Shown one piece after another: positions 1 to 64,000 of a stretch of DNA of 64,000 nt. The stretch spans positions 62,001 to 126,000 of the forward strand of contig CANSLJ010000004.1 in the NCBI GenBank assembly GCA_947647735.1, read 5' to 3'. The notes beneath the pieces were generated by a model. It was not told where the DNA came from, did not search any database, and saw nothing but the letters and a program-made list of their open reading frames with translations. The translations under genes and the position numbers were made by a program. The first letter of the stretch is position 1; each line of letters opens with the position of its first letter. Source of the stretch: an uncultured bacterium (lineage in GTDB: Bacteria; Bacillota; Clostridia; Lachnospirales; Lachnospiraceae).

Positions 1-467
1 CGGGGACTTTTACGCCTCATGTGGAAAGATCTGATCTGTATGATACGATCGCGGAGGCATTAAACGGTATCTGGACAAAAGCGGAAAAGAAGGATATTCA
101 ATTATCGGTGGAGTGTGAGAGCGGGATTATAGCAAAGCATGATCCGAAATGGACCGCGGAGGCACTGAGCAATATTCTGGACAATGGGGTGAAATATACA
201 CCGGCAGGAGGCAGTATAAGGATCAGTGTGCGCCCCTGGCAATTCTACACCCGGGTGGATATTTCGGATACCGGCATCGGCATCCCCGAAGAGCAGTGTC
301 ATGAGGTGTTTAAACGGTTCTGGCGCGGGGAGGAGGCGTCGCAGGAAGAAGGTGTCGGTCTGGGACTTTATCTGGCACAGGAGATCATCACAAAGCAGAG
401 AGGGTATATCAGCGTGAACTCTGCGCCGGGAGAGGGATCTGTTTTTTCGGTTTATCTGCTGAGCTGA
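1..467 (+). CDS. Sensor histidine kinase, C-terminal part (gene cut by left edge)
   Basis: The frame is open from base 3 to the TGA at 465-467 and has no stop toward the left edge, so the start lies outside. About 154 residues of the HATPase_c catalytic domain are visible: an N box (ALSNILDNGVKYTP), G1 box (DTGIGIP), F box (FKRFWRG) and G2 box (GVGLGLYLA). This part binds ATP and phosphorylates the dimerisation-domain histidine, which is not in the window. The ATPase gene of an ABC module starts 48 nt downstream on the same strand, the usual layout of peptide-sensing/efflux modules of Firmicutes. Its response regulator is presumably just upstream. The family is clear; the signal sensed is unknown. 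Confidence 0.9.
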   Translation, partial: GTFTPHVERSDLYDTIAEALNGIWTKAEKKDIQLSVECESGIIAKHDPKWTAEALSNILDNGVKYTPAGGSIRISVRPWQFYTRVDISDTGIGIPEEQCHEVFKRFWRGEEASQEEGVGLGLYLAQEIITKQRGYISVNSAPGEGSVFSVYLLS

Positions 468-515
468 TGTGGTATAGAGTATCACGCAGAAAGGGTTAAT
501 GAAAAGGGATACAAT

Positions 516-1196
516 ATGGACATCATTACATTGCACAATGTAAAAAAATATTATGGCAGTAAAGAAAATACAGTGAAGGCCCTTGACGGCATCGATCTGC
601 ATATCAAACAGGGGACATTTACCGCCATCGTCGGCACATCGGGAAGCGGTAAGACCACGCTTCTGAATATGATGGGCGGACTGGATGTACCTGACAGCGG
701 GGAAGTGATCGTGAACGGCGTGAACCTCTCCGGTTTAAAGGAGGAACAGCTTGCGGTATTCCGCCGGAAAAAAGTGGGATTTATCTTCCAGAATTATAAT
801 CTGATCCCTACACTGACCGTGGAGGAGAATATTCTGTTTCCTCTTGACCTGGACGGCTCCGCACCGGATAGGGAGTATCTGCGGGAGATCACGGAACTGT
901 TGGGATTAAAGGACAAGCTGAACGCTTTTCCCGAGATGCTTTCCGGCGGCGGCCAGCAGAGGGCGGCGATCGCAAGGGCTCTGGCGGCGAAACCTTCCAT
1001 CATCCTTGCGGATGAGCCCACCGGCAATCTGGATTCCCAAAACGGACAGAATGTGGCAGGTCTTTTAAAAATGACAACGGAACTGTTCCATAGGACGCTT
1101 GTGATGATCACTCATAATCTAGAGCTGGCGCAGCTTGCAGACCGGGTAGTACGGTTGCAGGACGGGCGGATCGTGGAGGGTGCTGTTCATGCCTGA
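516..1196 (+). CDS. ABC transporter ATP-binding protein (MacB/BceA-like), first module
   Basis: A 226-residue ATPase that would power the FtsX-type permease encoded next. Visible motifs are Walker A (GTSGSGKTT, residues 40-48), the Q-loop region (IFQNYNLIP) and Walker B with the LolD/MacB-type ending ([11 protein letters not shown]). The signature reads LSGGGQQRA (142-150) instead of the usual LSGGQQQR seen in the second module at 4338; the missing Gln at signature position 5 is unusual but not obviously inactivating. An AAAAGGG sequence precedes the ATG. It probably shares a transcript with the kinase upstream and the permease 42 nt downstream. Substrate unknown; peptide antibiotics or lipoproteins are typical of the family. 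Confidence 0.92.
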   Translation: MDIITLHNVKKYYGSKENTVKALDGIDLHIKQGTFTAIVGTSGSGKTTLLNMMGGLDVPDSGEVIVNGVNLSGLKEEQLAVFRRKKVGFIFQNYNLIPTLTVEENILFPLDLDGSAPDREYLREITELLGLKDKLNAFPEMLSGGGQQRAAIARALAAKPSIILADEPTGNLDSQNGQNVAGLLKMTTELFHRTLVMITHNLELAQLADRVVRLQDGRIVEGAVHA

Positions 1197-1238
1197 TTTA
1201 AAAGAGCACGCGCAGAGAGAGATAGAAGAGGAACGTAG

Positions 1239-3767
1239 ATGCTGCAAAACAACAATCTCAAAATCTGCCGGAAGCTGGTCCGGCGGGAGTTTCAATTTCA
1301 TAAGGGACAGAACCTTCTTCTTGTCATAGCGGTCACACTGGTATGTATGCTGTATACCTTTTCTTTTTGTCTGGGGAATCTGACTTATGACGGATTCCTT
1401 TATTCTTACCGGACAGTTTATGGCTCAAACAGTCATATTATATACGAAAATGTCACAAAAACACAGGCGGCGGCACTGGAAAAACATCCGGCGGTGAAAG
1501 ATGCGGTTTCTCTCTCAACGGCCGGCATACTCAGTGATGAAATGCTGGAAAACCGGAATGTAAAGCTGGCGGAGGTTTCGGAAGGCTGGGCAGAGGCAAC
1601 GGATTCCTTTCCCCTTTACGGTCGGATGCCCGAGAAAAAGGACGAGATCGCACTGGATGAGATCACTATGAATTCTCTTGTGATACCTCATGAGATCGGT
1701 GCGGAAGTCCCTGTAAAGCTGCGGTCTGAGGACGGAGTGGAATATAGCCATACGTTCCGGCTCTGCGGCTGGTGGAAAAATCTTACCGGAGAGACCGATT
1801 CCTGTGCCTGGATCACAGAGGAAGCAATGAAAGAGCTCTGCGGCAGATCACCGGATACCCTGATGCTCGGCGTAACCCTGTATCTGCCGGGAGATCTGGA
1901 AAGACAGGCGGGGGACATACTGACAGACCTCGGGATCAGGGACATTTCATACACCACCAATCTGGCGTACAATAAAGCCCGGCAGGATTATGCAAACGCG
2001 GAGGCAATGGAATTTTATCGGATGAATCTGATCGTGGTGTTGTGCGGCGTGCTGATGCTCTGTCATATCGTGCAGTTATCCGCACAGCAGAACATGCGAT
2101 TTTACGGAAGGGTGAAGAGCCTCGGGATGACGCCCAGGCAGATCCGTGTGCTGGCGGCGGAGCGGGCCGCCATGACCTTCCTGCCCGGCATCCTGCCAGG
2201 GTGGATACTGGGCTTTTTATTGTGCGCCGCGGCTGCCCCTTATGTGGTCGTGGGAATGGAGCAGAATCCGGCTTTTGCCTTTTTTCAGCTCTGGCCTTTT
2301 TTCGTCAGTGCGCTGCTGACTGGGGCGACGACTCTGGCCGCCTGCCTGCTGCCCATGCGCAGGGCTGTAAGGAGCGTGCCGGCGGAGGCGGTACGCTATG
2401 TGGAGGGAGCGGGGCGAAGCAGAAGAAAATGCAGGAAAAGCAGATCTGCAGTTACCCGGCGTATCGCATTGACAGGACTTTCACGGCAGAAAAGGCAGTC
2501 TCTGCTGGCGGCCGTTTCCCTGCTGTTATCCCTTGTCGTTTTATGCAGCGTCTGGACTCTGCGGATGAGCTATGATGAGGAAAAATATCTGGAGTGGATG
2601 GCGCTCTGCGATTACAGGATCGCTGATGCGTCCGCCGTCTCCAGTGTCCAACGTTATAATCCGGGGAGCCGGAGCATCACGCCGGAGATCATGGAGGCGC
2701 TCTCGGCGCATCCGGCTGTGACAGGCATCGGACAAGCCTGCACCATGGAAGTTTTGCTGTATGCGGAGCCCAAAGAGCGGGAACCGATCATCGATACTTT
2801 TGAGGGAACGGACGAATACGGCACTGTCAGAAAGGAGTATATGGCGGATGATCCTGACTGGCTTGCAGGATATGAAAAAATGCGGGAGACCGGGGAGTAT
2901 ATCGGTATTGTGACAGGTGTGGACGGATTGATGCTGGAAAACGCGATGGCACGGCAGATTTTTCTGGAAGGCAGTTTTGATCCGGACGCCTTTGCTGCCG
3001 GAAAATACGTGGTCGCAGCAGGGGCGGATTCGCCCCTGATCCACAGTACACCGTCGGCAGGCAGTAAAGTAGATATCTGCGGCAGGGAGTTTGAGATCAT
3101 GGCTTCTGTTCCTCATGAATCATCCCTGCTCTCCGGCGCAGACAGCAGAGCGGCGCAGTATAACATCACTTACTATATGCCTCTTTCTGCGTTCAATGAA
3201 CTGTTCCCGGAACACGGCATCCGGAATGCGGCGATCAATATCGACCGTGAAGAGCAGGAAGCCTTTGAGGATTTTCTCGGGCAGATCCTGGAGGGCACAG
3301 GGGCTGACGTCTTTTCCTACAAGGACTATCAGTGGACATTCCGCAACGCTGTCTTTCACCTGTGCATCATTCCGCTGTTTGTGGGGAGCGTGATGCTGTT
3401 CATCGGCATACTGAATTTTGCCAACGCCCTGGCGGCCGGGACACTGGTGCGGAAAAAGGAATTTGCAGTCTATGAGAGCCTCGGCATGACAAAAAGACAG
3501 CTCCGAAAAATGCTGCTATGGGAAGGCGCATGCTGCTATGCAGTATTATTTCTGCTTCTGGTGCCGGGAACAGCGGTATGTACATGGCTCTGGGGAAAAT
3601 GGTGGATCGCCCATACGAACACATGGTGCATCACCTGGCACTTTTCCCTTATGCCCCTCTGGATATCCCTGCCGATACTTTTCATACTGGCATTGACGGT
3701 CCCGCTTTATTTTCTCAGGACAGTCACAGGGGAGAGCGTTACGGAGAGGCTGCGGATCATCAATTAA
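1239..3767 (+). CDS. FtsX-domain ABC transporter permease, first module
   Basis: An 842-residue membrane protein with the two-FtsX layout. It has an N-terminal membrane helix (about residues 24-45), a first extracellular domain, and a first FtsX block near 260-390 containing the coupling-helix-like SLGMTPRQIR. A second helix near 410-440 is followed by a second extracellular domain, and a C-terminal FtsX block contains ESLGMTKRQL. AGAGGAA precedes the ATG. It pairs with the ATPase just upstream. Such permeases transmit ATP-driven movement to the outside rather than forming a simple channel and commonly confer or sense antimicrobial peptides. It shares architecture with the 856-residue permease at 5000, suggesting an ancient duplication. 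Confidence 0.88.
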   Translation: MLQNNNLKICRKLVRREFQFHKGQNLLLVIAVTLVCMLYTFSFCLGNLTYDGFLYSYRTVYGSNSHIIYENVTKTQAAALEKHPAVKDAVSLSTAGILSDEMLENRNVKLAEVSEGWAEATDSFPLYGRMPEKKDEIALDEITMNSLVIPHEIGAEVPVKLRSEDGVEYSHTFRLCGWWKNLTGETDSCAWITEEAMKELCGRSPDTLMLGVTLYLPGDLERQAGDILTDLGIRDISYTTNLAYNKARQDYANAEAMEFYRMNLIVVLCGVLMLCHIVQLSAQQNMRFYGRVKSLGMTPRQIRVLAAERAAMTFLPGILPGWILGFLLCAAAAPYVVVGMEQNPAFAFFQLWPFFVSALLTGATTLAACLLPMRRAVRSVPAEAVRYVEGAGRSRRKCRKSRSAVTRRIALTGLSRQKRQSLLAAVSLLLSLVVLCSVWTLRMSYDEEKYLEWMALCDYRIADASAVSSVQRYNPGSRSITPEIMEALSAHPAVTGIGQACTMEVLLYAEPKEREPIIDTFEGTDEYGTVRKEYMADDPDWLAGYEKMRETGEYIGIVTGVDGLMLENAMARQIFLEGSFDPDAFAAGKYVVAAGADSPLIHSTPSAGSKVDICGREFEIMASVPHESSLLSGADSRAAQYNITYYMPLSAFNELFPEHGIRNAAINIDREEQEAFEDFLGQILEGTGADVFSYKDYQWTFRNAVFHLCIIPLFVGSVMLFIGILNFANALAAGTLVRKKEFAVYESLGMTKRQLRKMLLWEGACCYAVLFLLLVPGTAVCTWLWGKWWIAHTNTWCITWHFSLMPLWISLPILFILALTVPLYFLRTVTGESVTERLRIIN

Positions 3768-3846
3768 CGCCGCTCCTGAGCTGTGTTACTGTTAAAAAGG
3801 AGTTATCATTGTAACTGCAGATTAGAATTTGACGGAGGTATTCTAT

Positions 3847-4137
3847 ATGAATTATTTACCCATTTTCCAGGAACTGTTTGAATCCGACAGTGTTATTTTT
3901 ATGCTGATAGGAGTAATCGCCGCATTATTGATCAGTATAAAAATGAACAACATCAGACGAACCATGATCGGCCTTATTTCATGTTTTGTTTTGTATGCAG
4001 TCTGTGAACTGGTTTCCAATGTACATACAAATTTCATGATCGAATTGATCCTGCTCTTTGTTGGAACGATTGCTATCGGTGGAATGACCGGTTTTTTCAT
4101 AAGCGCGATCGTTACGAAAGTAAGAAAACAAGAATAA
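3847..4137 (+). CDS. Small integral membrane protein, unknown function
   Basis: A 96-residue protein starting at the ATG preceded by GGAGG at 3834-3838. It contains three predicted membrane segments (around residues 16-32, 38-57 and 64-88) and ends in a short basic tail (TKVRKQE). I recognise no family. It lies 79 nt after the first permease and upstream of the operator-like repeats of the second ABC module, so it may be the last gene of the first module. A small accessory or immunity role is possible but is only a guess from position. Confidence 0.6.
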   Translation: MNYLPIFQELFESDSVIFMLIGVIAALLISIKMNNIRRTMIGLISCFVLYAVCELVSNVHTNFMIELILLFVGTIAIGGMTGFFISAIVTKVRKQE

Positions 4138-4161
4138 GAGCATTTCCTTGAAGAGCCTGTA

Positions 4162-4205
4162 AATCATCTTTAAATTATCTTCAAATTATCTTCAAACCAT
4201 CTTCA
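4162..4205. promoter_or_regulatory. Four 11-bp direct repeats, probable response-regulator operator
   Basis: Four contiguous 11-bp units start at 4162, 4173, 4184 and 4195. Units two and three are identical (AATTATCTTCA); the others differ at one to two positions. An 11-bp period puts each unit on the same DNA face, as in head-to-tail binding of OmpR/PhoB-family regulators. The repeats sit in the only sizeable gap between the two ABC modules, 133 nt before the second ATPase start. Binding by the two-component system whose kinase begins the window is inference. Confidence 0.6.
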
Positions 4206-4210
4206 ACTAA

Positions 4211-4254
4211 AAGGTTACAAAACTGTACCTTTCTTGTACTCCTATTGTAACCTT
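4211..4254. promoter_or_regulatory. 10-bp perfect inverted repeat before the second ABC module
   Basis: AAGGTTACAA (4211-4220) and TTGTAACCTT (4245-4254) are perfect reverse complements separated by 24 nt. Inside the left part is TTACA-N4-TGTAC (4215-4228), similar to the TnACA-N4-TGTnA form described for BceR-type regulators. A TATGAT at 4262-4267 could be a -10 element; no good -35 is visible, and the right arm overlaps where it would be, which suits an activator-dependent promoter. Confidence 0.5.
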
Positions 4255-4337
4255 TCCTTGATATGATCATCTCAAAGTTATTATTCACCGCCTGTCAGGC
4301 TAAACGTGAACTATATCATCTTAAGGAGGATCACATC

Positions 4338-5003
4338 ATGGAATCTATCGTAAGAACAAAAAACCTCAAAAAATATTACGGAAACGGCGAAGCATTAGTA
4401 AAAGCCCTGGACGGCGTGGATCTGGAGATCGAGCGGGGAAAATTTACCGCCATCACCGGAACAAGCGGCAGCGGCAAATCCACGCTTCTTCATATGCTGG
4501 GCGGTCTGGATGTACCTACAGAGGGCAGCGTCTGGATCGGAGAGCAGGAACTGTCACGATTAAACAGCGAGCAGGCGGCAATTTTCCGGCGTAAGCAGAT
4601 CGGTTTTATCTTTCAGAATTATAATCTGATCCCGGTGCTCACCGTCTGGGAAAATATTGTTTTTCCCATCACCCTGGACGGACAGAAGCCCGACCGGAAA
4701 TTTATCATGGAGATCGTACAGTTTCTGGGGCTGGATGACAAGCTGGAGCGGCTGCCGAACAATCTATCAGGAGGCCAGCAGCAACGTGTGGCGATCGCCC
4801 GGGCTCTTGCATCCAAACCATCCCTGATCCTTGCGGATGAGCCCACCGGCAATCTGGACTCCAAGACCAGCGACGACGTAGTAGGGCTTCTGAAGGTGAC
4901 CAGCAATGAGTTCCATCAGACCATCGTGATGATTACCCATAACCCGGAGATCGCGGCTTCCGCAGACAGGGTGATCCGCATTGAGGACGGGAGGCTGGTG
5001 TGA
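4338..5003 (+). CDS. ABC transporter ATP-binding protein (MacB/BceA-like), second module
   Basis: A 221-residue ATPase. The ATG at 4338 is chosen over an in-frame ATG at 4263 because AAGGAGGA lies at 4323-4330 and the homologous first-module protein starts at the matching position. Walker A is GTSGSGKST, the signature is the canonical LSGGQQQR, and Walker B is [11 protein letters not shown]. It closely resembles the ATPase at 516 along its whole length. Its stop overlaps the start of the following permease by 4 bp, so the two are translationally coupled. Probable regulation is through the repeats at 4162-4254. Confidence 0.93.
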
Positions 5004-7570
5004 GAATGAAAAAGACAAAACCAATCTCTTTATTAAATAAAAGACTTTCCGCCCAAAACAAAGGGCGCAGTATCGTATCAGTAACAGCGATCGCGCTCAC
5101 AACACTGATGTTTACAACACTCTTTGTGCTGAGTCAGAGCATGAGCAAAAATATCGTGGAGATGACGTTCCGGCAGACCGGTTACGATGCACAGGCTTCC
5201 TTTAAAAGCATCACGAATGAACAGGTTCAGAAGATCAAGGCGCATCCTGATGTAAAGGAAATGGGGGAGAGCCTTGTTGTCGGAATGGGGCAGGGCGATG
5301 CGCTCCACGGGCGTCAGGTGGAGATACGATATGCGGATGAAAGCTATGCGGAGCATTCCTTTGCGCTGCCTGATGTAGGGAGGATGCCCAAGGCGAAAGA
5401 TGAGATCGCGCTGGATCATATTACCCTTGACAGGCTGGGCATTCCCCATGAACTGGGCGCCCCTGTCACATTGGAATGGATCGCGGATTTTACGGAGGAA
5501 GAAAGCAGAGTCTCCGAATTTACGCTGTGCGGTTTCTGGGAGGGCAATGAATCCAGTTATGCAAGCCTTGCCTGGGTGAGCAGGAATTTTGCGGAGACGG
5601 TGATGGAGGATATGGGAGCCGGTGATGAAATAAACATGACAGATATGTCACCTTCTGCCATCGCAGGCATCCACATGGCACAGGTTTCCCTGTACAGCGA
5701 TAAACAGATCTTTCAGGATATGGAACAGATCCTGAAAGATACCGGGCTGACCGGACTGGAATACAGCGTCAATCTGGCTTACGATCCGGATATGAACCGT
5801 ATGAGCATGCAGGAGAGCCTGCCCATGTATCTGGGTATGCTTCTGGCATTTGCGGCGGGATATCTGATCATCTACAATATTTTTCAGATTTCCGTCACCA
5901 CGGATATCCAGTTCTACGGCAAACTGAAAACGCTGGGCATGACGGCAAAACAGCTCAAAAAACTGATCTACGGACAGGCGGGGCGCCTCTGCCTTTTCGG
6001 CATTCCGGCGGGCATGATCCCGGGGTATCTGCTGGGAGCGGTTTTAGTGCCTGTACTGGTCGGTACGCCTTCCGCCTCGGTATCCGTCAGTCCTGTTATT
6101 TTCATCGGCTCCGCCCTGTTTGCGGTATGCACCGTACTGATCTCCTGCATGCGCCCGGCGAAAATGGCAGGAAAGGTATCGCCGATGGAGGCGCTTCGCT
6201 ATAATGACGTGCAGGGCATGAGGCGTTCCTCGAAAAAGAGAAGCGGCAGCGCAGGGCTTTTCGCACTGGCATGGAGTAACCTCGGGCGGAACAAAAAGCG
6301 CACCGTCACGGTGGTATGTTCTCTGACGCTGGGTCTTACGCTGATGAGTGCTTTTTATGCAAAAAACGCCGCTTTTGATATGGAAAAATATCTGGGTGAT
6401 CTGACCATCGCGGACTATCAGGTGGATGCGGCTACCAGTGAGGAATATATCAAAGGGTACGATCCTTATGATGATACGCTGGGCGAAGAGTTGACTGAAA
6501 TGGTCAATTCCATGGAAGGACTGGAGGATGCCGGTTATCTGTACAGTCATGATACGGAGATCACACTGGAGGAACAGACGATCGCAAATCTGAGGGGTTT
6601 TTATACGGATGACATGCTGGACTACTGGGGTTCCTATGATTCCACGGGCCCACAGGCTCTTCTGACGGCGATGGAACAGAAAAAAGCAGGCAGCATTGTC
6701 TACGGCGCAGATGGTGTTGTGCTGGATGCTTATACCCGTCAGGAACATCTGCAGAAAGGCAGTATTGATATCACTGAATTTATGGCGGGCGGATATGCCC
6801 TTGCCATCGCCCCCTATGTGGAGGAGGAAAAAAGAGGAATACTGCCCACGGTGTCTGTGGGAGATGATGTGATCATAGAGGGAAGATCTTATACGATCAT
6901 GGCAGTCGTGGATGATATCAACCCGATCACAGAGGGCGCCCGTGAGGGCGGCGTGAATGACAGGTTTTACCTTGATTTCATCCTGCCGGCGGAGTCCTTC
7001 CGGGAAAACTGGCCCGATAACACGCCGAGAAAGCTGTTTTTTAACGTGGAAGATGCACAGATCGATGCCGCGCAGGAGATGCTGGATACCTATTGTGATG
7101 TGACAGGCGTCAGGCTGTCCGTGACCTCCCGGTCGTCCATGTCCGCCCAGTATGAGAAGGAAACACGCGCTTCCGCAGTGATGGGGAATGTGGTCAGCAT
7201 TGTGATCGCGCTGGTGGGCGTGCTGAACTTTGTGAACTCTATGGTGACATCCATCGTTTCCAGACGGAAAGAGTTCGCCATGATGCAGAGCGTCGGGATG
7301 ACAAAGAGACAATTGTGCAGGCTTTTGGTGTATGAGGGACTGGATTATGCGTGCTGCACGCTGCTGATCAGTTATGCGCTGAGCGCTCCTGTGGTCGGGA
7401 TCGGTGTCAGGGCGATGGTGGAGGGCGGCTTTACCACCTTCCGGTTTACCCTGCTGCCGCTTGCGGCATGTACGCCGGTTTTGCTTGTATTTGCATTCCT
7501 GATCCCGTATTTCTGTTTCAGGAATATTGAGAAGGCTTCTCTGGTGGAGCGGCTCAGGGCGGCGGAGTAA
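5000..7570 (+). CDS. FtsX-domain ABC transporter permease, second module
   Basis: An 856-residue permease with the same plan as the one at 1239: an N-terminal helix (about 22-45), an extracellular domain, an FtsX block near 275-400 (KTLGMTAKQL), a second helix near 435-455, another extracellular domain and a terminal FtsX block (QSVGMTKRQL). GGGAGG at 4989-4994 serves either the GTG at 5000 (4-bp overlap with the ATPase stop) or the ATG at 5006. The 5000 start gives better spacing. It works with the ATPase at 4338. The substrate cannot be read from the sequence; antimicrobial-peptide export or detoxification is the usual role. Confidence 0.88.
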   Translation: MRMKKTKPISLLNKRLSAQNKGRSIVSVTAIALTTLMFTTLFVLSQSMSKNIVEMTFRQTGYDAQASFKSITNEQVQKIKAHPDVKEMGESLVVGMGQGDALHGRQVEIRYADESYAEHSFALPDVGRMPKAKDEIALDHITLDRLGIPHELGAPVTLEWIADFTEEESRVSEFTLCGFWEGNESSYASLAWVSRNFAETVMEDMGAGDEINMTDMSPSAIAGIHMAQVSLYSDKQIFQDMEQILKDTGLTGLEYSVNLAYDPDMNRMSMQESLPMYLGMLLAFAAGYLIIYNIFQISVTTDIQFYGKLKTLGMTAKQLKKLIYGQAGRLCLFGIPAGMIPGYLLGAVLVPVLVGTPSASVSVSPVIFIGSALFAVCTVLISCMRPAKMAGKVSPMEALRYNDVQGMRRSSKKRSGSAGLFALAWSNLGRNKKRTVTVVCSLTLGLTLMSAFYAKNAAFDMEKYLGDLTIADYQVDAATSEEYIKGYDPYDDTLGEELTEMVNSMEGLEDAGYLYSHDTEITLEEQTIANLRGFYTDDMLDYWGSYDSTGPQALLTAMEQKKAGSIVYGADGVVLDAYTRQEHLQKGSIDITEFMAGGYALAIAPYVEEEKRGILPTVSVGDDVIIEGRSYTIMAVVDDINPITEGAREGGVNDRFYLDFILPAESFRENWPDNTPRKLFFNVEDAQIDAAQEMLDTYCDVTGVRLSVTSRSSMSAQYEKETRASAVMGNVVSIVIALVGVLNFVNSMVTSIVSRRKEFAMMQSVGMTKRQLCRLLVYEGLDYACCTLLISYALSAPVVGIGVRAMVEGGFTTFRFTLLPLAACTPVLLVFAFLIPYFCFRNIEKASLVERLRAAE

Positions 7571-7646
7571 TGTGCCGCAATATGATGATGGGATGACAGG
7601 CGGGTAACCCCTTTCCTGTTAAGATGTTCGTTGAAGGGATCAAACA

Positions 7647-8519
7647 TCATTTTAAGCAGGACAAACGGTATTCTCTGGGGGTTACCCCCTTATATTCCCG
7701 GAATTTTCGTATAAAATAACTGAAATTATCAAATCCCACAGAAAGTGAAATATCGGAAACCGGTAATTTGGACTCAGATAATATTTCACAGGCTTTTTCA
7801 ATTCTGTATTCGTTTATAAAAGTAATCGGTGTCTTTCCAATTTCCTGTTTAAAATAATGGCAGAAATAGTTGGGGCTCATAAAGCATATTTCAGCAAGAG
7901 CCTGCAGGGATATTGGTTCCGCATAATTTTCATGTATATATTCTATCACTTGTTTCAGTTTGATCAGGGAATCCTTTCCTTTTGAGGACAGTGTGTTTTT
8001 TGAGAAACTGTCCGATTGAAAAAGCAGTTCTATCGTATGCAGTATATGGATCTTGATACTCAGGAGCGCACAGGCAGGAAGGGTATGATACAGTTTGATA
8101 ATCTCCTTCATGTGAAATATGATCTGTCCGTGAATCTCCGGCGAAAAGACGGAGCCGGAAGTCGGAAACATCAGATTTCCGTTTGTTACGGGGCGGATGA
8201 AATTATGCTGACATGCATCGTACAATGCAAAATCCAGGAAAGAAGAATTAAAAACAACTGCATGGTGCAGGGATTCCCCGGTGGACTTGATCTCATGAAG
8301 TTCTCCTGAATTGATAAAACAAAATTCTCCCGGATTCAACGTAAAGGACTTACCGTGAATCGTTAAATGGAGAATACCATATTCTGCATATACCCATTCC
8401 AGTTCTTCATGCCAATGTTGTGAAACAAAATAAAATCCGTCTTTATCATGATGGGAATATACCTGCAGGGGAAAGATGGAGGTTCCGTGTATTTGGTTTT
8501 CATGGTAGGCACGTATCAT
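7647..8519 (-). CDS. AraC-family transcriptional regulator
   Basis: A 290-residue regulator. The N-terminal half is a cupin-like sugar-sensing domain (SQHWHEELEW, LNPGEFCFINSGELHEI). The last 100 residues hold two helix-turn-helix motifs (LAEICFMSPNYFCHYFKQ and ISLSVGFDNFSYFIRKFR) ending in the family motif GVTPREYR. It is divergent from the GH13-PTS-HAD operon across a 116-bp gap, the classic position of a local activator. An alpha-glucoside or sugar phosphate is the likely effector, by inference. Confidence 0.9.
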   Translation of the reverse strand: MIRAYHENQIHGTSIFPLQVYSHHDKDGFYFVSQHWHEELEWVYAEYGILHLTIHGKSFTLNPGEFCFINSGELHEIKSTGESLHHAVVFNSSFLDFALYDACQHNFIRPVTNGNLMFPTSGSVFSPEIHGQIIFHMKEIIKLYHTLPACALLSIKIHILHTIELLFQSDSFSKNTLSSKGKDSLIKLKQVIEYIHENYAEPISLQALAEICFMSPNYFCHYFKQEIGKTPITFINEYRIEKACEILSESKLPVSDISLSVGFDNFSYFIRKFREYKGVTPREYRLSCLK

Positions 8520-8635
8520 ATCTGCAACTCCAAAATCGTAAGATTGTGTTATTTATTGATAAGATTATGCAAGCAATCGGCGTTTCTGTACAGTATACTA
8601 AACTCATCAGAAAAAAACAAGCGAGGCAATGAAAA

Positions 8636-10261
8636 ATGGCGAAAGAAAAATGGTGGAAGAGCAGTGTTGTATATCAGATATATCCCCGCAGCTTCTGCGA
8701 CAGTAATGGAGACGGGATCGGGGATATCAACGGTATCCGTTCAAAACTGTGGTATCTGGAGGCACTGGGGATCGATGTGATCTGGTTAAGCCCCGTTTAT
8801 CCCTCTCCCAATGCTGATAACGGCTATGATATATCCGATTACTATGGTATATCAGCAGAATACGGCACAATGGATGACATGAAAGCTCTTATTCATGAAT
8901 GTGAAAATCGTGGCATTAAGATCATGATGGATCTGGTTGTGAACCATACTTCCGATGAGCATTTCTGGTTCATGGAAGCAAAAAGATCAAAGGACAATCC
9001 ATACCGGGATTATTATATCTGGAAAAAGGGTGTGAAAGATAACCCGCCGAATAAAATGGAATCCTGCTTTGGAGGAAATGCGTGGGAATACTCAGAGGAG
9101 ACCGGAGAGTATTATCTGCATTTTTACCATAAGAAACAGCCTGATCTGAACTGGGAAAATGAAAATGTGCGCAGGGAGATCTGGAACATGATGAACTATT
9201 GGATCGATCTGGGAATCGGTGGTTTCCGGATGGATGTGATCGATGTGATCGGAAAGGTTCCAGATAAAGAGATCAAAGAAAACGGCCCGAAACTTCATGC
9301 GTATCTTCAGGAGATGAACAGGGAGACGTTTGGCGGCAAAAATCTGATGACTGTCGGAGAATGCTGGGGAGCAGATACGGAAAGCGGGAAATTATATTCA
9401 GATCCGGACCGGAATGAACTGGACATGATCTTTCAGTTTGAACAGATGTCAGTTGATCAGATACAGGGCGGACAAAAATGGGATCTGAAACCTTTTGCAC
9501 TGACGGCACTGAAAGAGGCATTTGCAAAATGGCAGAAGGCGCTTGAAAAAAAGGGATGGAACAGCCTTTTCTGGAACAGCCATGACCTTCCCAGAATCGT
9601 TTCAAGATGGGGAAATGATAAAGAGTACAGGGTAGAATCGGCAAAAATGCTGGCAACCGTACTGCATGGAATGAAGGGAACCCCTTATATTTATCAGGGG
9701 GAAGAGATCGGAATGACAAATTATCCTTTTGCAGGTATTGAAGATTTTTTTGATGTGGAATCTGTCAATATGTATCGTGAGCGGAAACAGTCAGGATATA
9801 AGGAGGAGGATATCATGAAATCCCTCTGTGCAAAGTCAAGAGATAATGCCAGAACCCCCATGCAGTGGAACAGCAGCCGCGAAGCCGGATTCACGGAAGG
9901 GATTCCCTGGTGCAGGGTTAATCCGAATTACAGGGAGATCAATGCTGAAAAAGCATTGGAGGATAAAAATTCCATTTTCTATTATTATCGGGAACTGATC
10001 AGGCTTCGAAAGGAAGAACCGGTACTGGTACATGGAACTTTCGAAATGCTTTGTCCGGATGACGAAAATATTTTCGCATACAGGAGGGAATGGAATGGCA
10101 AAAAATGGCTGATCGTATGCAATTTCTTCGAGGAGCCGGCAGTTTTTCATTATCCTGCACGGGGCAGAGTGATATTGTCAAATTACAGGCAGGAATCGGT
10201 GATCCGGCTGGAACAGATAACATTACGCCCATATGAAGCAGTCATTTGCGAATTAATATGA
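8636..10261 (+). CDS. GH13 alpha-glucosidase (oligo-1,6-glucosidase / trehalose-6-phosphate hydrolase type)
   Basis: A 541-residue cytoplasmic glycoside hydrolase, full length for the family. It opens with KSSVVYQIYPRSF and GDGIGDINGI. The catalytic triad is the nucleophile D200 (GGFRMDVID), acid/base E242 (TVGECWG) and D317 (NSHDLPR). Val follows the nucleophile, as in alpha-1,6-acting enzymes rather than strict alpha-1,4 maltases, but trehalose-6-phosphate hydrolases also carry it. A PTS permease follows directly, so the natural substrate is probably a phosphorylated alpha-glucoside. GCGAGGC at 8621 is the ribosome site. Exact sugar not determined. Confidence 0.93.
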   Translation: MAKEKWWKSSVVYQIYPRSFCDSNGDGIGDINGIRSKLWYLEALGIDVIWLSPVYPSPNADNGYDISDYYGISAEYGTMDDMKALIHECENRGIKIMMDLVVNHTSDEHFWFMEAKRSKDNPYRDYYIWKKGVKDNPPNKMESCFGGNAWEYSEETGEYYLHFYHKKQPDLNWENENVRREIWNMMNYWIDLGIGGFRMDVIDVIGKVPDKEIKENGPKLHAYLQEMNRETFGGKNLMTVGECWGADTESGKLYSDPDRNELDMIFQFEQMSVDQIQGGQKWDLKPFALTALKEAFAKWQKALEKKGWNSLFWNSHDLPRIVSRWGNDKEYRVESAKMLATVLHGMKGTPYIYQGEEIGMTNYPFAGIEDFFDVESVNMYRERKQSGYKEEDIMKSLCAKSRDNARTPMQWNSSREAGFTEGIPWCRVNPNYREINAEKALEDKNSIFYYYRELIRLRKEEPVLVHGTFEMLCPDDENIFAYRREWNGKKWLIVCNFFEEPAVFHYPARGRVILSNYRQESVIRLEQITLRPYEAVICELI

Positions 10262-10281
10262 TCAAAGGAGGAAAAGAAATC

Positions 10282-12165
10282 ATGACAAAGGAAGAACGCT
10301 ATCAGGCGTCCGCCGAACAACTGTTAAAGCTGGTCGGCGGAAAAGAAAACATTATCAGCGCGGCACATTGCGCGACCAGACTCAGGCTTGTCTTAAAAGA
10401 CGAATCAAAAGCGGATGTGGACGGGATTCTGAAAGTGGATCTTGTCAAAGGGCAGTTTGCCAACGGAGGGCAGTTTCAGATCATCATCGGGAGCGGTACG
10501 GTAAATGAAGTATATAAGCGCTTTATTGAAACAGGCGGCATCGCGGAATCCTCTAAGAGTGATGTAAAACAGGCTGCCGCACAGAAGATGAATCCTCTGC
10601 AGAGGCTGGTAAAGACGCTTTCGGATGTATTTGTGCCGCTTATTCCGGCACTGGTTGCAAGTGGTTTAATGATGGGATTAAATAATGTATTGACGGCAAA
10701 CGGCCTGTTTATACCGGGGCAGTCGCTGGTAGAGGCATATCCGGCACTGGCGGATATTGCCGCTATGATCAACACGTTCGCCAGCGCGGCATATGCATTC
10801 CTGCCTATACTCATCGGCTTTTCCGCCACAAAAATGTTTGGAGGAAATCCGTATCTGGGCGCAGTCATCGGTATGATCATGGTTTCGGGCGATCTGTTGA
10901 ATGCCTATTCCTATGGTACCGCAGTGACGGAGGGGACGATTCCCGTGTGGAATATTTTAGGACTTACGGTTGAAAAGGTAGGATATCAGGGAACGGTACT
11001 TCCGGTACTGGCAGCTTCCTATATTCTTTCCTTTGTGGAGAAAAAACTGCATAAACATATTCCGGAGGTTCTGGACAATCTGCTTACACCGCTGCTTACG
11101 GTTATGATAACCGGATTTCTCACATTTACGCTGGTCGGAGGCGTCATGAGAACGGCAGGTGATATGCTGACAAACGGATTTGTGTGGATGCATGACACTT
11201 TAGGCGTTGTCGGCGGAATGGCTTTGGGATTTTTATATTCGCCTCTTACAATGACAGGTATGCATCACAGCCTTCTCCCGGTAGATATTCAGATGGTTGC
11301 AGCGGGCGGTTCTTTCCTGCTTGCGATCGCATCCTGTAATAATGTGGCACAGGGAGGAGCAACGATCTGCGCCATGCTCCGGACGAAAGATAAAAAATTA
11401 AAAAGCGTCGCGGCTACTTCCGGGGTATCTGCTATGCTGGGCATTACGGAACCGGCTATGTTTGGTGTGAATCTGAAGTTAAAGTATCCGTTCTATGGCG
11501 CAATGATCGGTTCTGCCCTTGGCGGCGGATATGTGACACTGATGAATGTTCTGAATACAGCTCCCGGAACAGCAGGAGTAGTCGGATTTGTCTGTGTTCC
11601 CGCATCCAGCATGCTGCACTTTTTGATCGGCACGGCAATTTCCATTGTGGCAGGATTTGTTTTTACATATCTGATGTCCAATATGAAAAGGTTTAACAAA
11701 GAACTGGAAAAAAATGTGATCGGCAGTCCTCTTACAGGAACAGCGATCGCGATGAAAGAAGTGCCGGATGATACTTTTGCGGCAGAAGTATTGGGAAAGG
11801 GAATGGCAGTCGTTCCAACAGAAGGAAAGGTTGTGGCGCCCTGCGAAGGTGAGATATCCACCTTGTTTGAAACGAAACATGCTGTCGGCATTACTACAAA
11901 AGACGGAGTAGAGCTTTTGATCCATGTGGGAGTAAACACCGTAGAGCTGGGCGGAAAATACTATGAAACCCATGTGGCGCAGGGGGATAAGGTGAAGCCC
12001 GGACAGCTTCTTTTAACTTTTGACATAGAGAAGATCCAGGCTGCCGGATATAATATTTCCACGCCGGTGATTATTGCAAATACAGATGATTATCAGAACG
12101 TTATCGGTTTAAAGACAGGAAATATCAAATGTATGGAACCTCTTGTGAAGGTGGAGGAAGCATGA
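10282..12165 (+). CDS. PTS transporter EIIBCA, glucose superfamily (alpha-glucoside type)
   Basis: A 627-residue fused PTS permease. The ATG at 10282 follows AAAGGAGG at 10264-10271. The order is EIIB (1-85, phospho-cysteine C30 in SAAHCATRLRL), EIIC with about ten membrane segments (roughly 105-470, including the MTGMHHSLLPVD region), and a Crr-type EIIA at the C-terminus. EIIA has H533 and the phosphorylated H548 (LLIHVGVNTV), 15 residues apart as in EIIA-Glc. It imports and phosphorylates a sugar that the upstream GH13 enzyme would cleave. Sucrose/trehalose/beta-glucoside PTS types share this fold; the GH13 neighbour favours an alpha-glucoside. Confidence 0.93.
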   Translation: MTKEERYQASAEQLLKLVGGKENIISAAHCATRLRLVLKDESKADVDGILKVDLVKGQFANGGQFQIIIGSGTVNEVYKRFIETGGIAESSKSDVKQAAAQKMNPLQRLVKTLSDVFVPLIPALVASGLMMGLNNVLTANGLFIPGQSLVEAYPALADIAAMINTFASAAYAFLPILIGFSATKMFGGNPYLGAVIGMIMVSGDLLNAYSYGTAVTEGTIPVWNILGLTVEKVGYQGTVLPVLAASYILSFVEKKLHKHIPEVLDNLLTPLLTVMITGFLTFTLVGGVMRTAGDMLTNGFVWMHDTLGVVGGMALGFLYSPLTMTGMHHSLLPVDIQMVAAGGSFLLAIASCNNVAQGGATICAMLRTKDKKLKSVAATSGVSAMLGITEPAMFGVNLKLKYPFYGAMIGSALGGGYVTLMNVLNTAPGTAGVVGFVCVPASSMLHFLIGTAISIVAGFVFTYLMSNMKRFNKELEKNVIGSPLTGTAIAMKEVPDDTFAAEVLGKGMAVVPTEGKVVAPCEGEISTLFETKHAVGITTKDGVELLIHVGVNTVELGGKYYETHVAQGDKVKPGQLLLTFDIEKIQAAGYNISTPVIIANTDDYQNVIGLKTGNIKCMEPLVKVEEA

Positions 12166-13001
12166 TGGGTGAAAGAAAAATTGTTTTTTTGGATATCGAC
12201 GGGACATTTACTGTCCCGTTGGAAAAACCGACGTCTCTTGCGATAAGGGCGGTCCGGGAGGCAAGAAAAAACGGCCATAAGATTTTTATAAGTACAGGAC
12301 GCAATATGCCCATTGTCAGCGAAGATGTTCTGAATGCGGGGTTCGACGGTGTGGTTGCAAGTGCGGGAAGATATATAGAGATCGATGGAAAAGTGATCCG
12401 GGACAGCGTGCTCCCGGAAGAAACCATTCAGGATTGTCTGAATATTTTTCATAAATCCGGTATTTACTGCAGGATAGAGAGCCCGGAAGGTATTTATATC
12501 GACAGCAGCCTGCAGGAGATCCTCACCAGTGCAGCCGCAGACCTTTCTAATTCAGAACTGATCCGGATGAAGAAAGAGCTGGCTTCCGATGCGGGCGTAA
12601 AACCTTATACGGAATATCCCGGGAATGGTGCATATAAGCTTGGTTTTATTTGCACGGATCTGGCGGACATCGAGAAAACAAAACCGTATCTGGAAAAAGA
12701 GTTTCATTATGTAGTGCATCCATACGCAGAAGATGCCGACTGTTACAACGGTGAGATCATCCGGAAAGACATGGACAAAGGTGAGGCCATGGAACGTGTC
12801 TGTGAGTATTACGGGGCGGATATGAAAGATACGATAGCCTTTGGCGACAGCATGAACGATCTGCAGATGCTGCAGTCCGCAGGGCTTGCCGTGGCAATGG
12901 GAAATTCCTGCCGGGAGTTGAAAGACAGTGCGGACATTGTCTGCGAAAGTGTCGAGGAAGATGGTGTTTACTATGAATTTCAAAGGATGCATTTGATTTA
13001 A
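12162..13001 (+). CDS. HAD-superfamily Cof-type phosphatase
   Basis: A 279-residue HAD IIB hydrolase. Its start ATG overlaps the PTS stop by 4 bp (ATGA at 12162) with GGAGGAAG just upstream, so it is coupled to the permease. Motif I is FLDIDGTFT, motif II is FISTGR, and motif III/IV is IAFGDSMNDLQML. Enzymes of this type dephosphorylate sugar phosphates or related metabolites. In this operon it may drain excess sugar phosphate delivered by the PTS. That role is an inference from position. Confidence 0.88.
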   Translation: MMGERKIVFLDIDGTFTVPLEKPTSLAIRAVREARKNGHKIFISTGRNMPIVSEDVLNAGFDGVVASAGRYIEIDGKVIRDSVLPEETIQDCLNIFHKSGIYCRIESPEGIYIDSSLQEILTSAAADLSNSELIRMKKELASDAGVKPYTEYPGNGAYKLGFICTDLADIEKTKPYLEKEFHYVVHPYAEDADCYNGEIIRKDMDKGEAMERVCEYYGADMKDTIAFGDSMNDLQMLQSAGLAVAMGNSCRELKDSADIVCESVEEDGVYYEFQRMHLI

Positions 13002-13021
13002 AACCTCAGGCCTTACTTTTA

Positions 13022-13030
13022 TGCTATAAT
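13022..13030 (+). promoter_or_regulatory. Extended -10 promoter before the XRE regulator
   Basis: TGcTATAAT lies 21 nt after the HAD stop and 114 nt before the regulator ATG. It is a perfect extended -10 element; no good -35 accompanies it, which extended -10 promoters tolerate. Confidence 0.5.
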
Positions 13031-13143
13031 GAGACATGCAACTAAAATTTTCTGATCCGCAACGAAAAGTTGACAACAAAGAAACAGTTGTTGGTGGCGT
13101 GCAACCGCCGGATCATAGTATCCTGTTCTCGGAGGTGATAAAC

Positions 13144-13500
13144 ATGGACATAGCAGAAAGGCTTCAGGAATTGCGCAAAGCCGCAGGCTATTCGCAGGAA
13201 CAGCTTGCGGAGATACTGGGGCTTTCAAGACAGGCAGTCTCAAAGTGGGAAAGCGCTCAGGGAAAGCCCGAGATCGACAACATCGTGAAGCTGGCAGAAA
13301 TTTATCAGGTAAGTACGGACTATATTCTGCTGGGCACCAAAAAGGAAGAGACAGTTTCCTCAGCGGAAAAAGGGAAGAAGAGGGAATTAAGCCCCGAGTA
13401 CAGGAAAGCGATCGCTATCATTGCCATAATCGGGGCGACAGCGCTTTTTACCGTACTGCTCATTACCGCTTTAGGGCTGCTTTCCAGATTTGGCATTTAG
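13144..13500 (+). CDS. XRE-family regulator with C-terminal membrane anchor
   Basis: A 118-residue protein; start ATG 13144 with GGAGGTGAT at 13131-13139. Residues 5-60 form an HTH_3 domain (SQEQLAEILGLSRQAVSKWE). After a charged linker, residues 89-113 form one hydrophobic helix, so the DNA-binding domain is probably held at the inner face of the membrane. It is followed 11 nt later by a lipoprotein gene, making a two-gene unit that ends at the terminator at 13869. The target and signal are unknown. Confidence 0.85.
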   Translation: MDIAERLQELRKAAGYSQEQLAEILGLSRQAVSKWESAQGKPEIDNIVKLAEIYQVSTDYILLGTKKEETVSSAEKGKKRELSPEYRKAIAIIAIIGATALFTVLLITALGLLSRFGI

Positions 13501-13511
13501 GAGGAAAACGA

Positions 13512-13775
13512 ATGATGAGACAAACAAAGAGAACAGGAAAACAGCTTCTTGTTATTCTTTTGACTGGTATGATCGCCATGACAACGGGGGGCTGTGCTTA
13601 TGTCGATAACAAAAGCTGGGATGACATGACTGCAGAGGAACAGGAGGAAGTGCGGCAGGCTTTTGCGGAGGAGCGAAAGGATCTGGAGGAAGATTTTTCC
13701 GATGACAACACGGAAGACAGGTTTGCGCTGTATATCCTCGATCGGGTGGAACAGGCGTTTGCGGAAGACAGCTAA
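13512..13775 (+). CDS. Small acidic lipoprotein, unknown function
   Basis: An 87-residue protein. The ATG at 13512 (a second follows directly) is preceded by GGAGG at 13500-13504. A basic N-terminus and hydrophobic stretch end in the lipobox TTGGC, so it should be lipidated and sit outside the membrane. The mature part is very acidic and helical (TAEEQEEVRQAFAEER). It is co-transcribed with the membrane-anchored XRE regulator, raising the possibility that the pair senses envelope state. No family recognised. Confidence 0.7.
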   Translation: MMRQTKRTGKQLLVILLTGMIAMTTGGCAYVDNKSWDDMTAEEQEEVRQAFAEERKDLEEDFSDDNTEDRFALYILDRVEQAFAEDS

Positions 13776-13868
13776 AATGCCCTGTGGTAATCTTTAAGGA
13801 TTGTTTTTTCTGAAGAAAACATATCAGAACAGATGAAGTAAAAGAATGACAGAGTATTGACAGAGAAG

Positions 13869-13902
13869 ACAGATATGGGTCAGCCGCTCATATCTGTTTT
13901 TC
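13869..13902 (+). terminator. Intrinsic terminator after the XRE-lipoprotein unit
   Basis: ACAGATATG (13869-13877) pairs perfectly with CATATCTGT (13889-13897) around an 11-nt loop, followed by a T-run to 13901. It separates this unit from the two-component operon. Confidence 0.8.
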
Positions 13903-14003
13903 ATTCCCATTTTTTATGGTTTTATTCCATTTTGCATAAAAATATACAGATTATGCCGATAAAATAAGTAGCAAAATAATTTCAACATTTTGAGGTATGA
14001 CAT

Positions 14004-14717
14004 TTGATCGAGATAGCAATCGTGGATGATGAACAGATCATCCGGGAAGAGATAGAAAACCTGATCAGGGAACAGGAGCCTTGCTGCCAAATTGAGACTT
14101 ATGCATCCGGGGACGAGCTACTCCTTGCGGGAAAACAGTATGATATTGTATTTCTGGATATACAGATGGAAGGAAGAGACGGCATCGATACCGCACGGAT
14201 GCTCCGGCAGAAGGCGGAAAACACAGTGCTGGTCTTTGTGAGCGGAACAAAGGATCATGTTTTTCAGGCATTTGATGTATCTGCCTTTCATTATCTTTTA
14301 AAGCCGCTGGAAAAGAAAAAATTCGGGGAAGTGCTGCATCGTGCCGTTTCAGAAGCGGAAAAACAGAAGAAAGAGGAGACAGGTTTTTTGCTTGTCAAGA
14401 CCAGAAACCGCACCGCTCCTGTACAGAAAAACCATATCTTATATGTGGAAAGCAGAGGAAAAAAGGCAGAACTACATACCATAAAAGAGACTTTTGAGAT
14501 GTATGCGTCCTTAAACGGCCTGGAGATGGAACTTGGCGGGAATTTTTACCGCTGTCACAGGGGATATCTTGTGAATCTGGCGTATGTGGCGGAATATGAT
14601 CATGAAAGCATTCTTCTGACAAACGGAGAAAAGGTATATCTGACAAAAGAAAAATATCCAGAGTTTGTAAAAGCATATATGCGTTATCTGAAGAGCGGAG
14701 GCGTTTCTTATGGCTGA
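14004..14717 (+). CDS. LytTR-family response regulator
   Basis: A 237-residue regulator starting at TTG with GAGG eight bases upstream. The receiver domain has acidic D8/D9, phospho-acceptor D52 (IVFLDIQM) and K100 (HYLLKPLEKK). Residues about 130-232 are a LytTR DNA-binding domain (ILYVESRGKKAELHT, FYRCHRGYLVNL), the AgrA/VirR type. Its end overlaps the sensor kinase start by 8 bp, and the kinase in turn overlaps the first of seven unknown genes, so its likely target is this operon. Confidence 0.93.
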   Translation: MIEIAIVDDEQIIREEIENLIREQEPCCQIETYASGDELLLAGKQYDIVFLDIQMEGRDGIDTARMLRQKAENTVLVFVSGTKDHVFQAFDVSAFHYLLKPLEKKKFGEVLHRAVSEAEKQKKEETGFLLVKTRNRTAPVQKNHILYVESRGKKAELHTIKETFEMYASLNGLEMELGGNFYRCHRGYLVNLAYVAEYDHESILLTNGEKVYLTKEKYPEFVKAYMRYLKSGGVSYG

Positions 14718-16332
14718 GCGCACGGCGGTTGTCTGTGAGATCATAACATTTTTCATACAGGGATACTGCCTGCAGTACTTCTTTGGCAGTTTTCTGGAGA
14801 GCAGGATATCTGACAAAAGGAAAAATATCCTTGCAGTCTCCGCCGGTTATTGTACCTTTAAAACAGCGCTGGCTCATCTGGTGTCTTCCGACTTGCAGAA
14901 TGCCGGAAGTTTTTATCGGCTGATCCTGTACTGTCTGCTGTTTCCGGCTTTTATCTTCTGTTTTTACAGGGCGGCAAAGACCATCACGGTTTTCTTATTC
15001 ACCACCTTTCTGGCACTTGGCGAGATCAGTTTCTTCATCGGTTATATGGTGATGAGTCTGAGTACGCTGGTGCTGGAGGTGGAAACGGACCTTTTCACCC
15101 GCGGTTATATCGATGCGGCCTATTTTGAGCAGATCCTCCGGTTTACGGCGGCGCTCCTGCAGATTTTCTGTTGCGCGCTATGGGTGCTGATATTGTTTTT
15201 TTCCCTGAAAAAAGTGGTCTGTGACTTTCGGGAAAAGGAGTATGAGATGCGCAGGACAGAGCTCCTTTTTATCCTTACGCCGGGACTGATGGGATTTCTG
15301 CTCTGTGTCCTTCTGCGTATCATCATGGTTACGGTGGAAAACGGCATGCCCGCCCTCCTGTATGACAGATATCCCGCCCTGCGCGTCCTGATCCCTGCCA
15401 TTTTGCTGCTCGCGCTGTTGTCCATTCTCTACAGTGTGAAACTGTTTCAGGATATGATCCTGCGGGGCAGAGAGCAGAATAACCGCATTATTTTAGAACA
15501 GCAGATCAGCAGTATGCAGGAACATGTGGGAGAGATCGAGCGGCTCTACGCAGGTGTGCGGAGCTTGAAACATGATATGAAAAATACGCTGGCGGTGCTG
15601 ATGCGACTCGCGTCGGCGGGAGATGGCGCAGGGAATCCGGAACTTGCCGATTATCTGGCGGAACTGAATCAGAGCTTTGACAAACTGGAATTTCGGTTCC
15701 GGACGGGGAATGCGGTGGCGGATGCGCTCCTGAATATGAAATATCATGAGATAAAGCGCTGTTTTGCAAAGGGCGGCAGTTCTGAGAAGAAAAATCCTGA
15801 ATGGTTTGATTTCGATGCGGATGATCTGCTGTTTCCAGAGGAACTTGCCATCCAAAGTTATGACATAGGCGTCATATTGGGGAACGCACTGGACAACGCG
15901 ATAGAAGCCTGCAGACGGCTTGTACAGGAACATCCGCAGGCAGAGCCCTTCATTCGGTTATCCTCGTTCCAGCGGGGCAGATTTTTCTTTCTGGAAATCG
16001 AGAACAGCTTTGACGGAATGCTGAAAAAGAGCAGTCAGTCAGAGTTTCCTGCAACACTGAAAGAGGATAAACAGATGCACGGCGTTGGCTTTGCCAACAT
16101 CAAAAAGACGGCGGAAAAGTATGACGGCGGGGTGGATTATTCTGTGGAAGATCGTTTGGGCAGTCTGGGAGATGGGGCTGCTTTCCCGGTATTTACTTTG
16201 TCAGTCATGCTGAAAAACAGCGGGCGGACTGCCGACAGTAATACCGTGGGAGCCGGGAGAAAAATGCGGAGTGAAGAAGAGGTACAGGTAAATTTTGAAG
16301 CGGCAAGAAAGGAGGAATGCAGATGGAGTTAG
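14710..16332 (+). CDS. GHKL sensor histidine kinase (AgrC-like)
   Basis: A 540-residue kinase. The first 250 residues contain about six to seven membrane helices with little extracellular sequence, as in peptide-sensing AgrC-type receptors. A coiled segment leads to the phospho-acceptor H288 (LKHDMKNTLAVL), the N box (LGNALDNAIEA, N392) and the GVGFANIKKTAEKYDGG box. No AgrD/AgrB-like peptide gene is nearby, so the ligand is unknown. The C-terminal tail extends about 45 residues past the catalytic domain and overlaps the next gene start by 10 bp, giving tight coupling to the unknown cluster. Confidence 0.92.
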   Translation: MAERTAVVCEIITFFIQGYCLQYFFGSFLESRISDKRKNILAVSAGYCTFKTALAHLVSSDLQNAGSFYRLILYCLLFPAFIFCFYRAAKTITVFLFTTFLALGEISFFIGYMVMSLSTLVLEVETDLFTRGYIDAAYFEQILRFTAALLQIFCCALWVLILFFSLKKVVCDFREKEYEMRRTELLFILTPGLMGFLLCVLLRIIMVTVENGMPALLYDRYPALRVLIPAILLLALLSILYSVKLFQDMILRGREQNNRIILEQQISSMQEHVGEIERLYAGVRSLKHDMKNTLAVLMRLASAGDGAGNPELADYLAELNQSFDKLEFRFRTGNAVADALLNMKYHEIKRCFAKGGSSEKKNPEWFDFDADDLLFPEELAIQSYDIGVILGNALDNAIEACRRLVQEHPQAEPFIRLSSFQRGRFFFLEIENSFDGMLKKSSQSEFPATLKEDKQMHGVGFANIKKTAEKYDGGVDYSVEDRLGSLGDGAAFPVFTLSVMLKNSGRTADSNTVGAGRKMRSEEEVQVNFEAARKEECRWS

Positions 16333-17129
16333 GAGTGATGGGCAGATCAGGGGACTACTACCTGACGGGGCAGCACCGAAAAAAAGCGGTCTCAGGCTCG
16401 GGTGAGGGCGTAAACTTTGCGGCTCTTGCGACGGCAAAGGAGAAGCAAAGCGTCAACGGTTTTTCCGATGTATTTCCGGATTATCAGGTGATCACAAAGG
16501 TCGGAGGCGGAAATGTGCCCCAGCATTTGTGGGAGAGAAATGATTTCCCGTTTGACAAATATTTTGACAACAGCACAACGGTTGACGAACTGAATCATTG
16601 GAGGCCGTCAGGGCAAAACCCGAAGATGTCGGATCCTGTTTCACAAAGGAGGATGCAAGCGGTCGGTCCCATGAAAATAAGTATCGTGATCCCGGAAAAA
16701 CTGCAGGAGAAGATGGATGCCGATCCTGAATACGCCCAAAAAATATATGACAAGGTCGCAAAATGGAAGTCGGATTATGACATACGGAACAGAGCGGCTG
16801 TGCTGGCTCTGGGACCGAGAGCGCAGGAAATCGTAGCGAAACCGTGGGAAATAAGTTACTGTCTTATCCTTGACGAAGAAGGGGAAGTCAAACAGAGTTG
16901 TGTCTTCGGTGCCACAGGAGGAAAGATCATCGGCCCGACAGCGGAAGAACAGCGTCAGTTTGAAGCAGAACAGGCGGCAAAACGGAAACGGCGTGAGGCA
17001 TATGCCCGTCTGAATGAGGAGAGTGCCTTAAAACGAAGACTGATGGAACAGGAGGTGAACGAGGAATATGATCAGCGCAGCATGACCGAAAAGGCGGTTT
17101 CCGTTTCAGCATATAAAAAAACATTTTAG
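16323..17129 (+). CDS. Unknown cluster protein 1 (module A: M..DPE helix plus charged tail)
   Basis: A 268-residue soluble protein of no family I can name. The ATG at 16323 is preferred over the ATG at 16317, which is only 1 nt from GGAGG (16311-16315). The N-terminal third looks flexible. Residues about 118-150 contain EKLQEKMDADPEYAQKIYDK; then comes a strand pair (YCLILDEEGEVKQS) and a charged helix (AAKRKRREAYARLNE). The same order recurs in proteins 2 and 3 of this cluster. It has no signal peptide or membrane helix. The start overlaps the sensor kinase gene, tying it to that operon. Confidence 0.8.
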   Translation: MELGVMGRSGDYYLTGQHRKKAVSGSGEGVNFAALATAKEKQSVNGFSDVFPDYQVITKVGGGNVPQHLWERNDFPFDKYFDNSTTVDELNHWRPSGQNPKMSDPVSQRRMQAVGPMKISIVIPEKLQEKMDADPEYAQKIYDKVAKWKSDYDIRNRAAVLALGPRAQEIVAKPWEISYCLILDEEGEVKQSCVFGATGGKIIGPTAEEQRQFEAEQAAKRKRREAYARLNEESALKRRLMEQEVNEEYDQRSMTEKAVSVSAYKKTF

Positions 17130-17165
17130 AAGTATGAAGCATTACAGGTAAAGGAGGAAATTGAT

Positions 17166-17891
17166 ATGAGCATGGACCTATCATTTTTAGCGGACAGCAA
17201 TACCCAACAGATCCTGCACCAGCTCAGAAAAGCCCAGTACCAGAAGGCACAGAAAAAAGCGGATTTCGGCAGCGTTCTTTCATCCAAAGATACTTCCGGC
17301 ACCGTATCATCGCCAGAAGCGAAACAGTACACGGAATATCTGAGAGAAAGATTCGGCGATGTATCTGTAAAAAGCGTCGGTAAAGACCAGAAGAGCATGG
17401 ATAATCTGGGCATGGGAACAGCAGGTACGGGAAATGTGGTGATCGCGCCGAATATTCTGGAGCAGATGGCGAAGGATCCGGAGAAGGCGTCTTACTATGA
17501 GGAAAAGATACAGGAATATTTCGATGGTCTTCCCCGGTTACAGGCAGAGATTTCCGCTATGGGACATGAGATACATTCCAGCGGGATCGTGATCCACCCG
17601 GACGGAACAGTAACACACTATGTTACCGGAGATCTGAAACCGGAAGAGAGAGCCAGGATCGAGGCGCGGATCAAAGCGGAAGATGAGGCAAAGGCAAAAC
17701 GCCGTCAGATGTATTTTATCCAAAGCGAGGAAGCTGCCGCACGGCGGGCGCAGGAACTTGAAGATTATTATAGACAGAAGCTGATGAGAAACAGTTTTCG
17801 CTCGGACCTTTTCGGAGAGCAAACGGTTCTGACTGACAGAGGAACCGACTGGTTATCAGCGTTTGCTTATATGGGAGGTGATCTATTATGA
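17166..17891 (+). CDS. Unknown cluster protein 2 (module A)
   Basis: A 241-residue soluble protein with AGGAGG eight to nine bases before its ATG. It follows protein 1 after 36 nt and overlaps protein 3 by 4 bp. It contains the cluster's module A: APNILEQMAKDPEKASYYEE near residues 93-113, then GIVIHPDGTVTHYVTGDL, then a charged helix (AKAKRRQMYFIQSEEAAARR). It has no signal peptide, no membrane helix and no catalytic motif I recognise. Similarity to protein 1 is in order and spacing of motifs more than in overall identity. Confidence 0.8.
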   Translation: MSMDLSFLADSNTQQILHQLRKAQYQKAQKKADFGSVLSSKDTSGTVSSPEAKQYTEYLRERFGDVSVKSVGKDQKSMDNLGMGTAGTGNVVIAPNILEQMAKDPEKASYYEEKIQEYFDGLPRLQAEISAMGHEIHSSGIVIHPDGTVTHYVTGDLKPEERARIEARIKAEDEAKAKRRQMYFIQSEEAAARRAQELEDYYRQKLMRNSFRSDLFGEQTVLTDRGTDWLSAFAYMGGDLL

Positions 17892-18775
17892 GTATCGGAA
17901 GTGTCGGATATACAGGTTATGCGGGATATACCGCAAAATATATAGCAAGTCAGGCAGGTTCAGCTTCCTCAAAAGACAGTTTTTCTGAAACTGTGACAAA
18001 GTCTGAAGCTGCCACAAAAAACGGATCTGCTGCAAAAACCGGCAGGGTTACGGAAAGCGCAGTGGACGCATATAAAAAGAAACATCCGGAGGACGCCAGC
18101 CATGTGAACGCGCAGGTGAAAGCCGGAAAAAAAGTGCTGGAGAAAAACGGCGTGACGGATGTATCCAGAGAAGATATGACGATGGAGGAGTATAAGCGGT
18201 TTTTTACCGCCCTGATGGACAGTATTCCTTTTGATGCTTCTCACCGGGGGGATGTAGAGTTCTGGTCCATCTCGGAGAAGGGGTGGGAACAGATGAAGAA
18301 TGACCCGGAGTATGAAGCCTGGGTGCTCGGCTATACATCAGAAAACAGATCGGTCTATTTTCCCTTTGCCTCCTGGCCCGGGTATTCTCCAAGCGTCTGT
18401 ACGGAAAAGTTCGGAGATTCCATCGAGCAGCATATCGGGCAGTCTGTGCCGATGAGCAGCGGGAGCAGTAAGAAAACCGGCTCTTCGGATGAGGAATCCT
18501 GGTGGGTAAAACGTCAGAAAAGGCTGAAAGAGCTTCTGGAAGAGCAGGAAAAAAGGGCGAGGGAGCAGAAGGCCCTCAACCGGAGTGCCATGGAGGAAGC
18601 AATGCTGCAGGAACAGATGGCAGGCAGTGCAAGATTGAAATATTTTCTGACAAACGGCATGATGGGCGATAAGGAAACCGCTTTTGCAGCATCGGGACAT
18701 ATGACGATTGCAGCCAGCACTTATGAGAGTGTGATGGATTTGTTCAGCAGTCATGTGAATGGCGGGAAACTGTAA
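17888..18775 (+). CDS. Unknown cluster protein 3 (MSIxxVG start, module A)
   Basis: A 295-residue protein with the cluster's MSI-Gly-rich beginning (MSIGSVGYTGYAGYTAKY) followed by about 50 Ser/Thr/Ala/Lys-rich, probably disordered residues. The middle holds WSISEKGWEQMKNDPEYEAW, matching the M..DPE motif of proteins 1 and 2. Near residue 210 begins a long charged helix (RLKELLEEQEKRAREQ). The N-terminus is neither a Sec signal nor a membrane anchor. It is coupled to protein 2 by an ATGA overlap. Function unknown. Confidence 0.8.
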   Translation: MSIGSVGYTGYAGYTAKYIASQAGSASSKDSFSETVTKSEAATKNGSAAKTGRVTESAVDAYKKKHPEDASHVNAQVKAGKKVLEKNGVTDVSREDMTMEEYKRFFTALMDSIPFDASHRGDVEFWSISEKGWEQMKNDPEYEAWVLGYTSENRSVYFPFASWPGYSPSVCTEKFGDSIEQHIGQSVPMSSGSSKKTGSSDEESWWVKRQKRLKELLEEQEKRAREQKALNRSAMEEAMLQEQMAGSARLKYFLTNGMMGDKETAFAASGHMTIAASTYESVMDLFSSHVNGGKL

Positions 18776-18819
18776 ATATAAAAATTATATATATCTAAAA
18801 AGATGAACAGAAAATGGTG

Positions 18820-18852
18820 AGTGTGCGCCGTCTTTTGTATCCGGCGCACACT
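18820..18852 (+). other. 11-bp perfect hairpin between cluster genes 3 and 4
   Basis: AGTGTGCGCCG (18820-18830) and CGGCGCACACT (18842-18852) pair perfectly around an 11-nt loop. There is no T-run after it; the ribosome site of gene 4 follows (AGGAGG). It is more likely an mRNA-stability or attenuation element within the operon than a terminator. Confidence 0.6.
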
Positions 18853-18873
18853 TATCGCAGGAGGACATAATAT

Positions 18874-20013
18874 ATGAGCATATATGGAGTCGGGATATCT
18901 GCATATTCCGCCACAGGATATGGATATACAAGAACAGGACAGACAACTGCCAGCAGAAATCATACAAACTGTACGGAAACCGTCCAGAAATCGGAAATGG
19001 CAGGCGGATCATTTGTGCTGCATTATTTTGATAACGAAGACGGGGAAAAAACGGTTGGCGCAGCCTGTGGTACCGATTATTCTATCTCGGCGTATATTCC
19101 GAAGGATTTTGATCCTGAAAATCCCGTATATAAAGTAAAGGTGTGGGATAAGGACGGCGAGGTGATGGAACGGATGGTGGATGTCTCCAAAGTGGATCCA
19201 GAGAACAGTGATTATATTGATATGTTTGCCTATGCCAGCTATCTGGAGAGCAGCGGGAAATGTCCCGGCGCCCAGTCAGCTTTTATGGGGTCCAGCGGAA
19301 ATCCTTATGATATGGGTGACAGACGATATGATGATCTGTTTGAGAAAACGAACTGGATGGGAAAACTGAAAGAGTTTATGCAGATGCAGTACGATGCGGG
19401 AAATCTGATGGGATATATGGAATATAAAAAATTCTATGATTTTCTGGGGACTGACAACGCGATGGAAAGCAGCGGCGTATCCGGACAGAACAGGATATCC
19501 GGGGAAGAGAAAGCATCTGTACAGTATCAGAGGACGGTTGAAAGATCGGAAACATCCAATGAAAGAACGGATGGGCAGAATATGACAGTCTTCTACAACG
19601 GGATTCCTCTGGAAGAGCGGAAAAATACGGATAAAAAATATACGGATCCGGAAACTGGTATCTCTTTCTATGTCGCAGACGGAAAGCATCCGTATATGGC
19701 GGGGGAAGATGTGGAAAAACTGAAAAAACTGTGTGCCGAGACCGGAGAGCCTTTCCTGAAGAAAATGGCAGAGATCACCGGAGTGATCCGGCATCTGGAC
19801 AACAATACAACCGTCTATATTGCTGACAACGGTGCGGTGATAAAGTCGAAAGACGGCAGAGAATTGAGTATAGATACCTCCTCGCTCTCCTACGATGTGC
19901 TGTCTTATATGTTTCAGAATCTCGGCGGAACAAAAGAGTATTTTAATGAAGCATACTGGAATGCCAGGATGCGGGATGCGGTCGGAAACTATCTGACAGC
20001 AGACCACAGCTAG
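18874..20013 (+). CDS. Unknown cluster protein 4 (MSIYGVG start, module B)
   Basis: A 379-residue protein beginning MSIYGVGISAY, without signal peptide or membrane helix. Residues about 60-190 hold module B: ENPVYKVKVWDKDGEVMERM, then KVDPENSDYIDM and a helical part with LKEFMQMQYDAGNLMGYMEY. The same order occurs in cluster protein 7. The C-terminal 150 residues contain TDPETGISFYVADGKHPY and DVLSYMFQNLGGTKEYF; the latter resembles a stretch of protein 5. AGGAGG precedes the ATG. No enzyme motif is visible. Confidence 0.8.
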   Translation: MSIYGVGISAYSATGYGYTRTGQTTASRNHTNCTETVQKSEMAGGSFVLHYFDNEDGEKTVGAACGTDYSISAYIPKDFDPENPVYKVKVWDKDGEVMERMVDVSKVDPENSDYIDMFAYASYLESSGKCPGAQSAFMGSSGNPYDMGDRRYDDLFEKTNWMGKLKEFMQMQYDAGNLMGYMEYKKFYDFLGTDNAMESSGVSGQNRISGEEKASVQYQRTVERSETSNERTDGQNMTVFYNGIPLEERKNTDKKYTDPETGISFYVADGKHPYMAGEDVEKLKKLCAETGEPFLKKMAEITGVIRHLDNNTTVYIADNGAVIKSKDGRELSIDTSSLSYDVLSYMFQNLGGTKEYFNEAYWNARMRDAVGNYLTADHS

Positions 20014-20019
20014 ACCATA

Positions 20020-20054
20020 TCAGACAGTTAGGATTTATCATCTTATCTGTCTGA
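20020..20054 (+). other. Short inverted repeat between cluster genes 4 and 5
   Basis: TCAGACAG (20020-20027) and CTGTCTGA (20047-20054) pair around a 19-nt loop in the 66-nt gap. No T-run follows. It could be an intercistronic mRNA hairpin; it is too weak to call a terminator. Confidence 0.35.
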
Positions 20055-20079
20055 CCAGATACGAAAGGAACAGATCTAT

Positions 20080-21804
20080 ATGGAAATATCAAACCATGGA
20101 GCAGGTCAGGGTTCCTGGTATGTGAACCCCAATACCAGAACCCTGACATCCAACAGAAAAAATGCGGAGATAAAAGACAGGGATGCTTTCGGCTGTATGC
20201 AGCACCTGCTGAATCCTGTGGAAGATATGGTAAAAGCGCTTACAACCCCCATTAACCTGGCGGACAGGAACACAGTAAACAGAGCTTCCAATACCATATC
20301 GATCGCGGCGGGAACACAGATCGCAGTAAATGACGGTTATATCCTGACCGTGACAGAAAGAGGCGTGGAATGTCATCACGGAAAAAATTATGATCCCTAT
20401 GATGTGGAAGCCTACAAAAGAGCACAGGGGTTTGCCGACTCCCTCGCTGTCCTTTTGCGGAATGCGGGAGGCACACAGCAGGCTGCAGCTTTCAGCCGGG
20501 AAGAATATCAGAAATGGACAGGAAATGTTTCCGGCGTATTGTCTTATATGGGACTTGACAACAGTCGGGATTTCACCTTGAACGGCATGAAATACCATAA
20601 AAATGCAGCCGGCTGTTGGGAGTCAGCATCAAACAGAAGTGCAAAAGCGGTTTATGAACAACAGCAGGCAAACAACAGAACCTTCACCTATGCAGATGAA
20701 CGGACAAGAAAACAGATCAATTACATCAGCAACTACTATCTGGAACATACATCGGAGAGGATGCGGGCGGCATGGCAGAAAGCAATGGAAGAGACAGGGA
20801 TCAACCCGTTCCCGGAAGGTTTTTCCAGCACACTGTCCCAGCTTGCCATGGAACAGGATTTCGCGACAGGCGGAAATGATGATATCTTCGGGGCGGATGC
20901 AGGGAGCAATATCGCCGCAGTACGAAACATTCTTGACAGAATAAATGATCCCCTCGGCGAAATTCCCGAAAAGGACCGGAGTTTCCGAGCAGATGAGAAA
21001 GTTTTTTATGAAAGGGTGCTGGAGCACTTGACGGAAGCGGAAGGAAGTACCACAGCAACGACCGGCGAAAAGCGCCCGTATACCGCATACGAATCCGCAA
21101 ACTATCGAATCGAACCGGATAATGAAAATGAGTGCTTTACCATCTATAACGGGCAGGGAGAACGCCTCGGCGTCTTTTTCTATTCCGATATCAAATGCAG
21201 GCGGGATGATGCTTCCGGTAAGGAATTTCTGATATCCGAAAACGGAACTATGTGGTATGATGTTCTGGTTCTCGATCCTGAACTGAAAGACGATCTGAAG
21301 CATGCGGTGGGTGTCGATACGCTGAAAACAGAGCCGCTGCAGGGCTACACCCTGAAAACCCATGCCGGTACGGGCATACAGTATATTATGAAGGACGGCG
21401 ATGAAGGGCGGGGCGGAAGAGTGCTTTTACAGAGTGACGCAGACCGCGCAAAATATGAAGAACTGGCGGAAACCTACTTCAATAAATATCCGAATCTGAT
21501 CGAAAGCAAGGAGAAGGCATACATATGGGCTTCCTTCGAGATCGTAGGAATGGCGATGCGCACCAAAAACGGGATCATCTCCCTGCACTATGACGGCGCT
21601 TCCTACAATGATGACACTGATGTCAGAAACAACTGGAGCATCCGTTTTGGGAACGACACCTATCAGCAAGTCTTCGAGTGGCTCCGAAACGGGGGAGAAA
21701 AATATACCCTAATGCATAAATTCTCCTTCTGGCAGAAAGCCTTTGATGATCTGGGTATTGATTATGAAAAGGTTCTGACAAAAACGGAAGAGAAACCAGA
21801 ATAG
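20080..21804 (+). CDS. Unknown cluster protein 5 (largest; contains module C)
   Basis: A 574-residue soluble protein. The N-terminal part has NTISIAAGTQIAVNDGYILT and DSLAVLLRNAGGTQ, the second resembling protein 4. Residues about 225-325 form module C: RMRAAWQKAMEETGINPFPE, GGNDDIFGADAGSNIAA, and later EKVFYERVLEHL. The same sequence of motifs makes up most of cluster protein 6. The C-terminal half is a mixed region with WASFEIVGMAMRTKNGIISL and a terminal FWQKAFDDLGIDYEKVL. No signal peptide, membrane helix or known catalytic motif. An AAAGGAA sits upstream of the ATG. Confidence 0.8.
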   Translation: MEISNHGAGQGSWYVNPNTRTLTSNRKNAEIKDRDAFGCMQHLLNPVEDMVKALTTPINLADRNTVNRASNTISIAAGTQIAVNDGYILTVTERGVECHHGKNYDPYDVEAYKRAQGFADSLAVLLRNAGGTQQAAAFSREEYQKWTGNVSGVLSYMGLDNSRDFTLNGMKYHKNAAGCWESASNRSAKAVYEQQQANNRTFTYADERTRKQINYISNYYLEHTSERMRAAWQKAMEETGINPFPEGFSSTLSQLAMEQDFATGGNDDIFGADAGSNIAAVRNILDRINDPLGEIPEKDRSFRADEKVFYERVLEHLTEAEGSTTATTGEKRPYTAYESANYRIEPDNENECFTIYNGQGERLGVFFYSDIKCRRDDASGKEFLISENGTMWYDVLVLDPELKDDLKHAVGVDTLKTEPLQGYTLKTHAGTGIQYIMKDGDEGRGGRVLLQSDADRAKYEELAETYFNKYPNLIESKEKAYIWASFEIVGMAMRTKNGIISLHYDGASYNDDTDVRNNWSIRFGNDTYQQVFEWLRNGGEKYTLMHKFSFWQKAFDDLGIDYEKVLTKTEEKPE

Positions 21805-21866
21805 GAACAGGATATTCAAATATATGAGATCAGATAAAACAATTTGAAACATAAGGAGATTTTATA

Positions 21867-22391
21867 ATGAGCATAAACGGAATCGGTACGGCAAATATTT
21901 CATCCGGATATGAAATGAAAAGAAATACCGGAAACAATGCCGCGAAATCAAATGAATTTATGCAGACAGTGCAGGAAAAAACGGAAAATAATACAACTCC
22001 CAAAACGGCAGAGTACTATGCCGAACAGGCCTTCGCCTCCGTCGGCTCCAAAGCACCAGAAGAAGTAAAAAAGGCATGGATGGAAGCCGCAAGGCAAACC
22101 GGCGCAAACGGGCTCGGCATCGGTGGGGGCGGCATGATGACACATATTTCCCAGATGATGATACAGCGTGTGAAAAAAAGCTGGTTGAACGGCGGCGCAG
22201 ATGACAATGACATTCTCGGCAGCAGTGTATCTTCCGCGATCGCTGCCGCAAAGCAGGCTCTCTATGATCTGGAAAATCCGCTCACTGCCGATCATCCGAG
22301 AAGCATGGAAGTACAGAGGAGCCGCATGCAGGAAAAAGCCTTTTATCAGGCGTTCATAGAAAAACTCGAGAGCGGAAAGGAGCGTGCATAA
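21867..22391 (+). CDS. Unknown cluster protein 6 (MSINGIG start, module C)
   Basis: A 174-residue protein with AAGGAG before its ATG. It begins MSINGIGTANISSGYEMK and continues with a polar linker. Residues about 65-172 repeat module C of protein 5: EVKKAWMEAARQTGANGLG, SQMMIQ, GGADDNDILGSSVSSAIAA and EKAFYQAFIEKLES. Its stop is immediately followed by the next ATG with no gap, so proteins 6 and 7 should be made in step. Function unknown; no export signal of the Sec type. Confidence 0.8.
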   Translation: MSINGIGTANISSGYEMKRNTGNNAAKSNEFMQTVQEKTENNTTPKTAEYYAEQAFASVGSKAPEEVKKAWMEAARQTGANGLGIGGGGMMTHISQMMIQRVKKSWLNGGADDNDILGSSVSSAIAAAKQALYDLENPLTADHPRSMEVQRSRMQEKAFYQAFIEKLESGKERA

Positions 22392-22949
22392 ATGGCAGTA
22401 TCAGGCATAACGATCAGCGGTATGACACCGTCTGTTCAGACATCTCAAAATATAAAAACAGATCAGGCTTCGGAAAAAGATTATAAAAACACTGTTATGA
22501 AATGCGTCCGCGCCGGAGATCAGGATGTCCTTCTTTGCTCCGATGCACTGATGTCCTACGCAAGCCCGCAGACCGGGGAATCTGTCAATATCTACCGGGC
22601 GGAAAACTATTCCAAAGAGAATCCGGTTTATCTGATCAGGGGGCTTGACGCCTCCGGGAATCCTTTTGAACAGGAAGTAGACGCGGGTAAGATCGATCCA
22701 AATCACTGCAGTTACAATGAGCTCATGGTTTTGAATGTGGAAACCGGGCATACTTCCCCCAGCGACTACCTGCATGCAGTGGCGGCAAGAGATAAGGCGG
22801 GAGCCGGCAGTTATTTCGATAAAATGGATTATCTTTCCTGTGCGAAAGCGGTCATGAATGATATGAAGACTGTAGGAAGCTGGGATACCTATCTGGCATG
22901 CAGTAAATGGATAGACAGTCTGTTGAAATATTGTTCTGAAAATATCTGA
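22392..22949 (+). CDS. Unknown cluster protein 7 (MAVSGIT start, module B)
   Basis: A 185-residue protein and the last gene of the cluster. It begins MAVSGITISGMTPSVQ and then carries module B as in protein 4: ENPVYLIRGLDASGNPFEQE, KIDPNHCSYNELMVL, and a helical stretch ending KWIDSLLKYCSENI. Several cysteines are present but no metal-site pattern is obvious. The next gene converges from the other strand 11 nt later. No clear intrinsic terminator was found after it. Confidence 0.8.
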   Translation: MAVSGITISGMTPSVQTSQNIKTDQASEKDYKNTVMKCVRAGDQDVLLCSDALMSYASPQTGESVNIYRAENYSKENPVYLIRGLDASGNPFEQEVDAGKIDPNHCSYNELMVLNVETGHTSPSDYLHAVAARDKAGAGSYFDKMDYLSCAKAVMNDMKTVGSWDTYLACSKWIDSLLKYCSENI

Positions 22950-22960
22950 TATTTTTTCAC

Positions 22961-23902
22961 TTATTTTCCCTGCCGGCTCTGTTCCAGATTGGCAGGGAAA
23001 ATATCCGCCACTTCATTGATCGCGATATAAGCCTTCGGATCGATCTTATGTACCAGATTTTTCATCTTTCCGACCTGAAAACGGTTCACCACAAAATAGA
23101 TCAGTGTTTTTTCCGAATTGGAATAATAACCCTTTGCATCGATGATGGTCATACCGTTTTCAAAGGTCTCGGAAAGCGCTTTGCAGACATCCGCCTGACG
23201 GGTCGTGATGATAAACGCCGCTTTGGAACGGTCGAAGCCTTCCACAAAGAAATCCACGGTCTTCGACGCGGCGGCATAGGTCACAATGGAGTAGAGCGGC
23301 AGCACCCAGCTGTCCAGGACGATCCCGCATATGATATAGAGAAACACGTTGTAGATCATCACGAAACTGCCAAGGCTCAGCCCAAGACGTTTTGCAAACA
23401 TCACCCCGAGGACATCTATGCCGTCGATAGCGCCGCCGGATCTTACCGTGAGCCCGCTGCCGCACCCGGAGATGATCCCACCGAAGATAGCGCACAAAAA
23501 CAGATCCGTCTCCGCAAGAGGAGAAGCGATCGTCACATCTACGGGCAGGATATCCGTAATGATCCACGCCGTCACAGAATACACTAAAACCGCATAGATC
23601 GAATAGATCGTAAATGCCGGCCCCTCCTTCTTCAACCCGAACAGAAAGATCGGAATATTGAGCAGGATCAGGATCAGCGACAGACTGCACCATGCAGGTG
23701 TCTGCTGGGAAACAAGCATAGCCGTACCCGATATCCCGCTGTCAAAAAGCTTCACCGGCGCAAGAAACATGATAACGCCGAAAGCGTTGACGATACCTGC
23801 TATCGTCAGGAACAGAAAATGTATGCCGTTCAGCATATGAAGTATGTCCAGAAAGCGTTCTTTTTGTTTCATGACGATCGATCTCAATGATATTTTTTTC
23901 AT
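22961..23902 (-). CDS. YitT-family membrane protein (DUF2179)
   Basis: A 313-residue protein. The ATG at 23902 is chosen because GGGAG lies 9 nt upstream; longer in-frame starts lack a ribosome site. It has about six membrane segments (from GIHFLFLTIAGIVNAFGV onward), the family stretches PVKLFDSGISGTAML and GCGSGLTVRSGGAIDGIDVL, and a C-terminal cytosolic DUF2179 domain (AAFIITTRQADVCKALSETF). The family is widespread in Firmicutes; molecular function is unsettled. It converges on the unknown cluster. Confidence 0.9.
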   Translation of the reverse strand: MKKISLRSIVMKQKERFLDILHMLNGIHFLFLTIAGIVNAFGVIMFLAPVKLFDSGISGTAMLVSQQTPAWCSLSLILILLNIPIFLFGLKKEGPAFTIYSIYAVLVYSVTAWIITDILPVDVTIASPLAETDLFLCAIFGGIISGCGSGLTVRSGGAIDGIDVLGVMFAKRLGLSLGSFVMIYNVFLYIICGIVLDSWVLPLYSIVTYAAASKTVDFFVEGFDRSKAAFIITTRQADVCKALSETFENGMTIIDAKGYYSNSEKTLIYFVVNRFQVGKMKNLVHKIDPKAYIAINEVADIFPANLEQSRQGK

Positions 23903-23926
23903 ACAATGGTCTCCCGCAAAACTGAT

Positions 23927-23956
23927 ATTGTAATATCCTAACATATTTCCTCTCAA
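23927..23956 (-). promoter_or_regulatory. Candidate promoter of the YitT gene
   Basis: On the minus strand TTGAGA (23951-23956) and TACAAT (23927-23932) are spaced 18 bp, placing the start of transcription shortly before the ribosome site of the gene. Two mismatches to consensus; moderate confidence. Confidence 0.4.
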
Positions 23957-24136
23957 AAAGCCACAGAATTGTATATTTTTAAGTACAATTAATGCATCTC
24001 TGATCATCGGACAGAACGATCGCCTCCGGCTGCATATCTCCGCCTGTGTATTTCTGCGAAAAATTACAGACATGTCCGGGACAACCTCCGCATAAAATAT
24101 ATCGTAGTACATATTGCAATACGGAGGTTATTTATC

Positions 24137-24775
24137 ATGTATAAAAATTGTGCGTTGATCCTCTGCCTGTCCATGCTGATCACGGGCATGTGCGCAGTCA
24201 ATGTCAACGAAATGGAGATGAACCGGACACTGAACAGTGAAGTTTTTGAGATGACACTGGAGGAAATGCAGGCGGAACTGAAAACGGAAGATATACAGGA
24301 AGTCAGCCGTTTCCGGGAAATACTGCAAAATATCTCCTCCCCGGAGAGATGTGTGAATTACAATGTCCTCGTCAATGAAAATGCCGTGTATCTGGATGAC
24401 GAGAGCGTGGAGATCCTCTGCCGGATCGTTGAAGCGGAGGCGGGCAATGAGGATGAAAAGGGGCGCATGTTGGTCGCCAATGTGGTGCTGAACCGGGTGA
24501 AGAGCAGCCGCTTTCCCGATACGGTCAAAGGCGTGGTCTTTCAGAAATCCGGAGGACTCTGCCAGTTTTCCCCGGTGGCAAACGGCAGATACTACCGCGT
24601 GAAGGTTTCCGACCAGACGCGGGAAGCTGTGGAGAAGGTATTAAGGGGTGCCGATGAATCTCAGGGCGCACTTTATTTTGTCAACAGATATGCCGCAAAT
24701 GCGGAGTACATGAGCTGGTTTGACAGGAAATGCACCCCTCTGTTTTCCTACGGAAGACATGAATTTTTTTCATAA
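24137..24775 (+). CDS. Cell wall hydrolase, SleB/CwlJ type
   Basis: A 212-residue protein with ACGGAGG upstream. Residues 1-20 form a signal peptide (ALILCLSMLITGMCAVN). From about residue 85 a Hydrolase_2 domain is present: ILCRIVEAEAGNEDEKGRM with the likely catalytic Glu, ANVVLNRV, GGLCQFSP and GALYFVNR. Such enzymes cut peptidoglycan glycan strands, in spore cortex or vegetative wall. The gene stands alone and divergent from yitT, so I cannot say whether it is sporulation-linked. Confidence 0.9.
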   Translation: MYKNCALILCLSMLITGMCAVNVNEMEMNRTLNSEVFEMTLEEMQAELKTEDIQEVSRFREILQNISSPERCVNYNVLVNENAVYLDDESVEILCRIVEAEAGNEDEKGRMLVANVVLNRVKSSRFPDTVKGVVFQKSGGLCQFSPVANGRYYRVKVSDQTREAVEKVLRGADESQGALYFVNRYAANAEYMSWFDRKCTPLFSYGRHEFFS

Positions 24776-24780
24776 ATCGG

Positions 24781-24810
24781 TTTACGGAAAGACATAAGAT
24801 ATGCTATACT
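24781..24810 (+). promoter_or_regulatory. Candidate promoter of threonine synthase
   Basis: TTTACG (24781-24786) and TATACT (24805-24810) with 18-bp spacing and a TG one base before the -10 (extended form). It lies 62 nt before the ATG at 24873. Confidence 0.5.
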
Positions 24811-24872
24811 TTAAAAATGTGAAAAGATCATACTACTATGTCAGGGAAGAGGTATATACAGGAGGAATACAG

Positions 24873-26363
24873 ATGGTAAAATATTTCAGTACAAGAGGCG
24901 GCGGTGACCCTGTATCCGCTTCAGAAGCTATTTTAAAAGGACTGGCGGAGGATGGCGGGCTTTTCTTTCCCGACCATATCCCGGCACTTTCGAAAAGTTT
25001 AAAAGAACTTTCGGAAATGTCCTATCAGGATGTCGCTTATGAAGTGATGCAGCCTTTTCTTTCCGATTATACGGAGGAAGAACTGAGAAACTGTATCAAA
25101 AATGCCTACGATGCAAAATTTGATACGGAAGCGATCGCTCCCCTTGCCTATGCGGACGGAGCATATTATCTGGAACTGTTCCACGGCGCGACCATCGCTT
25201 TTAAAGACATGGCGCTTTCCATACTGCCTCATCTGATGATCACAGCAGCAAAAAAAAATCAGATCAAAAACGATATCGTGATCCTGACAGCCACATCCGG
25301 CGATACGGGAAAAGCGGCGCTTGCCGGCTTTGCCGATGTAAAAGGGACAAAGATCATCGTCTTTTATCCAAAAAACGGCGTCAGCCCGATCCAGGAAAAA
25401 CAGATGGTCACCCAGAAGGGAGACAATACTTTTGTAGTCGGCATCCACGGCAATTTTGACGATGCCCAGAGCGGTGTCAAGAAGATATTCGGCGATAAGG
25501 AATTTGGAAAATTGATGGCGGATCACGGCTATCAGTTCTCCTCCGCAAATTCCATCAACATCGGAAGGCTTGTCCCGCAGGTGGTATATTATGTATATGC
25601 CTATGCACAGTTGTTGAAAGAGGGAAAGCTCTCTGACGGCGAGCCGATGAACGTGGTAGTTCCCACCGGAAACTTCGGCAATATTCTCGCGGCTTATTTC
25701 GCAAAGAACATGGGGCTGCCGATCGCGAAACTGATCTGTGCATCCAATGAAAATAAAGTGCTCTTTGATTTCTTCCGGACAGGCACCTACGACCGGAACA
25801 GGGACTTTGTCCTGACCAGCTCCCCCTCCATGGATATTCTGATCTCCAGTAACTTAGAGCGCCTGATCTATCTGATCGCCGGAAGCGACGCGGAGAAGAA
25901 CAAGGAACTGATGATGCAGCTTTCTTCGTCAGGAAAATATGAAATCTCGACAGAAATGAAGGAAAAATTGCAGGATTTTTACGGGGAGTATGCCAGCGAA
26001 GCGGAAACTGCGGAAACGATCGCGTCTCTCTACGAAAAATGCGGCTATGTGATCGATACCCATACCGCCGTAGCCGCCTGCGTTTACCGGAAATACAAGG
26101 AACAGACAAAGGATGAGACAAAGACCATCATCGCATCCACAGCGAGCCCCTATAAGTTCACGAGAAGCGTGATGAGCGCCATCGATCCGAAATATGGAGA
26201 GCTGGAAGATTTCGAACTGGCGGATAAGCTTTCCGGTCTTTCCGGGGTGAAGATACCGGAAGCCATAGAATGTATACGCACAGCGCCCGTACTGCATGAT
26301 ACAGTCTGTGAAAAAGAGGAGATGGCGGATATGGTGAAGAAATACCTTCATATTATGGAATAA
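24873..26363 (+). CDS. thrC: Threonine synthase
   Basis: A 496-residue PLP enzyme that converts O-phosphohomoserine to threonine. The ATG at 24873 follows AGGAGG; it begins MVKYFSTRGG, the normal N-terminus of the long form. PLP-lysine K111 lies in GATIAFKDMAL, the phosphate loop in TATSGDTGKAAL. Further landmarks are GNFDDAQSGVKKIFGD, SSANSINIGRLVPQ and VVPTGNFGN. It is a single gene here, not with hom or thrB, and has its own candidate promoter. Confidence 0.97.
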   Translation: MVKYFSTRGGGDPVSASEAILKGLAEDGGLFFPDHIPALSKSLKELSEMSYQDVAYEVMQPFLSDYTEEELRNCIKNAYDAKFDTEAIAPLAYADGAYYLELFHGATIAFKDMALSILPHLMITAAKKNQIKNDIVILTATSGDTGKAALAGFADVKGTKIIVFYPKNGVSPIQEKQMVTQKGDNTFVVGIHGNFDDAQSGVKKIFGDKEFGKLMADHGYQFSSANSINIGRLVPQVVYYVYAYAQLLKEGKLSDGEPMNVVVPTGNFGNILAAYFAKNMGLPIAKLICASNENKVLFDFFRTGTYDRNRDFVLTSSPSMDILISSNLERLIYLIAGSDAEKNKELMMQLSSSGKYEISTEMKEKLQDFYGEYASEAETAETIASLYEKCGYVIDTHTAVAACVYRKYKEQTKDETKTIIASTASPYKFTRSVMSAIDPKYGELEDFELADKLSGLSGVKIPEAIECIRTAPVLHDTVCEKEEMADMVKKYLHIME

Positions 26364-26470
26364 AGCAGGGGAAAGACCGGATAGATACTTTACAGATCAT
26401 GAAAGAAAGCATCCTCTGTAAGGATATTGTTTTCAGAGATTTTCAGAAGAGAAGAAAGGTTTGAGAGAAT

Positions 26471-26824
26471 ATGAGCAGTACATTCGGATTTATGGATATC
26501 ATTATTATTTTTTGCGGCGCTTATCTGATCTATGCCGCAGTGCAGATGAAACGCACCGGCGAGATCACCAGCTCTGCACTCATCGGAAAGGGATATGATC
26601 CGAAAAAAGCAAAAGATCCAAAAGGCTATATTGAGTACATGTATATGAAATCCATTATTATGGGTGTGCTTGTCATGATCAGCGGCGCACTGGATTATAT
26701 GAATGATGTATACTGGAATATTTCTTATTTCAGCGTGGGCATGTGCTGTGTTTTTCTGGTGGTGATCATCATCTACGGTAAAATATCCATGGATGCCCAG
26801 AAGAAATATCTTTCCCCGAAATAA
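26471..26824 (+). CDS. Small membrane protein, unknown function
   Basis: A 117-residue protein preceded by AAAGGTTTGAGAG. Three hydrophobic segments are visible (about 7-23, 60-77 and 83-103), separated by a conserved-looking polar stretch with GKGYDPKKAKDPKGYIEYMY. I do not recognise a named family. It stands between threonine synthase and the phenylacetate-CoA ligase gene, 44 nt before the latter. Confidence 0.7.
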   Translation: MSSTFGFMDIIIIFCGAYLIYAAVQMKRTGEITSSALIGKGYDPKKAKDPKGYIEYMYMKSIIMGVLVMISGALDYMNDVYWNISYFSVGMCCVFLVVIIIYGKISMDAQKKYLSPK

Positions 26825-26868
26825 ATATGTTTTTAGTATCATAAATCACAGAGAGGAAACCAAAGACT

Positions 26869-28173
26869 ATGGAGCATTATTATCAACCGGAGATTGAATG
26901 CGCTTCCAGAGAAGAGATCCTGGAACTGCAGAACGAAAGACTTGTGAAACAGGTAAAGCATGTTTATGACAATGTGCCTTACTACAGAAAAAAAATGGAG
27001 GAGGCAGGCGTAACGCCGGAAGATGTCCGTTCCGTGGACGACTTACATAAACTGCCTTTCCTGACAAAGGACGATCTGCGCGAAGCATATCCCTATGGAC
27101 TCGTGGCAGTCCCGTTGGAAGACTGTGTCCGTATCCAGTCCACCAGCGGCACCACCGGCAGGCGTGTGGTGGCGTTCTACACCCAGCACGATATCGACCT
27201 CTGGGATGAATGCTGTGCCAGAGCGATCATGGCGGCGGGCGGCACGAAGGAGGATGTGGTGCATGTCAGCTACGGCTACGGCCTCTTTACAGGCGGTCCC
27301 GGCTTAAACGGCGGTTCCCATAAGGTAGGCTCTCTGACGCTGCCCATGTCCTCCGGCAATACGGACCGGCAGATCCAGTTTATGTGTGATCTCGGCTCCA
27401 CGATCCTGTGCTGTACGCCTTCCTACGCGGCATACCTTGGCGAGACCATCAATGAAAAGGGGTTAAAGGACAAGATCAAACTGAAGGCGGGTATTTTCGG
27501 TGCGGAGGCATGGACGGAAGAGATGCGCCGCGATATCGAAAAATCTCTCGGCATTAAAGCCTATGACATTTACGGACTTACAGAAATTTCCGGTCCCGGC
27601 GTATCCTTCGAGTGCAGCGAACAGACCGGCATGCATATCAACGAGGACCACTTTATCGCGGAGATCATCAATCCCAAGACCGGAGAAGTGCTGCCGGAAG
27701 GCGAAAAGGGTGAACTTGTATTTACAAGCATCACAAAGGAGGCTTTCCCGCTGCTTCGTTACCGTACCCGTGACATCTGCGTGCTGACCAGAGAGAAATG
27801 TTCCTGCGGCAGAACCCATGTCAAGATGACCAAGCCCATGGGCAGAAGTGATGACATGCTGATCATCAAGGGTGTCAACGTATTCCCGTCCCAGATCGAG
27901 ACCGTACTTTTGAATAAAGGCTATGCCGCAAACTATCAGATCATCGTTGACCGTGTCAACAACAGCGATACACTGGAAGTGCAGGTTGAAATGACGCCGG
28001 AAATGTTCTCCGATTCCGTCAGCGAAGTAAGCAAGAAGGAGAAGGAGCTGGTGGATGCACTGAAGTCCATGCTCGGTATTTATGCGAAGGTAAGGCTTGT
28101 TGCGCCTAAGTCCATCACGAGAAGCGAGGGGAAGGCTGTCCGTATCATCGATAAGCGGAATTTATATCAATAA
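26869..28173 (+). CDS. Phenylacetate-CoA ligase family enzyme
   Basis: A 434-residue AMP-forming CoA ligase of the PaaK type, full length. It has the phosphate loop STSGTTGRRVVAF, the motif YDIYGLTEISGPG, the aspartate motif RYRTRDIC and a C-terminal subdomain (GRSDDMLIIKGVNVFPSQIE). It activates aryl acetates or related acids with ATP and CoA. GAGAGGAAACC precedes the ATG. The next gene, 13 nt on, encodes a double ACT protein; this pair is common in anaerobes that ferment aromatic amino acids. Physiological substrate not fixed. Confidence 0.93.
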   Translation: MEHYYQPEIECASREEILELQNERLVKQVKHVYDNVPYYRKKMEEAGVTPEDVRSVDDLHKLPFLTKDDLREAYPYGLVAVPLEDCVRIQSTSGTTGRRVVAFYTQHDIDLWDECCARAIMAAGGTKEDVVHVSYGYGLFTGGPGLNGGSHKVGSLTLPMSSGNTDRQIQFMCDLGSTILCCTPSYAAYLGETINEKGLKDKIKLKAGIFGAEAWTEEMRRDIEKSLGIKAYDIYGLTEISGPGVSFECSEQTGMHINEDHFIAEIINPKTGEVLPEGEKGELVFTSITKEAFPLLRYRTRDICVLTREKCSCGRTHVKMTKPMGRSDDMLIIKGVNVFPSQIETVLLNKGYAANYQIIVDRVNNSDTLEVQVEMTPEMFSDSVSEVSKKEKELVDALKSMLGIYAKVRLVAPKSITRSEGKAVRIIDKRNLYQ

Positions 28174-28186
28174 GGGGGAAAACAAT

Positions 28187-28618
28187 ATGACTGTACAACA
28201 GATTTCGGTATTTTTGGAGAACAGGCCAGGGGGGCTTGCCGAGTTCACCAGAGTACTTTCGGAAAACAATATTGACATGAGAGCAATGTGCATCGCAGAA
28301 ACACCGGATTTCGGTATTCTCCGCATCATTGTGGATGATGTTTACAATACCGTGTGTACCATGAAAGAGGCGGGGTATATCTGCTCTGTGACAAAGGTGC
28401 TGGCGGTGGAGATTCCCGATAAGCCGGGAAGCCTTCTGCATACCTTGACGGTACTCGGGGAAAGCGATATCAATCTGGAATATTCCTACGCGTTTACGAC
28501 GCGGAAAAAGGATGTGGCTTATATGATCCTGAGGGTGAATGATAATGAGAGAGCGACGGAAGTGCTGACTGAACACGGGATCAAACTGGTGGATCAGGAG
28601 GAGATAAGCAGGCTTTGA
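28187..28618 (+). CDS. Tandem ACT-domain amino acid-binding protein
   Basis: A 143-residue protein starting at the ATG after AAGGGGGAAAA. It consists of two ACT domains: about 1-66 (VFLENRPGGLAEFTRVL) and 72-140 (VEIPDKPGSLLHTLTVLGE). Such proteins bind amino acids as allosteric sensors. Its place directly after the phenylacetate-CoA ligase gene suggests sensing of an aromatic amino acid or control of that ligase. Confidence 0.9.
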   Translation: MTVQQISVFLENRPGGLAEFTRVLSENNIDMRAMCIAETPDFGILRIIVDDVYNTVCTMKEAGYICSVTKVLAVEIPDKPGSLLHTLTVLGESDINLEYSYAFTTRKKDVAYMILRVNDNERATEVLTEHGIKLVDQEEISRL

Positions 28619-28625
28619 GTTATTG

Positions 28626-28802
28626 AAAAATGAGGACGCACACATAAAAAATATCCCTTACGCAACTCGCTTTCGCTCCGGGCTAAACGCAGCGGTACTA
28701 GGCTCGAAAATACCTCGCCAAGTGCCGGCGTTTAGCAGGGTTGCTGCAGGGATATTTTTTATGTGTGCTGGTTGCTCAAAGCTTTTCAATGTGCTCATTT
28801 TT
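28626..28802 (+). repeat. Hairpin repeat element, copy 1
   Basis: A 21-bp perfect arm pair at 28638-28658 and 28748-28768 encloses about 90 nt. Inside, 9-bp arms pair at 28682-28690 and 28728-28736, and around 28692 and 28722 a further short stem forms. An outer 9-bp pair (28626-28634 with 28794-28802) may extend the structure. The interior (from CGCTTTCGCTCCG at 28668) matches the elements at 44126 and, reversed, 55762. It fills most of the 218-bp gap between the ACT gene and the convergent recombinase gene and may act as a two-way terminator. Confidence 0.85.
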
Positions 28803-28836
28803 AATGATAGATTTTTGAATTATGCCTGTGTTGAGA

Positions 28837-29886
28837 TTAAGCATCGGTATCGCTGCGGAGTTTGACGGCATTGGTTATCTTCATGCGCTCCTCGTCGCTG
28901 ATGGCGGCGTAGTGCTTTCTTGTTGTGTTGACGTCGCTGTGGCCGAGGACGCTGGCTACCAGGTAGATATCGCCGGTTTCCTTGTAGAGGGAGGTGCCGT
29001 AGGTGCTGCGGAGTTTGTGGGGGGTGATCTTTTTGAGGGTGGTAACGTTCTGGGTGTATTTTTTTACCATGTTCTCCACACTGCGGACGCCCATTCGTTT
29101 GTTCTGCATGGAAATGAAGAAAGCATCCTCATGGCCGGTCAGCGGGATCATGTTTTCGCGCTGGTCCATGTAGTCGCGCAGGGCGGTTTCCACTTCAAAG
29201 CCGAAGTAGATGGTTGCATCGTAGCCGCCCTTGCGGTGTACAACGAGGGCTCCGTTGTCCAGATCCACATCGTTTATGTTCAGGCCTACGCATTCGGATA
29301 CACGGATGCCAGTGCCCAGCAGAAGCGTCAGGATGGCGATGTCCCGTACTTTGTTGATCTTATGGTACTTTAACTGGGATTTGGTCAGTTTTTCGCCTTT
29401 TTCCACCTGCTCCAACAGGATAGCCACCTCCTGGGGCTCCAACCGGATGATCTCTTTTTCATGCTGTTTCGGAACGGGGATCAGCGCCGCTGGATTTTTT
29501 TCTATCTTCTCGGCACGGTAAAAATAATTGTAAAAACTCCGCAGGGAAGCGATCTTCCTTGCCTTTCCCCGCTCTTTGTTCATGATAACGCGCCCATCCT
29601 TGTCATAGAGCGTCATATAATCCAGATATTCCAGAATATCATCTTTTGTCACACGCTCCAGTATCGAGATCGGTATTTCGGTCATCTCCATTTTACGGCA
29701 GTATGCGTTATTTTTATGTAGAAACTCAAAAAAGACTTTCAGGTCATAGGCGTATGCAAGCCTTGTGCGGGTGGAAGTGTAGTCCGCCATATCATAAAAA
29801 AAGGATTTACAGAAAGAGGGCAGTCCCGCCAGGATCTCCCGTATCCTTTCTATATTCTTTTTGTCCTGTTCTTCGTAGTATTTCAT
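28837..29886 (-). CDS. Tyrosine recombinase (XerC/D-like)
   Basis: A 349-residue site-specific recombinase with GAGGG just before its ATG. The N-terminal 140 residues are a SAM-like core-binding domain. The catalytic residues are visible: Arg in GTGIRVSECVGL, Lys in VVHRKGG, His-Arg in TPHKLRSTYG, His in LGHSDVNTT and the nucleophile Tyr in RKHYAAI. No excisionase, phage or transposon genes are adjacent, so it may be a chromosomal XerD-like enzyme rather than part of an element. It converges on hairpin repeat copy 1. Confidence 0.9.
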   Translation of the reverse strand: MKYYEEQDKKNIERIREILAGLPSFCKSFFYDMADYTSTRTRLAYAYDLKVFFEFLHKNNAYCRKMEMTEIPISILERVTKDDILEYLDYMTLYDKDGRVIMNKERGKARKIASLRSFYNYFYRAEKIEKNPAALIPVPKQHEKEIIRLEPQEVAILLEQVEKGEKLTKSQLKYHKINKVRDIAILTLLLGTGIRVSECVGLNINDVDLDNGALVVHRKGGYDATIYFGFEVETALRDYMDQRENMIPLTGHEDAFFISMQNKRMGVRSVENMVKKYTQNVTTLKKITPHKLRSTYGTSLYKETGDIYLVASVLGHSDVNTTRKHYAAISDEERMKITNAVKLRSDTDA

Positions 29887-29947
29887 GTTTCCCTCAGATC
29901 ATTTATCCATATCATTACCGTACAATATACTATATCATTCTTACAGG

Positions 29948-30673
29948 TCATCCTTGCTGACATATTTTCCAGGCAGGTACGGCATCCTGTACTGCGTGAA
30001 ACATCCTTTCCTTTACGCCGGGATTCTCCCTGTTAAGCTGCTGCAGAAGGAGATGCACATATTCCCTTTTGGTATATCCGTCCGCAGGGCAGGGACTTTT
30101 CACCACAGGGACATCATATTTATTCACGAAACCGATCACATCCGCCTCCTGCACATAGATCAGGGGCCTGATCACAGTCATATCCATCCGGTCCAGATAG
30201 GTCACCGGTGCAAAACAATGGAACCTTCCTTCATAGATCAGAGAGAGCAGCATGGTCTCCACCACATCATCTTTGTGATGGGCATAGGCGATCTTTTCGC
30301 ATCCCAGCTCCTTCATCGCCTGATTTAATGCCCCTTTTCTCATTTTAGCGCACAAAGAGCAGGGGGAGGACTCCTTTCTGTCCTCGAAAATGATCTTGCC
30401 GATATCCGTCTTTACGATATGATAGGGGACTTCAAGTTCAGCACACAAAGCCGCTATCCGGTCCAGATTCAGGTTTTCAAACCCGAGGTCGACTGTTACC
30501 GCAGTCAGCTCAAAAGAAGCCGGATAAAAGCGCTTAAGGCCGCTCAGGGCATAGAGCATGGCAAGGGAATCCTTGCCGCCGGATATACCGACAGCGATCT
30601 TGTCCCCCTCCGATATCATATGGTAATCGTCTATAGCTTTTCTTGTATAACTGTAAAGTTGTTGTAGTTTCAT
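29948..30673 (-). CDS. ttcA: TtcA-family tRNA 2-thiolation PP-loop protein
   Basis: A 241-residue enzyme of the PP-loop ATPase class. The PP-loop is GISGGKDSLAM; a Cys pair occurs in PCSLCAKMRKGAL and a third in SPCPADGY, the three-cysteine set that holds the iron-sulfur cluster in TtcA. AYAHHKDDVVETMLL matches the family. It would add sulfur to cytidine 32 of certain tRNAs. It reads away from the AI-2E permease gene. TilS is the main alternative but has a different C-terminus and lacks these cysteines. Confidence 0.85.
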   Translation of the reverse strand: MKLQQLYSYTRKAIDDYHMISEGDKIAVGISGGKDSLAMLYALSGLKRFYPASFELTAVTVDLGFENLNLDRIAALCAELEVPYHIVKTDIGKIIFEDRKESSPCSLCAKMRKGALNQAMKELGCEKIAYAHHKDDVVETMLLSLIYEGRFHCFAPVTYLDRMDMTVIRPLIYVQEADVIGFVNKYDVPVVKSPCPADGYTKREYVHLLLQQLNRENPGVKERMFHAVQDAVPAWKICQQG

Positions 30674-30707
30674 ATATGAAATTTCAGCTTTCTTTTATGA
30701 ATTTCGG

Positions 30708-30736
30708 TTGCAAGTCCCGACCGTACTGATTATAAT
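30708..30736 (+). promoter_or_regulatory. Promoter before the AI-2E permease gene
   Basis: TTGCAA (30708-30713) and a perfect TATAAT (30731-30736) are spaced 17 bp, the optimum for the housekeeping sigma factor. It lies 96 nt before the ATG at 30832. Confidence 0.65.
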
Positions 30737-30831
30737 GTTATTATACGTTCAGAGAAATGCAAAGCATTCCCGAACCTGCATCTCCATATTTGATAATAGC
30801 ACGATACACAGAAAAAAAAAAGGACAACCAT

Positions 30832-32130
30832 ATGAAAAAGTTTACAAACAAGTATATGAAATGGGGACTCACCGCACTGATCGTACTGATCCTGGCGATC
30901 TGCTTTGTCTGTCTGATCTTTAAGGGACAGTCTATCGGCGCAGGGCTGAACGTGATCTTCCGGGTTACCATGCCGGTCATCGACGGACTGGTTATCGCCT
31001 TTATCGCCACGCCGGTCATGAACTGGATAGAAGAAAGGCTCCTGCTTCCGCTGTGCAGGAAACTGCGTCTGGATATGGAAAAAGCGAAAGCCAGAAAACG
31101 GCTCCGCGCAGGTTCTCTGCTGCTTACTTTTTTGTTTATCGGAATTGTTGTCTATTCCTTTTTTGCCATTGTTATTCCGGAGCTGGCGTTGAGCATCCAG
31201 AATATCATCAATACGTTTCCTACCTATATAAATAATCTGATCAAACTGACAGAAAAGCTCCTTGCGGACAATCCGGAAGTGGAAGCTTATATCGAGGGGC
31301 TTCTTTCCACCTACTCCAAGGACCTCGATAACTTCCTCGACAACAGCGTGATGCCTACCATCAATACCTTTATCCTGTCCGCCTCCAAGGGCGTGATCGG
31401 CATGCTGAAGTCACTTTATAATCTGATCATCGGCCTGATCATCTCTCTTTATATCCTGTCCGGAAAAGAGAAGTTTGCAAGTCAGGCGAAGAAAATATGC
31501 TATGCGCTTTTTGACCGTCCTGTCGCTAATCAGGTGATCAGCGCCTGCCGTTTTACCAACAAAACATTCATCGGCTTTTTAGGCGGAAAGATCCTAGATT
31601 CGGCGATCATCGGCGTTCTGTGCTTTTTTGGAACAAGTATTCTCAATATCCCTTATCCGATACTGATCAGCGTTATCGTGGGTGTAACGAACATTATTCC
31701 GTTCTTCGGCCCCTATATCGGCGCCATCCCCAGCGCGCTTCTTGTTCTGATGATCAATCCGGGAAAATGCATTCCCTTTATTCTCTTTGTCCTTGCGCTG
31801 CAGCAGCTCGACGGCAATGTGATCGGTCCGAAGATCTTAGGCGAGTCCACCGGGCTTTCCGGTTTCTGGGTTATTTTCTCCATCACCTTCTTCGGCGGCC
31901 TGTGGGGTATAGTAGGAATGGTAGTAGGAGTGCCGTTGTTCGCAGTATTATATGCCGGCATCAGCTATATGGTCAATAAATTCCTTGCGAAAAAATCTCT
32001 TTCCCTCAATACGCAGGACTATGAGAAACTGGATTACATTAATGCGGAAAAAGAGTATATTCAAATGAATAAAGCAGCTTTGTTAAATAATTCACAAGAG
32101 AAAGAAGAGAAGGAGAGCACTCAGCCATGA
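30832..32130 (+). CDS. AI-2E family transporter permease
   Basis: A 432-residue membrane protein starting at the ATG after AAAAGGACAACC. It has about eight membrane segments, a basic cytosolic insert ([14 protein letters not shown]) and a central helical region facing outside. Family signatures are [36 protein letters not shown] and [19 protein letters not shown]. The family (PerM/TqsA/YtvI) moves small molecules or ions; transport of autoinducer-2 should not be assumed. Its stop overlaps the dtd start by 4 bp. Confidence 0.92.
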
Positions 32131-32576
32131 AATTCTTAATACAGATAGCATCCAATGCCTCCGTATCGGTAGATAGTAAAGTGATCGGTGAGATCCCTTT
32201 CGGTTATATGGTGCTGATCGGTGTGGAAGATGCTGATACAAAAGAAATCGCAGATAAAATGATCAAAAAGATGCTGGGGCTTCGGATCTTTAAGGATGAA
32301 AACGGAAAGACAAATTTAAGCCTTGATCAGGTCGGCGGCAGCCTGCTTTTGATCTCGCAGTTTACCCTTTATGCCGACTGTAAAAAAGGAAACAGACCGT
32401 CCTTTATCAGATCCGGCGCGCCTGAACATGCCAATGAATTATATCTCTATATCATAGATAAATGTAAAGAAGCCGGCGTAAACGTTCAGACCGGTGAATT
32501 CGGCGCAGAAATGAAGGTATCTTTTACAAACGATGGACCTTTTACGGTCATGCTGGATTCGGCAGAACTTTTCTGA
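32127..32576 (+). CDS. dtd: D-aminoacyl-tRNA deacylase
   Basis: A 149-residue enzyme, normal length, that removes D-amino acids wrongly loaded on tRNA. Active-site landmarks are [20 protein letters not shown] and the C-terminal NDGPFTVML, a variant of the family's NxGPVT cross-subunit motif. It overlaps the permease gene upstream by ATGA and ends the operon. AT-rich inverted repeats follow. Confidence 0.95.
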
Positions 32577-32630
32577 TATTCATTTTAACCTATCGATATC
32601 GTTTTCTATATTATTATATTATGAAATATG

Positions 32631-32685
32631 AAATCTGATATTTATTCAAATCATTATTTTGGTATTTGATATAAATATCAGATTT
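32631..32685 (+). repeat. AT-rich inverted repeat after dtd
   Basis: AAATCTGATATTTAT (32631-32645) and its perfect complement (32671-32685) form a 15-bp stem, extended by TCAAAT/ATTTGA with one bulged base, leaving a 12-nt loop. TTTTATGC follows. It may end the dtd transcript, but it is almost pure AT, unlike typical terminators. Confidence 0.6.
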
Positions 32686-32729
32686 TATGCTTAAATCTCA
32701 AGGATATCCAGCCAGTTATCACCAATCCC

Positions 32730-32814
32730 CATAGTTTAACGAACTAGTTAGTGCGCCCAGTCATAAATTGATCAGCATTCTGCAAAAAGCGCACTAACTA
32801 TTCGTTAAACTATG
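32730..32814. repeat. Long imperfect palindrome, 26-27 bp arms
   Basis: The arms 32730-32756 and 32789-32814 are complementary over 26 bp except for one extra C in the left arm; the spacer is 32 nt. The arms include AGTTTAACGAA and GTTAGTGCGC. There is no T-run of terminator length and no ORF inside. The remaining bases of the 296-bp gap between dtd and the next gene hold nothing else I can identify. Confidence 0.7.
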
Positions 32815-32872
32815 GTTTTGCGAATAGTTCTAGATGTTCCCAAACTACTCTCTTTCACCAAATTTATGATAG

Positions 32873-33487
32873 TCACGTTAAATATGGCGTGCCAAATAAA
32901 ATAATCATCACAATATACACCATCTCCAGATGAAAGAACAAAGTCCGTTCAGAGGTTTCCCTTTCCATAATGGCCTCCACCACAACAGAAGGTGCGGTTT
33001 CCTTTAACTGTCGCAGCGTTGTTTCCAGTGTCTCTATGTCCCCGGGGCATTCCATACCCATTATGGTGTCCCTTGAAGCGTTATATTTTTTCATAACATC
33101 AGGATAATACTGATTGATTATCTTCAAATATTTGTTCCCTTTCCGGAACATCAGAATCATGGCAAAAAGCATAACCGCAAAGGTTGAAAGAAAGAACTCT
33201 GTTCCCAGTTCGCCTTTCACAAGTATTGACAGGAAGATGACCGCCCAGTAGATGCCGATACACCAGAAGGAATATTTGAAATACTTCGCTTTATTCTCCT
33301 TTCTGATGTACCGTATCCATTTTATTCCCGCCAGAATGCATATCAGCGCTTTCAGGGCAATGGCAATACTTACCATCTGTAATTTAAAAAATTCGCCAAT
33401 CAAAATGAACATTAAAAAACGTGGAAGTATTTTTGTTCCAAGGCGAATATTATATTTTGTGGAATCTCCTACCCAGCCAGCCAGCAT
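32873..33487 (-). CDS. Membrane protein of unknown function
   Basis: A 204-residue protein. Four hydrophobic segments occur in the first 110 residues (for example FLMFILIGEFFKLQMVSI and FFLSTFAVMLFAMILMF). A cytosolic part of about 70 residues follows (ETLETTLRQLKETAPSVVVE), and one last helix ends the protein (VYIVMIILFGTPYLT). I recognise no family. It is flanked by a long palindrome downstream and a 17-bp tandem repeat just upstream of its start, so it may sit in a variable site. Confidence 0.6.
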   Translation of the reverse strand: MLAGWVGDSTKYNIRLGTKILPRFLMFILIGEFFKLQMVSIAIALKALICILAGIKWIRYIRKENKAKYFKYSFWCIGIYWAVIFLSILVKGELGTEFFLSTFAVMLFAMILMFRKGNKYLKIINQYYPDVMKKYNASRDTIMGMECPGDIETLETTLRQLKETAPSVVVEAIMERETSERTLFFHLEMVYIVMIILFGTPYLT

Positions 33488-33506
33488 TTTCCATCAAATC
33501 CTTTCT

Positions 33507-33540
33507 GCATCCTTATACGCAAAGCATCCTTATACGCAAA
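33507..33540. repeat. 17-bp tandem duplication
   Basis: GCATCCTTATACGCAAA occurs twice in a row (33507-33523 and 33524-33540), 20 nt upstream of the unknown membrane gene and just downstream of the kinase-like gene. It looks like a recent slippage product or a doubled binding site. Confidence 0.75.
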
Positions 33541-33552
33541 GAATGGCGGATT

Positions 33553-34179
33553 TTATCCTCTGGATCTCTCCACATCCTCCACATACTGCGCCAGCAGATT
33601 CACAGTCCCGTCTATGCCGAGCCTGCCGGAATTGATGGAAAGGTCGTAGGTATCGGAGCGTCCCCATTTCTTGGAAGAATAATAGTTATAATAGCTCTGG
33701 CGCTGTTTATCCTGCTTGTTGATAGCGTCCTTTGCCTTTGCCTCGGTCATATTGCGCCGTTCCATGATACGTTTGATCTTGTGTTCCTCATCCGCATGAA
33801 TGAAAACATGAACGCAGTTCGGATATTCGGCAAGGGCGTAATCGGCGCATCTCCCCACGATAACGCAGGCGCCCTCATCCGCGATCTTTTTGATCGTATC
33901 AAACTGTGCCAGAAAGATCTTATGACTGATCGGCATATCCACAAAGGAAGAAGAATTGTAGCCGAAGGAATAGGTGTCCATCACCAGATTGTATAAGAAA
34001 GAATTGGTGGGGCGCTCGTCATGGTTTGCGATCATCTCCTCACAGAAACCGCTCTCCTTCGCCGCCCTGCTGAGCAGCTCCTTGTCATAAAACGGGATGT
34101 TCAGCCGCTTAGCCAGTTTTTCTCCAATCTCCCGTCCGCCGGAACCGTACTGCCTTCCAATTGTCACAATAGTATTCAT
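33553..34179 (-). CDS. Cytidylate kinase-like family protein
   Basis: A 208-residue P-loop protein. It starts TIVTIGRQYGSGGREIGEKL, where the Walker A-like loop is GRQYGSGGREI. A lid-like part carries RIMERRNMTEAKAKDAI and YYNYYSSKKWG, then YDLSINSGRLGID. This is the Cytidylate_kin2 family, related to but distinct from housekeeping Cmk. True substrate unknown. It stands alone on the minus strand between small membrane genes. Confidence 0.88.
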   Translation of the reverse strand: MNTIVTIGRQYGSGGREIGEKLAKRLNIPFYDKELLSRAAKESGFCEEMIANHDERPTNSFLYNLVMDTYSFGYNSSSFVDMPISHKIFLAQFDTIKKIADEGACVIVGRCADYALAEYPNCVHVFIHADEEHKIKRIMERRNMTEAKAKDAINKQDKQRQSYYNYYSSKKWGRSDTYDLSINSGRLGIDGTVNLLAQYVEDVERSRG

Positions 34180-34253
34180 ATAATGTCCTCCAATCTAATA
34201 TATTTTAAGAATCACCAAAAGCATTCCTGCAGGATTCTCGACCACCGGTTTGA

Positions 34254-34472
34254 TCAGCCCTTTATCAGGATAATGATCACAAAAATAATGGCGGCAACTA
34301 TTCCAAGGCCAAACAGATTGCTTATGATACAACAGATCAGTCCTGCAGTTCCCAATCCGTCCGCCCCTCTTCTTCGTCCCAGAAAGAAGGGAATAAGCCC
34401 TAAAAGCGCACCGATCACCAGTGATCCCACCAGATATCCTATCAACATTGCTATGCCGCCTGCCGCATTCAT
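34254..34472 (-). CDS. Small two-helix membrane protein
   Basis: A 72-residue hydrophobic protein with a strong GAAGGAGGTAAC ribosome site before its ATG. The first half has a glycine-rich segment (IGYLVGSLVIGALLGLIPFF), then a basic turn (LGRRRGADG), then LICCIISNLFGLG and a final helix (IVAAIIFVIIILIKG). No family known to me. It is probably a real gene because of the ribosome site and the clear membrane topology. Confidence 0.6.
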   Translation of the reverse strand: MNAAGGIAMLIGYLVGSLVIGALLGLIPFFLGRRRGADGLGTAGLICCIISNLFGLGIVAAIIFVIIILIKG

Positions 34473-34513
34473 TCAAGTTACCTCCTTCAAACATCTATAT
34501 TATAACTATAGCA

Positions 34514-34554
34514 CAAAAAAAGAACTGCCACAATAAAATTTTACAGCAGTTCTT
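34514..34554 (-). terminator. Intrinsic terminator of the CAP-domain gene
   Basis: On the minus strand AAGAACTGC (34554-34546) pairs with GCAGTTCTT (34528-34520), followed by a T-run (34520-34514). It lies 43 nt after the end of the secreted CAP protein gene. Confidence 0.8.
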
Positions 34555-34596
34555 CCAAAAAATGATGATTTTTTGTATATTCTGTATAATACAGGC

Positions 34597-35487
34597 TTAT
34601 TCCTTGAATAATTCACACCAGTAATATACACCGCCCACCTCATAGCAGGCGATACCGACCCTGCGAAGATCCGGATCGATAATATTGTTGGCATCCGTCC
34701 AGTATTCCATAAAGACATTATGTACGTCTTCCGGATCGTCATACCACATGGAGATATTCTCCGCGTCCACACGGTATTCATAGATACTGTCTCCGTTAGG
34801 GCGTACATGATCGAATCGCAGCGGCAGTTCCATCACACGAGTCTGCGCAAGCTGTGCCAGCGAATTATCCCATGTGAGATTCCGAAGCCCCCAGGCTCTT
34901 CTCTCTTCATTTGTATACGTGAACAACCGGTTTGCCTTTCGCGTCACCAGATGGCCGTTCAACACCGGTTTTGCGTCATTTGCAGTCTTTTCTTCCTCTG
35001 TGGATTCATAGGAAGCGTTCCTGCCCTCTTTCTTGCCGCGCGTCACATAATGATTGTACAGCGCTTTCAGATTATAACCGTAAACATTTTTCAGATCGGA
35101 ATATCTGTTCGCATAGGAAGCCGCATCAAATTCCTCTCCATAACCTACACGCCCCTCCTGCAGGCCTTCCGTCAGATACTGGTTCACATAGGCAGCCCAG
35201 TTGTCGCCGTAGAGCCCTTCCAGATCATGATTGTTTTCCCGGTACTTCTTCACATCGAAAAGCTTACCGGCATTGCGCCCCTCATTGATGCCGCAGTTTA
35301 CATAGTGGGCATATAAAACATTCGGATCAGTTCCGTAAGCCTCCACCACATCGGGATATTTTTCAGCATAGTATGCCGCATCAAAGATATCCGCATAAGT
35401 TGCCGCATTGACCGCCATGCCGCATCCCAGGAACATGGCAAACGCCATACCGACACCCGCCATAAACTTCTGAAGTTTCTGTCTCAA
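34597..35487 (-). CDS. Secreted CAP-domain protein with three N-terminal repeats
   Basis: A 296-residue exported protein starting at TTG (GGAGGT eight bases upstream). Residues 1-28 are a signal peptide ending near AVNA. Three repeats of about 40 residues follow (near 34-74, 77-114, 119-158), each with a pattern like FDAAYYAEKYPDV and ending GxxEGRN. From about 189 a CAP/SCP domain begins (FTYTNEERRAWGLRNLTW, RFDHVRPNG, ENISMW). The repeats may bind the cell wall. CAP proteins have varied extracellular roles; none is shown here. Confidence 0.85.
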   Translation of the reverse strand: MRQKLQKFMAGVGMAFAMFLGCGMAVNAATYADIFDAAYYAEKYPDVVEAYGTDPNVLYAHYVNCGINEGRNAGKLFDVKKYRENNHDLEGLYGDNWAAYVNQYLTEGLQEGRVGYGEEFDAASYANRYSDLKNVYGYNLKALYNHYVTRGKKEGRNASYESTEEEKTANDAKPVLNGHLVTRKANRLFTYTNEERRAWGLRNLTWDNSLAQLAQTRVMELPLRFDHVRPNGDSIYEYRVDAENISMWYDDPEDVHNVFMEYWTDANNIIDPDLRRVGIACYEVGGVYYWCELFKE

Positions 35488-35615
35488 TCGTCTTCACCTC
35501 CTCTTATTGTTTGTTTTGTTGTTTTAAAGTATACTCTTATTTTCATAAAAAAACAACTGTTATAATAAGTCTTTTAGAAGCAGCCGACTGAGCAGGACAG
35601 AAGAATCCTTATCTT

Positions 35616-35882
35616 TTAGCTCTTATCTTTCATCCACCTCCTGCACTGCTCTATTCTCTTTCCGTTGTCTCCCTGTTTTTCATCATAGGCAAACTGTTTT
35701 AGAAGATCACAGGGAAATGTCTTACATTGCCCGCAGTGTTCCAGTTTTTTTGCCTCACAACTGACTTTAACAGGGCAGCTCTCACCCCAAAACGGTTTTT
35801 CGATCATTACACAGCCTTTACAGCCCATTTGTTCCCGATAAGAACATTCACTGCATAAGATACCGCATCTTGATTCAATCAT
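35616..35882 (-). CDS. DUF3795 cysteine-rich protein
   Basis: An 88-residue protein with ten cysteines in CxxC-type pairs: ESRCGILCSECSYRE, GCKGCVMIEKP, SCPVKVSCEAKK and HCGQCKTFPCDLL. This spacing fits the DUF3795 family, probably binding zinc or an iron-sulfur cluster. AAAGGAGG lies just before the ATG. Function unknown. Confidence 0.85.
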   Translation of the reverse strand: MIESRCGILCSECSYREQMGCKGCVMIEKPFWGESCPVKVSCEAKKLEHCGQCKTFPCDLLKQFAYDEKQGDNGKRIEQCRRWMKDKS

Positions 35883-35960
35883 GATTAAGTCCTCCTTTCT
35901 GTATTTTTTATCATAACAGCATCCATATTCTTTAAGATACTGCTATCCTGAATTTCATTA

Positions 35961-36002
35961 TAAAAAAAGCAACATGACAGCTATATGTCATGTTGCTTTT
36001 TC
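35961..36002 (-). terminator. Terminator of cstA (works in both directions)
   Basis: The 16-nt arms 35964-35979 and 35986-36001 are perfect complements (core GCAACATGACA) with a 6-nt loop. On the minus strand the hairpin is followed by a run of T; on the plus strand the arm itself ends in T5. It lies 26 nt after cstA. Confidence 0.9.
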
Positions 36003-36027
36003 CTTTAAAAGTATATGCCTGAAATTT

Positions 36028-37734
36028 TTAGCTTACTTTCTTTTTCCCTGTCAGTACCTGCGCACCCTCCACAATAAGGATGATAGCCAGAATGACAAGA
36101 GGTACGATAATGATATCCTGTAGTACACATGTAAATAATGCAGTACCTTCTGCACCGCCCATGATGGACACGATATTATTCTTGAAGGATAATACCAGTG
36201 AACAGAGTGTTGCAGCGGACATGAAGATGATCGGGAAGTACAGCATGGAATTCTTTTTGCCGATCTTCTTTAAATAGGTAGCTGCCGCAAGGAATGCGGG
36301 AACAGCTACGAGCTGGTTTGCAGCACCGAACAGCGGCCATACCTTCTGATAACCTGCCAGACAAAGAATGAAACCGCAGATCGCAGTGATCACTGTTGCC
36401 ACATACATGTTGGACAGAATGTTTTTTTCGCCGCTCTTGCTTGTTGCGAACAGCTCCTGGAACATGAATCTGCCAAGCCTTGTACCTGTATCCAGAGATG
36501 TCAGACAGAAACAGGAAACAGCCAGCATGATGATCGTCTTCGTTGCTGCTACTGCGCTTGCGGAGAAGCCCATTACCTCAAAGAAGTTTGCAATCGCCGT
36601 ACCGAAGATAACGGTCGGGGAGATCGCCTCTAAACCGAGCATTTCCTGAACAGCAGCCTGTGTGCCGTTAGCGGAAAGCGTACCGATCGCGATCAGAGAG
36701 ATAACAGCCAGTACACACTCGATCAGCATGGAGCCGTAACCTACCAGCAGAGCATCTTTCTCGTTATCAAGCTGTTTGGACGTTGTACCGGAACCGATCA
36801 GTGAATGGAAACCGGAGATAGCGCCGCAGGCAATGGTAATGAACAGCACAGGGAACAGATAGCTTCCGCCCACTGAAAAGCCTGTGAATGCAGGTGTCTG
36901 GAATGTTGTGGATGCAGGATTGATGATCGTTGCACCGACAATACCGATCACAGCCGCCGCCATCATGAAATAAAGCAGGAAAGAGCTCAGGTAATCTCTG
37001 GGCTGCAGAAGGATCCACACCGGAGTTACGGAAGCAACCATGATATAAACAAATACAAATGCGATCCAGAAGTTCTTGGACATATCCAGCGGGAATACAA
37101 GGCCAAGAGCCACGCATACCGCGAGGAGTATAACGCCAAGCACGGTAGCAACTACCATCGGAGCATTCTTTCTGTATACCAGAAAACCGAATGCGATAGC
37201 AAGCGGGATGAACAGCAGAGAAGCCGTTGCAACAGAGCCGTTGCTTGCGGAACCGCCGTAGCTTGCGCCGATAAAGGAGTTTGCCACGATATCTGCAAAT
37301 GCCGCGATAACTAAGAGCAATACCAGCCATGCAAATACGGTAAACAGTACCCTTGCCTTTTTGCCGATGTTCTCCTCGATTACTTCGCCAAGGGACATGC
37401 CTTTATGACGAATAGATACAAAAATGGAACTGAAATCCTGAACTGCGCCGAAGAAAATACCACCGATCACAATCCAGAGGAAACAGGGTACCCAGCCGAA
37501 AAATGCTGCCTGAATAGGTCCGTTGATAGGGCCTGCGCCGGCGATGGATGAAAAATGGTGTCCCATAAGGACAGCAGTCTTCGCCGGAACATAGTCAACA
37601 CCGTCTTCCATTTCATGGGCAGGTGTCGTTCTGCTGGGATCGATCCCCCAGGTTTTTGCCAGGTAACGGCCGTATGTAAGATATGCTACTACGAAAATTA
37701 CGATGGCAAGTACGATTAATAATAATGCGCTCAC
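36028..37734 (-). CDS. cstA: CstA-family carbon starvation / pyruvate transporter
   Basis: A 568-residue membrane protein with about 16 helices, starting at GTG after ATAGGAGGG. Family signatures: YVPAKTAVLMGHHFSSIAGA, GPINGPIQAAFFGW, GAVQDFSSIFVSIRHKG, and SGFHSLIGSGTTSKQLDNE. CstA/BtsT proteins take up pyruvate (CstA also peptides in the older literature). It is shorter than the roughly 700-residue E. coli forms, as usual in Firmicutes. It stands alone here; no LytS/LytT-like pyruvate sensor pair adjoins it. Confidence 0.93.
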   Translation of the reverse strand: MSALLLIVLAIVIFVVAYLTYGRYLAKTWGIDPSRTTPAHEMEDGVDYVPAKTAVLMGHHFSSIAGAGPINGPIQAAFFGWVPCFLWIVIGGIFFGAVQDFSSIFVSIRHKGMSLGEVIEENIGKKARVLFTVFAWLVLLLVIAAFADIVANSFIGASYGGSASNGSVATASLLFIPLAIAFGFLVYRKNAPMVVATVLGVILLAVCVALGLVFPLDMSKNFWIAFVFVYIMVASVTPVWILLQPRDYLSSFLLYFMMAAAVIGIVGATIINPASTTFQTPAFTGFSVGGSYLFPVLFITIACGAISGFHSLIGSGTTSKQLDNEKDALLVGYGSMLIECVLAVISLIAIGTLSANGTQAAVQEMLGLEAISPTVIFGTAIANFFEVMGFSASAVAATKTIIMLAVSCFCLTSLDTGTRLGRFMFQELFATSKSGEKNILSNMYVATVITAICGFILCLAGYQKVWPLFGAANQLVAVPAFLAAATYLKKIGKKNSMLYFPIIFMSAATLCSLVLSFKNNIVSIMGGAEGTALFTCVLQDIIIVPLVILAIILIVEGAQVLTGKKKVS

Positions 37735-37835
37735 ACTAATCCCTCCTATAATTTTTATTTGGGGAGCATTTACTCCTCTTTAGTGTTAATAGAGCCTTAT
37801 ATAAAACGCCGTTTCAGGCGCCAACATAAGCTGTG

Positions 37836-38438
37836 TCATTCGGGGCTTTGCTGTTTAAAGCTTTCTCTCCCCTGCTTTTCCAGTGTTTCAAGATAACCGG
37901 GCTTTCCTGCTTTTACATCCGCGAATACACTTTTGTAGAGTTTCTTCAGCGTCCTGCCCGCCCCGTTTAAGGTGACGTTCTCATCTTCCATGGACGCCAC
38001 AGCGATCCTTCCCTGAGAATAGCCCCGGATATTGTGCATATAACTTTTTTCAAATTTAAATTTCCGGACTGCTTTTTTCACCTCGGGAGACAACGTCTTT
38101 TCCGTTATCACCGCTATCGTGATATAAGAATACATATGATTCGGATCCGGAAGCTTTTCTCCCTTTAAAACAAGGGTTGGTTCAATATATTCCGTGACGG
38201 CACGTCTGTATTCCTCCAAATGAGCCACCGTCAGTTCTTCCGGGTCTGCAAACAGGATATGTTCATAGCTGTCCGCGGACCACATATTGGCTTTTCGTGT
38301 AAGCAGGTATTTCTCCACGTGGGAAAAAAAATACCCGTACGCCGGATATTCTCTGCCAAAAATCGTATAAGGCTGATAAATATCGAAGGTACCTGAATAT
38401 CGAAGGAGCAATCTATTTAAATAATCAGCCGAATGCAT
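37836..38438 (-). CDS. Conserved hypothetical protein
   Basis: A 200-residue soluble protein of no family I recognise. It has no signal peptide or membrane helix. Its middle has a mixed alpha/beta look (MYSYITIAVITEKTLSPEV, AVRKFKFEKSYM), then a segment with GYSQGRIAVASMEDENVTLN, and a basic C-terminus. It lies upstream of cstA on the same strand with a 101-nt gap and may be transcribed with it or separately. Confidence 0.65.
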   Translation of the reverse strand: MHSADYLNRLLLRYSGTFDIYQPYTIFGREYPAYGYFFSHVEKYLLTRKANMWSADSYEHILFADPEELTVAHLEEYRRAVTEYIEPTLVLKGEKLPDPNHMYSYITIAVITEKTLSPEVKKAVRKFKFEKSYMHNIRGYSQGRIAVASMEDENVTLNGAGRTLKKLYKSVFADVKAGKPGYLETLEKQGRESFKQQSPE

Positions 38439-38540
38439 CTTTGTTTTTACCCCGTTGTACTGTCTATGATATTAAATAATTATAAACTTTCTAAAAAAAC
38501 ACTGTAATTAATTTAGCACACTAAATCGAAAAATTCAATA

Positions 38541-38567
38541 AAAAAATGCAAAAGAATTGCATTTTTT
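38541..38567 (-). terminator. Terminator after the rluD-lspA-aroB operon
   Basis: AAAAAATGCAA (38541-38551) pairs with TTGCATTTTTT (38557-38567). On the minus strand the hairpin ends in a T-run, 49 nt after rluD. Confidence 0.75.
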
Positions 38568-38615
38568 CATAAAAATCCCTTTTATGCGCTTTTTCATTGA
38601 ATAAATATGCAGAAT

Positions 38616-39527
38616 TCATGTAAGAACCGCAAGAAAATGTCTGAAATCATCGGGCAATGGCGCGTCAAATTCTATATATTCTCCGCTCCCCGGATGGATA
38701 AAACCGATGACCTTTGCGTGAAGGACCTGCCCCCCGCATTTTACGGGGCTCCTCCTGCCCGGCGCATACACCTCATCCCCCAAAATAGGATATCCAATAT
38801 GAGCCATATGCACTCTGATCTGATGCGTTCTGCCGGTCTCTAAACGGCAGGCGACATAAGTAAATTTCTGAAAGCGCTTCAATACTTTAATATGTGTTAC
38901 CGCTCTCTTCCCGCCGGGAACCACAGCCATCTTCAACCTGTCTTTCGGATCTCTGCCGATGGAAGCATCAACAGTCATTTCGTCCTCTTTTAAGACGCCA
39001 TAAAGTATTGCATGATAAATGCGGTTGACAGAATGCTCCTTTAGCTGAGCGGCTATACTGCCATGTGCCAGATCGTTCTTACAGATGATCAGGGAACCCG
39101 ATGTATCCTTATCGATACGGTGTACGATCCCCGGGCGCATCACGCCGTTTATCCCCGAAAGGCTTCCTTTGCAGTGAAACATCACCGCATTGACCAGCGT
39201 GCCGCTGTAATGTCCGGGAGCCGGATGTACGACCATGCCTTTCGGCTTGTTGACGATCAGTACGTCCTCATCCTCATACAAAATATCCAGCGGGATATTC
39301 TCTGCCGCAATGTCAGGCTCTACGCTCTCCGGCAGGGAAAAAGAAACCTCATCCTCCTCTTTTACCCTGTAGCTCGCCTTCACCGCCTTTCCATTTACAA
39401 AACAGTGCCCTTCCGCGATCATCTTCTGAATATACGAGCGGGTAAGCGAATCGATACAGTTTGTGATAAATTTATCGATCCGCTCCCCGCCGCTGCTTTC
39501 TGTCACCTCAAATTTAAATTCGTCCAT
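38616..39527 (-). CDS. RluA/RluD-family 23S rRNA pseudouridine synthase
   Basis: A 303-residue enzyme. Residues 12-75 are an S4 RNA-binding domain (ERIDKFITNCIDSLTRSYIQ); the rest is the catalytic domain with the aspartate motif VHRIDKDTSGSLI and the RTHQIRVHMAHIGYPILGD motif. It converts specific uridines in large-subunit rRNA. It begins only 3 nt after lspA ends; this lspA-rluD order is common in Firmicutes. Assignment to RluD itself rather than another RluA member is likely but not proven. Confidence 0.93.
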   Translation of the reverse strand: MDEFKFEVTESSGGERIDKFITNCIDSLTRSYIQKMIAEGHCFVNGKAVKASYRVKEEDEVSFSLPESVEPDIAAENIPLDILYEDEDVLIVNKPKGMVVHPAPGHYSGTLVNAVMFHCKGSLSGINGVMRPGIVHRIDKDTSGSLIICKNDLAHGSIAAQLKEHSVNRIYHAILYGVLKEDEMTVDASIGRDPKDRLKMAVVPGGKRAVTHIKVLKRFQKFTYVACRLETGRTHQIRVHMAHIGYPILGDEVYAPGRRSPVKCGGQVLHAKVIGFIHPGSGEYIEFDAPLPDDFRHFLAVLT

Positions 39528-39530
39528 AAC

Positions 39531-40097
39531 TTACTTTTTCTTCTTATTCTTCGTTTTCTTATTTTCCATATAATTAGGCATTCTCTGTGTTTTCTGTTTC
39601 ACGCTGAGGAAAGAAAAATCCTCTTCCTTATAATAAAACAACACAGCGATCACAAACAACACGGTCGCACAGGTCACATAAACGTCCGCCACATTAAAGA
39701 TCGGAAAATCGATCAGGACAAAATAGATAAAATCCACCACATAATCCTGCGCCATCCGGTCGATCATATTACCGATCGCTCCGCTGGCAACCAACACCAG
39801 TGTCACATGCATCAGATTATATTTTTTGTGCCCCGGCATTTTAACAAGCACGAAACCGATCACAAACAGGATCAATATCTCGATAAAGATAAAAAATATC
39901 TTCTGATTCTGCAGCATACCAAACGCTGCTCCCTTATTTTCCAGATACTGCAGAACAAGGATATCCTTTAAGATCGAAATATCCGGTTTACCCTTTAAAT
40001 AGAGAACCGCCAGATTTTTGGTAAACTGATCCAAATAGGTCAAAAGCACCATCGCGGCAAGGTCAATGACAAGTAATATCGTTTTACGCTTCTTCAT
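39531..40097 (-). CDS. lspA: Lipoprotein signal peptidase (signal peptidase II)
   Basis: A 188-residue membrane aspartyl protease that cuts the signal peptide from lipidated prolipoproteins. It has four membrane helices, the motif SGAIGNMIDRM with the first catalytic Asp, and FNVADVYVT with the second. A very basic tail (ENKKTKNKKKK) ends it. The start overlaps the end of aroB by 14 bp. Substrates within this window include the lipoprotein at 13512 and DacA at 44931. Confidence 0.95.
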   Translation of the reverse strand: MKKRKTILLVIDLAAMVLLTYLDQFTKNLAVLYLKGKPDISILKDILVLQYLENKGAAFGMLQNQKIFFIFIEILILFVIGFVLVKMPGHKKYNLMHVTLVLVASGAIGNMIDRMAQDYVVDFIYFVLIDFPIFNVADVYVTCATVLFVIAVLFYYKEEDFSFLSVKQKTQRMPNYMENKKTKNKKKK

Positions 40098-41238
40098 GAA
40101 TGATCAAATCCTCCACCGCCTCAAGCAGCTCCTTCTCTGTTACCGTTTCATCAATAAATGCCTTCCCAAGCCTGTTAAGCAGGATAAAACGCAGTGTCCC
40201 GGAAGCATTCTTTTTATCGGATTTTGTGTTTTCAACCACTTCCTGCGCTGTAAACTTAATTTCCCGCAGGGTGATCGGCAGATGAAACGGTACAAACATA
40301 TCCCGGATCTCCAGATACTCATCCTCCCCGATCAATCCGTGTTTACAGGAAATATTCGCCGCCGCAATACACCCGAGCGCCACGCATTCTCCGTGCAGGA
40401 GCGTGAAATCACTGGCTTTCTCTATACCGTGTCCGATGGTGTGCCCAAAGTTCAGAAGCGCCCGCTCTCCCTGTTCCAGAGGATCTTTTTCCACCACTTT
40501 CTTTTTGATCACACAGCTTCTATAGACCATCTCCTGCAGAACGTCTGCTTCTCTGTCATCAATCTCATAAATATGTTCCAGAAGCCATTCATAATATTTC
40601 CGGTCTTTGATCAGGCCATGCTTCATCACTTCCGCAAACCCCGAAGCAAACTGTCTCTCATCAAGTTCCTTCAGCACAGAAACATTCGTATAAACAAGCC
40701 TCGGCATATGGAAAGCCCCTACCATATTTTTATACTGCTCAAAATCCACACCCGTTTTACCGCCGATGGAACTGTCCACCTGAGATAACAATGTAGTCGG
40801 TATCTGTACAAAATCGATCCCGCGAAGATAGGAAGACGCCGCAAAGCCGGTAATATCGCCGACCACGCCGCCGCCAAGTGCAATCAGCATATCCTTTCGC
40901 GTGATCTTCTTCTCGATCAGGAAACGATATATATCAGATACGGTTTCCAGCGTTTTATGCTCTTCCCCGGCTGAAAACACAAAAAATGAAAGTTCCCTGC
41001 AGATTCCCTGCAGAAGCTCTTTGACCTCCGCACCGAAAAGCGCGTCCACATTCCTGTCAGTGATCACACAGATATTTCTTTTTTTCAGCAGGTTTTCCCC
41101 GTTCTCCTCCGGAAATAACTTCTGCAGCTCTTCAGGCAGCTTTTCAAAGGAATGTTCAAACACAATATCATAACAGGGCTTCTTCTGGTAAGAGACAGAA
41201 AGCCGCCCGTATTCCGTATCTTTTGTTGCTTCAGACAT
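40084..41238 (-). CDS. aroB: 3-dehydroquinate synthase
   Basis: A 384-residue enzyme of the shikimate pathway that cyclises DAHP to 3-dehydroquinate using NAD and a divalent metal. Landmarks: GGGVVGDITGFAASSYLRGI, QIPTTLLSQVDSSIGGKTGV, the metal-ligand region with GHTIGHGIEKAS, and LHGECVALG. Normal length. It has AGGAGGAT before the ATG and heads the aroB-lspA-rluD unit. Its presence here without other aro genes is typical of scattered pathway genes in Clostridia. Confidence 0.96.
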   Translation of the reverse strand: MSEATKDTEYGRLSVSYQKKPCYDIVFEHSFEKLPEELQKLFPEENGENLLKKRNICVITDRNVDALFGAEVKELLQGICRELSFFVFSAGEEHKTLETVSDIYRFLIEKKITRKDMLIALGGGVVGDITGFAASSYLRGIDFVQIPTTLLSQVDSSIGGKTGVDFEQYKNMVGAFHMPRLVYTNVSVLKELDERQFASGFAEVMKHGLIKDRKYYEWLLEHIYEIDDREADVLQEMVYRSCVIKKKVVEKDPLEQGERALLNFGHTIGHGIEKASDFTLLHGECVALGCIAAANISCKHGLIGEDEYLEIRDMFVPFHLPITLREIKFTAQEVVENTKSDKKNASGTLRFILLNRLGKAFIDETVTEKELLEAVEDLIIHEEA

Positions 41239-41284
41239 AATGATCCTCCTATTCCAATTCCACAGATATTCGCTTCCGCAAAAA

Positions 41285-41328
41285 CATCCTGCAGGCCAGA
41301 ACTTTCATTTCCGGCATCTTGCAGGATG
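41285..41328 (-). terminator. Terminator after sepF
   Basis: CATCCTGCA (41285-41293) and TGCAGGATG (41320-41328) pair around a 26-nt loop that has further weak pairing. On the minus strand the stem is followed by TTTTTG. It separates sepF from aroB. Confidence 0.65.
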
Positions 41329-41367
41329 CTCTCCTTGTTCTTTTCCAGTTTCTTATGTATTCATCCG

Positions 41368-41874
41368 TCAGATCGGCATATCCAGCGATGATCCAAGAAT
41401 CTCCTGAAAATCTCCCGAAATATCCACACTGGGCGGTGTGATGATGAAAATATAATGGGAAATCTTCTGCAGATTACCGCTGATCGCGAAACAGGAACCG
41501 CTTGTAAAATCGATGATCCTCTGGGCGATCTCCATATCCAGCCCTTCCAGATTTAAAACCACCGTTCTGTTTGCCAGCAGGGTTTCCGTAATTTCCCGCC
41601 CGTCTTCCACTGAAGTAGGTTTTATCACACAAACTTCCATACCGCCTGCACTGACCTTTCTTGACTGTTTCATAGGGGTTATCTTCGGCACCGTCTTTTT
41701 GACAGGCCGCTCTTCCTCCGGTTCCGGATCAGGATCTTTCACCAGTGTCGGTTTGCTTCTCCGGGGAGCCGGTTCGATGTCATCATCGTCATCGTAGTAG
41801 TCATCATCATAATAACCGCCGTCATCCTCATCGTTCAGCTTCATATAATTCAAAAACTTGTCCATTACTCCCAT
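41368..41874 (-). CDS. sepF: Cell division protein SepF
   Basis: A 168-residue protein. The N-terminal amphipathic helix (MGVMDKFLNYMKLN) should bind the membrane; a very acidic linker follows (DDDYYDDDDD), then the DUF552 domain from about residue 80 (VCVIKPTSVEDGREITETLL, VVLNLEGLDMEIAQRIIDF). SepF bundles FtsZ and helps anchor it to the membrane. It lies 15 nt after ylmE, the usual partner in Firmicutes division clusters. Confidence 0.95.
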   Translation of the reverse strand: MGVMDKFLNYMKLNDEDDGGYYDDDYYDDDDDIEPAPRRSKPTLVKDPDPEPEEERPVKKTVPKITPMKQSRKVSAGGMEVCVIKPTSVEDGREITETLLANRTVVLNLEGLDMEIAQRIIDFTSGSCFAISGNLQKISHYIFIITPPSVDISGDFQEILGSSLDMPI

Positions 41875-41889
41875 CTATTCACTCTCTCC

Positions 41890-42570
41890 TTATCGTTCCC
41901 CGAAAATGCCGGTGCCCACCCTCACATAAACAGCGCCGTCTTTTACCGCCTGTTCATAATCACCGGTCATGCCCATCGAGAGAACATTCATATTAACATT
42001 ATCAATGTTTTTCCCTTTTATGTCAACAGATAATTGTCTTAAGTTGGAAAAGTGAATCGCGTTATCCTCCGGTTTTTCGACAACAGGCGCTATCGTCATG
42101 AGTCCCTGAATGTGAACATTGGGCAATTTTGCGACTTCCCGCACCAGATCTTCCGCCTCGTCCGCATGAACGCCGAACTTGCTCTCCTCCTGTGCCATAT
42201 TTACTTCTATCAAAATATTGACATCTACCTGCTTCTTTTCCGCCTCTTTCTGGATCTCCTGTGCCAGCCTCAGGGAATCCACGCTGTGGATCAGATATGC
42301 CTTATCCACCACATACTTTACCTTGTTGCGCTGCAGGTGCCCGATCAGATGCCAGCGGATATCCTTCGGCAGTACCTCGTACTTATCACAGAGCTCCTGC
42401 ACCTTGTTCTCCCCGAAATCCCTGCAGCCGCAGGCATAAGCCTCCTCCACCATGGAAACCGGCTTTGTCTTACTCACTGCGATCAGCGTGACTTCCTCCG
42501 GATCTCTTCCGACCGCCAGGGCCGCTGTGCTGATATTTTTCTGTACATTGTCCAAGTTCTCTCTGATCAT
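41890..42570 (-). CDS. ylmE: YggS/PLPBP-family PLP homeostasis protein
   Basis: A 226-residue single-domain TIM-barrel protein binding PLP at K34 (IAVSKTKPVS). Landmarks: GENKVQEL, HLIGHLQRNKVKY, HSVDSLRLA, SKFGVHADEA and SMGMTGDYEQAV. It balances vitamin B6 and amino acid pools. In Firmicutes it is often encoded beside sepF, as here. Full length; no unusual feature. Confidence 0.95.
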   Translation of the reverse strand: MIRENLDNVQKNISTAALAVGRDPEEVTLIAVSKTKPVSMVEEAYACGCRDFGENKVQELCDKYEVLPKDIRWHLIGHLQRNKVKYVVDKAYLIHSVDSLRLAQEIQKEAEKKQVDVNILIEVNMAQEESKFGVHADEAEDLVREVAKLPNVHIQGLMTIAPVVEKPEDNAIHFSNLRQLSVDIKGKNIDNVNMNVLSMGMTGDYEQAVKDGAVYVRVGTGIFGER

Positions 42571-42619
42571 TTATTTATCCTCCATAACAATACTGCCTGA
42601 CAGCGTCCGTTATTACCTC

Positions 42620-44044
42620 TTACTCCGGGAAATTGTCCACCCCTTTTTCATGCACAAACTGGTCCGCCACCACCGTGGACGCATCCAGGGCGATGTAATC
42701 GTAAGGCCTCAGCCCGTACGTTGTATTGGACTCCACGATCGAATACTCATCATTATCATACAACACGATGATCCTCTTAAAGTCCGCATACCCTTTATTG
42801 ATATTATAAACCCCTGTCAGAGAAGCCTGCATGCTCACTGTGTAAGTCTCCGTGGAATCCTCCTTATAGAGCACATCCCCCACTTTCAGCACGCTCTCAT
42901 CCACATAGTAGATGCCCTCCTTCTCATCCACATTGTAGATGGGCGTCTCCACAAACTCCGATGTGATCTCGTTATCCTCCGTGAAAGTCTGCCGCATAAC
43001 CCCCTGCTTTTTATCGTTTCCATGTTCCACGATATAATCTTCATCGATCAGGAAGAAATTCCGCTGGGCGATCGCCGAATTGGGAATCTTCAGGCCGGTA
43101 TCCTCCTCCAGGATCAGCTCCACATCCAGAAAACGATCTGTTATGTAGTTGATCATGGATGTGGTAAAGCTGAGCCCTACAAAGGTGATGCCTTCTTCCT
43201 CATCCCTTCCGTAGACCGTCACCTTCCCCCAGGTCTCATACTGGTCTTCCATGAACTTTACCTTGACATATTCCGCCTCCTGAAGTTCCTGCACCCGCTC
43301 CTCGCTGTCCACCTGGATCACGATCTCCCAGTCCTCATTTGTGACAAGCTTATAGACCGCATCGTTTTTTCCGAAGCGGTTTGCCGCCAGATACTGATTC
43401 CTGTTGTAATTTTCTTCATTAAAGCTTTCCAGCGTGATACCCTGCGGTGTCAGTTCTTCATAGCCATCGCTGGAAAAAACGACCGCTCCCGCCCGGTCTG
43501 CATAGCACCTGCTGATACCTGCGGCGCCGGCCATCTCATCCATAGCGCTGAGCACTGTCTGATTGCTGAGTTTCGCCACCTCGCTCTGAAGATCATATTT
43601 AAAGTCATAGACCGTGGAAAAATCTGTCTCCTGAAAGTTACTCCGGTAATTTACGATCTTTGTCTTTAAACTGTTGTAATCGCTGTTTGTCAGATTCTTT
43701 TCATCCGTTGTCTCATTCATAAGTTCCGCCAGTTTCCCCGAGGAATCAACGGCATATACCAGATCCCCGCACGCCACATGGGTTCCCTCCGGCGCAAAAT
43801 AATAGACATACCCGGCATCGATGGACTCATAGATCGTCTCCTCCCGCAGGGCAATGCCCCGGTAGACATTATTCACGGTCAGGGAACCCGTTTTCACCTC
43901 ATATCCTCTCAGATGCTCCGTCTGCATATACATAATGATACAGATGATGATATAGATAAACATCACGCCAAAAATGATCATGCCGATATTGATATTCAGC
44001 GGTCTATGATATTTTTTGATGTTGGAGTTATTTTCCTGCGCCAA
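42620..44044 (-). CDS. HlyD-like membrane-anchored protein upstream of ylmE-sepF
   Basis: A 474-residue protein. After a short polar start there is one membrane helix (about 18-41, INIGMIIFGVMFIYIIICII). An extracytoplasmic part follows with a hairpin/biotinyl-lipoyl-like beginning (GYVYYFAPEGTHVACGDLVY), a helical section and a beta-rich C-terminus. It resembles HlyD/membrane-fusion proteins, but no ABC partner gene is near. Its constant position next to ylmE-sepF hints at a wall or division role; that is inference. Confidence 0.75.
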   Translation of the reverse strand: MAQENNSNIKKYHRPLNINIGMIIFGVMFIYIIICIIMYMQTEHLRGYEVKTGSLTVNNVYRGIALREETIYESIDAGYVYYFAPEGTHVACGDLVYAVDSSGKLAELMNETTDEKNLTNSDYNSLKTKIVNYRSNFQETDFSTVYDFKYDLQSEVAKLSNQTVLSAMDEMAGAAGISRCYADRAGAVVFSSDGYEELTPQGITLESFNEENYNRNQYLAANRFGKNDAVYKLVTNEDWEIVIQVDSEERVQELQEAEYVKVKFMEDQYETWGKVTVYGRDEEEGITFVGLSFTTSMINYITDRFLDVELILEEDTGLKIPNSAIAQRNFFLIDEDYIVEHGNDKKQGVMRQTFTEDNEITSEFVETPIYNVDEKEGIYYVDESVLKVGDVLYKEDSTETYTVSMQASLTGVYNINKGYADFKRIIVLYDNDEYSIVESNTTYGLRPYDYIALDASTVVADQFVHEKGVDNFPE

Positions 44045-44094
44045 GATACGTCCTCCATAAAAAACGATTATAATTTACGGGATTCAAGCCGTCC

Positions 44095-44230
44095 GACCGG
44101 ATGAAAATCAATTTTTTCGTCGCCGCGCTTCCGCTCCGTAAAAAGCGTAACGGACACTAAGCTCGAAAAGACCTCGCTAAGTGCCGACGCTTTTTAAGGG
44201 GCTCCTTAAGAAATTGATCTTCATCCGGTC
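44095..44230. repeat. Hairpin repeat element, copy 2
   Basis: Arms 44095-44114 and 44211-44230 are complementary over 20 bp with one mismatch, which is a G-U pair if the minus strand is transcribed. Inside, AAAAAGCGT (44140-44148) pairs with ACGCTTTTT (44187-44195), and the interior beginning CGCTTCCGCTCCG (44126) and the GACCTCGCTAAGTGCCG block match copies 1 and 3. It occupies the middle of the 328-bp gap 44045-44372; that gap also holds a terminator at 44266 and two tiny hairpins near 44330-44370. Confidence 0.85.
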
Positions 44231-44265
44231 TGCGTAGTGATTACATACAAACAGTAAACTGCTAT

Positions 44266-44294
44266 GAAAAGACCTCGGATATCTTCTCCGAGGC
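44266..44294 (-). terminator. Terminator after the small P-loop gene
   Basis: On the minus strand CCTCGGA (44293-44287) pairs with TCCGAGG (44279-44273) and is followed by TCTTTTC. It lies 79 nt after the gene at 44373. Confidence 0.75.
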
Positions 44295-44372
44295 CTATGT
44301 AACTATCTCATTTGTATAAAGTGAGTCCGAGTTTGCGAAGCAAATCTCGCAATGCGAACTTCGTTCGCTATA

Positions 44373-44792
44373 TTATAATGCCACCAGTACGTTGGATTTC
44401 AAGGATTCGGGTAATTCATGCTCATCCAGAGAAACGCTTAAAATAAGCTGCACGCCAAACTTCTCGCTGACTGCTTCCAGCTTTTTAACAGCCGGCTCGA
44501 TGTCAAGCCCTTCCAGGCAGGAAATCTTTAAGAAGCTGTCAAAATACATCTGCTCCAGATCGTGATCCTGAGAGATGATGCCGCAGATAAAGCCGATAAA
44601 TTCGTCAGCGTCGGAGATCATATACTCGGATACATCGATCAGGCGCACTTTATTATTAAGTTCAAACATATGCTTTGTGCTCTTGTCAAGATAAGCGATG
44701 TTACCGGACACTGTCTTGATCTCGGTATTTACCTTATCCAGCAACTGTTTTGTTTTCCCTTTTCCTTTTCTTCCTACGATTAACTGAATCAT
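44373..44792 (-). CDS. Small P-loop ATP-binding protein, unknown role
   Basis: A 139-residue protein starting MIQLIVGRKGKGKTKQLL, a clear Walker A loop (GRKGKGKT) at residues 7-14. It lacks the length and motifs of PilT-type ATPases although relatives are sometimes so named. The rest is an alternating alpha/beta fold with LILSVSLDEHELPESL near the end. It is preceded by AGGAGG and stands alone between dacA and the HlyD-like gene. Function unknown. Confidence 0.75.
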   Translation of the reverse strand: MIQLIVGRKGKGKTKQLLDKVNTEIKTVSGNIAYLDKSTKHMFELNNKVRLIDVSEYMISDADEFIGFICGIISQDHDLEQMYFDSFLKISCLEGLDIEPAVKKLEAVSEKFGVQLILSVSLDEHELPESLKSNVLVAL

Positions 44793-44930
44793 TCAAAAAA
44801 CCTCCTGATGTAAGTAGTTTCAGCTGCTGTCATCTGTATCCGGCGGTTCATTTTACCGTTCAGGACAGCCTGGCCTGAATTCTGTTTTTATTATAAGATA
44901 TTTTATTTAAAAAAACAATAAGTATTGCAT

Positions 44931-45941
44931 TTATTTTTGGATCACTCCCAAAAGGTCTGTCATCTCCGTATACATGATCCCTCTCTCCGGCGATTTCATC
45001 ACAATGGAAATGTAGGACTTCCCGGAAGTATCGCTGGATAAGAGTACCAGACAGTTTCTTGCGGCATTTGTGGTGCCGGTCTTCCCGCCTAAAACGGTAA
45101 TCCCCGCGGGCGGGGTGGCTTCTCCGTTATAATACCAGTTGGTGGACGGTTTATCAAAACTGATCTCACCGCCGCCTGCATCATAATAGACCGTCGTATA
45201 GGAAGACATGCCGATGATCTCCTTAAAAAGCTCATACTTACATGCTTCATTAAAGATCAGATACATATCATAAGCCGTAACATAATGCTCTTCGTCCGTC
45301 AGTCCGTTGGGATTGACAAAATTACAGTTCGTGGCGCCGATGGCTCTCGCTTCCTCATTCATCATCTCACAGAAATGCTCCGTCGTCCCGCCGTACTGCT
45401 CCGCGATCATGATCGCCACATCATTTGCCGAATAGATGAGCAGGATACGAAGAGCCTGATCCAGCGTCATCTTATCCCCTTCCTTCAGGCCGCAGAGCTG
45501 TGCGCCGGATTCCGTGATCTTCACATTGGCGGAAGCCGTCAGCATATCCTCCCTGTTCCCGTTCTTCAACGCCACAAGGGCCGTCATGATCTTGGTGAGG
45601 GAAGCCGGGTAGAGCTGTTCATGGATATTCTTGGAATAAAGCGTCTGTTTATCTCCGAGAGAAAACAGGCCTGCCGCCTCCGCTTCAGACATATCCACCG
45701 CACTTTCGTTATAATTTTCGTTGGCAATACATAGATCCGCCGCAAATGTTCCTGCCCGCCCTGCCTGATCGGCGCTTAAAACAGTAAAGCTGCTGTTTGC
45801 AGAATATGTGTCATAAGGCATCGCATAACTGCTCTTTCCACAGCCGGTCAGGGCAAGGGAGCAGAAACAAATGCAGGCTGCTGTCAAAATCCTGCGGGCT
45901 TTCAAGTTTCCGAAGCAAAGCCCTTTACTTGTACATTTCAC
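44931..45941 (-). CDS. dacA: D-alanyl-D-alanine carboxypeptidase, lipoprotein type
   Basis: A 336-residue low-molecular-weight penicillin-binding protein that trims the terminal D-Ala of wall peptides. The GTG start overlaps the end of mgsA by 17 bp. A signal sequence ends in the lipobox LTGC (C34), so the enzyme is probably lipid-anchored instead of using the usual C-terminal helix, which is absent. Active-site motifs: SLTK (S114, K117), SAN (171-173) and KTGT (K287). It closes the cell-shape block. Confidence 0.92.
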   Translation of the reverse strand: MKCTSKGLCFGNLKARRILTAACICFCSLALTGCGKSSYAMPYDTYSANSSFTVLSADQAGRAGTFAADLCIANENYNESAVDMSEAEAAGLFSLGDKQTLYSKNIHEQLYPASLTKIMTALVALKNGNREDMLTASANVKITESGAQLCGLKEGDKMTLDQALRILLIYSANDVAIMIAEQYGGTTEHFCEMMNEEARAIGATNCNFVNPNGLTDEEHYVTAYDMYLIFNEACKYELFKEIIGMSSYTTVYYDAGGGEISFDKPSTNWYYNGEATPPAGITVLGGKTGTTNAARNCLVLLSSDTSGKSYISIVMKSPERGIMYTEMTDLLGVIQK

Positions 45942-46320
45942 GCCACTCTAAATCTCCTCTGTCCAATGCTTTCACTAAAAGTTCTGCCGATGCTAAATTT
46001 GTGGCAAGCGGGATATTGTGCGTATCGCACAGCTTGACAACATTGTTCACATCCGGCTCGTGGGACTTGGACGTCAGCGGGTCCCGCAGAAAGATCACCA
46101 GATCGATCTGATTGTGTTCAATATCCGCGCCCATCTGCTGCTCTCCACCGAGATGGCCGGCAAGATATTTGTGTACATTCAGGTTTGTAACCTCCTCGAT
46201 CAGCCTGCCCGTGGTTCCCGTGGCAAACAGATCGTTTTTGCTTAAAATACCCCTGTAAGCAATGCAGAAATTCTGCATCAGCTTCTTTTTTGCATCGTGC
46301 GCAATCAATGCAATATTCAT
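45925..46320 (-). CDS. mgsA: Methylglyoxal synthase
   Basis: A 131-residue enzyme that turns dihydroxyacetone phosphate into methylglyoxal, relieving sugar-phosphate stress. Landmarks: IALIAHDAKKKLM, FATGTTGRLIEE, the phosphate-binding GHLGGEQQMGADI, and IFLRDPLTSKSHEPDV. Normal length. Its location between rodA and dacA is a recurrent arrangement in Lachnospiraceae as I recall it, and gives it the transcript of the wall genes. Confidence 0.95.
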   Translation of the reverse strand: MNIALIAHDAKKKLMQNFCIAYRGILSKNDLFATGTTGRLIEEVTNLNVHKYLAGHLGGEQQMGADIEHNQIDLVIFLRDPLTSKSHEPDVNNVVKLCDTHNIPLATNLASAELLVKALDRGDLEWREMYK

Positions 46321-46376
46321 GATTCCTTCTCACCTCTTCTTTAATGCTGTAATTTTTTCTGTCAATTGGCTACATT

Positions 46377-47504
46377 TCAGTCGTTCCTTGCCCTGCGGCT
46401 CACCCATTTTACATTAAGGACAAACCCTATCCCCAGATACATACTGACAAGGGAAGTTAGTCCGTAACTGACAAAGGGCAGCGGAAGTCCTGTATTCGGA
46501 ACCAGCCCGGTTGCAACCCCCATATTGATAAAACTTTGAAAACAGACCAGGCCGGCTATTCCGCCGGCGATCACATGTCCCGCCATATCCCGGGCTTTCC
46601 ATCCGATCAAAGCACATTCCAGCGCAATCAGGAACTCAAGGATGATGATCAGACAACTTCCTAAAAAACCCCATTCCTCACCGACCACGGCAAAGATGAA
46701 ATCGGTCTGAGCCTCCGAGATAAAATTTCCGTTCTTTACGGAACTGATCTCATTCGTATTATAGCCTTTTCCGAGAAGCTGCCCGGAACCGATCGCCATC
46801 ATGGAGTTATTCTGCTGGTACGCCTCTGTATCCTTGTATTCTTCCGGATAGAGCCAGGCAAGAATACGTTTCTGCTGATACTCCTTCAGGATCTCCTGGT
46901 CCGGCTGGATCACGATCGTCAGAAAGATGACCGACACCGGAACCGTAATGGCAAGAACCGCCAGGATCAGCTTATAGCTTAATCCTCCGAGATACATCAT
47001 AATGCAGTACAATATGGCGATCATGATCGTGGTGGATAAGTCTTCCTTTACGACAAGCACCATCGGAACGGCGATCAGCAGAAGAGAAAGCAGAATGATA
47101 CCAAAATTGTTTAATCTCTCCCTATTTAACATAATAAACTGTGCGAAGAATAAAATCAACAAAATTTTAGCTAATTCTGAAGGTTGGAAACGAATTCCTC
47201 CGATTTTCAGCCATCTCTGGGCTCCTCCGGCATTATATCCCAGCGGGCTGAGCACCAGTCCCAGCAGGACAAGGTTTACCGCATAGATAAGCTGATAGAG
47301 CTTCAGCACAAAATGATAGTCCACAAAAGATACCACCACCATCACAAAAATACTGAGCGCCATCCCCAGAACCTGCCGCCCCTGCACCTCCTGCTTGGCA
47401 CTTCCGATCGCAAAAATGCCAAGCACAGTCAGGGCAAGCACTAAAAATATCAGTTTAAAATCATAATCCTTTATAAATCCACGGATACCGTGCTGTTTAT
47501 ACAT
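46377..47504 (-). CDS. rodA: RodA, SEDS-family glycan polymerase
   Basis: A 375-residue membrane protein with ten helices that polymerises lateral-wall peptidoglycan with its PBP2 partner (49559). Landmarks: AQRWLKIGGIRFQPSELAK, the extracellular VKEDLSTTIM with the catalytic Asp (usual form QPDLGT), SGQLLGKGYN, FAVVGEEWGFLG and GLPLPFVSYG. The overall form and PBP2 context favour RodA over FtsW or SpoVE. Confidence 0.93.
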   Translation of the reverse strand: MYKQHGIRGFIKDYDFKLIFLVLALTVLGIFAIGSAKQEVQGRQVLGMALSIFVMVVVSFVDYHFVLKLYQLIYAVNLVLLGLVLSPLGYNAGGAQRWLKIGGIRFQPSELAKILLILFFAQFIMLNRERLNNFGIILLSLLLIAVPMVLVVKEDLSTTIMIAILYCIMMYLGGLSYKLILAVLAITVPVSVIFLTIVIQPDQEILKEYQQKRILAWLYPEEYKDTEAYQQNNSMMAIGSGQLLGKGYNTNEISSVKNGNFISEAQTDFIFAVVGEEWGFLGSCLIIILEFLIALECALIGWKARDMAGHVIAGGIAGLVCFQSFINMGVATGLVPNTGLPLPFVSYGLTSLVSMYLGIGFVLNVKWVSRRARND

Positions 47505-47562
47505 TATACTACCTCTGTCATATCAATGCATTTCCTGCATTTTCTTATGTAGCTTTCTGATC

Positions 47563-47847
47563 TTATATTTTATTGTGAGGAGCGGAGGACAGATCCAGGA
47601 TCGGAATGTTCACATACAGAAACGGAGATTTCCTTGCCGCTCCCTTGTTGTTTTTCTTGGTGATCTGCACTTCCATGCTCTCCTCATCTATCTTCATGTA
47701 ACGGGATATCACACCGGCGATATCATTTTTGATCATGTTCATCATCTCCGGGGAACAGTTCACCCTGTCGGAAATGAGCAAGATCTTCAGCCTGTCCCTT
47801 GCAATATTGCCGGAACTTTTTTTCTGAAAAAAACGATGCAGCTTCAT
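47563..47847 (-). CDS. minE: Cell division topological specificity factor MinE
   Basis: A 94-residue protein. The ATG at 47847 follows AGGGGGGAAT; a TTG further upstream at 47868 would overlap minD by 4 bp but has no ribosome site. The N-terminal amphipathic start (MKLHRFFQKKSSG) and anti-MinCD region (IARDRLKILLISDR) are clear, followed by the beta-rich dimer domain. MinE drives pole-to-pole MinD oscillation in the species studied. It completes a MinCDE set. Confidence 0.93.
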   Translation of the reverse strand: MKLHRFFQKKSSGNIARDRLKILLISDRVNCSPEMMNMIKNDIAGVISRYMKIDEESMEVQITKKNNKGAARKSPFLYVNIPILDLSSAPHNKI

Positions 47848-47864
47848 ATCAGATTCCCCCCTTT

Positions 47865-48656
47865 TCAATTTTTCCGGAATATGCCGGTCACTTTGGTCCA
47901 GAAGGAAAATCCCTTTTCAAATTCGATAAAAGGCACTTCCTCCCCGATCACCCGGTGACAGATATTCCGGTAAGCCTCTCCCGCCATCGTGGAGTTCCCT
48001 ACAACGGGTTCTCCCTGATTGGTGGAGATCACCACACTTTCATCATCCGGCACAATGCCGATCAGAGGAATGGATAGGATATCAACTACATCGGCGGAGG
48101 ACATCATATCCCCGCGCTTTACCAGATCATAGCGGAGCCTGTTGATCACAAGGTCTATCTTCTCAAAGCAGTTCGCCTCCAGCAGCCCGATGATCCGGTC
48201 GGCATCCCTGATGGCTGAAACTTCCGGCGTTGTGACGACCAGCGCCCGGTTCGCCCCGGCGATGGCATTCTTAAATCCCTGCTCGATGCCCGCCGGACAA
48301 TCCAGTATGATATAATCAAACTGGTTTTTCAACTGCTCGATCAGCTTCACCATCTGCTCCGGCTTCACCGCCGATTTATCCCTTGTCTGGGCGGAAGGCA
48401 AAAGACACAGGCCCGGATGGCGCTTGTCCTTGATCATCGCCTGTTTGGCGCGGCACTTTCCCTCCGCCACATCCACCAGATTATAGACGATCCGGTTTTC
48501 CAGCCCCATAACGACATCCAGATTCCGAAGTCCGATATCCGTATCGATGAGCAGAACCTTCTTTCCCAGTTTTGCAAGACCTGTTCCTACGTTTGCGCAT
48601 GTTGTGGTCTTTCCAACACCGCCTTTCCCTGACGTGACGACAATTACTTCACTCAT
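47865..48656 (-). CDS. minD: Septum-site ATPase MinD
   Basis: A 263-residue ParA/MinD ATPase. The deviant Walker A is SGKGGVGKTTTCANVG (residues 9-24), switch I region IDTDIGLRNLD and Walker B YIILDCPAGIE. The C-terminus is an amphipathic membrane-targeting helix (GFSFWTKVTGIFRKN). It recruits MinC to the membrane and is released by MinE. GTGAGGTA precedes the ATG. The 125-nt gap from minC contains a 7-bp TCACTGC/GCAGTGA hairpin (48681-48698). Confidence 0.96.
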   Translation of the reverse strand: MSEVIVVTSGKGGVGKTTTCANVGTGLAKLGKKVLLIDTDIGLRNLDVVMGLENRIVYNLVDVAEGKCRAKQAMIKDKRHPGLCLLPSAQTRDKSAVKPEQMVKLIEQLKNQFDYIILDCPAGIEQGFKNAIAGANRALVVTTPEVSAIRDADRIIGLLEANCFEKIDLVINRLRYDLVKRGDMMSSADVVDILSIPLIGIVPDDESVVISTNQGEPVVGNSTMAGEAYRNICHRVIGEEVPFIEFEKGFSFWTKVTGIFRKN

Positions 48657-48781
48657 ATACGCTACCTCACTTTCTGTAACTCACTGCTTCTGCAGTGAAC
48701 TTTCCGTCTTTTTAAGACAGATCCCTTTCGTGATTTTTGTCGTCCCCTGAGCCCTTTTGCCAAACTTCGTGACTCGTTTGG

Positions 48782-49504
48782 TCAATTTAATTGACCTGAT
48801 CGGTCATCGTTGTTGACAGTGATCCGGCCCAGTAATTCTTTTGTGACAGGTTTTACGATGATCTCGCCCCCCTGCAGGGCTGCCATCTTTGGTAATTTTT
48901 TATAAGAATCCGGCCACAAACGTTTTTCCGGTTTCTTTTTGTATTTACAGGAGCCTATCTTTAATTTTTCCGGCGAAAACTCCAGTGCACAGACAAAGTG
49001 CCCTTCCTCCTCCTCGCCGCCTACTCCCGCATGGGCTTCTCCCAGAAGCGCTCCCAGCACGATGATATCCTTGCGGGAAAACACTCTGGCTCCGGGATTC
49101 ACATCCCCCAGTATAATGACCGAATGTTCGGTTTCCAGGCTCTGCCCCTTTTTCAGCGTCCCCCGGTAGAACTGGCCGTCCGCCGCCCCGCTCTCCTCCT
49201 CCGAAGGCGCCGTCTCCTCAAAAGCTTCATCCAGCAGATACTGAATCCTCTCATCCTCCCCGATCAGACAGACGATCTGCAGGTCGGAATTCTCCTCGAT
49301 CACATCAAGGATCGCATCCTCCTCCACCGCCGTCAGTTCCTTTCCGGAAAGCGCCAGCCCCACCTGCACATTCCCGAAAAACTGTCTGGAACTCTGAAAT
49401 TTTTCTCCCAGTTCCTTTAACAGAGCCTCCATCTCCGCCTCCGGCCTGATATGAAGCGCCAGTCCCTTCTGGTAACTCTTTAATGTAAAAGAACGCTCCC
49501 TCAT
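48782..49504 (-). CDS. minC: Septum-site inhibitor MinC
   Basis: A 240-residue protein with the usual two domains. The N-terminal domain (about 1-110) is the FtsZ-antagonising part; the C-terminal part (about 115-212) is the beta-helical MinD-binding domain with YRGTLKKGQSLETEHSVIIL, GDVNPGARVFSRKDIIVLG and GALLGEAHAG. It is the first gene of minCDE and follows pbp2 by 54 nt, so lateral wall and septum placement genes share a transcript. Confidence 0.93.
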   Translation of the reverse strand: MRERSFTLKSYQKGLALHIRPEAEMEALLKELGEKFQSSRQFFGNVQVGLALSGKELTAVEEDAILDVIEENSDLQIVCLIGEDERIQYLLDEAFEETAPSEEESGAADGQFYRGTLKKGQSLETEHSVIILGDVNPGARVFSRKDIIVLGALLGEAHAGVGGEEEEGHFVCALEFSPEKLKIGSCKYKKKPEKRLWPDSYKKLPKMAALQGGEIIVKPVTKELLGRITVNNDDRSGQLN

Positions 49505-49558
49505 TTGTATCTCCCTCTTTTCTGTCCCGGACTGCCCCCAGAAAACGCTCCGGATGGG

Positions 49559-52459
49559 TCAGTCGCTCTGAATGGCGGTATTTCCGATATTGTCCGCCGC
49601 CTGTCCGGTCAGGATATTCTCCTCATCGTCCAGCTTATAGTAATATACATAAAAATCCTTTGCCGTCTGTGCGGCGTAGGAAGATGAATAACCGTTTGCA
49701 ATACGCACCGTCACGGAGATTTCCGGATTCTCATAGGGGGCATAGCTGACAAACAGGGCATGGTTCGGATGCCGCTCCGACTGCTCCGCCGTTCCTGTCT
49801 TTCCAGCCACATTGACGCCCACATCAGCATAGTAGGACATGTTTTCCACAACGCCCCGCATCCCCGCATGGATCGCGTTCCAGTAGCTCTGGTCCATTTC
49901 TATCTTATTGCGCACCGCCGCGCTGCGATCATCCAAAAGCGATCCGTTCTTATCCGTGATCTTATCGATCAGCGTCAGATCGTAGCATGTGCCGCTGTTG
50001 GCAACCGCCGTCACATAGCGCGCAAGCTGTGCCGTTGTATAGTTGTTGTTGCCCTGCCCGATGGCGGAACGCACCGCGTCCTCCGTGGACAGCTTCGGAT
50101 CGGATTCCTCCAGTTCCAGCCCGGAAGTTTCGGAAAGCCCGTACATATCCGCATATTTTGCCAGCATGTCGGTACCGCGCTCACTGTTGTAGGAATCCCC
50201 GATGGAACCCAGCCTGTAACCCACCTCATAGAAGAAGTTGTTGCAGGACCTCTGTATCGCGCCGCTGACATTCAGCATGCCGTGCGCCCCCGGATAAATA
50301 TGACAGCGCGGAGGCGGGCTGATCTTATCGAAAGGCCCCTTGCAGCCCAGGGAAGTCGTGGTGGTGATAACGCCTTCCATCAGCCCCGCCGTTGCCGAGA
50401 CCATCTTGTAGGTGGAACCCGGCGCCGTTCTCTCCTGTGTCGCCCTGCTGTACATGGGGCGCGCCTCGTCACTCATGAGCTTTGCATAATATTCCGCATC
50501 GATGGAATTGGCAAGCCGGTTTGTGTCATACCCGGGATAGGAGACAAGGGCCAGCGTGTCGCCGGTGTTGACGTCCGTCACCACCATGGAACCGGAACAG
50601 GGCTCTAAAGCGAGCTGCGCCGGGGTGATATCCAGATCCGTGATCCGATCCAGCATAAACTGATATGCCGTGATCCCGCCGCCAAAGAGCCTGTCCTCCA
50701 CATCGGAATCCACCTCCACGATCTTCTGCTCACAGAGGATCTGGCAGATCTCCCTGCCGCTCACCACATCGTTTTTGATCATATAGCGGTAAACCCGCTT
50801 TTCAAAGGTGGTATCCGTCTCCAGTTTTTTCAGGACATAGTCCACCAGTGTTCTATAGATCTCCTCAGAGTCCGCATAGTCGTTCTCCAGCTCCAGTTTT
50901 GTCACATCGATCCAGCGCATGGCGATACAGTGGCGCAGATACTGCTCCAGCGGAATATTCTCATCGGTCCTCCACGCCTGATAGATCTCGTCCGTCTCAT
51001 CTATCTCATTTTTCAAAAGGATATTGTTGTCCCCCAGCAGAGAGACGATATACAGCATATACACCTGATATTCCGTGGAAAGCTGATCATAGGACGTCTT
51101 TGTCACAAGCATCTCGTCCCGGAGCCGGTTCAACACATTTGCCTGCTGCTGCTTATATTTCTCATAGACAGCCGCCTCCGTCTCCCTTGCCCCCTTTTCG
51201 GAAAAATGGGAGACATCGATAATGCTGTTTTCTATCAGCGCATTATACACGTCATAGATGGCGATCCTGATCTTCGAACTGCCGGCATTTTCGGCAGGCA
51301 CATACTCTTTGATATTATCGATGCGGGAGACTAAGATACCCGCGATCTTCTGCTCTAAGATATTATAGGCGGCGGATTGCAGCTCCGTATCCAGCGTCAG
51401 GTAGATATCATTTCCCGCCACAGATTCAACGTAGTCCGTAGATTCAATGACCTTTCCGAAATTATCCACATAGATGACTTCCGAACCCTTTTTCCCCCGC
51501 AGTACATCCTCCATGGAAGCCTCGATACCGGCGACGCCCACCTGATCGTTCAGAGAATAGGATGCATCCCGTTCCGTATATTCCGAAAGCCGCTCTGAAG
51601 GGATCTTTCCGGTATAGCCGATGATATGGCTGAAATACACACTGTTCACATATTTGCGGATGGTATCCTCCGCGATACTGACACCGTCCAGATACTGTAT
51701 GTTCTCGCTGACCACCGCCACAGTCTTCTCGTTCACATCGGTGGCGATCGTAGTGGCGATGTACTTCTGATAGCTGTTGGAGGAGAGCGCAAAACGGATC
51801 GTCAGGATCTTCAGGATCTCATCCTTTGTATAGCCTTCACAGGGCGTAAGCTCTATCACACCGTCCTCGTTCTCCGCATAAGTGCCCACGCCGTACTTGT
51901 CCGAGCTGCACAGATAGGCGATCACATCGTCCGGCGATGCCGTGCGCTCCTTATACTCCAGGTCATTGATGTTGGGCTCACCGTATACATCCGCCAGAAA
52001 ACGCAGCAGCGTATTGTCACTCACATTGTACTGGTAGTTGCCGGAGGAATCCAGATAGATATCAAAATCGCTGATCACCTCATCGCCGCTCTCCTCTATC
52101 ATGCGGATGACCTTGTAGATCGTCTCATTGATATCACGGTTTTTCAGCCTGCCGGATTCGTAGACGTCCTCTATCGTCACCGAATAAGCCAGCTCGTTAT
52201 AGGCGAGAAGCCTGCCGTTTCTGTCGTAGATATTGCCCCGGGCAGCCGGAATGGAACGCTCTTTTCTGATCGTAAGCTGGAAATTTTCCAGATAGGAGGC
52301 CCCGTTTACGATCTGCAGCGTAAAGAGCCGGTGGACCAGGATCCCGCCGCAGACAAAGATCGCAAGGATCAGTAAAAATTCCCGGGAAAGTACCATATTC
52401 AGTATTTTATCTTTTATTCTGTCAAACAAAGTCTGTTTCGCTCCTGTTTTCATCCACAT
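49559..52459 (-). CDS. mrdA: Penicillin-binding protein 2, elongasome transpeptidase
   Basis: A 966-residue class B PBP, about 300 residues longer than the E. coli form. It has one N-terminal helix (about 28-48), a PBP-dimer domain (RSIPAARGNIYDRNGRLLAY) with a large insertion, and a transpeptidase domain with S682 in GSTYK, SCN at 738-740 and KTGT from K887. The insertion spans roughly residues 370-600 and is mostly helical. The start is uncertain: ATG 52459 overlaps mreD by 38 bp, while a TTG at 52429 has AGGAG 11 nt upstream. It partners RodA. Confidence 0.93.
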   Translation of the reverse strand: MWMKTGAKQTLFDRIKDKILNMVLSREFLLILAIFVCGGILVHRLFTLQIVNGASYLENFQLTIRKERSIPAARGNIYDRNGRLLAYNELAYSVTIEDVYESGRLKNRDINETIYKVIRMIEESGDEVISDFDIYLDSSGNYQYNVSDNTLLRFLADVYGEPNINDLEYKERTASPDDVIAYLCSSDKYGVGTYAENEDGVIELTPCEGYTKDEILKILTIRFALSSNSYQKYIATTIATDVNEKTVAVVSENIQYLDGVSIAEDTIRKYVNSVYFSHIIGYTGKIPSERLSEYTERDASYSLNDQVGVAGIEASMEDVLRGKKGSEVIYVDNFGKVIESTDYVESVAGNDIYLTLDTELQSAAYNILEQKIAGILVSRIDNIKEYVPAENAGSSKIRIAIYDVYNALIENSIIDVSHFSEKGARETEAAVYEKYKQQQANVLNRLRDEMLVTKTSYDQLSTEYQVYMLYIVSLLGDNNILLKNEIDETDEIYQAWRTDENIPLEQYLRHCIAMRWIDVTKLELENDYADSEEIYRTLVDYVLKKLETDTTFEKRVYRYMIKNDVVSGREICQILCEQKIVEVDSDVEDRLFGGGITAYQFMLDRITDLDITPAQLALEPCSGSMVVTDVNTGDTLALVSYPGYDTNRLANSIDAEYYAKLMSDEARPMYSRATQERTAPGSTYKMVSATAGLMEGVITTTTSLGCKGPFDKISPPPRCHIYPGAHGMLNVSGAIQRSCNNFFYEVGYRLGSIGDSYNSERGTDMLAKYADMYGLSETSGLELEESDPKLSTEDAVRSAIGQGNNNYTTAQLARYVTAVANSGTCYDLTLIDKITDKNGSLLDDRSAAVRNKIEMDQSYWNAIHAGMRGVVENMSYYADVGVNVAGKTGTAEQSERHPNHALFVSYAPYENPEISVTVRIANGYSSSYAAQTAKDFYVYYYKLDDEENILTGQAADNIGNTAIQSD

Positions 52460-52949
52460 TCAGCTTCTTATAGCAATACAGCAGAACAGGATAAAGAATA
52501 ATGCTCATCACAATCGTATAAACCGCTTCCGGCAGGATAATGCGCAGGAAAAAATAAGGGAAATTCAGCCTGCCCCTCAGCAAAAACAATACAATATAGC
52601 AGACCATGCCGTAGGACAGATCACTCAGAGCGATCAGCGCCAGAGGAAGCTTGATATCCTCCGGATAGAATATCCTGCTGAACTTTCCGTTCAGATAACC
52701 GATATACATGTAGATCAGGGCATAGAGCCCTATCACATCGCCATAAAAGATATCGATAAACAGCCCGCTGATAAATCCTGCCGTAAGCCCCTGCTTTTCG
52801 CCCCGCATAAATCCCACGGATGTTGTGGTAATGATCAGCAGATTCGGGCTGATACCGCCGAAACTCAGCTTTTTAAACATCGTACACTGCAGTAAAAAGC
52901 AGAAAAACATAATAAACAAAAATAATACGGATAATATTTTTTTTCGCAT
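52422..52949 (-). CDS. mreD: Rod-shape protein MreD
   Basis: A 175-residue membrane protein with about six helices, fitting MreD. It begins with a basic start and a helix (ILSVLFLFIMFFCFLLQC), then PNLLIITTTSVGFMRGEKQG and GLISGLFIDIFYGDVIGLYA-like stretches typical of the family. It starts directly after mreC ends. It is an elongasome component whose exact role is not defined by sequence. Confidence 0.9.
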   Translation of the reverse strand: MRKKILSVLFLFIMFFCFLLQCTMFKKLSFGGISPNLLIITTTSVGFMRGEKQGLTAGFISGLFIDIFYGDVIGLYALIYMYIGYLNGKFSRIFYPEDIKLPLALIALSDLSYGMVCYIVLFLLRGRLNFPYFFLRIILPEAVYTIVMSIILYPVLLYCYKKLNVDENRSETDFV

Positions 52950-53819
52950 CTATTCCTCGATCGTCTGTTTTTGTTCCAAAATGACCAGCACTTCCTCCAG
53001 ATGGGAAAAATCCACAGCCGGCGTCACATAGCCGGACTTTGTCAGGTTATTGGAATCGGTATCCAGACTGGATATGTAACCGATCAGAATCCCCGGAAGA
53101 TAATGGTCACTGATATTGGAGGTGACAAGCTTGTCCCCCTCCACCACCTGATCTTTTTCATCGATCAGTTTACTGAATTCGATCAGCCCGTCCGCATAGG
53201 TTTCAAGATTTCCGGTGATGACCATATTGTCGGAAGTGGAAAGCACCGTGCCGCTGACGCTGACATTATCGCTGATGATGGTCGTCACCTTCGCCCAGTT
53301 CTTTCCCACGGAGGTTATCCGCCCCACCAGTCCGGCGCCCGCGATCACATTCATATTTTCCGCAAGCCCATCATCCGTTCCCTTGTCGATCACAAAGGAA
53401 TGATACCAGTTCCCGCTGTCCTTGGAGATCACCCTTGCACCAATCTTTTCATAATCGGCATACTCCGCATCCAGCTGGTAGAGCTGGCGCAGGTTCGTCA
53501 GTTCAAAACGGTCCTGCTGCAGGGAGATATTCTCGTTTGTGAGATCCGCCACCTGCTGTTTTAAGGACTCGTTTTCCTCGATCAGATGCTGGATCTCCTG
53601 CAGCATTTCCGTCCGCTCATTTAAATAGCTGCCCACCCTGGAGATCCCCTTCTCAAAAGGTACCACAAGAAAGCCTCCCACATAGGACAGGGGCGTGCTC
53701 AGCGCTGAAGTTGTGAATGTAAGGACCATCAGCCCTGTACAGAGGATTGTTAAAATAAAAAGGAGATATTTACCCGGTAATGTAAATTTTTCTCCTTTTT
53801 GCTTTATTACTGGACTCAT
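52950..53819 (-). CDS. mreC: Rod-shape protein MreC
   Basis: A 289-residue protein with one N-terminal membrane helix (about 17-37), a coiled coil (ENESLKQQVADLTNENISLQ, about 79-98) and the beta-barrel MreC domain (ARVISKDSGNWYHSFVIDKG, GAGLVGRITSVGKNWAKVTT). It links MreB inside to PBP2/RodA outside and activates PBP2. It overlaps mreB by 4 bp. Normal length. Confidence 0.95.
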   Translation of the reverse strand: MSPVIKQKGEKFTLPGKYLLFILTILCTGLMVLTFTTSALSTPLSYVGGFLVVPFEKGISRVGSYLNERTEMLQEIQHLIEENESLKQQVADLTNENISLQQDRFELTNLRQLYQLDAEYADYEKIGARVISKDSGNWYHSFVIDKGTDDGLAENMNVIAGAGLVGRITSVGKNWAKVTTIISDNVSVSGTVLSTSDNMVITGNLETYADGLIEFSKLIDEKDQVVEGDKLVTSNISDHYLPGILIGYISSLDTDSNNLTKSGYVTPAVDFSHLEEVLVILEQKQTIEE

Positions 53820-54826
53820 CTGCTCATTCCTTCAATAGAATATGCTACGGATTTATAGTTGTCATCCTTGATGATCTTTGCAAGCCCAAGAACAACACTG
53901 TTCATCGGCTCCGCCGCCACATTGACCTTCAGGCCCGTCCCGAGGCTGATCAGCTCTGCCAGATGATTTACCTGGGAGGCTCCGCCGGTCAGATAAATAC
54001 CGTGCCTGTAGATATCCGCCGCAAGTTCGGGCGGCGTCCTTTCAAGGATCACTTTTACATTGTCAATGATCATATTAAAGTTCTCGGTCAGGCAGGTATC
54101 CACAAGACTGGTGGGAATCTCCCTCTCCACGGGGAGCCCGGTCACGATATCCCTGCCGAACACCTGAGCGCCCTTTCCTTCCTTCTCCAGATCCGCCAGC
54201 GCGAACTTCACATTTTCAGCGGTCTTTCCGCCGATCAGAAGGCTGAATTCCTTCCGCACCGCCGCCCGGATGGCGTCGTCAAATTTCAGTCCGCCCACCT
54301 TGATCAGCCGGCTCAGCACGATACCGCCGAGGGAGAGGATGGAAACTTCGGTGGTATCATATCCCACATTGACCACCAGCACACCCTGGGAATTTTTCAC
54401 ATCGATATCCAGTCCCAGCCCGTCCGCGACAGCCTTCTCCACGATCATGATGCGTTTCGCTTTGACGCCTGCATCACGGATCAGATCATAGAAGGCTCTC
54501 TTTTCCACCTCCGTCACATCCGTGGGCACCGCAATATAAAAATCGGCAGGCTTGATCGTCCCTTTGGACAGATCGGTGATAAAGTACCGTACCAGCGTTT
54601 CCATATTATGGATATCGGCGATCACGCCATTACACAGAGGATAGGAGATCTGAATATTTCCCGGCGCCTTCTCATACATCTCATAGGCGGAATCCCCGTA
54701 GGCGAACAGGTTCTTCTTATTCTCGATGGCGATCATATTCTTCTCCACCATAACAGAATCATCGCCCCTGTTATAAATCTTGATATTGTTTGTCCCCAAA
54801 TCGATGCCAAAAATGTTGTTTGCCAA
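53816..54826 (-). CDS. mreB: MreB/Mbl-family actin-like protein with altered phosphate motif
   Basis: A 336-residue actin-fold protein that guides lateral wall synthesis. Phosphate-1 motif: GIDLGTNNIKIY; adenosine motif: YLTGGASQVNHL. The phosphate-2 motif reads VNVGYDTTEVSILSLGGI, where typical MreB has DIGGGTTE; both the Asp and two of the three glycines are replaced. ATP hydrolysis may therefore be weakened or use another geometry. It heads the mreBCD-pbp2-minCDE-rodA run and overlaps mreC by ATGA. Confidence 0.92.
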   Translation of the reverse strand: MANNIFGIDLGTNNIKIYNRGDDSVMVEKNMIAIENKKNLFAYGDSAYEMYEKAPGNIQISYPLCNGVIADIHNMETLVRYFITDLSKGTIKPADFYIAVPTDVTEVEKRAFYDLIRDAGVKAKRIMIVEKAVADGLGLDIDVKNSQGVLVVNVGYDTTEVSILSLGGIVLSRLIKVGGLKFDDAIRAAVRKEFSLLIGGKTAENVKFALADLEKEGKGAQVFGRDIVTGLPVEREIPTSLVDTCLTENFNMIIDNVKVILERTPPELAADIYRHGIYLTGGASQVNHLAELISLGTGLKVNVAAEPMNSVVLGLAKIIKDDNYKSVAYSIEGMSR

Positions 54827-54859
54827 AACTGTGTACTCCTTTCACTTAGCGCAGAACCG

Positions 54860-55534
54860 TCAGGCGGCGAAATACCCTGCCTCCCGCAGACTGCAATATG
54901 TTTTATCCCCGATAATGATATGATCCACCAGTGGAATATCTATCATTGCTCCAAGAAGCCTGATCCGTTCGGTGATTTCGAGATCCGCTCTGCTCGGAGC
55001 CGGATCTCCGCTGGGATGATTGTGCACCAGCATGATCTGCACGGCTTTTTCTTTTAATGCCTGTATAAATATCTCTCTCGGCGAAACCAGAGATTCCTTG
55101 ACTGTCCCGAAGGAAAGCACCATATCCTTGATCAGCTGCAGTTTCTGATCCATCATGATCAAAACCACCCGTTCCTGTTCCTGATGCCGCAGGCTTTCCT
55201 TATAGTAGCGCCATACCGTCTCCGGGCGGTCATATTTCATTCCCTTTTTGGCTTCCGTTATCGAGATCCGCATCGCCAGTTCTGCAAGGCATTTCAACTT
55301 GACCGCCTTCACTTCCCCGATCCCCGGGATCTTCATCAACTCTTTCCACGAAACATGGCAGAGCCCTAACAGATTCTTATCCGGAAAACTGTCCAGAACC
55401 CGTCTCGCCACCGCCACCGCATTCTCATCCTTCGTCCCCGTCCGGATGAAAACCGCCAGCAGCTCATCATCGTTCAACTCCTCCGCCCCGTACGCCTTCA
55501 CCACTTCATACGGCAGCATATCATTTGAATGCAT
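54860..55534 (-). CDS. radC: RadC-family JAMM-domain protein
   Basis: A 224-residue protein; ATG 55534 is favoured by AAGGGAAG just upstream, over a longer in-frame start at 55567. An N-terminal HhH-like part (MKIPGIGEVKAVKLKCLAEL) precedes the JAB/MPN domain with the metal motif VHNHPSGDPAPSRAD and DHIIIGD. The old DNA-repair label is not well supported; the fold suggests a metalloprotease or nuclease-like activity. It lies 33 nt upstream of mreB, as in many Firmicutes. Confidence 0.92.
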   Translation of the reverse strand: MHSNDMLPYEVVKAYGAEELNDDELLAVFIRTGTKDENAVAVARRVLDSFPDKNLLGLCHVSWKELMKIPGIGEVKAVKLKCLAELAMRISITEAKKGMKYDRPETVWRYYKESLRHQEQERVVLIMMDQKLQLIKDMVLSFGTVKESLVSPREIFIQALKEKAVQIMLVHNHPSGDPAPSRADLEITERIRLLGAMIDIPLVDHIIIGDKTYCSLREAGYFAA

Positions 55535-55660
55535 ACACTTCCCTTCCCCTCTCCGGGCAGAAAGCATATTAATTAATTTTATTTCCCCGTTTTTAATACA
55601 GGCTTCCCCAATTTGGTAATTCCTTTATAGTATTTACAATATCTGCCATCCTATACCCAG

Positions 55661-55791
55661 CCGGGACATGATAATATCCCTGAATGCCCCTGCTAAACGC
55701 CGGCGCTTAGCGAGGTCCCTCACGAGCTTAGCGTCCGCTGCGTTTAGCCCGGAGCGAAAGCGTGGCATGAAGGGATATTATCACGTCCCGG
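55661..55791 (-). repeat. Hairpin repeat element, copy 3 (reverse orientation)
   Basis: Arms 55661-55681 and 55771-55791 pair over 21 bp with one mismatch that becomes G-U on the minus strand. GCTAAACGC (55692-55700) pairs with GCGTTTAGC (55740-55748). Read on the minus strand, the interior from 55762 (CGCTTTCGCTCCG) matches copies 1 and 2, including GACCTCGCTAAG. It sits in the gap 55535-55888 between radC and the methionine-gamma-lyase-like gene; I see nothing else in that gap besides AT-rich sequence near 55820-55880. Confidence 0.85.
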
Positions 55792-55888
55792 CGTCCGGCA
55801 TTTCAACACTTACAACATACTACCACATTTTCCCTCCCCTGTACATAAAAACCCCTACTTTTTTAGACAAAATTTGTCCCCACAAACT

Positions 55889-57169
55889 CTAAAGTCCCGA
55901 TAAAATCACCCCTTTATCGACAAGAGACTGCAGGGATCTCATGATCCCGAACTTCGCATGCTGCCATGTGATCCCCCCCTGAAAATAAGCCGCATAAGGC
56001 TCCTTCAAAGGGCCGTCCGCAGACAGTTCGATGGAGGAACCGGACACAAAAGCCCCCGCCGCCATGATGACCTGGGAGTCATATCCGGGCATGTCCCAGG
56101 GCTCCGGCCGCACATGGGAATCCACCGGGGACGCCGCCTGAATGCCCTCGCAGAAAGCAATGAGTCCTTCCGGTTTCCCGAAGCTGACTGCCTGAATGAT
56201 ATCATACCGCTCTTCTTTTCCGTCAGGCACCACGGGAAATCCCAGCTTTTCATACACATTCGCAGCAAAGATCGCACCTTTTAAAGCATTTGCCGTGACA
56301 TTCGGCGCAAGGAACAGGCCCTCATAAAAGTCCTTTAAAATGCCCAGAGAAGCGCCCACTTCCTTGCCGAGCCCTGGACTGGTAAGACGGAATGCGGCAT
56401 TTTCCACGCATTCTTTCTTTCCCGCGATATAACCGCCGATCGGCGCAAGCCCCCCTCCGGGATTTTTGATCAGGGAACCGACCGCCATATCCGCCCCCAC
56501 ATCAGTGGGCTCTATGGTCTCCACAAATTCTCCGTAACAGTTATCCACCATACAGAGTACATCTGGTTTTATATTTTTCACAAAAGCGATCAGTTCTCCG
56601 ATCCTCTCCACGGAAAGCGTGGGCCTTGTGGCATAACCTTTGGAACGCTGGATCGTGACCAGCCTTGTCCTTTCGTTGATCGCATTTTTGATCCCTTCAT
56701 AGTCAAAACCACCGTCCGGCAGCAGATCAACCTGCGCGTAAGTAACGCCGTACTCTGCCAGAGAGCCCTTCGAGGGCCGGATACCGATCACCTCCTCCAG
56801 CGTATCATAGGGCTTTCCCACCGGTGAGAGCAGTTCATCCCCGGGACGAAGATTGCTCATCAACGCCAGCGCCAGCGCATGGGTGCCGCAGGTGATCTGC
56901 GGGCGCACCAGCGCATCCTCCGTATGGAAAATGTCTGCGTATACTTTTTCTAACGTATCACGGCCGAGATCATTGTAGCCATAACCGGTGGTGCCCAGCA
57001 TGCAGGCTTCTGACACCTGATTTTTCTGCATGGCCTTTAAAACCTTTAACTGATTTGCTTCCGATACCGCATCGATCTTCTCAAAACGATCTGACAGAGA
57101 TTTCCAGATATTCTGACAGAAACGGTAAACATCGGAAGAGATTCCTAGTGTTTTGTAATATTGTTCCAT
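55889..57169 (-). CDS. Methionine gamma-lyase-like PLP enzyme (YnbB / 'aluminum resistance' family)
   Basis: A 426-residue PLP enzyme of the Cys/Met metabolism fold. ATG 57169 is chosen because GAGGAAAC lies 7 nt upstream; the ATG at 57181 has none. Landmarks: MLGTTGYGYNDLGRDTLEKV, RPQITCGTHALALAL, VDNCYGEFVE and the PLP-lysine region QRSKGYATRPTLS. Relatives are named aluminum-resistance protein or methionine gamma-lyase; the reaction is not established. Gene order with mutL, miaA and radC is usual for the clade. Confidence 0.9.
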   Translation of the reverse strand: MEQYYKTLGISSDVYRFCQNIWKSLSDRFEKIDAVSEANQLKVLKAMQKNQVSEACMLGTTGYGYNDLGRDTLEKVYADIFHTEDALVRPQITCGTHALALALMSNLRPGDELLSPVGKPYDTLEEVIGIRPSKGSLAEYGVTYAQVDLLPDGGFDYEGIKNAINERTRLVTIQRSKGYATRPTLSVERIGELIAFVKNIKPDVLCMVDNCYGEFVETIEPTDVGADMAVGSLIKNPGGGLAPIGGYIAGKKECVENAAFRLTSPGLGKEVGASLGILKDFYEGLFLAPNVTANALKGAIFAANVYEKLGFPVVPDGKEERYDIIQAVSFGKPEGLIAFCEGIQAASPVDSHVRPEPWDMPGYDSQVIMAAGAFVSGSSIELSADGPLKEPYAAYFQGGITWQHAKFGIMRSLQSLVDKGVILSGL

Positions 57170-57220
57170 ATGTTTCCTCATTCTCTATAGATTTGCAGCA
57201 GTTCTTTCTTTGCTGAACTG

Positions 57221-58013
57221 TTACATAGATTTCTCTTTATTCAACAGCTTCCATTTTACCAAAAGACACGCACTCAATACATATATCATCATGTGCACTG
57301 CATAACTTTTAGGCGGAGTACTGCCCCTGTCTTTTTGTGCACTATTCTCTGTTTGAATCAGGCTCAGATCATGATCAGCCGATTCTGTTATTGTTGTGCC
57401 GTCCCCGGCGGGGATACCGGCATTGATCCTGTCGCCGCATCTGCATTCCAGTCGGATGGTCATGCTGTCCGCAGTTCGATCCATCATATAGATGTAATCA
57501 TGCGTATGTTCCACAATATAACGTGCTTTTCCCCTCCAGGCTTCTTTATAACGATCTGCTGCACCGTCCGGCACATAAACAGCCGTTATCCCGACGCATC
57601 CGTGAAAAGGAATATCCGCACATTTCGGGGGAATGCTTCCTTCCATAGTCACTTGTGTCAACTCATTGCAGTATATAAAGGCACATTTCCATATTACGGC
57701 AGTCTTCAAATGCACAGTTTTCTATTATTGTCACGTCATTTTCGATAACTGCTTTCATCACATAAGATTTATAACTGCCCCTGCTGCTGGTCCAATCCTC
57801 CATGCCTTTATCTGAAACAATCACCAGCGTACCATCATCGTCAATTGTCCAGTCCACACCGGACGCAAAAGCAGTATCCTGCTGTCCGCCGGTCTCCTTT
57901 GCCTGAATATATCCGGGCATAATATATAGAAAGGTTCCCATGACCGGTACTGTCAAAAACAGTACCGTCATGATTTTTGTTAATAAACAATTTCCAAATT
58001 CCTTTGTTATCAT
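57221..58013 (-). pseudogene. BspA-type leucine-rich repeat surface protein, frameshifted
   Basis: Two overlapping frames make one gene. The first (from ATG 58013, stop at 57663) has a signal-like helix, VDWTIDDDGTLVIVSDKGM and IENCAFEDCRNME, the start of an LRR_5 repeat. The second frame (+1, from about 57700) continues with CAFIYCNELTQVTMEG, later repeats and a C-terminal helix (MIYVLSACLLVKWKLL). Two repeat starts lie almost back to back, so part of one repeat seems lost with the frame. A sequencing error is the alternative. It follows the S8 protease gene by 19 nt. Confidence 0.7.
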
Positions 58014-58032
58014 AATCTTTTCTTTACTATAC

Positions 58033-59286
58033 TTATTCCAACGCGTCAATCAACGCCGCAGGATCTATGATCGTACCCAGCTCGTACTGCTCACCCTGAT
58101 ATTCTATCGTCTGTATGGTTCCGGTTTCGAAGGCTTTCTGAATAAATTCCTCCGGCGCCAGGCCATTGTCCTCCTGCAGGCAGAGTGCATACATTCCGGC
58201 GAGCCACGGAACTGACCAGCTTAAGCCCCCGGAGGATGAAAATTCATAGCCGTCTGTGGTATACCAGGAGGCATAGGTTCTGGCGTCCATCGGCACCAGC
58301 AGCGTATCGGCAGGTCTGCCCATTTCTCCGTCATAAAAATAACTGCTCCAGAAACTGCCGGGGTCATAGGATGCGGTATCGTCGGGGTCTGTGGTCAGTT
58401 CTTTTCCAAGCCCCAGCAGGGAAAAGCCATAGTTGTCTTCCATGGAAGTTGTGATCACAAACACGCCTGCATCCTTTGCCCGTTCGATGGCTGCGCGGAC
58501 TTCATCGGCTCCTTTTTCGGAACTGAAGCCTCGTGAAATAGAGATCACGCGTATCTTGTTTTCCTCCGGCAGGTATGTGTTGATCTCGAGAATCCGGTCG
58601 ATGCTGTCCGCCATATAGTTCAGATTCATCCTCATACCGCCTGCGCTGTAGGTGCCGAAGGTGGAGGCGATATAGTAAACCTTCGCATCCGGTGCCACAC
58701 CGACCGTTTTCCCGACGGCGATGCTGGTCACCGCACTGCCGTGCATCTGAGCCATACTGTCGCTGCAGTGAAGCAGTTCATAGCTCATCAGATTGTCTGC
58801 GTACTCCTGATGATCCGGGTTCAGCGCCTGATCCACGATGGCGATGCTGATGCCCTCTCCTGTGATGCCCGCATCGTGCAGAGCGCGGATGCCCAGGCCT
58901 GGATTTTTCCCGATTTCCATAATCTCATCCGGGTCAAATCCTTCCGGCAGTTTTTCCGGCCATCGGACGGCCGAATCAAAAGTCACCTGACGCAGCAGAT
59001 CGGATTCCTCCCGCAGATCAAAACCGGAAAGATCATAGGCACGCACGTCAAAGCCCATGTTGACATCCGTGTCAGGAAGCTCCGTCAAAGTTCCCCGCTT
59101 CCAGATACCAGTATATTTTTCGCGCCTGTAAAACTTCCGCTCCCCTGCTATGTAAGCCTCATCCGAAATCTGTCCCGTGACAGGTTTCATAATGGCACCG
59201 CCGAAAAACCAGAAGAAAAAGCCGCTGATCATCAGGATCAGGGTGATGACAATGATAAAAAGATATCTCTTATTTCTTTGTTTCAT
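58033..59286 (-). CDS. Membrane-anchored S8 (subtilisin-like) serine protease
   Basis: A 417-residue protein with an N-terminal signal anchor (about 8-30, LFIIVITLILMISGFFFWFF) and an extracytoplasmic S8 domain. The triad is D152 (ISIAIVDQALNPDH), H182 (MHGSAVTSIAVG) and S356 in GGLSWSVPWLAG, a strong variant of the usual GTSMATPxVAG. The oxyanion Asn region reads FVITTSMEDNYG, without the normal AAGN. It may be active but divergent. No ribosome site precedes the ATG. An inverted repeat at 59338 lies upstream. Confidence 0.85.
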   Translation of the reverse strand: MKQRNKRYLFIIVITLILMISGFFFWFFGGAIMKPVTGQISDEAYIAGERKFYRREKYTGIWKRGTLTELPDTDVNMGFDVRAYDLSGFDLREESDLLRQVTFDSAVRWPEKLPEGFDPDEIMEIGKNPGLGIRALHDAGITGEGISIAIVDQALNPDHQEYADNLMSYELLHCSDSMAQMHGSAVTSIAVGKTVGVAPDAKVYYIASTFGTYSAGGMRMNLNYMADSIDRILEINTYLPEENKIRVISISRGFSSEKGADEVRAAIERAKDAGVFVITTSMEDNYGFSLLGLGKELTTDPDDTASYDPGSFWSSYFYDGEMGRPADTLLVPMDARTYASWYTTDGYEFSSSGGLSWSVPWLAGMYALCLQEDNGLAPEEFIQKAFETGTIQTIEYQGEQYELGTIIDPAALIDALE

Positions 59287-59337
59287 GATAAATTACGGAT
59301 TGAAAGATCAGCGCTGAAATTCCAATCATACTCCTTT

Positions 59338-59379
59338 CTATTATATAGATTATCGATATATCGTGTATCTATATAATAG
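59338..59379 (-). promoter_or_regulatory. 13-bp inverted repeat upstream of the S8 protease gene
   Basis: CTATTATATAGAT (59338-59350) and ATCTATATAATAG (59367-59379) are perfect complements; the 16-nt spacer contains TATCGATATATCG. On the minus strand TATAAT within the left arm could be a -10, so the repeat would cover the promoter, as an operator does. The family of the binding protein is unknown. Confidence 0.5.
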
Positions 59380-59408
59380 ATCAAACCCCTGTGAACGTCA
59401 AGTACATG

Positions 59409-59984
59409 TTATGGCTTTGTTGACACTGTTCCCTCTAAGATGCCGGATTGCCAGTCCTCCTTTGTCAGACAGGTCACATGTTCCGTCCGGATATCATCCA
59501 TCAGTTCCCAGTGCATGTCCCTGTTGGTATGATGATACCGAAAACCGCATTTCTCCTGCACTCGTCTGGATTTATTGTTTCCCTCAAAGTATCCGCACCA
59601 GAGTTTTTTCAAGTTCAATTCCTCGAATCCGTAACGGATCAGCTCCCTGACCGCCTCTGGGATCAGCCCCTGCCCCCAGAAAGGAACACCGATCCAGTAG
59701 CCGATCTCTCCCTCTGTCTCCGGAAGGTTTAAATTACTTTTTTCACCGATCGTAATGGCGGCGCATCCTATCGCCCTGTTGTCCTCTTTCAGGCAGACAG
59801 CGTATACGTTATCCTCCGCAAAGACAGTACCTATGATCTCCCTGCTGTTTTCCACGCTGGTATGCGGTGGCCAGCCCGCAACCGGCCCCACTTCCGGGCT
59901 TTTGGCATATTCATACAGATCCCCGGCGTCGGTTTCCTGCCAGGGACGCAGGATCAGCCGATCTGTTTTTAATGTATTTGGCAT
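59409..59984 (-). CDS. GNAT acetyltransferase, RimJ/RimL-like
   Basis: A 191-residue N-acetyltransferase. It begins LKTDRLILRPWQETDAGDLY, the usual start of the RimJ/RimL group, and has the acetyl-CoA motif region EGEIGYWIGVPFWGQGLIPE and AVRELIRYGFEELNLKKLW. Substrate unknown (ribosomal protein, amino acid or drug). It lies between miaA and the S8 protease gene on the same strand. Confidence 0.9.
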   Translation of the reverse strand: MPNTLKTDRLILRPWQETDAGDLYEYAKSPEVGPVAGWPPHTSVENSREIIGTVFAEDNVYAVCLKEDNRAIGCAAITIGEKSNLNLPETEGEIGYWIGVPFWGQGLIPEAVRELIRYGFEELNLKKLWCGYFEGNNKSRRVQEKCGFRYHHTNRDMHWELMDDIRTEHVTCLTKEDWQSGILEGTVSTKP

Positions 59985-60016
59985 ATCACCTTATTCTCCT
60001 GTGTTTTGACGATAAT

Positions 60017-61012
60017 TCATTTTTCGATCAACTTAGTCTCAATATGTTTTTTAAAATCAGCAATCAAAAATGCCAGAAGCGCCTCCGTATTTGCAAAATC
60101 ATTTTTCTCCACCCAGCTCACTTCCTTCTCCCGCCGAAACCATGTGAGCTGGCGCTTCGCAAAATGCCGGGTTTCTTTTTTGATTGTCTCCACTGCTTCC
60201 TCCAGCGTGCAGATACCGGCAAGATAGTCCAATATCTCTTTATAACCAAGCCCCTGCATCGAGACCATATCTCTGGTACAGCCTTTTTCTTTTAAAGCCT
60301 CCACTTCGCTCACAAGCCCGTCCGCCAGCATCTGGTCAACCCGTTTCTCAATCCTTCCGTAGAGAACGTCCCTCGGCTCATTTAAAACATAATAACGGAA
60401 TAAATAGGGAGATTCTTTTTGCCGCTCGGTTTCATTGTGCTGTGACAAAGGATAACCGTTCAGCTTATAAAATTCCAGTGCGCGTATGATCCGCTTTACA
60501 TTGTTTGCATGGATATTTTCCGCTGTCACCGGATCGACTTTTGCCAGTTCCGCATGCAGGTATTCTACACCCTTCTGGATTGCTTCCTGTTCCAGCTGTT
60601 CTCTGACACTCGTGTCAGTTTCTTCCGTAAATGAAATATCATACAGTACGGATTGAATGTAAAACCCTGTTCCACCGGTCAGGATTGGAATATGCCCCCT
60701 GTCGTAAATCTCCTCGATCGCCTTTTTTGCCAGCTGTTGGAACAGCATTACATTAAAGATCTCCTCCGGCTCCAAAATATCCAATAAATGATGAGGGACG
60801 CCATCCATCTCGTCCTTACGGATCTTTGCGGAACCGATATCCATGCCCCGATACACCTGCATGGAATCCGCCGAAATGATCTCACCCCGTATCGCTTTCG
60901 CAAAAGCAACGGAAACCGCCGTTTTTCCGACGGCGGTGGGACCGGTCAGAACGACCAACGGGCGAAGTTTATGAAGTTTTTCCGTATCATATATTTGATT
61001 TTGAAAATTCAT
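60017..61012 (-). CDS. miaA: tRNA dimethylallyltransferase
   Basis: A 331-residue enzyme that adds a dimethylallyl group to A37 of tRNAs reading UNN codons. Landmarks: P-loop LTGPTAVGKTAVS, ISADSMQVYRGMDIGSAK, HHLLDIL, ILTGGTGFYIQ and the C-terminal FAKRQLTWFRRE. Normal length. It follows mutL with an 89-nt gap, the standard mutL-miaA order. Confidence 0.96.
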   Translation of the reverse strand: MNFQNQIYDTEKLHKLRPLVVLTGPTAVGKTAVSVAFAKAIRGEIISADSMQVYRGMDIGSAKIRKDEMDGVPHHLLDILEPEEIFNVMLFQQLAKKAIEEIYDRGHIPILTGGTGFYIQSVLYDISFTEETDTSVREQLEQEAIQKGVEYLHAELAKVDPVTAENIHANNVKRIIRALEFYKLNGYPLSQHNETERQKESPYLFRYYVLNEPRDVLYGRIEKRVDQMLADGLVSEVEALKEKGCTRDMVSMQGLGYKEILDYLAGICTLEEAVETIKKETRHFAKRQLTWFRREKEVSWVEKNDFANTEALLAFLIADFKKHIETKLIEK

Positions 61013-61101
61013 GTTTAAGATATTTTTTCACCTTGCCCAATATCAATATTTCTTTTAAGCAGTATACTCTGTTATTCACTTTTATTTCTATAAATTATTC
61101 A

Positions 61102-63177
61102 TTATGAGACGATCCGCTTAAATTTCTTCTCCAGTTCCTGCTTCGTAAAGGAAATGATCGTCGGCCTCCCATGAGGACAGAAATATGGATTATCCAGCGT
61201 TAAAAGCTCATCCAGCAAGGTTTCCATCTCCGGCACGCTCATACCCATATTGCCTTTCACCGCCGCTTTACATGCCATTGTCGCGATCCGTTCTTCAACA
61301 CTTTTTGCCCTTCCAGCTCCGGTCGTGGAAAGCTCATCCAGCACTTCCAGAAACATATCTTTTATCGTACTGCCGAACAGTTCCACCGGCGCACTCCGAA
61401 CCGTGATCTCGTTCCCGCCGAAATATTCCAGTTCAAAGCCCAGTTTTGTGAAGGCATCCTGATAACGGGCGAGGATCTCCTGTTCCCTGCCGGACAGGGA
61501 AAGTACGAGCGGCGGATAGAGATTCTGAGACAATACTTCACTTTCACGGACAGCCTTCATGATCCGCTCATATTTCACCTTTTCGTGGGCAGCATGCTGG
61601 TCGATCATCAACAGTTTATCCTCGAATACCACAAGCCAGTATGTATCAAAAGCCTGTCCCAGTATCCGGAACTTTTTCCGGGAAGTTTCCGAAATGATCT
61701 TTTCTTCAAACAAATTCAGTTGTTCTACCTGACTGATAACAGGATTTTCCCCTTTTATATAATATGCTGCATTCTCCTCTGAAACTTTGCCGGAATCTGC
61801 TTTTTGAAATTCTATAAAACGTAAATCTTTTTCCGGTTCCTCGGGGGATTCCATTTCGTTGATACTCTTTTCTATGGCATTTTCTGATAAAAATCTCTTC
61901 CCTCTGTCAACATGCTCTTCATAACTTCCCTCTTTTGAGATTCCTGTATTTTCGGCCTCTTCCGTATCTTCCTCGTCCTCGAAATCCACAAAAAAGTCTT
62001 TTGATGTAACCTTCCGCTTTAAATCCTTTGATGTGATTTCCAGCTCTTCTTTTTCTTCAGGCATAACCGGCAGGATACCTTTTATACTTTCCGTTCTGAT
62101 CTCCTGCCGCATTTTCTGGAAAGGCTCCAATGCCTTTTCTTTCTTCTCTTCCTTTTCCGGCTCCGTCAGCGCGATCTCCGGGATCATCTCATGGGCATCC
62201 AGCACTGCTTTTACAGATTCCGCCAAAAACGCATAAACACGCATCTCCTCCGTAAACCTTACTTCCATCTTTGCCGGGTGTACATTCACATCCACTCTGG
62301 AAGGTTCCACCTCCATCATCAGCACGCAAAACGGATATTTGTGCTGCATCAGATAGGACTTGTATCCCTCTTCTATGGCTTTGGAAACCAGATTGCTCTT
62401 GATAAAACGGCCGTTCAGGAAATAAAGCTCATAATTTCTATTGGAACGGTTGATGGAGGGCTTTCCAAGATAGCCGAAAAGACGGATTCCATCTCCCGGC
62501 CTGTCAATCTCTATCAGGGCATCCGCCATGTCTTTTCCATATAATTTATATACTGCCTGTTTTAAGTTTCCGTTTCCCGACGTGGAAAACTTCACCTGAT
62601 TATTCTGGATAAACTGAAAGGAAACCTGTGGATTTGCCAGCGCAAGATGCTCCATCAGGTCAGCCACATAGCCACCCTCCGTCGGCGGCTGCTTTAAAAA
62701 TTTTCGTCTTGCGGGCACGTTGAAAAACAGGTTGCGGATGATGATCGTTGTACCGTCCGGCGCACCGATCTCCTCAAAGTCCGTTTCCACCGGTCCCTCT
62801 AAAGAGATGCGCACGCCGGTCAGCTCGTCCTTTGTCTTTGTGATCATCTCTGTCTGGGAAACCGCAGAAATACTGCTCAGCGCCTCCCCGCGGAAGCCCA
62901 GCGAATGAAGCCTCATCAGATCATCAGCATCCTGTATTTTTGATGTGGCATGACGCAGGAAAGCCTTGCGGATCTCCGATTTTTCGATGCCGCATCCGTT
63001 GTCGCTGACCCGGATAAAGCTGATGCCGCCGTCCTTGATCTCCACAGTAACCGCCGACGCTCCGGCATCGATGGCATTTTCCACCAACTCTTTTACGATG
63101 CTGGAGGGACGCTCCACCACCTCCCCGGCAGCGATCTTATCGATTGTTTCGTGACTTAAAATGTGAATGGATGCCAT
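61102..63177 (-). CDS. mutL: DNA mismatch repair protein MutL (endonuclease type)
   Basis: A 691-residue protein; ATG 63177 follows GAGGGAGAAC. The N-terminal GHKL ATPase shows KIAAGEVVERPSSIVKELVE, VSDNGCGI and GFRGEALSSIS. A long acidic linker (about 345-490) leads to the C-terminal domain with the nicking-site motif DQHAAHEKVKYE, the ACK variant at MACKAAVKGN, and FCPHGRPTI. These mark a MutL that nicks DNA itself, as expected in organisms without MutH. mutS is probably just outside the window. Confidence 0.95.
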   Translation of the reverse strand: MASIHILSHETIDKIAAGEVVERPSSIVKELVENAIDAGASAVTVEIKDGGISFIRVSDNGCGIEKSEIRKAFLRHATSKIQDADDLMRLHSLGFRGEALSSISAVSQTEMITKTKDELTGVRISLEGPVETDFEEIGAPDGTTIIIRNLFFNVPARRKFLKQPPTEGGYVADLMEHLALANPQVSFQFIQNNQVKFSTSGNGNLKQAVYKLYGKDMADALIEIDRPGDGIRLFGYLGKPSINRSNRNYELYFLNGRFIKSNLVSKAIEEGYKSYLMQHKYPFCVLMMEVEPSRVDVNVHPAKMEVRFTEEMRVYAFLAESVKAVLDAHEMIPEIALTEPEKEEKKEKALEPFQKMRQEIRTESIKGILPVMPEEKEELEITSKDLKRKVTSKDFFVDFEDEEDTEEAENTGISKEGSYEEHVDRGKRFLSENAIEKSINEMESPEEPEKDLRFIEFQKADSGKVSEENAAYYIKGENPVISQVEQLNLFEEKIISETSRKKFRILGQAFDTYWLVVFEDKLLMIDQHAAHEKVKYERIMKAVRESEVLSQNLYPPLVLSLSGREQEILARYQDAFTKLGFELEYFGGNEITVRSAPVELFGSTIKDMFLEVLDELSTTGAGRAKSVEERIATMACKAAVKGNMGMSVPEMETLLDELLTLDNPYFCPHGRPTIISFTKQELEKKFKRIVS

Positions 63178-63222
63178 AGTTCTCCCTCTTATCACTTCAC
63201 TGCTGTATATATTCTATACTTT

Positions 63223-64000
63223 TTACGAATAATAAACCTTCTTCCAAAAGTCTGTTTTCAGAAAAGCAGACGCATTCCGCAGACTGACAGCATACTCATT
63301 ATAGTCCGGAAGTCCATCGAGAATAACTATGACAAAATGTCTGGCATCTATATACCATTCGATATCCTCATCATCCCCATGAAGATCCTCCATTAACGTT
63401 GTCCCCTTATAGTCTTCATATTCCCAGCTGACCGTATACTGTCCCGCTTCTCCGTCCCACGCGGTTGTATTTTCAAATTTATCTGCCAATAACATATCGT
63501 TTAAGACATCGTAATCGTCAACCACATCATCTAACGTAAGTATTTTTTCTGTTTCTATATCAATAGTAGTGACCATCGCCGCATCAGGATTCCCCCTTGC
63601 CGGAAGCATAGGCCCGTCTGCCCCTGTATATAATATGCTGATGATCCGGTTATCCATATACTTTATCTCATAATTTAAAATTGCATAAAAACGCCATTCA
63701 TCATCCGGATTATCACGTTCCAATATCTTCATGACATCCTTCTCGATCAATGCATTGAGCCTTGCCTCTTTTTCTGTATCCTCCATTCCTGATAACTGCG
63801 GATAATATATATGAGCCGCATACTTATCATCACTCAGTTGAAACTCTTTTGATTCTGTCCTATACTCAATGTCCGGCTTTATTTCAAATTGTATATAAGC
63901 GCTTGACCATACACTAGGTCCTTCCTCACCACCATCCTCGACTGCCATCAGCCTGAAAATCCTGTTTTCCGCGGTTTCCTCCATTTTTCCCAGCCTGAAT
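63223..64000 (-). CDS. RsiV-like DUF3298 protein (gene cut by right edge)
   Basis: About 259 residues are visible; the frame stays open through base 64000, so the true start is probably outside although an ATG occurs at 63984. It carries the features of a DUF4163/DUF3298 protein: AAHIYYPQLSGMEDTEKEAR early, then EILTLDDVVDD-like and FVIVILDGLPDYNEYAVSL near the end. RsiV-type proteins are anti-sigma factors or lysozyme-binding proteins; no sigma gene is visible. It ends 45 nt before the start side of mutL. Confidence 0.7.
   Translation of the reverse strand, partial: FRLGKMEETAENRIFRLMAVEDGGEEGPSVWSSAYIQFEIKPDIEYRTESKEFQLSDDKYAAHIYYPQLSGMEDTEKEARLNALIEKDVMKILERDNPDDEWRFYAILNYEIKYMDNRIISILYTGADGPMLPARGNPDAAMVTTIDIETEKILTLDDVVDDYDVLNDMLLADKFENTTAWDGEAGQYTVSWEYEDYKGTTLMEDLHGDDEDIEWYIDARHFVIVILDGLPDYNEYAVSLRNASAFLKTDFWKKVYYS

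What the first reader, a model, noticed from the sequence alone, without database searches (positions are those of the whole stretch)
14004..22949. Two-component system fused in one operon to seven unassigned, modular proteins: candidate undescribed system
A LytTR regulator, an AgrC-like kinase and seven genes run in one direction with overlaps or tiny gaps (8 bp, 10 bp, 4 bp, 0 bp) and one internal hairpin. None of the seven has a signal peptide, membrane helix or enzyme motif I can recognise, yet they share at least three modules among themselves. A dedicated sensor plus a set of duplicated, diverged structural-looking proteins suggests an assembled complex or secreted set made on a signal.
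Basis: partly seen in the sequence, partly recalled or inferred. Interest (0 to 1): 0.88.

Follow-up and report, generated by a model that had tools for sequence, protein, structure and literature searches.

The report
Flagellum-linked modular protein operon with sensor
A gut bacterium of the family Lachnospiraceae carries seven uncharacterised proteins behind their own sensor and regulator, with a flagellar-type promoter and, in several of the proteins, a start region like that of proteins exported through the flagellum, which suggests that the swimming organ also serves as a controlled secretion device.

Summary
The operon is real: LytTR regulator 14004-14717, AgrC-like kinase 14710-16332, seven genes 16317-22949. 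It belongs to a modular, flagellum-linked system that I found in no paper searched.

(1) In 42 of 79 related loci such a regulator-kinase pair leads a set of these genes: 45 countable operons, 1-9 genes, 34 orders.
(2) Promoter: two 9-bp direct repeats (13899-13928), then a sigma-D (FliA) -10 box (13955-13962). The repeats (at most 1 mismatch) precede 25 of 45 such operons and 3 of 532 control genes; repeat-to-box distance is 26-27 nt in all 26 measured. The held 4.1-Mb genome has exactly two sites; the other precedes a sister operon.
(3) The S2 family (DUF6033) is in 46 of 150 one-per-genus genomes. All 46 have flagellar FlhA, against 79 of 150 overall (p 2e-17).
(4) Sequence-unrelated modules share an N-terminal F-x-x-x-hydrophobic motif: 107 of 177, shuffled mean 28. 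Five early flagellar substrates of this genome have it, five late ones do not. S2, S3 and S6 have it near residue 32; S4, S5 and S7 lack a strict match.

Best explanation: proteins exported by the flagellar type III apparatus under two-key control. Export is inferred, cargo function unknown, structure prediction never ran.

The parts
13899..13928 (+). tandem direct repeat TTTCATTCC-N12-TTTTATTCC, proposed LytTR operator
   Evidence: two sites in the genome, none for the reversed pattern; 25 of 45 operons vs 3 of 532 controls at 1 mismatch or fewer
13937..13962 (+). sigma-D (FliA) type promoter TAAA-N14-GCCGATAA
14004..14717 (+). RR: response regulator with LytTR DNA-binding domain (TTG start)
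14710..16332 (+). HK: AgrC-like GHKL membrane kinase
16317..17129 (+). S1: module A, weak DUF6033; F-x-x-x-phi only at residue 49
17166..17891 (+). S2: module A, DUF6033; motif F34-G-S-V-L
17888..18775 (+). S3: module A superfamily after iteration; motif F32-S-E-T-V
18816..18856 (+). strong RNA hairpin between S3 and S4, not conserved in place
18874..20013 (+). S4: module B (N-terminal half) and D (C-terminal part); no motif
20080..21804 (+). S5: modules CN, C and E, corresponding to two separate genes in other genera; no motif
21867..22391 (+). S6: module C; motif F31-M-Q-T-V
22392..22949 (+). S7: module B; Tyr variant of the motif (Y31-K-N-T-V)
22964..23001 (.). inverted repeat at the end of the operon, over the 3' end of the convergent gene; possible terminator
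   Evidence: read by eye, not tested

Best explanation
The locus is a flagellum-linked secretion cassette. The LytTR regulator, activated by the AgrC-like membrane kinase on an unknown outside signal, binds the tandem repeats 26 nt upstream of a sigma-D -10 box and switches on its own operon. Transcription therefore needs two keys: sigma-D set free by flagellar assembly, and the kinase's signal. The products look cytosolic; several have flexible N-termini with a two-part signal (small hydrophobic residues near 3-8, then F-x-x-x-hydrophobic near 30-35), and the set leaves the cell through the flagellar type III export apparatus. Gene content shuffles between species, as expected for proteins that act on something outside the cell rather than for fixed flagellar parts. 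SHOWN by computation: recurrence of the operon, promoter layout, two repeat sites in this genome, co-occurrence with FlhA, enriched N-terminal motif. INFERRED: that the repeats bind this regulator, activation rather than repression, export itself, action outside the cell.
For: Operon recurrence: 38 of the 57 loci with at least 3 kb before the first A gene have a regulator-kinase pair directly ahead of the set; 45 countable operons with 34 gene orders. Promoter: sigma-D score 9.02 for 45 regulator upstreams vs 7.63 for 532 controls; tandem repeat 25 of 45 vs 3 of 532, distance to the -10 box 26-27 nt in all 26 measured; two sites in the genome, the second before a sister operon with the same spacing. 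Flagella: 46 of 46 DUF6033+ genomes have FlhA vs 79 of 150 overall, p 1.9e-17, BMC control 28 of 42; nine further DUF6033+ genomes of the class sample all have FlhA; one set lies between flagellin and FliS. N-terminal motif: 107 of 177 vs 28.2 shuffled, while 467 neighbouring proteins equal their shuffles (161 vs 157.9); enriched in modules A2, A3, B and C. Early flagellar substrates of this genome 5 of 5, late 0 of 5, matching the two-signal model of PMC8983047 (passages).
Against: No export data. The motif marks early (rod/hook) substrates, whereas the promoter is of the late class. S4 and S5 lack the motif, S7 has only the Tyr variant and S1 has it only at residue 49; modules A4 (0 of 8), D (0 of 5), F (0 of 4) and CN (1 of 5) lack it or nearly so. 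It is common by chance: 161 of 467 neighbours and FliH, which is not known to me as a substrate, have one. Classical DUF6033 proteins, which also have sigma-D promoters, have it in 0 of 29. The -10/-35 motif alone is no rarer than its reversed control in the genome, 13 vs 19. Module B and S5 also occur in G135, without FlhA or flagellin, on a 4.7-kb contig. In L214 and L215, from other families, DUF6033-like genes lack a good sigma-D site. Of the 57 loci 13 show no sensor pair ahead of the set (by eye). Genera and upstream regions are not independent.
Confidence: 0.6

Rival explanations
1. The proteins are exported but are accessory parts of the flagellum itself (alternative caps, sheath or hook-filament modifiers), switched by the two-component system to alter the filament.
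For: One locus runs flagellin-RR-HK-set-FliS; a paralogue in this genome carries a FliD_C domain next to an S1-like protein (35.1 bits, cut-off 25.4); the motif is the rod/hook type.
Against: Gene content varies widely, 34 orders in 45 operons, and 33 of the 79 FlhA+ genomes have no DUF6033 match at all, so the set is not needed for a flagellum. The L113 relative of the FliD_C protein has no Pfam match at 0.01.
Confidence: 0.2
2. The proteins stay in the cell as sigma-D-dependent regulators or chaperones of motility, and the N-terminal motif has another meaning.
For: No export data; the motif is absent from several modules; a charged helical stretch of S2 gives a weak non-significant match to MotB (E 0.059).
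Against: The same motif at the same place on sequence-unrelated modules, at several times the shuffled rate, is hard to explain without a shared partner such as the export gate; large modular bodies are unusual for such regulators (judgement).
Confidence: 0.12
3. The set belongs to a peptide (RiPP/bacteriocin-like) production system and the flagellar link is indirect.
For: In L214 and L099, DUF6033-like or S3-like genes stand beside a radical-SAM peptide maturation cluster (TIGR04068, TIGR04066, TIGR04069); L215 looks the same by eye. LytTR/AgrC-type pairs regulate bacteriocins in other bacteria (recalled).
Against: DUF6033 is tied to FlhA in 55 of 55 positive genomes examined. The window list around the operon (10-27 kb) shows no such maturation genes by eye; the 79 loci were not searched for them.
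Confidence: 0.05

Closest known systems
Campylobacter jejuni flagellum-exported non-flagellar proteins (Feds, FspA, Cia; review PMC9856085, passages; FlaC paper PMC4863622, search listing only)
   Same: Non-flagellar proteins co-expressed with flagella; FspA from a sigma-28 promoter; Feds not required for motility; exported by the flagellar apparatus. Here: sigma-D type promoter and strict co-occurrence of DUF6033 with FlhA.
   Different: There a few single genes in a Gram-negative pathogen; here shuffled multi-gene operons with a dedicated sensor pair and a LytTR/sigma-D promoter in Gram-positive commensals. No sequence comparison with the Campylobacter proteins was made.
Flagellar-apparatus-dependent secretion in the Bacillus cereus group (PMC12109265, passages)
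   Same: Gram-positive; the secretome changes when the flagellar export regulator FliK is lost.
   Different: No dedicated operon, regulator or shared N-terminal signal in the passages seen.
Agr-type LytTR/GHKL two-component systems
   Same: LytTR regulator, GHKL kinase, tandem 9-bp direct repeats 12-13 bp apart (the AgrA site layout is recalled, not looked up).
   Different: No AgrB or AgrD noticed by eye near the operon; the promoter is of the sigma-D type.
DUF6033 (PF19498)
   Same: S2 is a member; S1 is a sub-threshold relative.
   Different: Function unknown; classical members have a canonical sigma-D promoter in many cases, no tandem repeat and no F-x-x-x-phi motif.

Membership tests
Flagellum-exported non-flagellar proteins (Fed/FspA-like) | sigma-28/sigma-D promoter | tested here: met
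   Window 13937-13962; 28 of 45 operons score 9.0 or more vs 9 of 532 controls. By sequence only.
Flagellum-exported non-flagellar proteins (Fed/FspA-like) | secretion that requires the flagellar export apparatus | not testable with these tools
   Needs an experiment; FlhA co-occurrence 46 of 46 is indirect.
Flagellum-exported non-flagellar proteins (Fed/FspA-like) | not required for motility | not testable with these tools
   33 of 79 FlhA+ genomes have no DUF6033 match, which is only indirect.
Early (rod/hook-type) flagellar export substrates | gate recognition motif F-x-x-x-phi at least about 19-30 residues after an N-terminal hydrophobic signal (PMC8983047) | tested here: inconclusive
   S2, S3 and S6 meet it; S7 has Tyr; S1 has it at 49; S4 and S5 do not. 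Family-wide 107 of 177 vs 28.2 shuffled.
DUF6033 (PF19498) | score over the curated cut-off of 25 bits | tested here: met
   Met by S2 (91.6 bits) only; S1 has 20.6 bits; S3-S7 no match.
AgrBDCA quorum-sensing system | LytTR regulator with GHKL kinase | tested here: met
AgrBDCA quorum-sensing system | AgrB and AgrD encoded beside the pair | tested here: inconclusive
   None noticed by eye in the ORF list of 10-27 kb (ORFs of 60 aa or more); no profile search was made, and AgrD would be shorter than that limit.
Type VII (WXG100/LXG) substrates | WXG100 or LXG domain | tested here: not met
   No such Pfam match in S1-S7 at E up to 1.
Anti-phage defence systems | PADLOC model match | tested here: not met
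   Six of seven none at 0.01; S6 has one weak partial match, PDC-M35B, 18.7 bits over 47 residues.

The most novel reading that the evidence does not exclude
Motile gut Lachnospiraceae possess a widespread, shuffling repertoire of effectors sent out through the flagellum. Each cassette has its own sensor, and transcription is AND-gated by flagellar completion (sigma-D) and an outside signal (LytTR), so the flagellum works as a regulated secretion machine in Gram-positive commensals.
Probability: 0.4. Interest if true: 0.92.

Novelty: new variant of a known kind. Interest (0 to 1): 0.78.

Why it matters
The papers I saw on export of non-flagellar proteins by the flagellum concern pathogens. A sensor-controlled, modular version in commensal gut bacteria would be a protein delivery route in a major part of the gut flora, would give a role to DUF6033 and its partner modules, and offers a two-key promoter and an export signal that can be tested in harmless laboratory organisms.

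Tried and rejected
Rejected: type VII substrates (no WXG/LXG match); phage genes (PHROGs: best S2 to phrog_2480, E 4e-4, unknown function) and defence genes; a solved-structure relative by sequence (best for A5 E 0.059, for A6 E 1.2); homology of the S2 family to this genome's FlgM (hhalign probability 0.5 %), so the FlgM-like look of some N-termini stays an impression; the sigma-D motif alone as genome-wide evidence (13 hits vs 19 reversed); the internal hairpin as a conserved element.

Literature searched: 'DUF6033', 0 papers; flagellar type III + Lachnospiraceae + effector, 3; Lachnospiraceae + FliA + promoter + flagellin, 2; flagellar type III secretion + Firmicutes + non-flagellar + effector, 7; LytTR + AgrC + flagell + Lachnospiraceae, 0; Roseburia + flagellar type III secretion, 1, a review not opened; LytTR + sigma28 + flagell + two-component, 1. 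By listing (titles and abstract starts) none describes this set. Structure prediction never ran.
Full report
What is there. The nine ORFs are as described. RR is a receiver-LytTR protein and HK a GHKL kinase with a hydrophobic stretch between residues 65 and 251. S2 is DUF6033 (8e-26); S1 is a sub-threshold relative; S3-S7 have no Pfam or NCBIfam match better than E 0.019, and PHROGs gave weak matches only. Pairwise phmmer confirms shared modules: A (S1, S2), B (S4 N-terminal half, S7), C (S5 middle, S6). S5 corresponds to two genes that stand separately in other genera. No S protein has a membrane-helix or Sec-like stretch.

The system recurs. A genome scan with an S2-type alignment kept the best 80 of 140 relatives, 79 loci. 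Most are titled Lachnospiraceae, others Clostridia, Oscillospiraceae or unclassified, with two odd labels (Bacteroides L160, Helicobacter L170). Named ones include Sporofaciens musculi, Schaedlerella arabinosiphila, Eubacterium plexicaudatum ASF492 and Acetatifactor muris. In 42 of 79 loci a regulator-kinase pair is followed within two genes by a set gene; of the 57 loci with at least 3 kb before the first A gene, 38. By eye on the map, six of the other 19 have a displaced, split or long-gap pair and 13 show none. Of 46 such operons, 45 are countable; they carry 1-9 set genes (8 carry one) in 34 orders (lower bounds, see Tried and rejected). L114, L115 and L116 have seven set genes in the window's general order. 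In L113/L176 (one contig) the set stands between flagellin and FliS (Pfam). The module-B search was independent of S2: of 18 genomes with B, 12 have DUF6033.

Link to flagella. Among 150 one-per-genus genomes of the family, DUF6033 is in 46 and FlhA in 79; all 46 are FlhA+ (hypergeometric p 1.9e-17). The control family BMC, in 42 genomes, is FlhA+ in 28 (p 0.024). Module B: 17 of 18 (p 7e-5); S5: 8 of 9 (p 0.025). The exception in both is G135, which has neither FlhA nor flagellin; it holds these genes on a 4.7-kb contig, which may be misassigned. In the class sample 11 of 196 genomes have DUF6033; nine were new and all nine are FlhA+, three of them from other families. Genera share ancestry, so the p-values are a guide only.

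Promoter. Neville et al. 2013 (PMC3720852, passages) used TAAA / MCGATAa as the sigma-28 reference for gut Eubacterium and Roseburia flagellin genes. TAAA-N14-GCCGATAA begins its -10 box 49 nt before RR. As a bare motif it is not rare in the genome (13 vs 19 for the reversed pattern); its weight comes from comparison. Classical DUF6033 genes of 29 other loci score 9.37 against 7.64 for 57 control genes. Regulator genes of 45 operons score 9.02 against 7.63 for 532 controls; 28 of 45 reach 9.0 against 9 of 532. Upstream lie two repeats TTTCRTTCC, 12-13 nt apart, with at most one mismatch in 25 of 45 operons and 3 of 532 controls; the distance to the -10 box is 26-27 nt in all 26 cases in which it could be measured. 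Classical DUF6033 genes are arranged differently: TAAA intact in 12 of the 26 with a -10 box, tandem repeat in 0 of 29; operon promoters have TAAA intact in 1 of 39 and the repeat (2 mismatches or fewer) in 26 of 45. This fits an activator that replaces the -35 contact, although the window itself has both. At least nine of the operons have nearly identical upstream DNA, so counts are not events.

Regulon. The repeat pattern occurs twice in the held 4.1-Mb genome (86.6 % complete), 0 times reversed. The second site precedes, at the same 26 nt from TCTGCCGATAT, another A2-type gene. Its operon seems to continue across a contig break (C16 to C45) to a module-B gene ahead of genes that look by eye like spoIIIA. 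So this regulator probably controls both sets.

N-terminal signal. Bryant et al. 2022 (PMC8983047, abstract and passages) describe two signals in early flagellar substrates: small hydrophobic residues at 2-5 and a gate recognition motif (36-FLTLL-40 in FlgD), export rising as their separation grows from 19 to about 24-30 residues. In this genome the FliK, FlgD, Flagellar_put, FlgE-type and FlgB proteins have F-x-x-x-phi at 33-49; FlgM, FlgK, FlgL, FliD and FliC have none in the first 75 residues. FliH has one too, so a single match proves nothing. S2, S3 and S6 have it at 31-34, S7 the Tyr variant, S1 at 49, S4 and S5 not. Across 177 non-redundant set N-termini 107 have it at 20-50 against 28.2 (sd 4.8) after shuffling; 467 neighbouring proteins show 161 against 157.9. 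It is enriched in A2 (44/57), A3 (16/18), B (24/39) and C (5/8), less clearly in E (6/11) and A1 (11/22), and absent or rare in A4 (0/8), D (0/5), F (0/4) and CN (1/5). Classical DUF6033 proteins have it in 0 of 29, so it goes with the operon type, not with the family. One motif at one place on unrelated bodies is best read as a targeting signal.

Mechanism. Kinase signal plus free sigma-D give autoactivated transcription; the products dock at the flagellar export gate and leave. Open: an early-type signal on late-type genes, the motif-less members, the signal sensed, and what the cargo does.

Novelty. The closest known kind is the Campylobacter set of proteins exported by the flagellum, some sigma-28-dependent (PMC9856085, passages). 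In Bacillus thuringiensis FliK affects the secretome (PMC12109265, passages). The searches listed in Tried and rejected found no paper on this set. I call it a new variant of a known kind.

Noticed in passing
L010 6812-8098 and 8217-8879 (own genome, C5): An S1-like protein (428 aa) is followed by a 220-aa protein with a FliD_C domain (35.1 bits, cut-off 25.4) and an N-terminus (MRVTTSML) that resembles this genome's FlgL (MRITNKIM).
   Followed up: partly
L203 5004-5717 (own genome, C10): A 237-aa protein without a Pfam match over cut-off has an exact sigma-D motif 113 nt upstream and an N-terminus like those of the set.
   Followed up: partly
L214 5021-15368, L215 8209-15557, L099 6979-14056: DUF6033-like or S3-like genes beside a CcpM-type radical-SAM Cys-rich peptide maturation cluster (NCBIfam matches in L214 and L099; L215 by eye); L214 has five DUF6033-like copies around it.
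   Followed up: partly
L009 1-400 and L008 9178-10000 (own genome, C16/C45): A sister operon with the same repeat/sigma-D promoter and no sensor pair, split over two contigs and lying ahead of spoIIIA-like genes.
   Followed up: partly
L115 and L116, gaps between set genes: Several long palindromic intergenic hairpins with shared sequence (GATATCTGCGGAACTGG type), which look like mobile repeat elements.
   Followed up: no
L106 5889-8494: Two module-B genes around a 430-aa gene without a sensor pair on the stretch read, next to genes that look by eye like molybdenum cofactor genes.
   Followed up: no
L094 (G135, 4.7-kb contig): Set genes in a genome bin without FlhA or flagellin: a remnant, a misplaced contig, or an exception to the flagellar rule.
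   Followed up: partly
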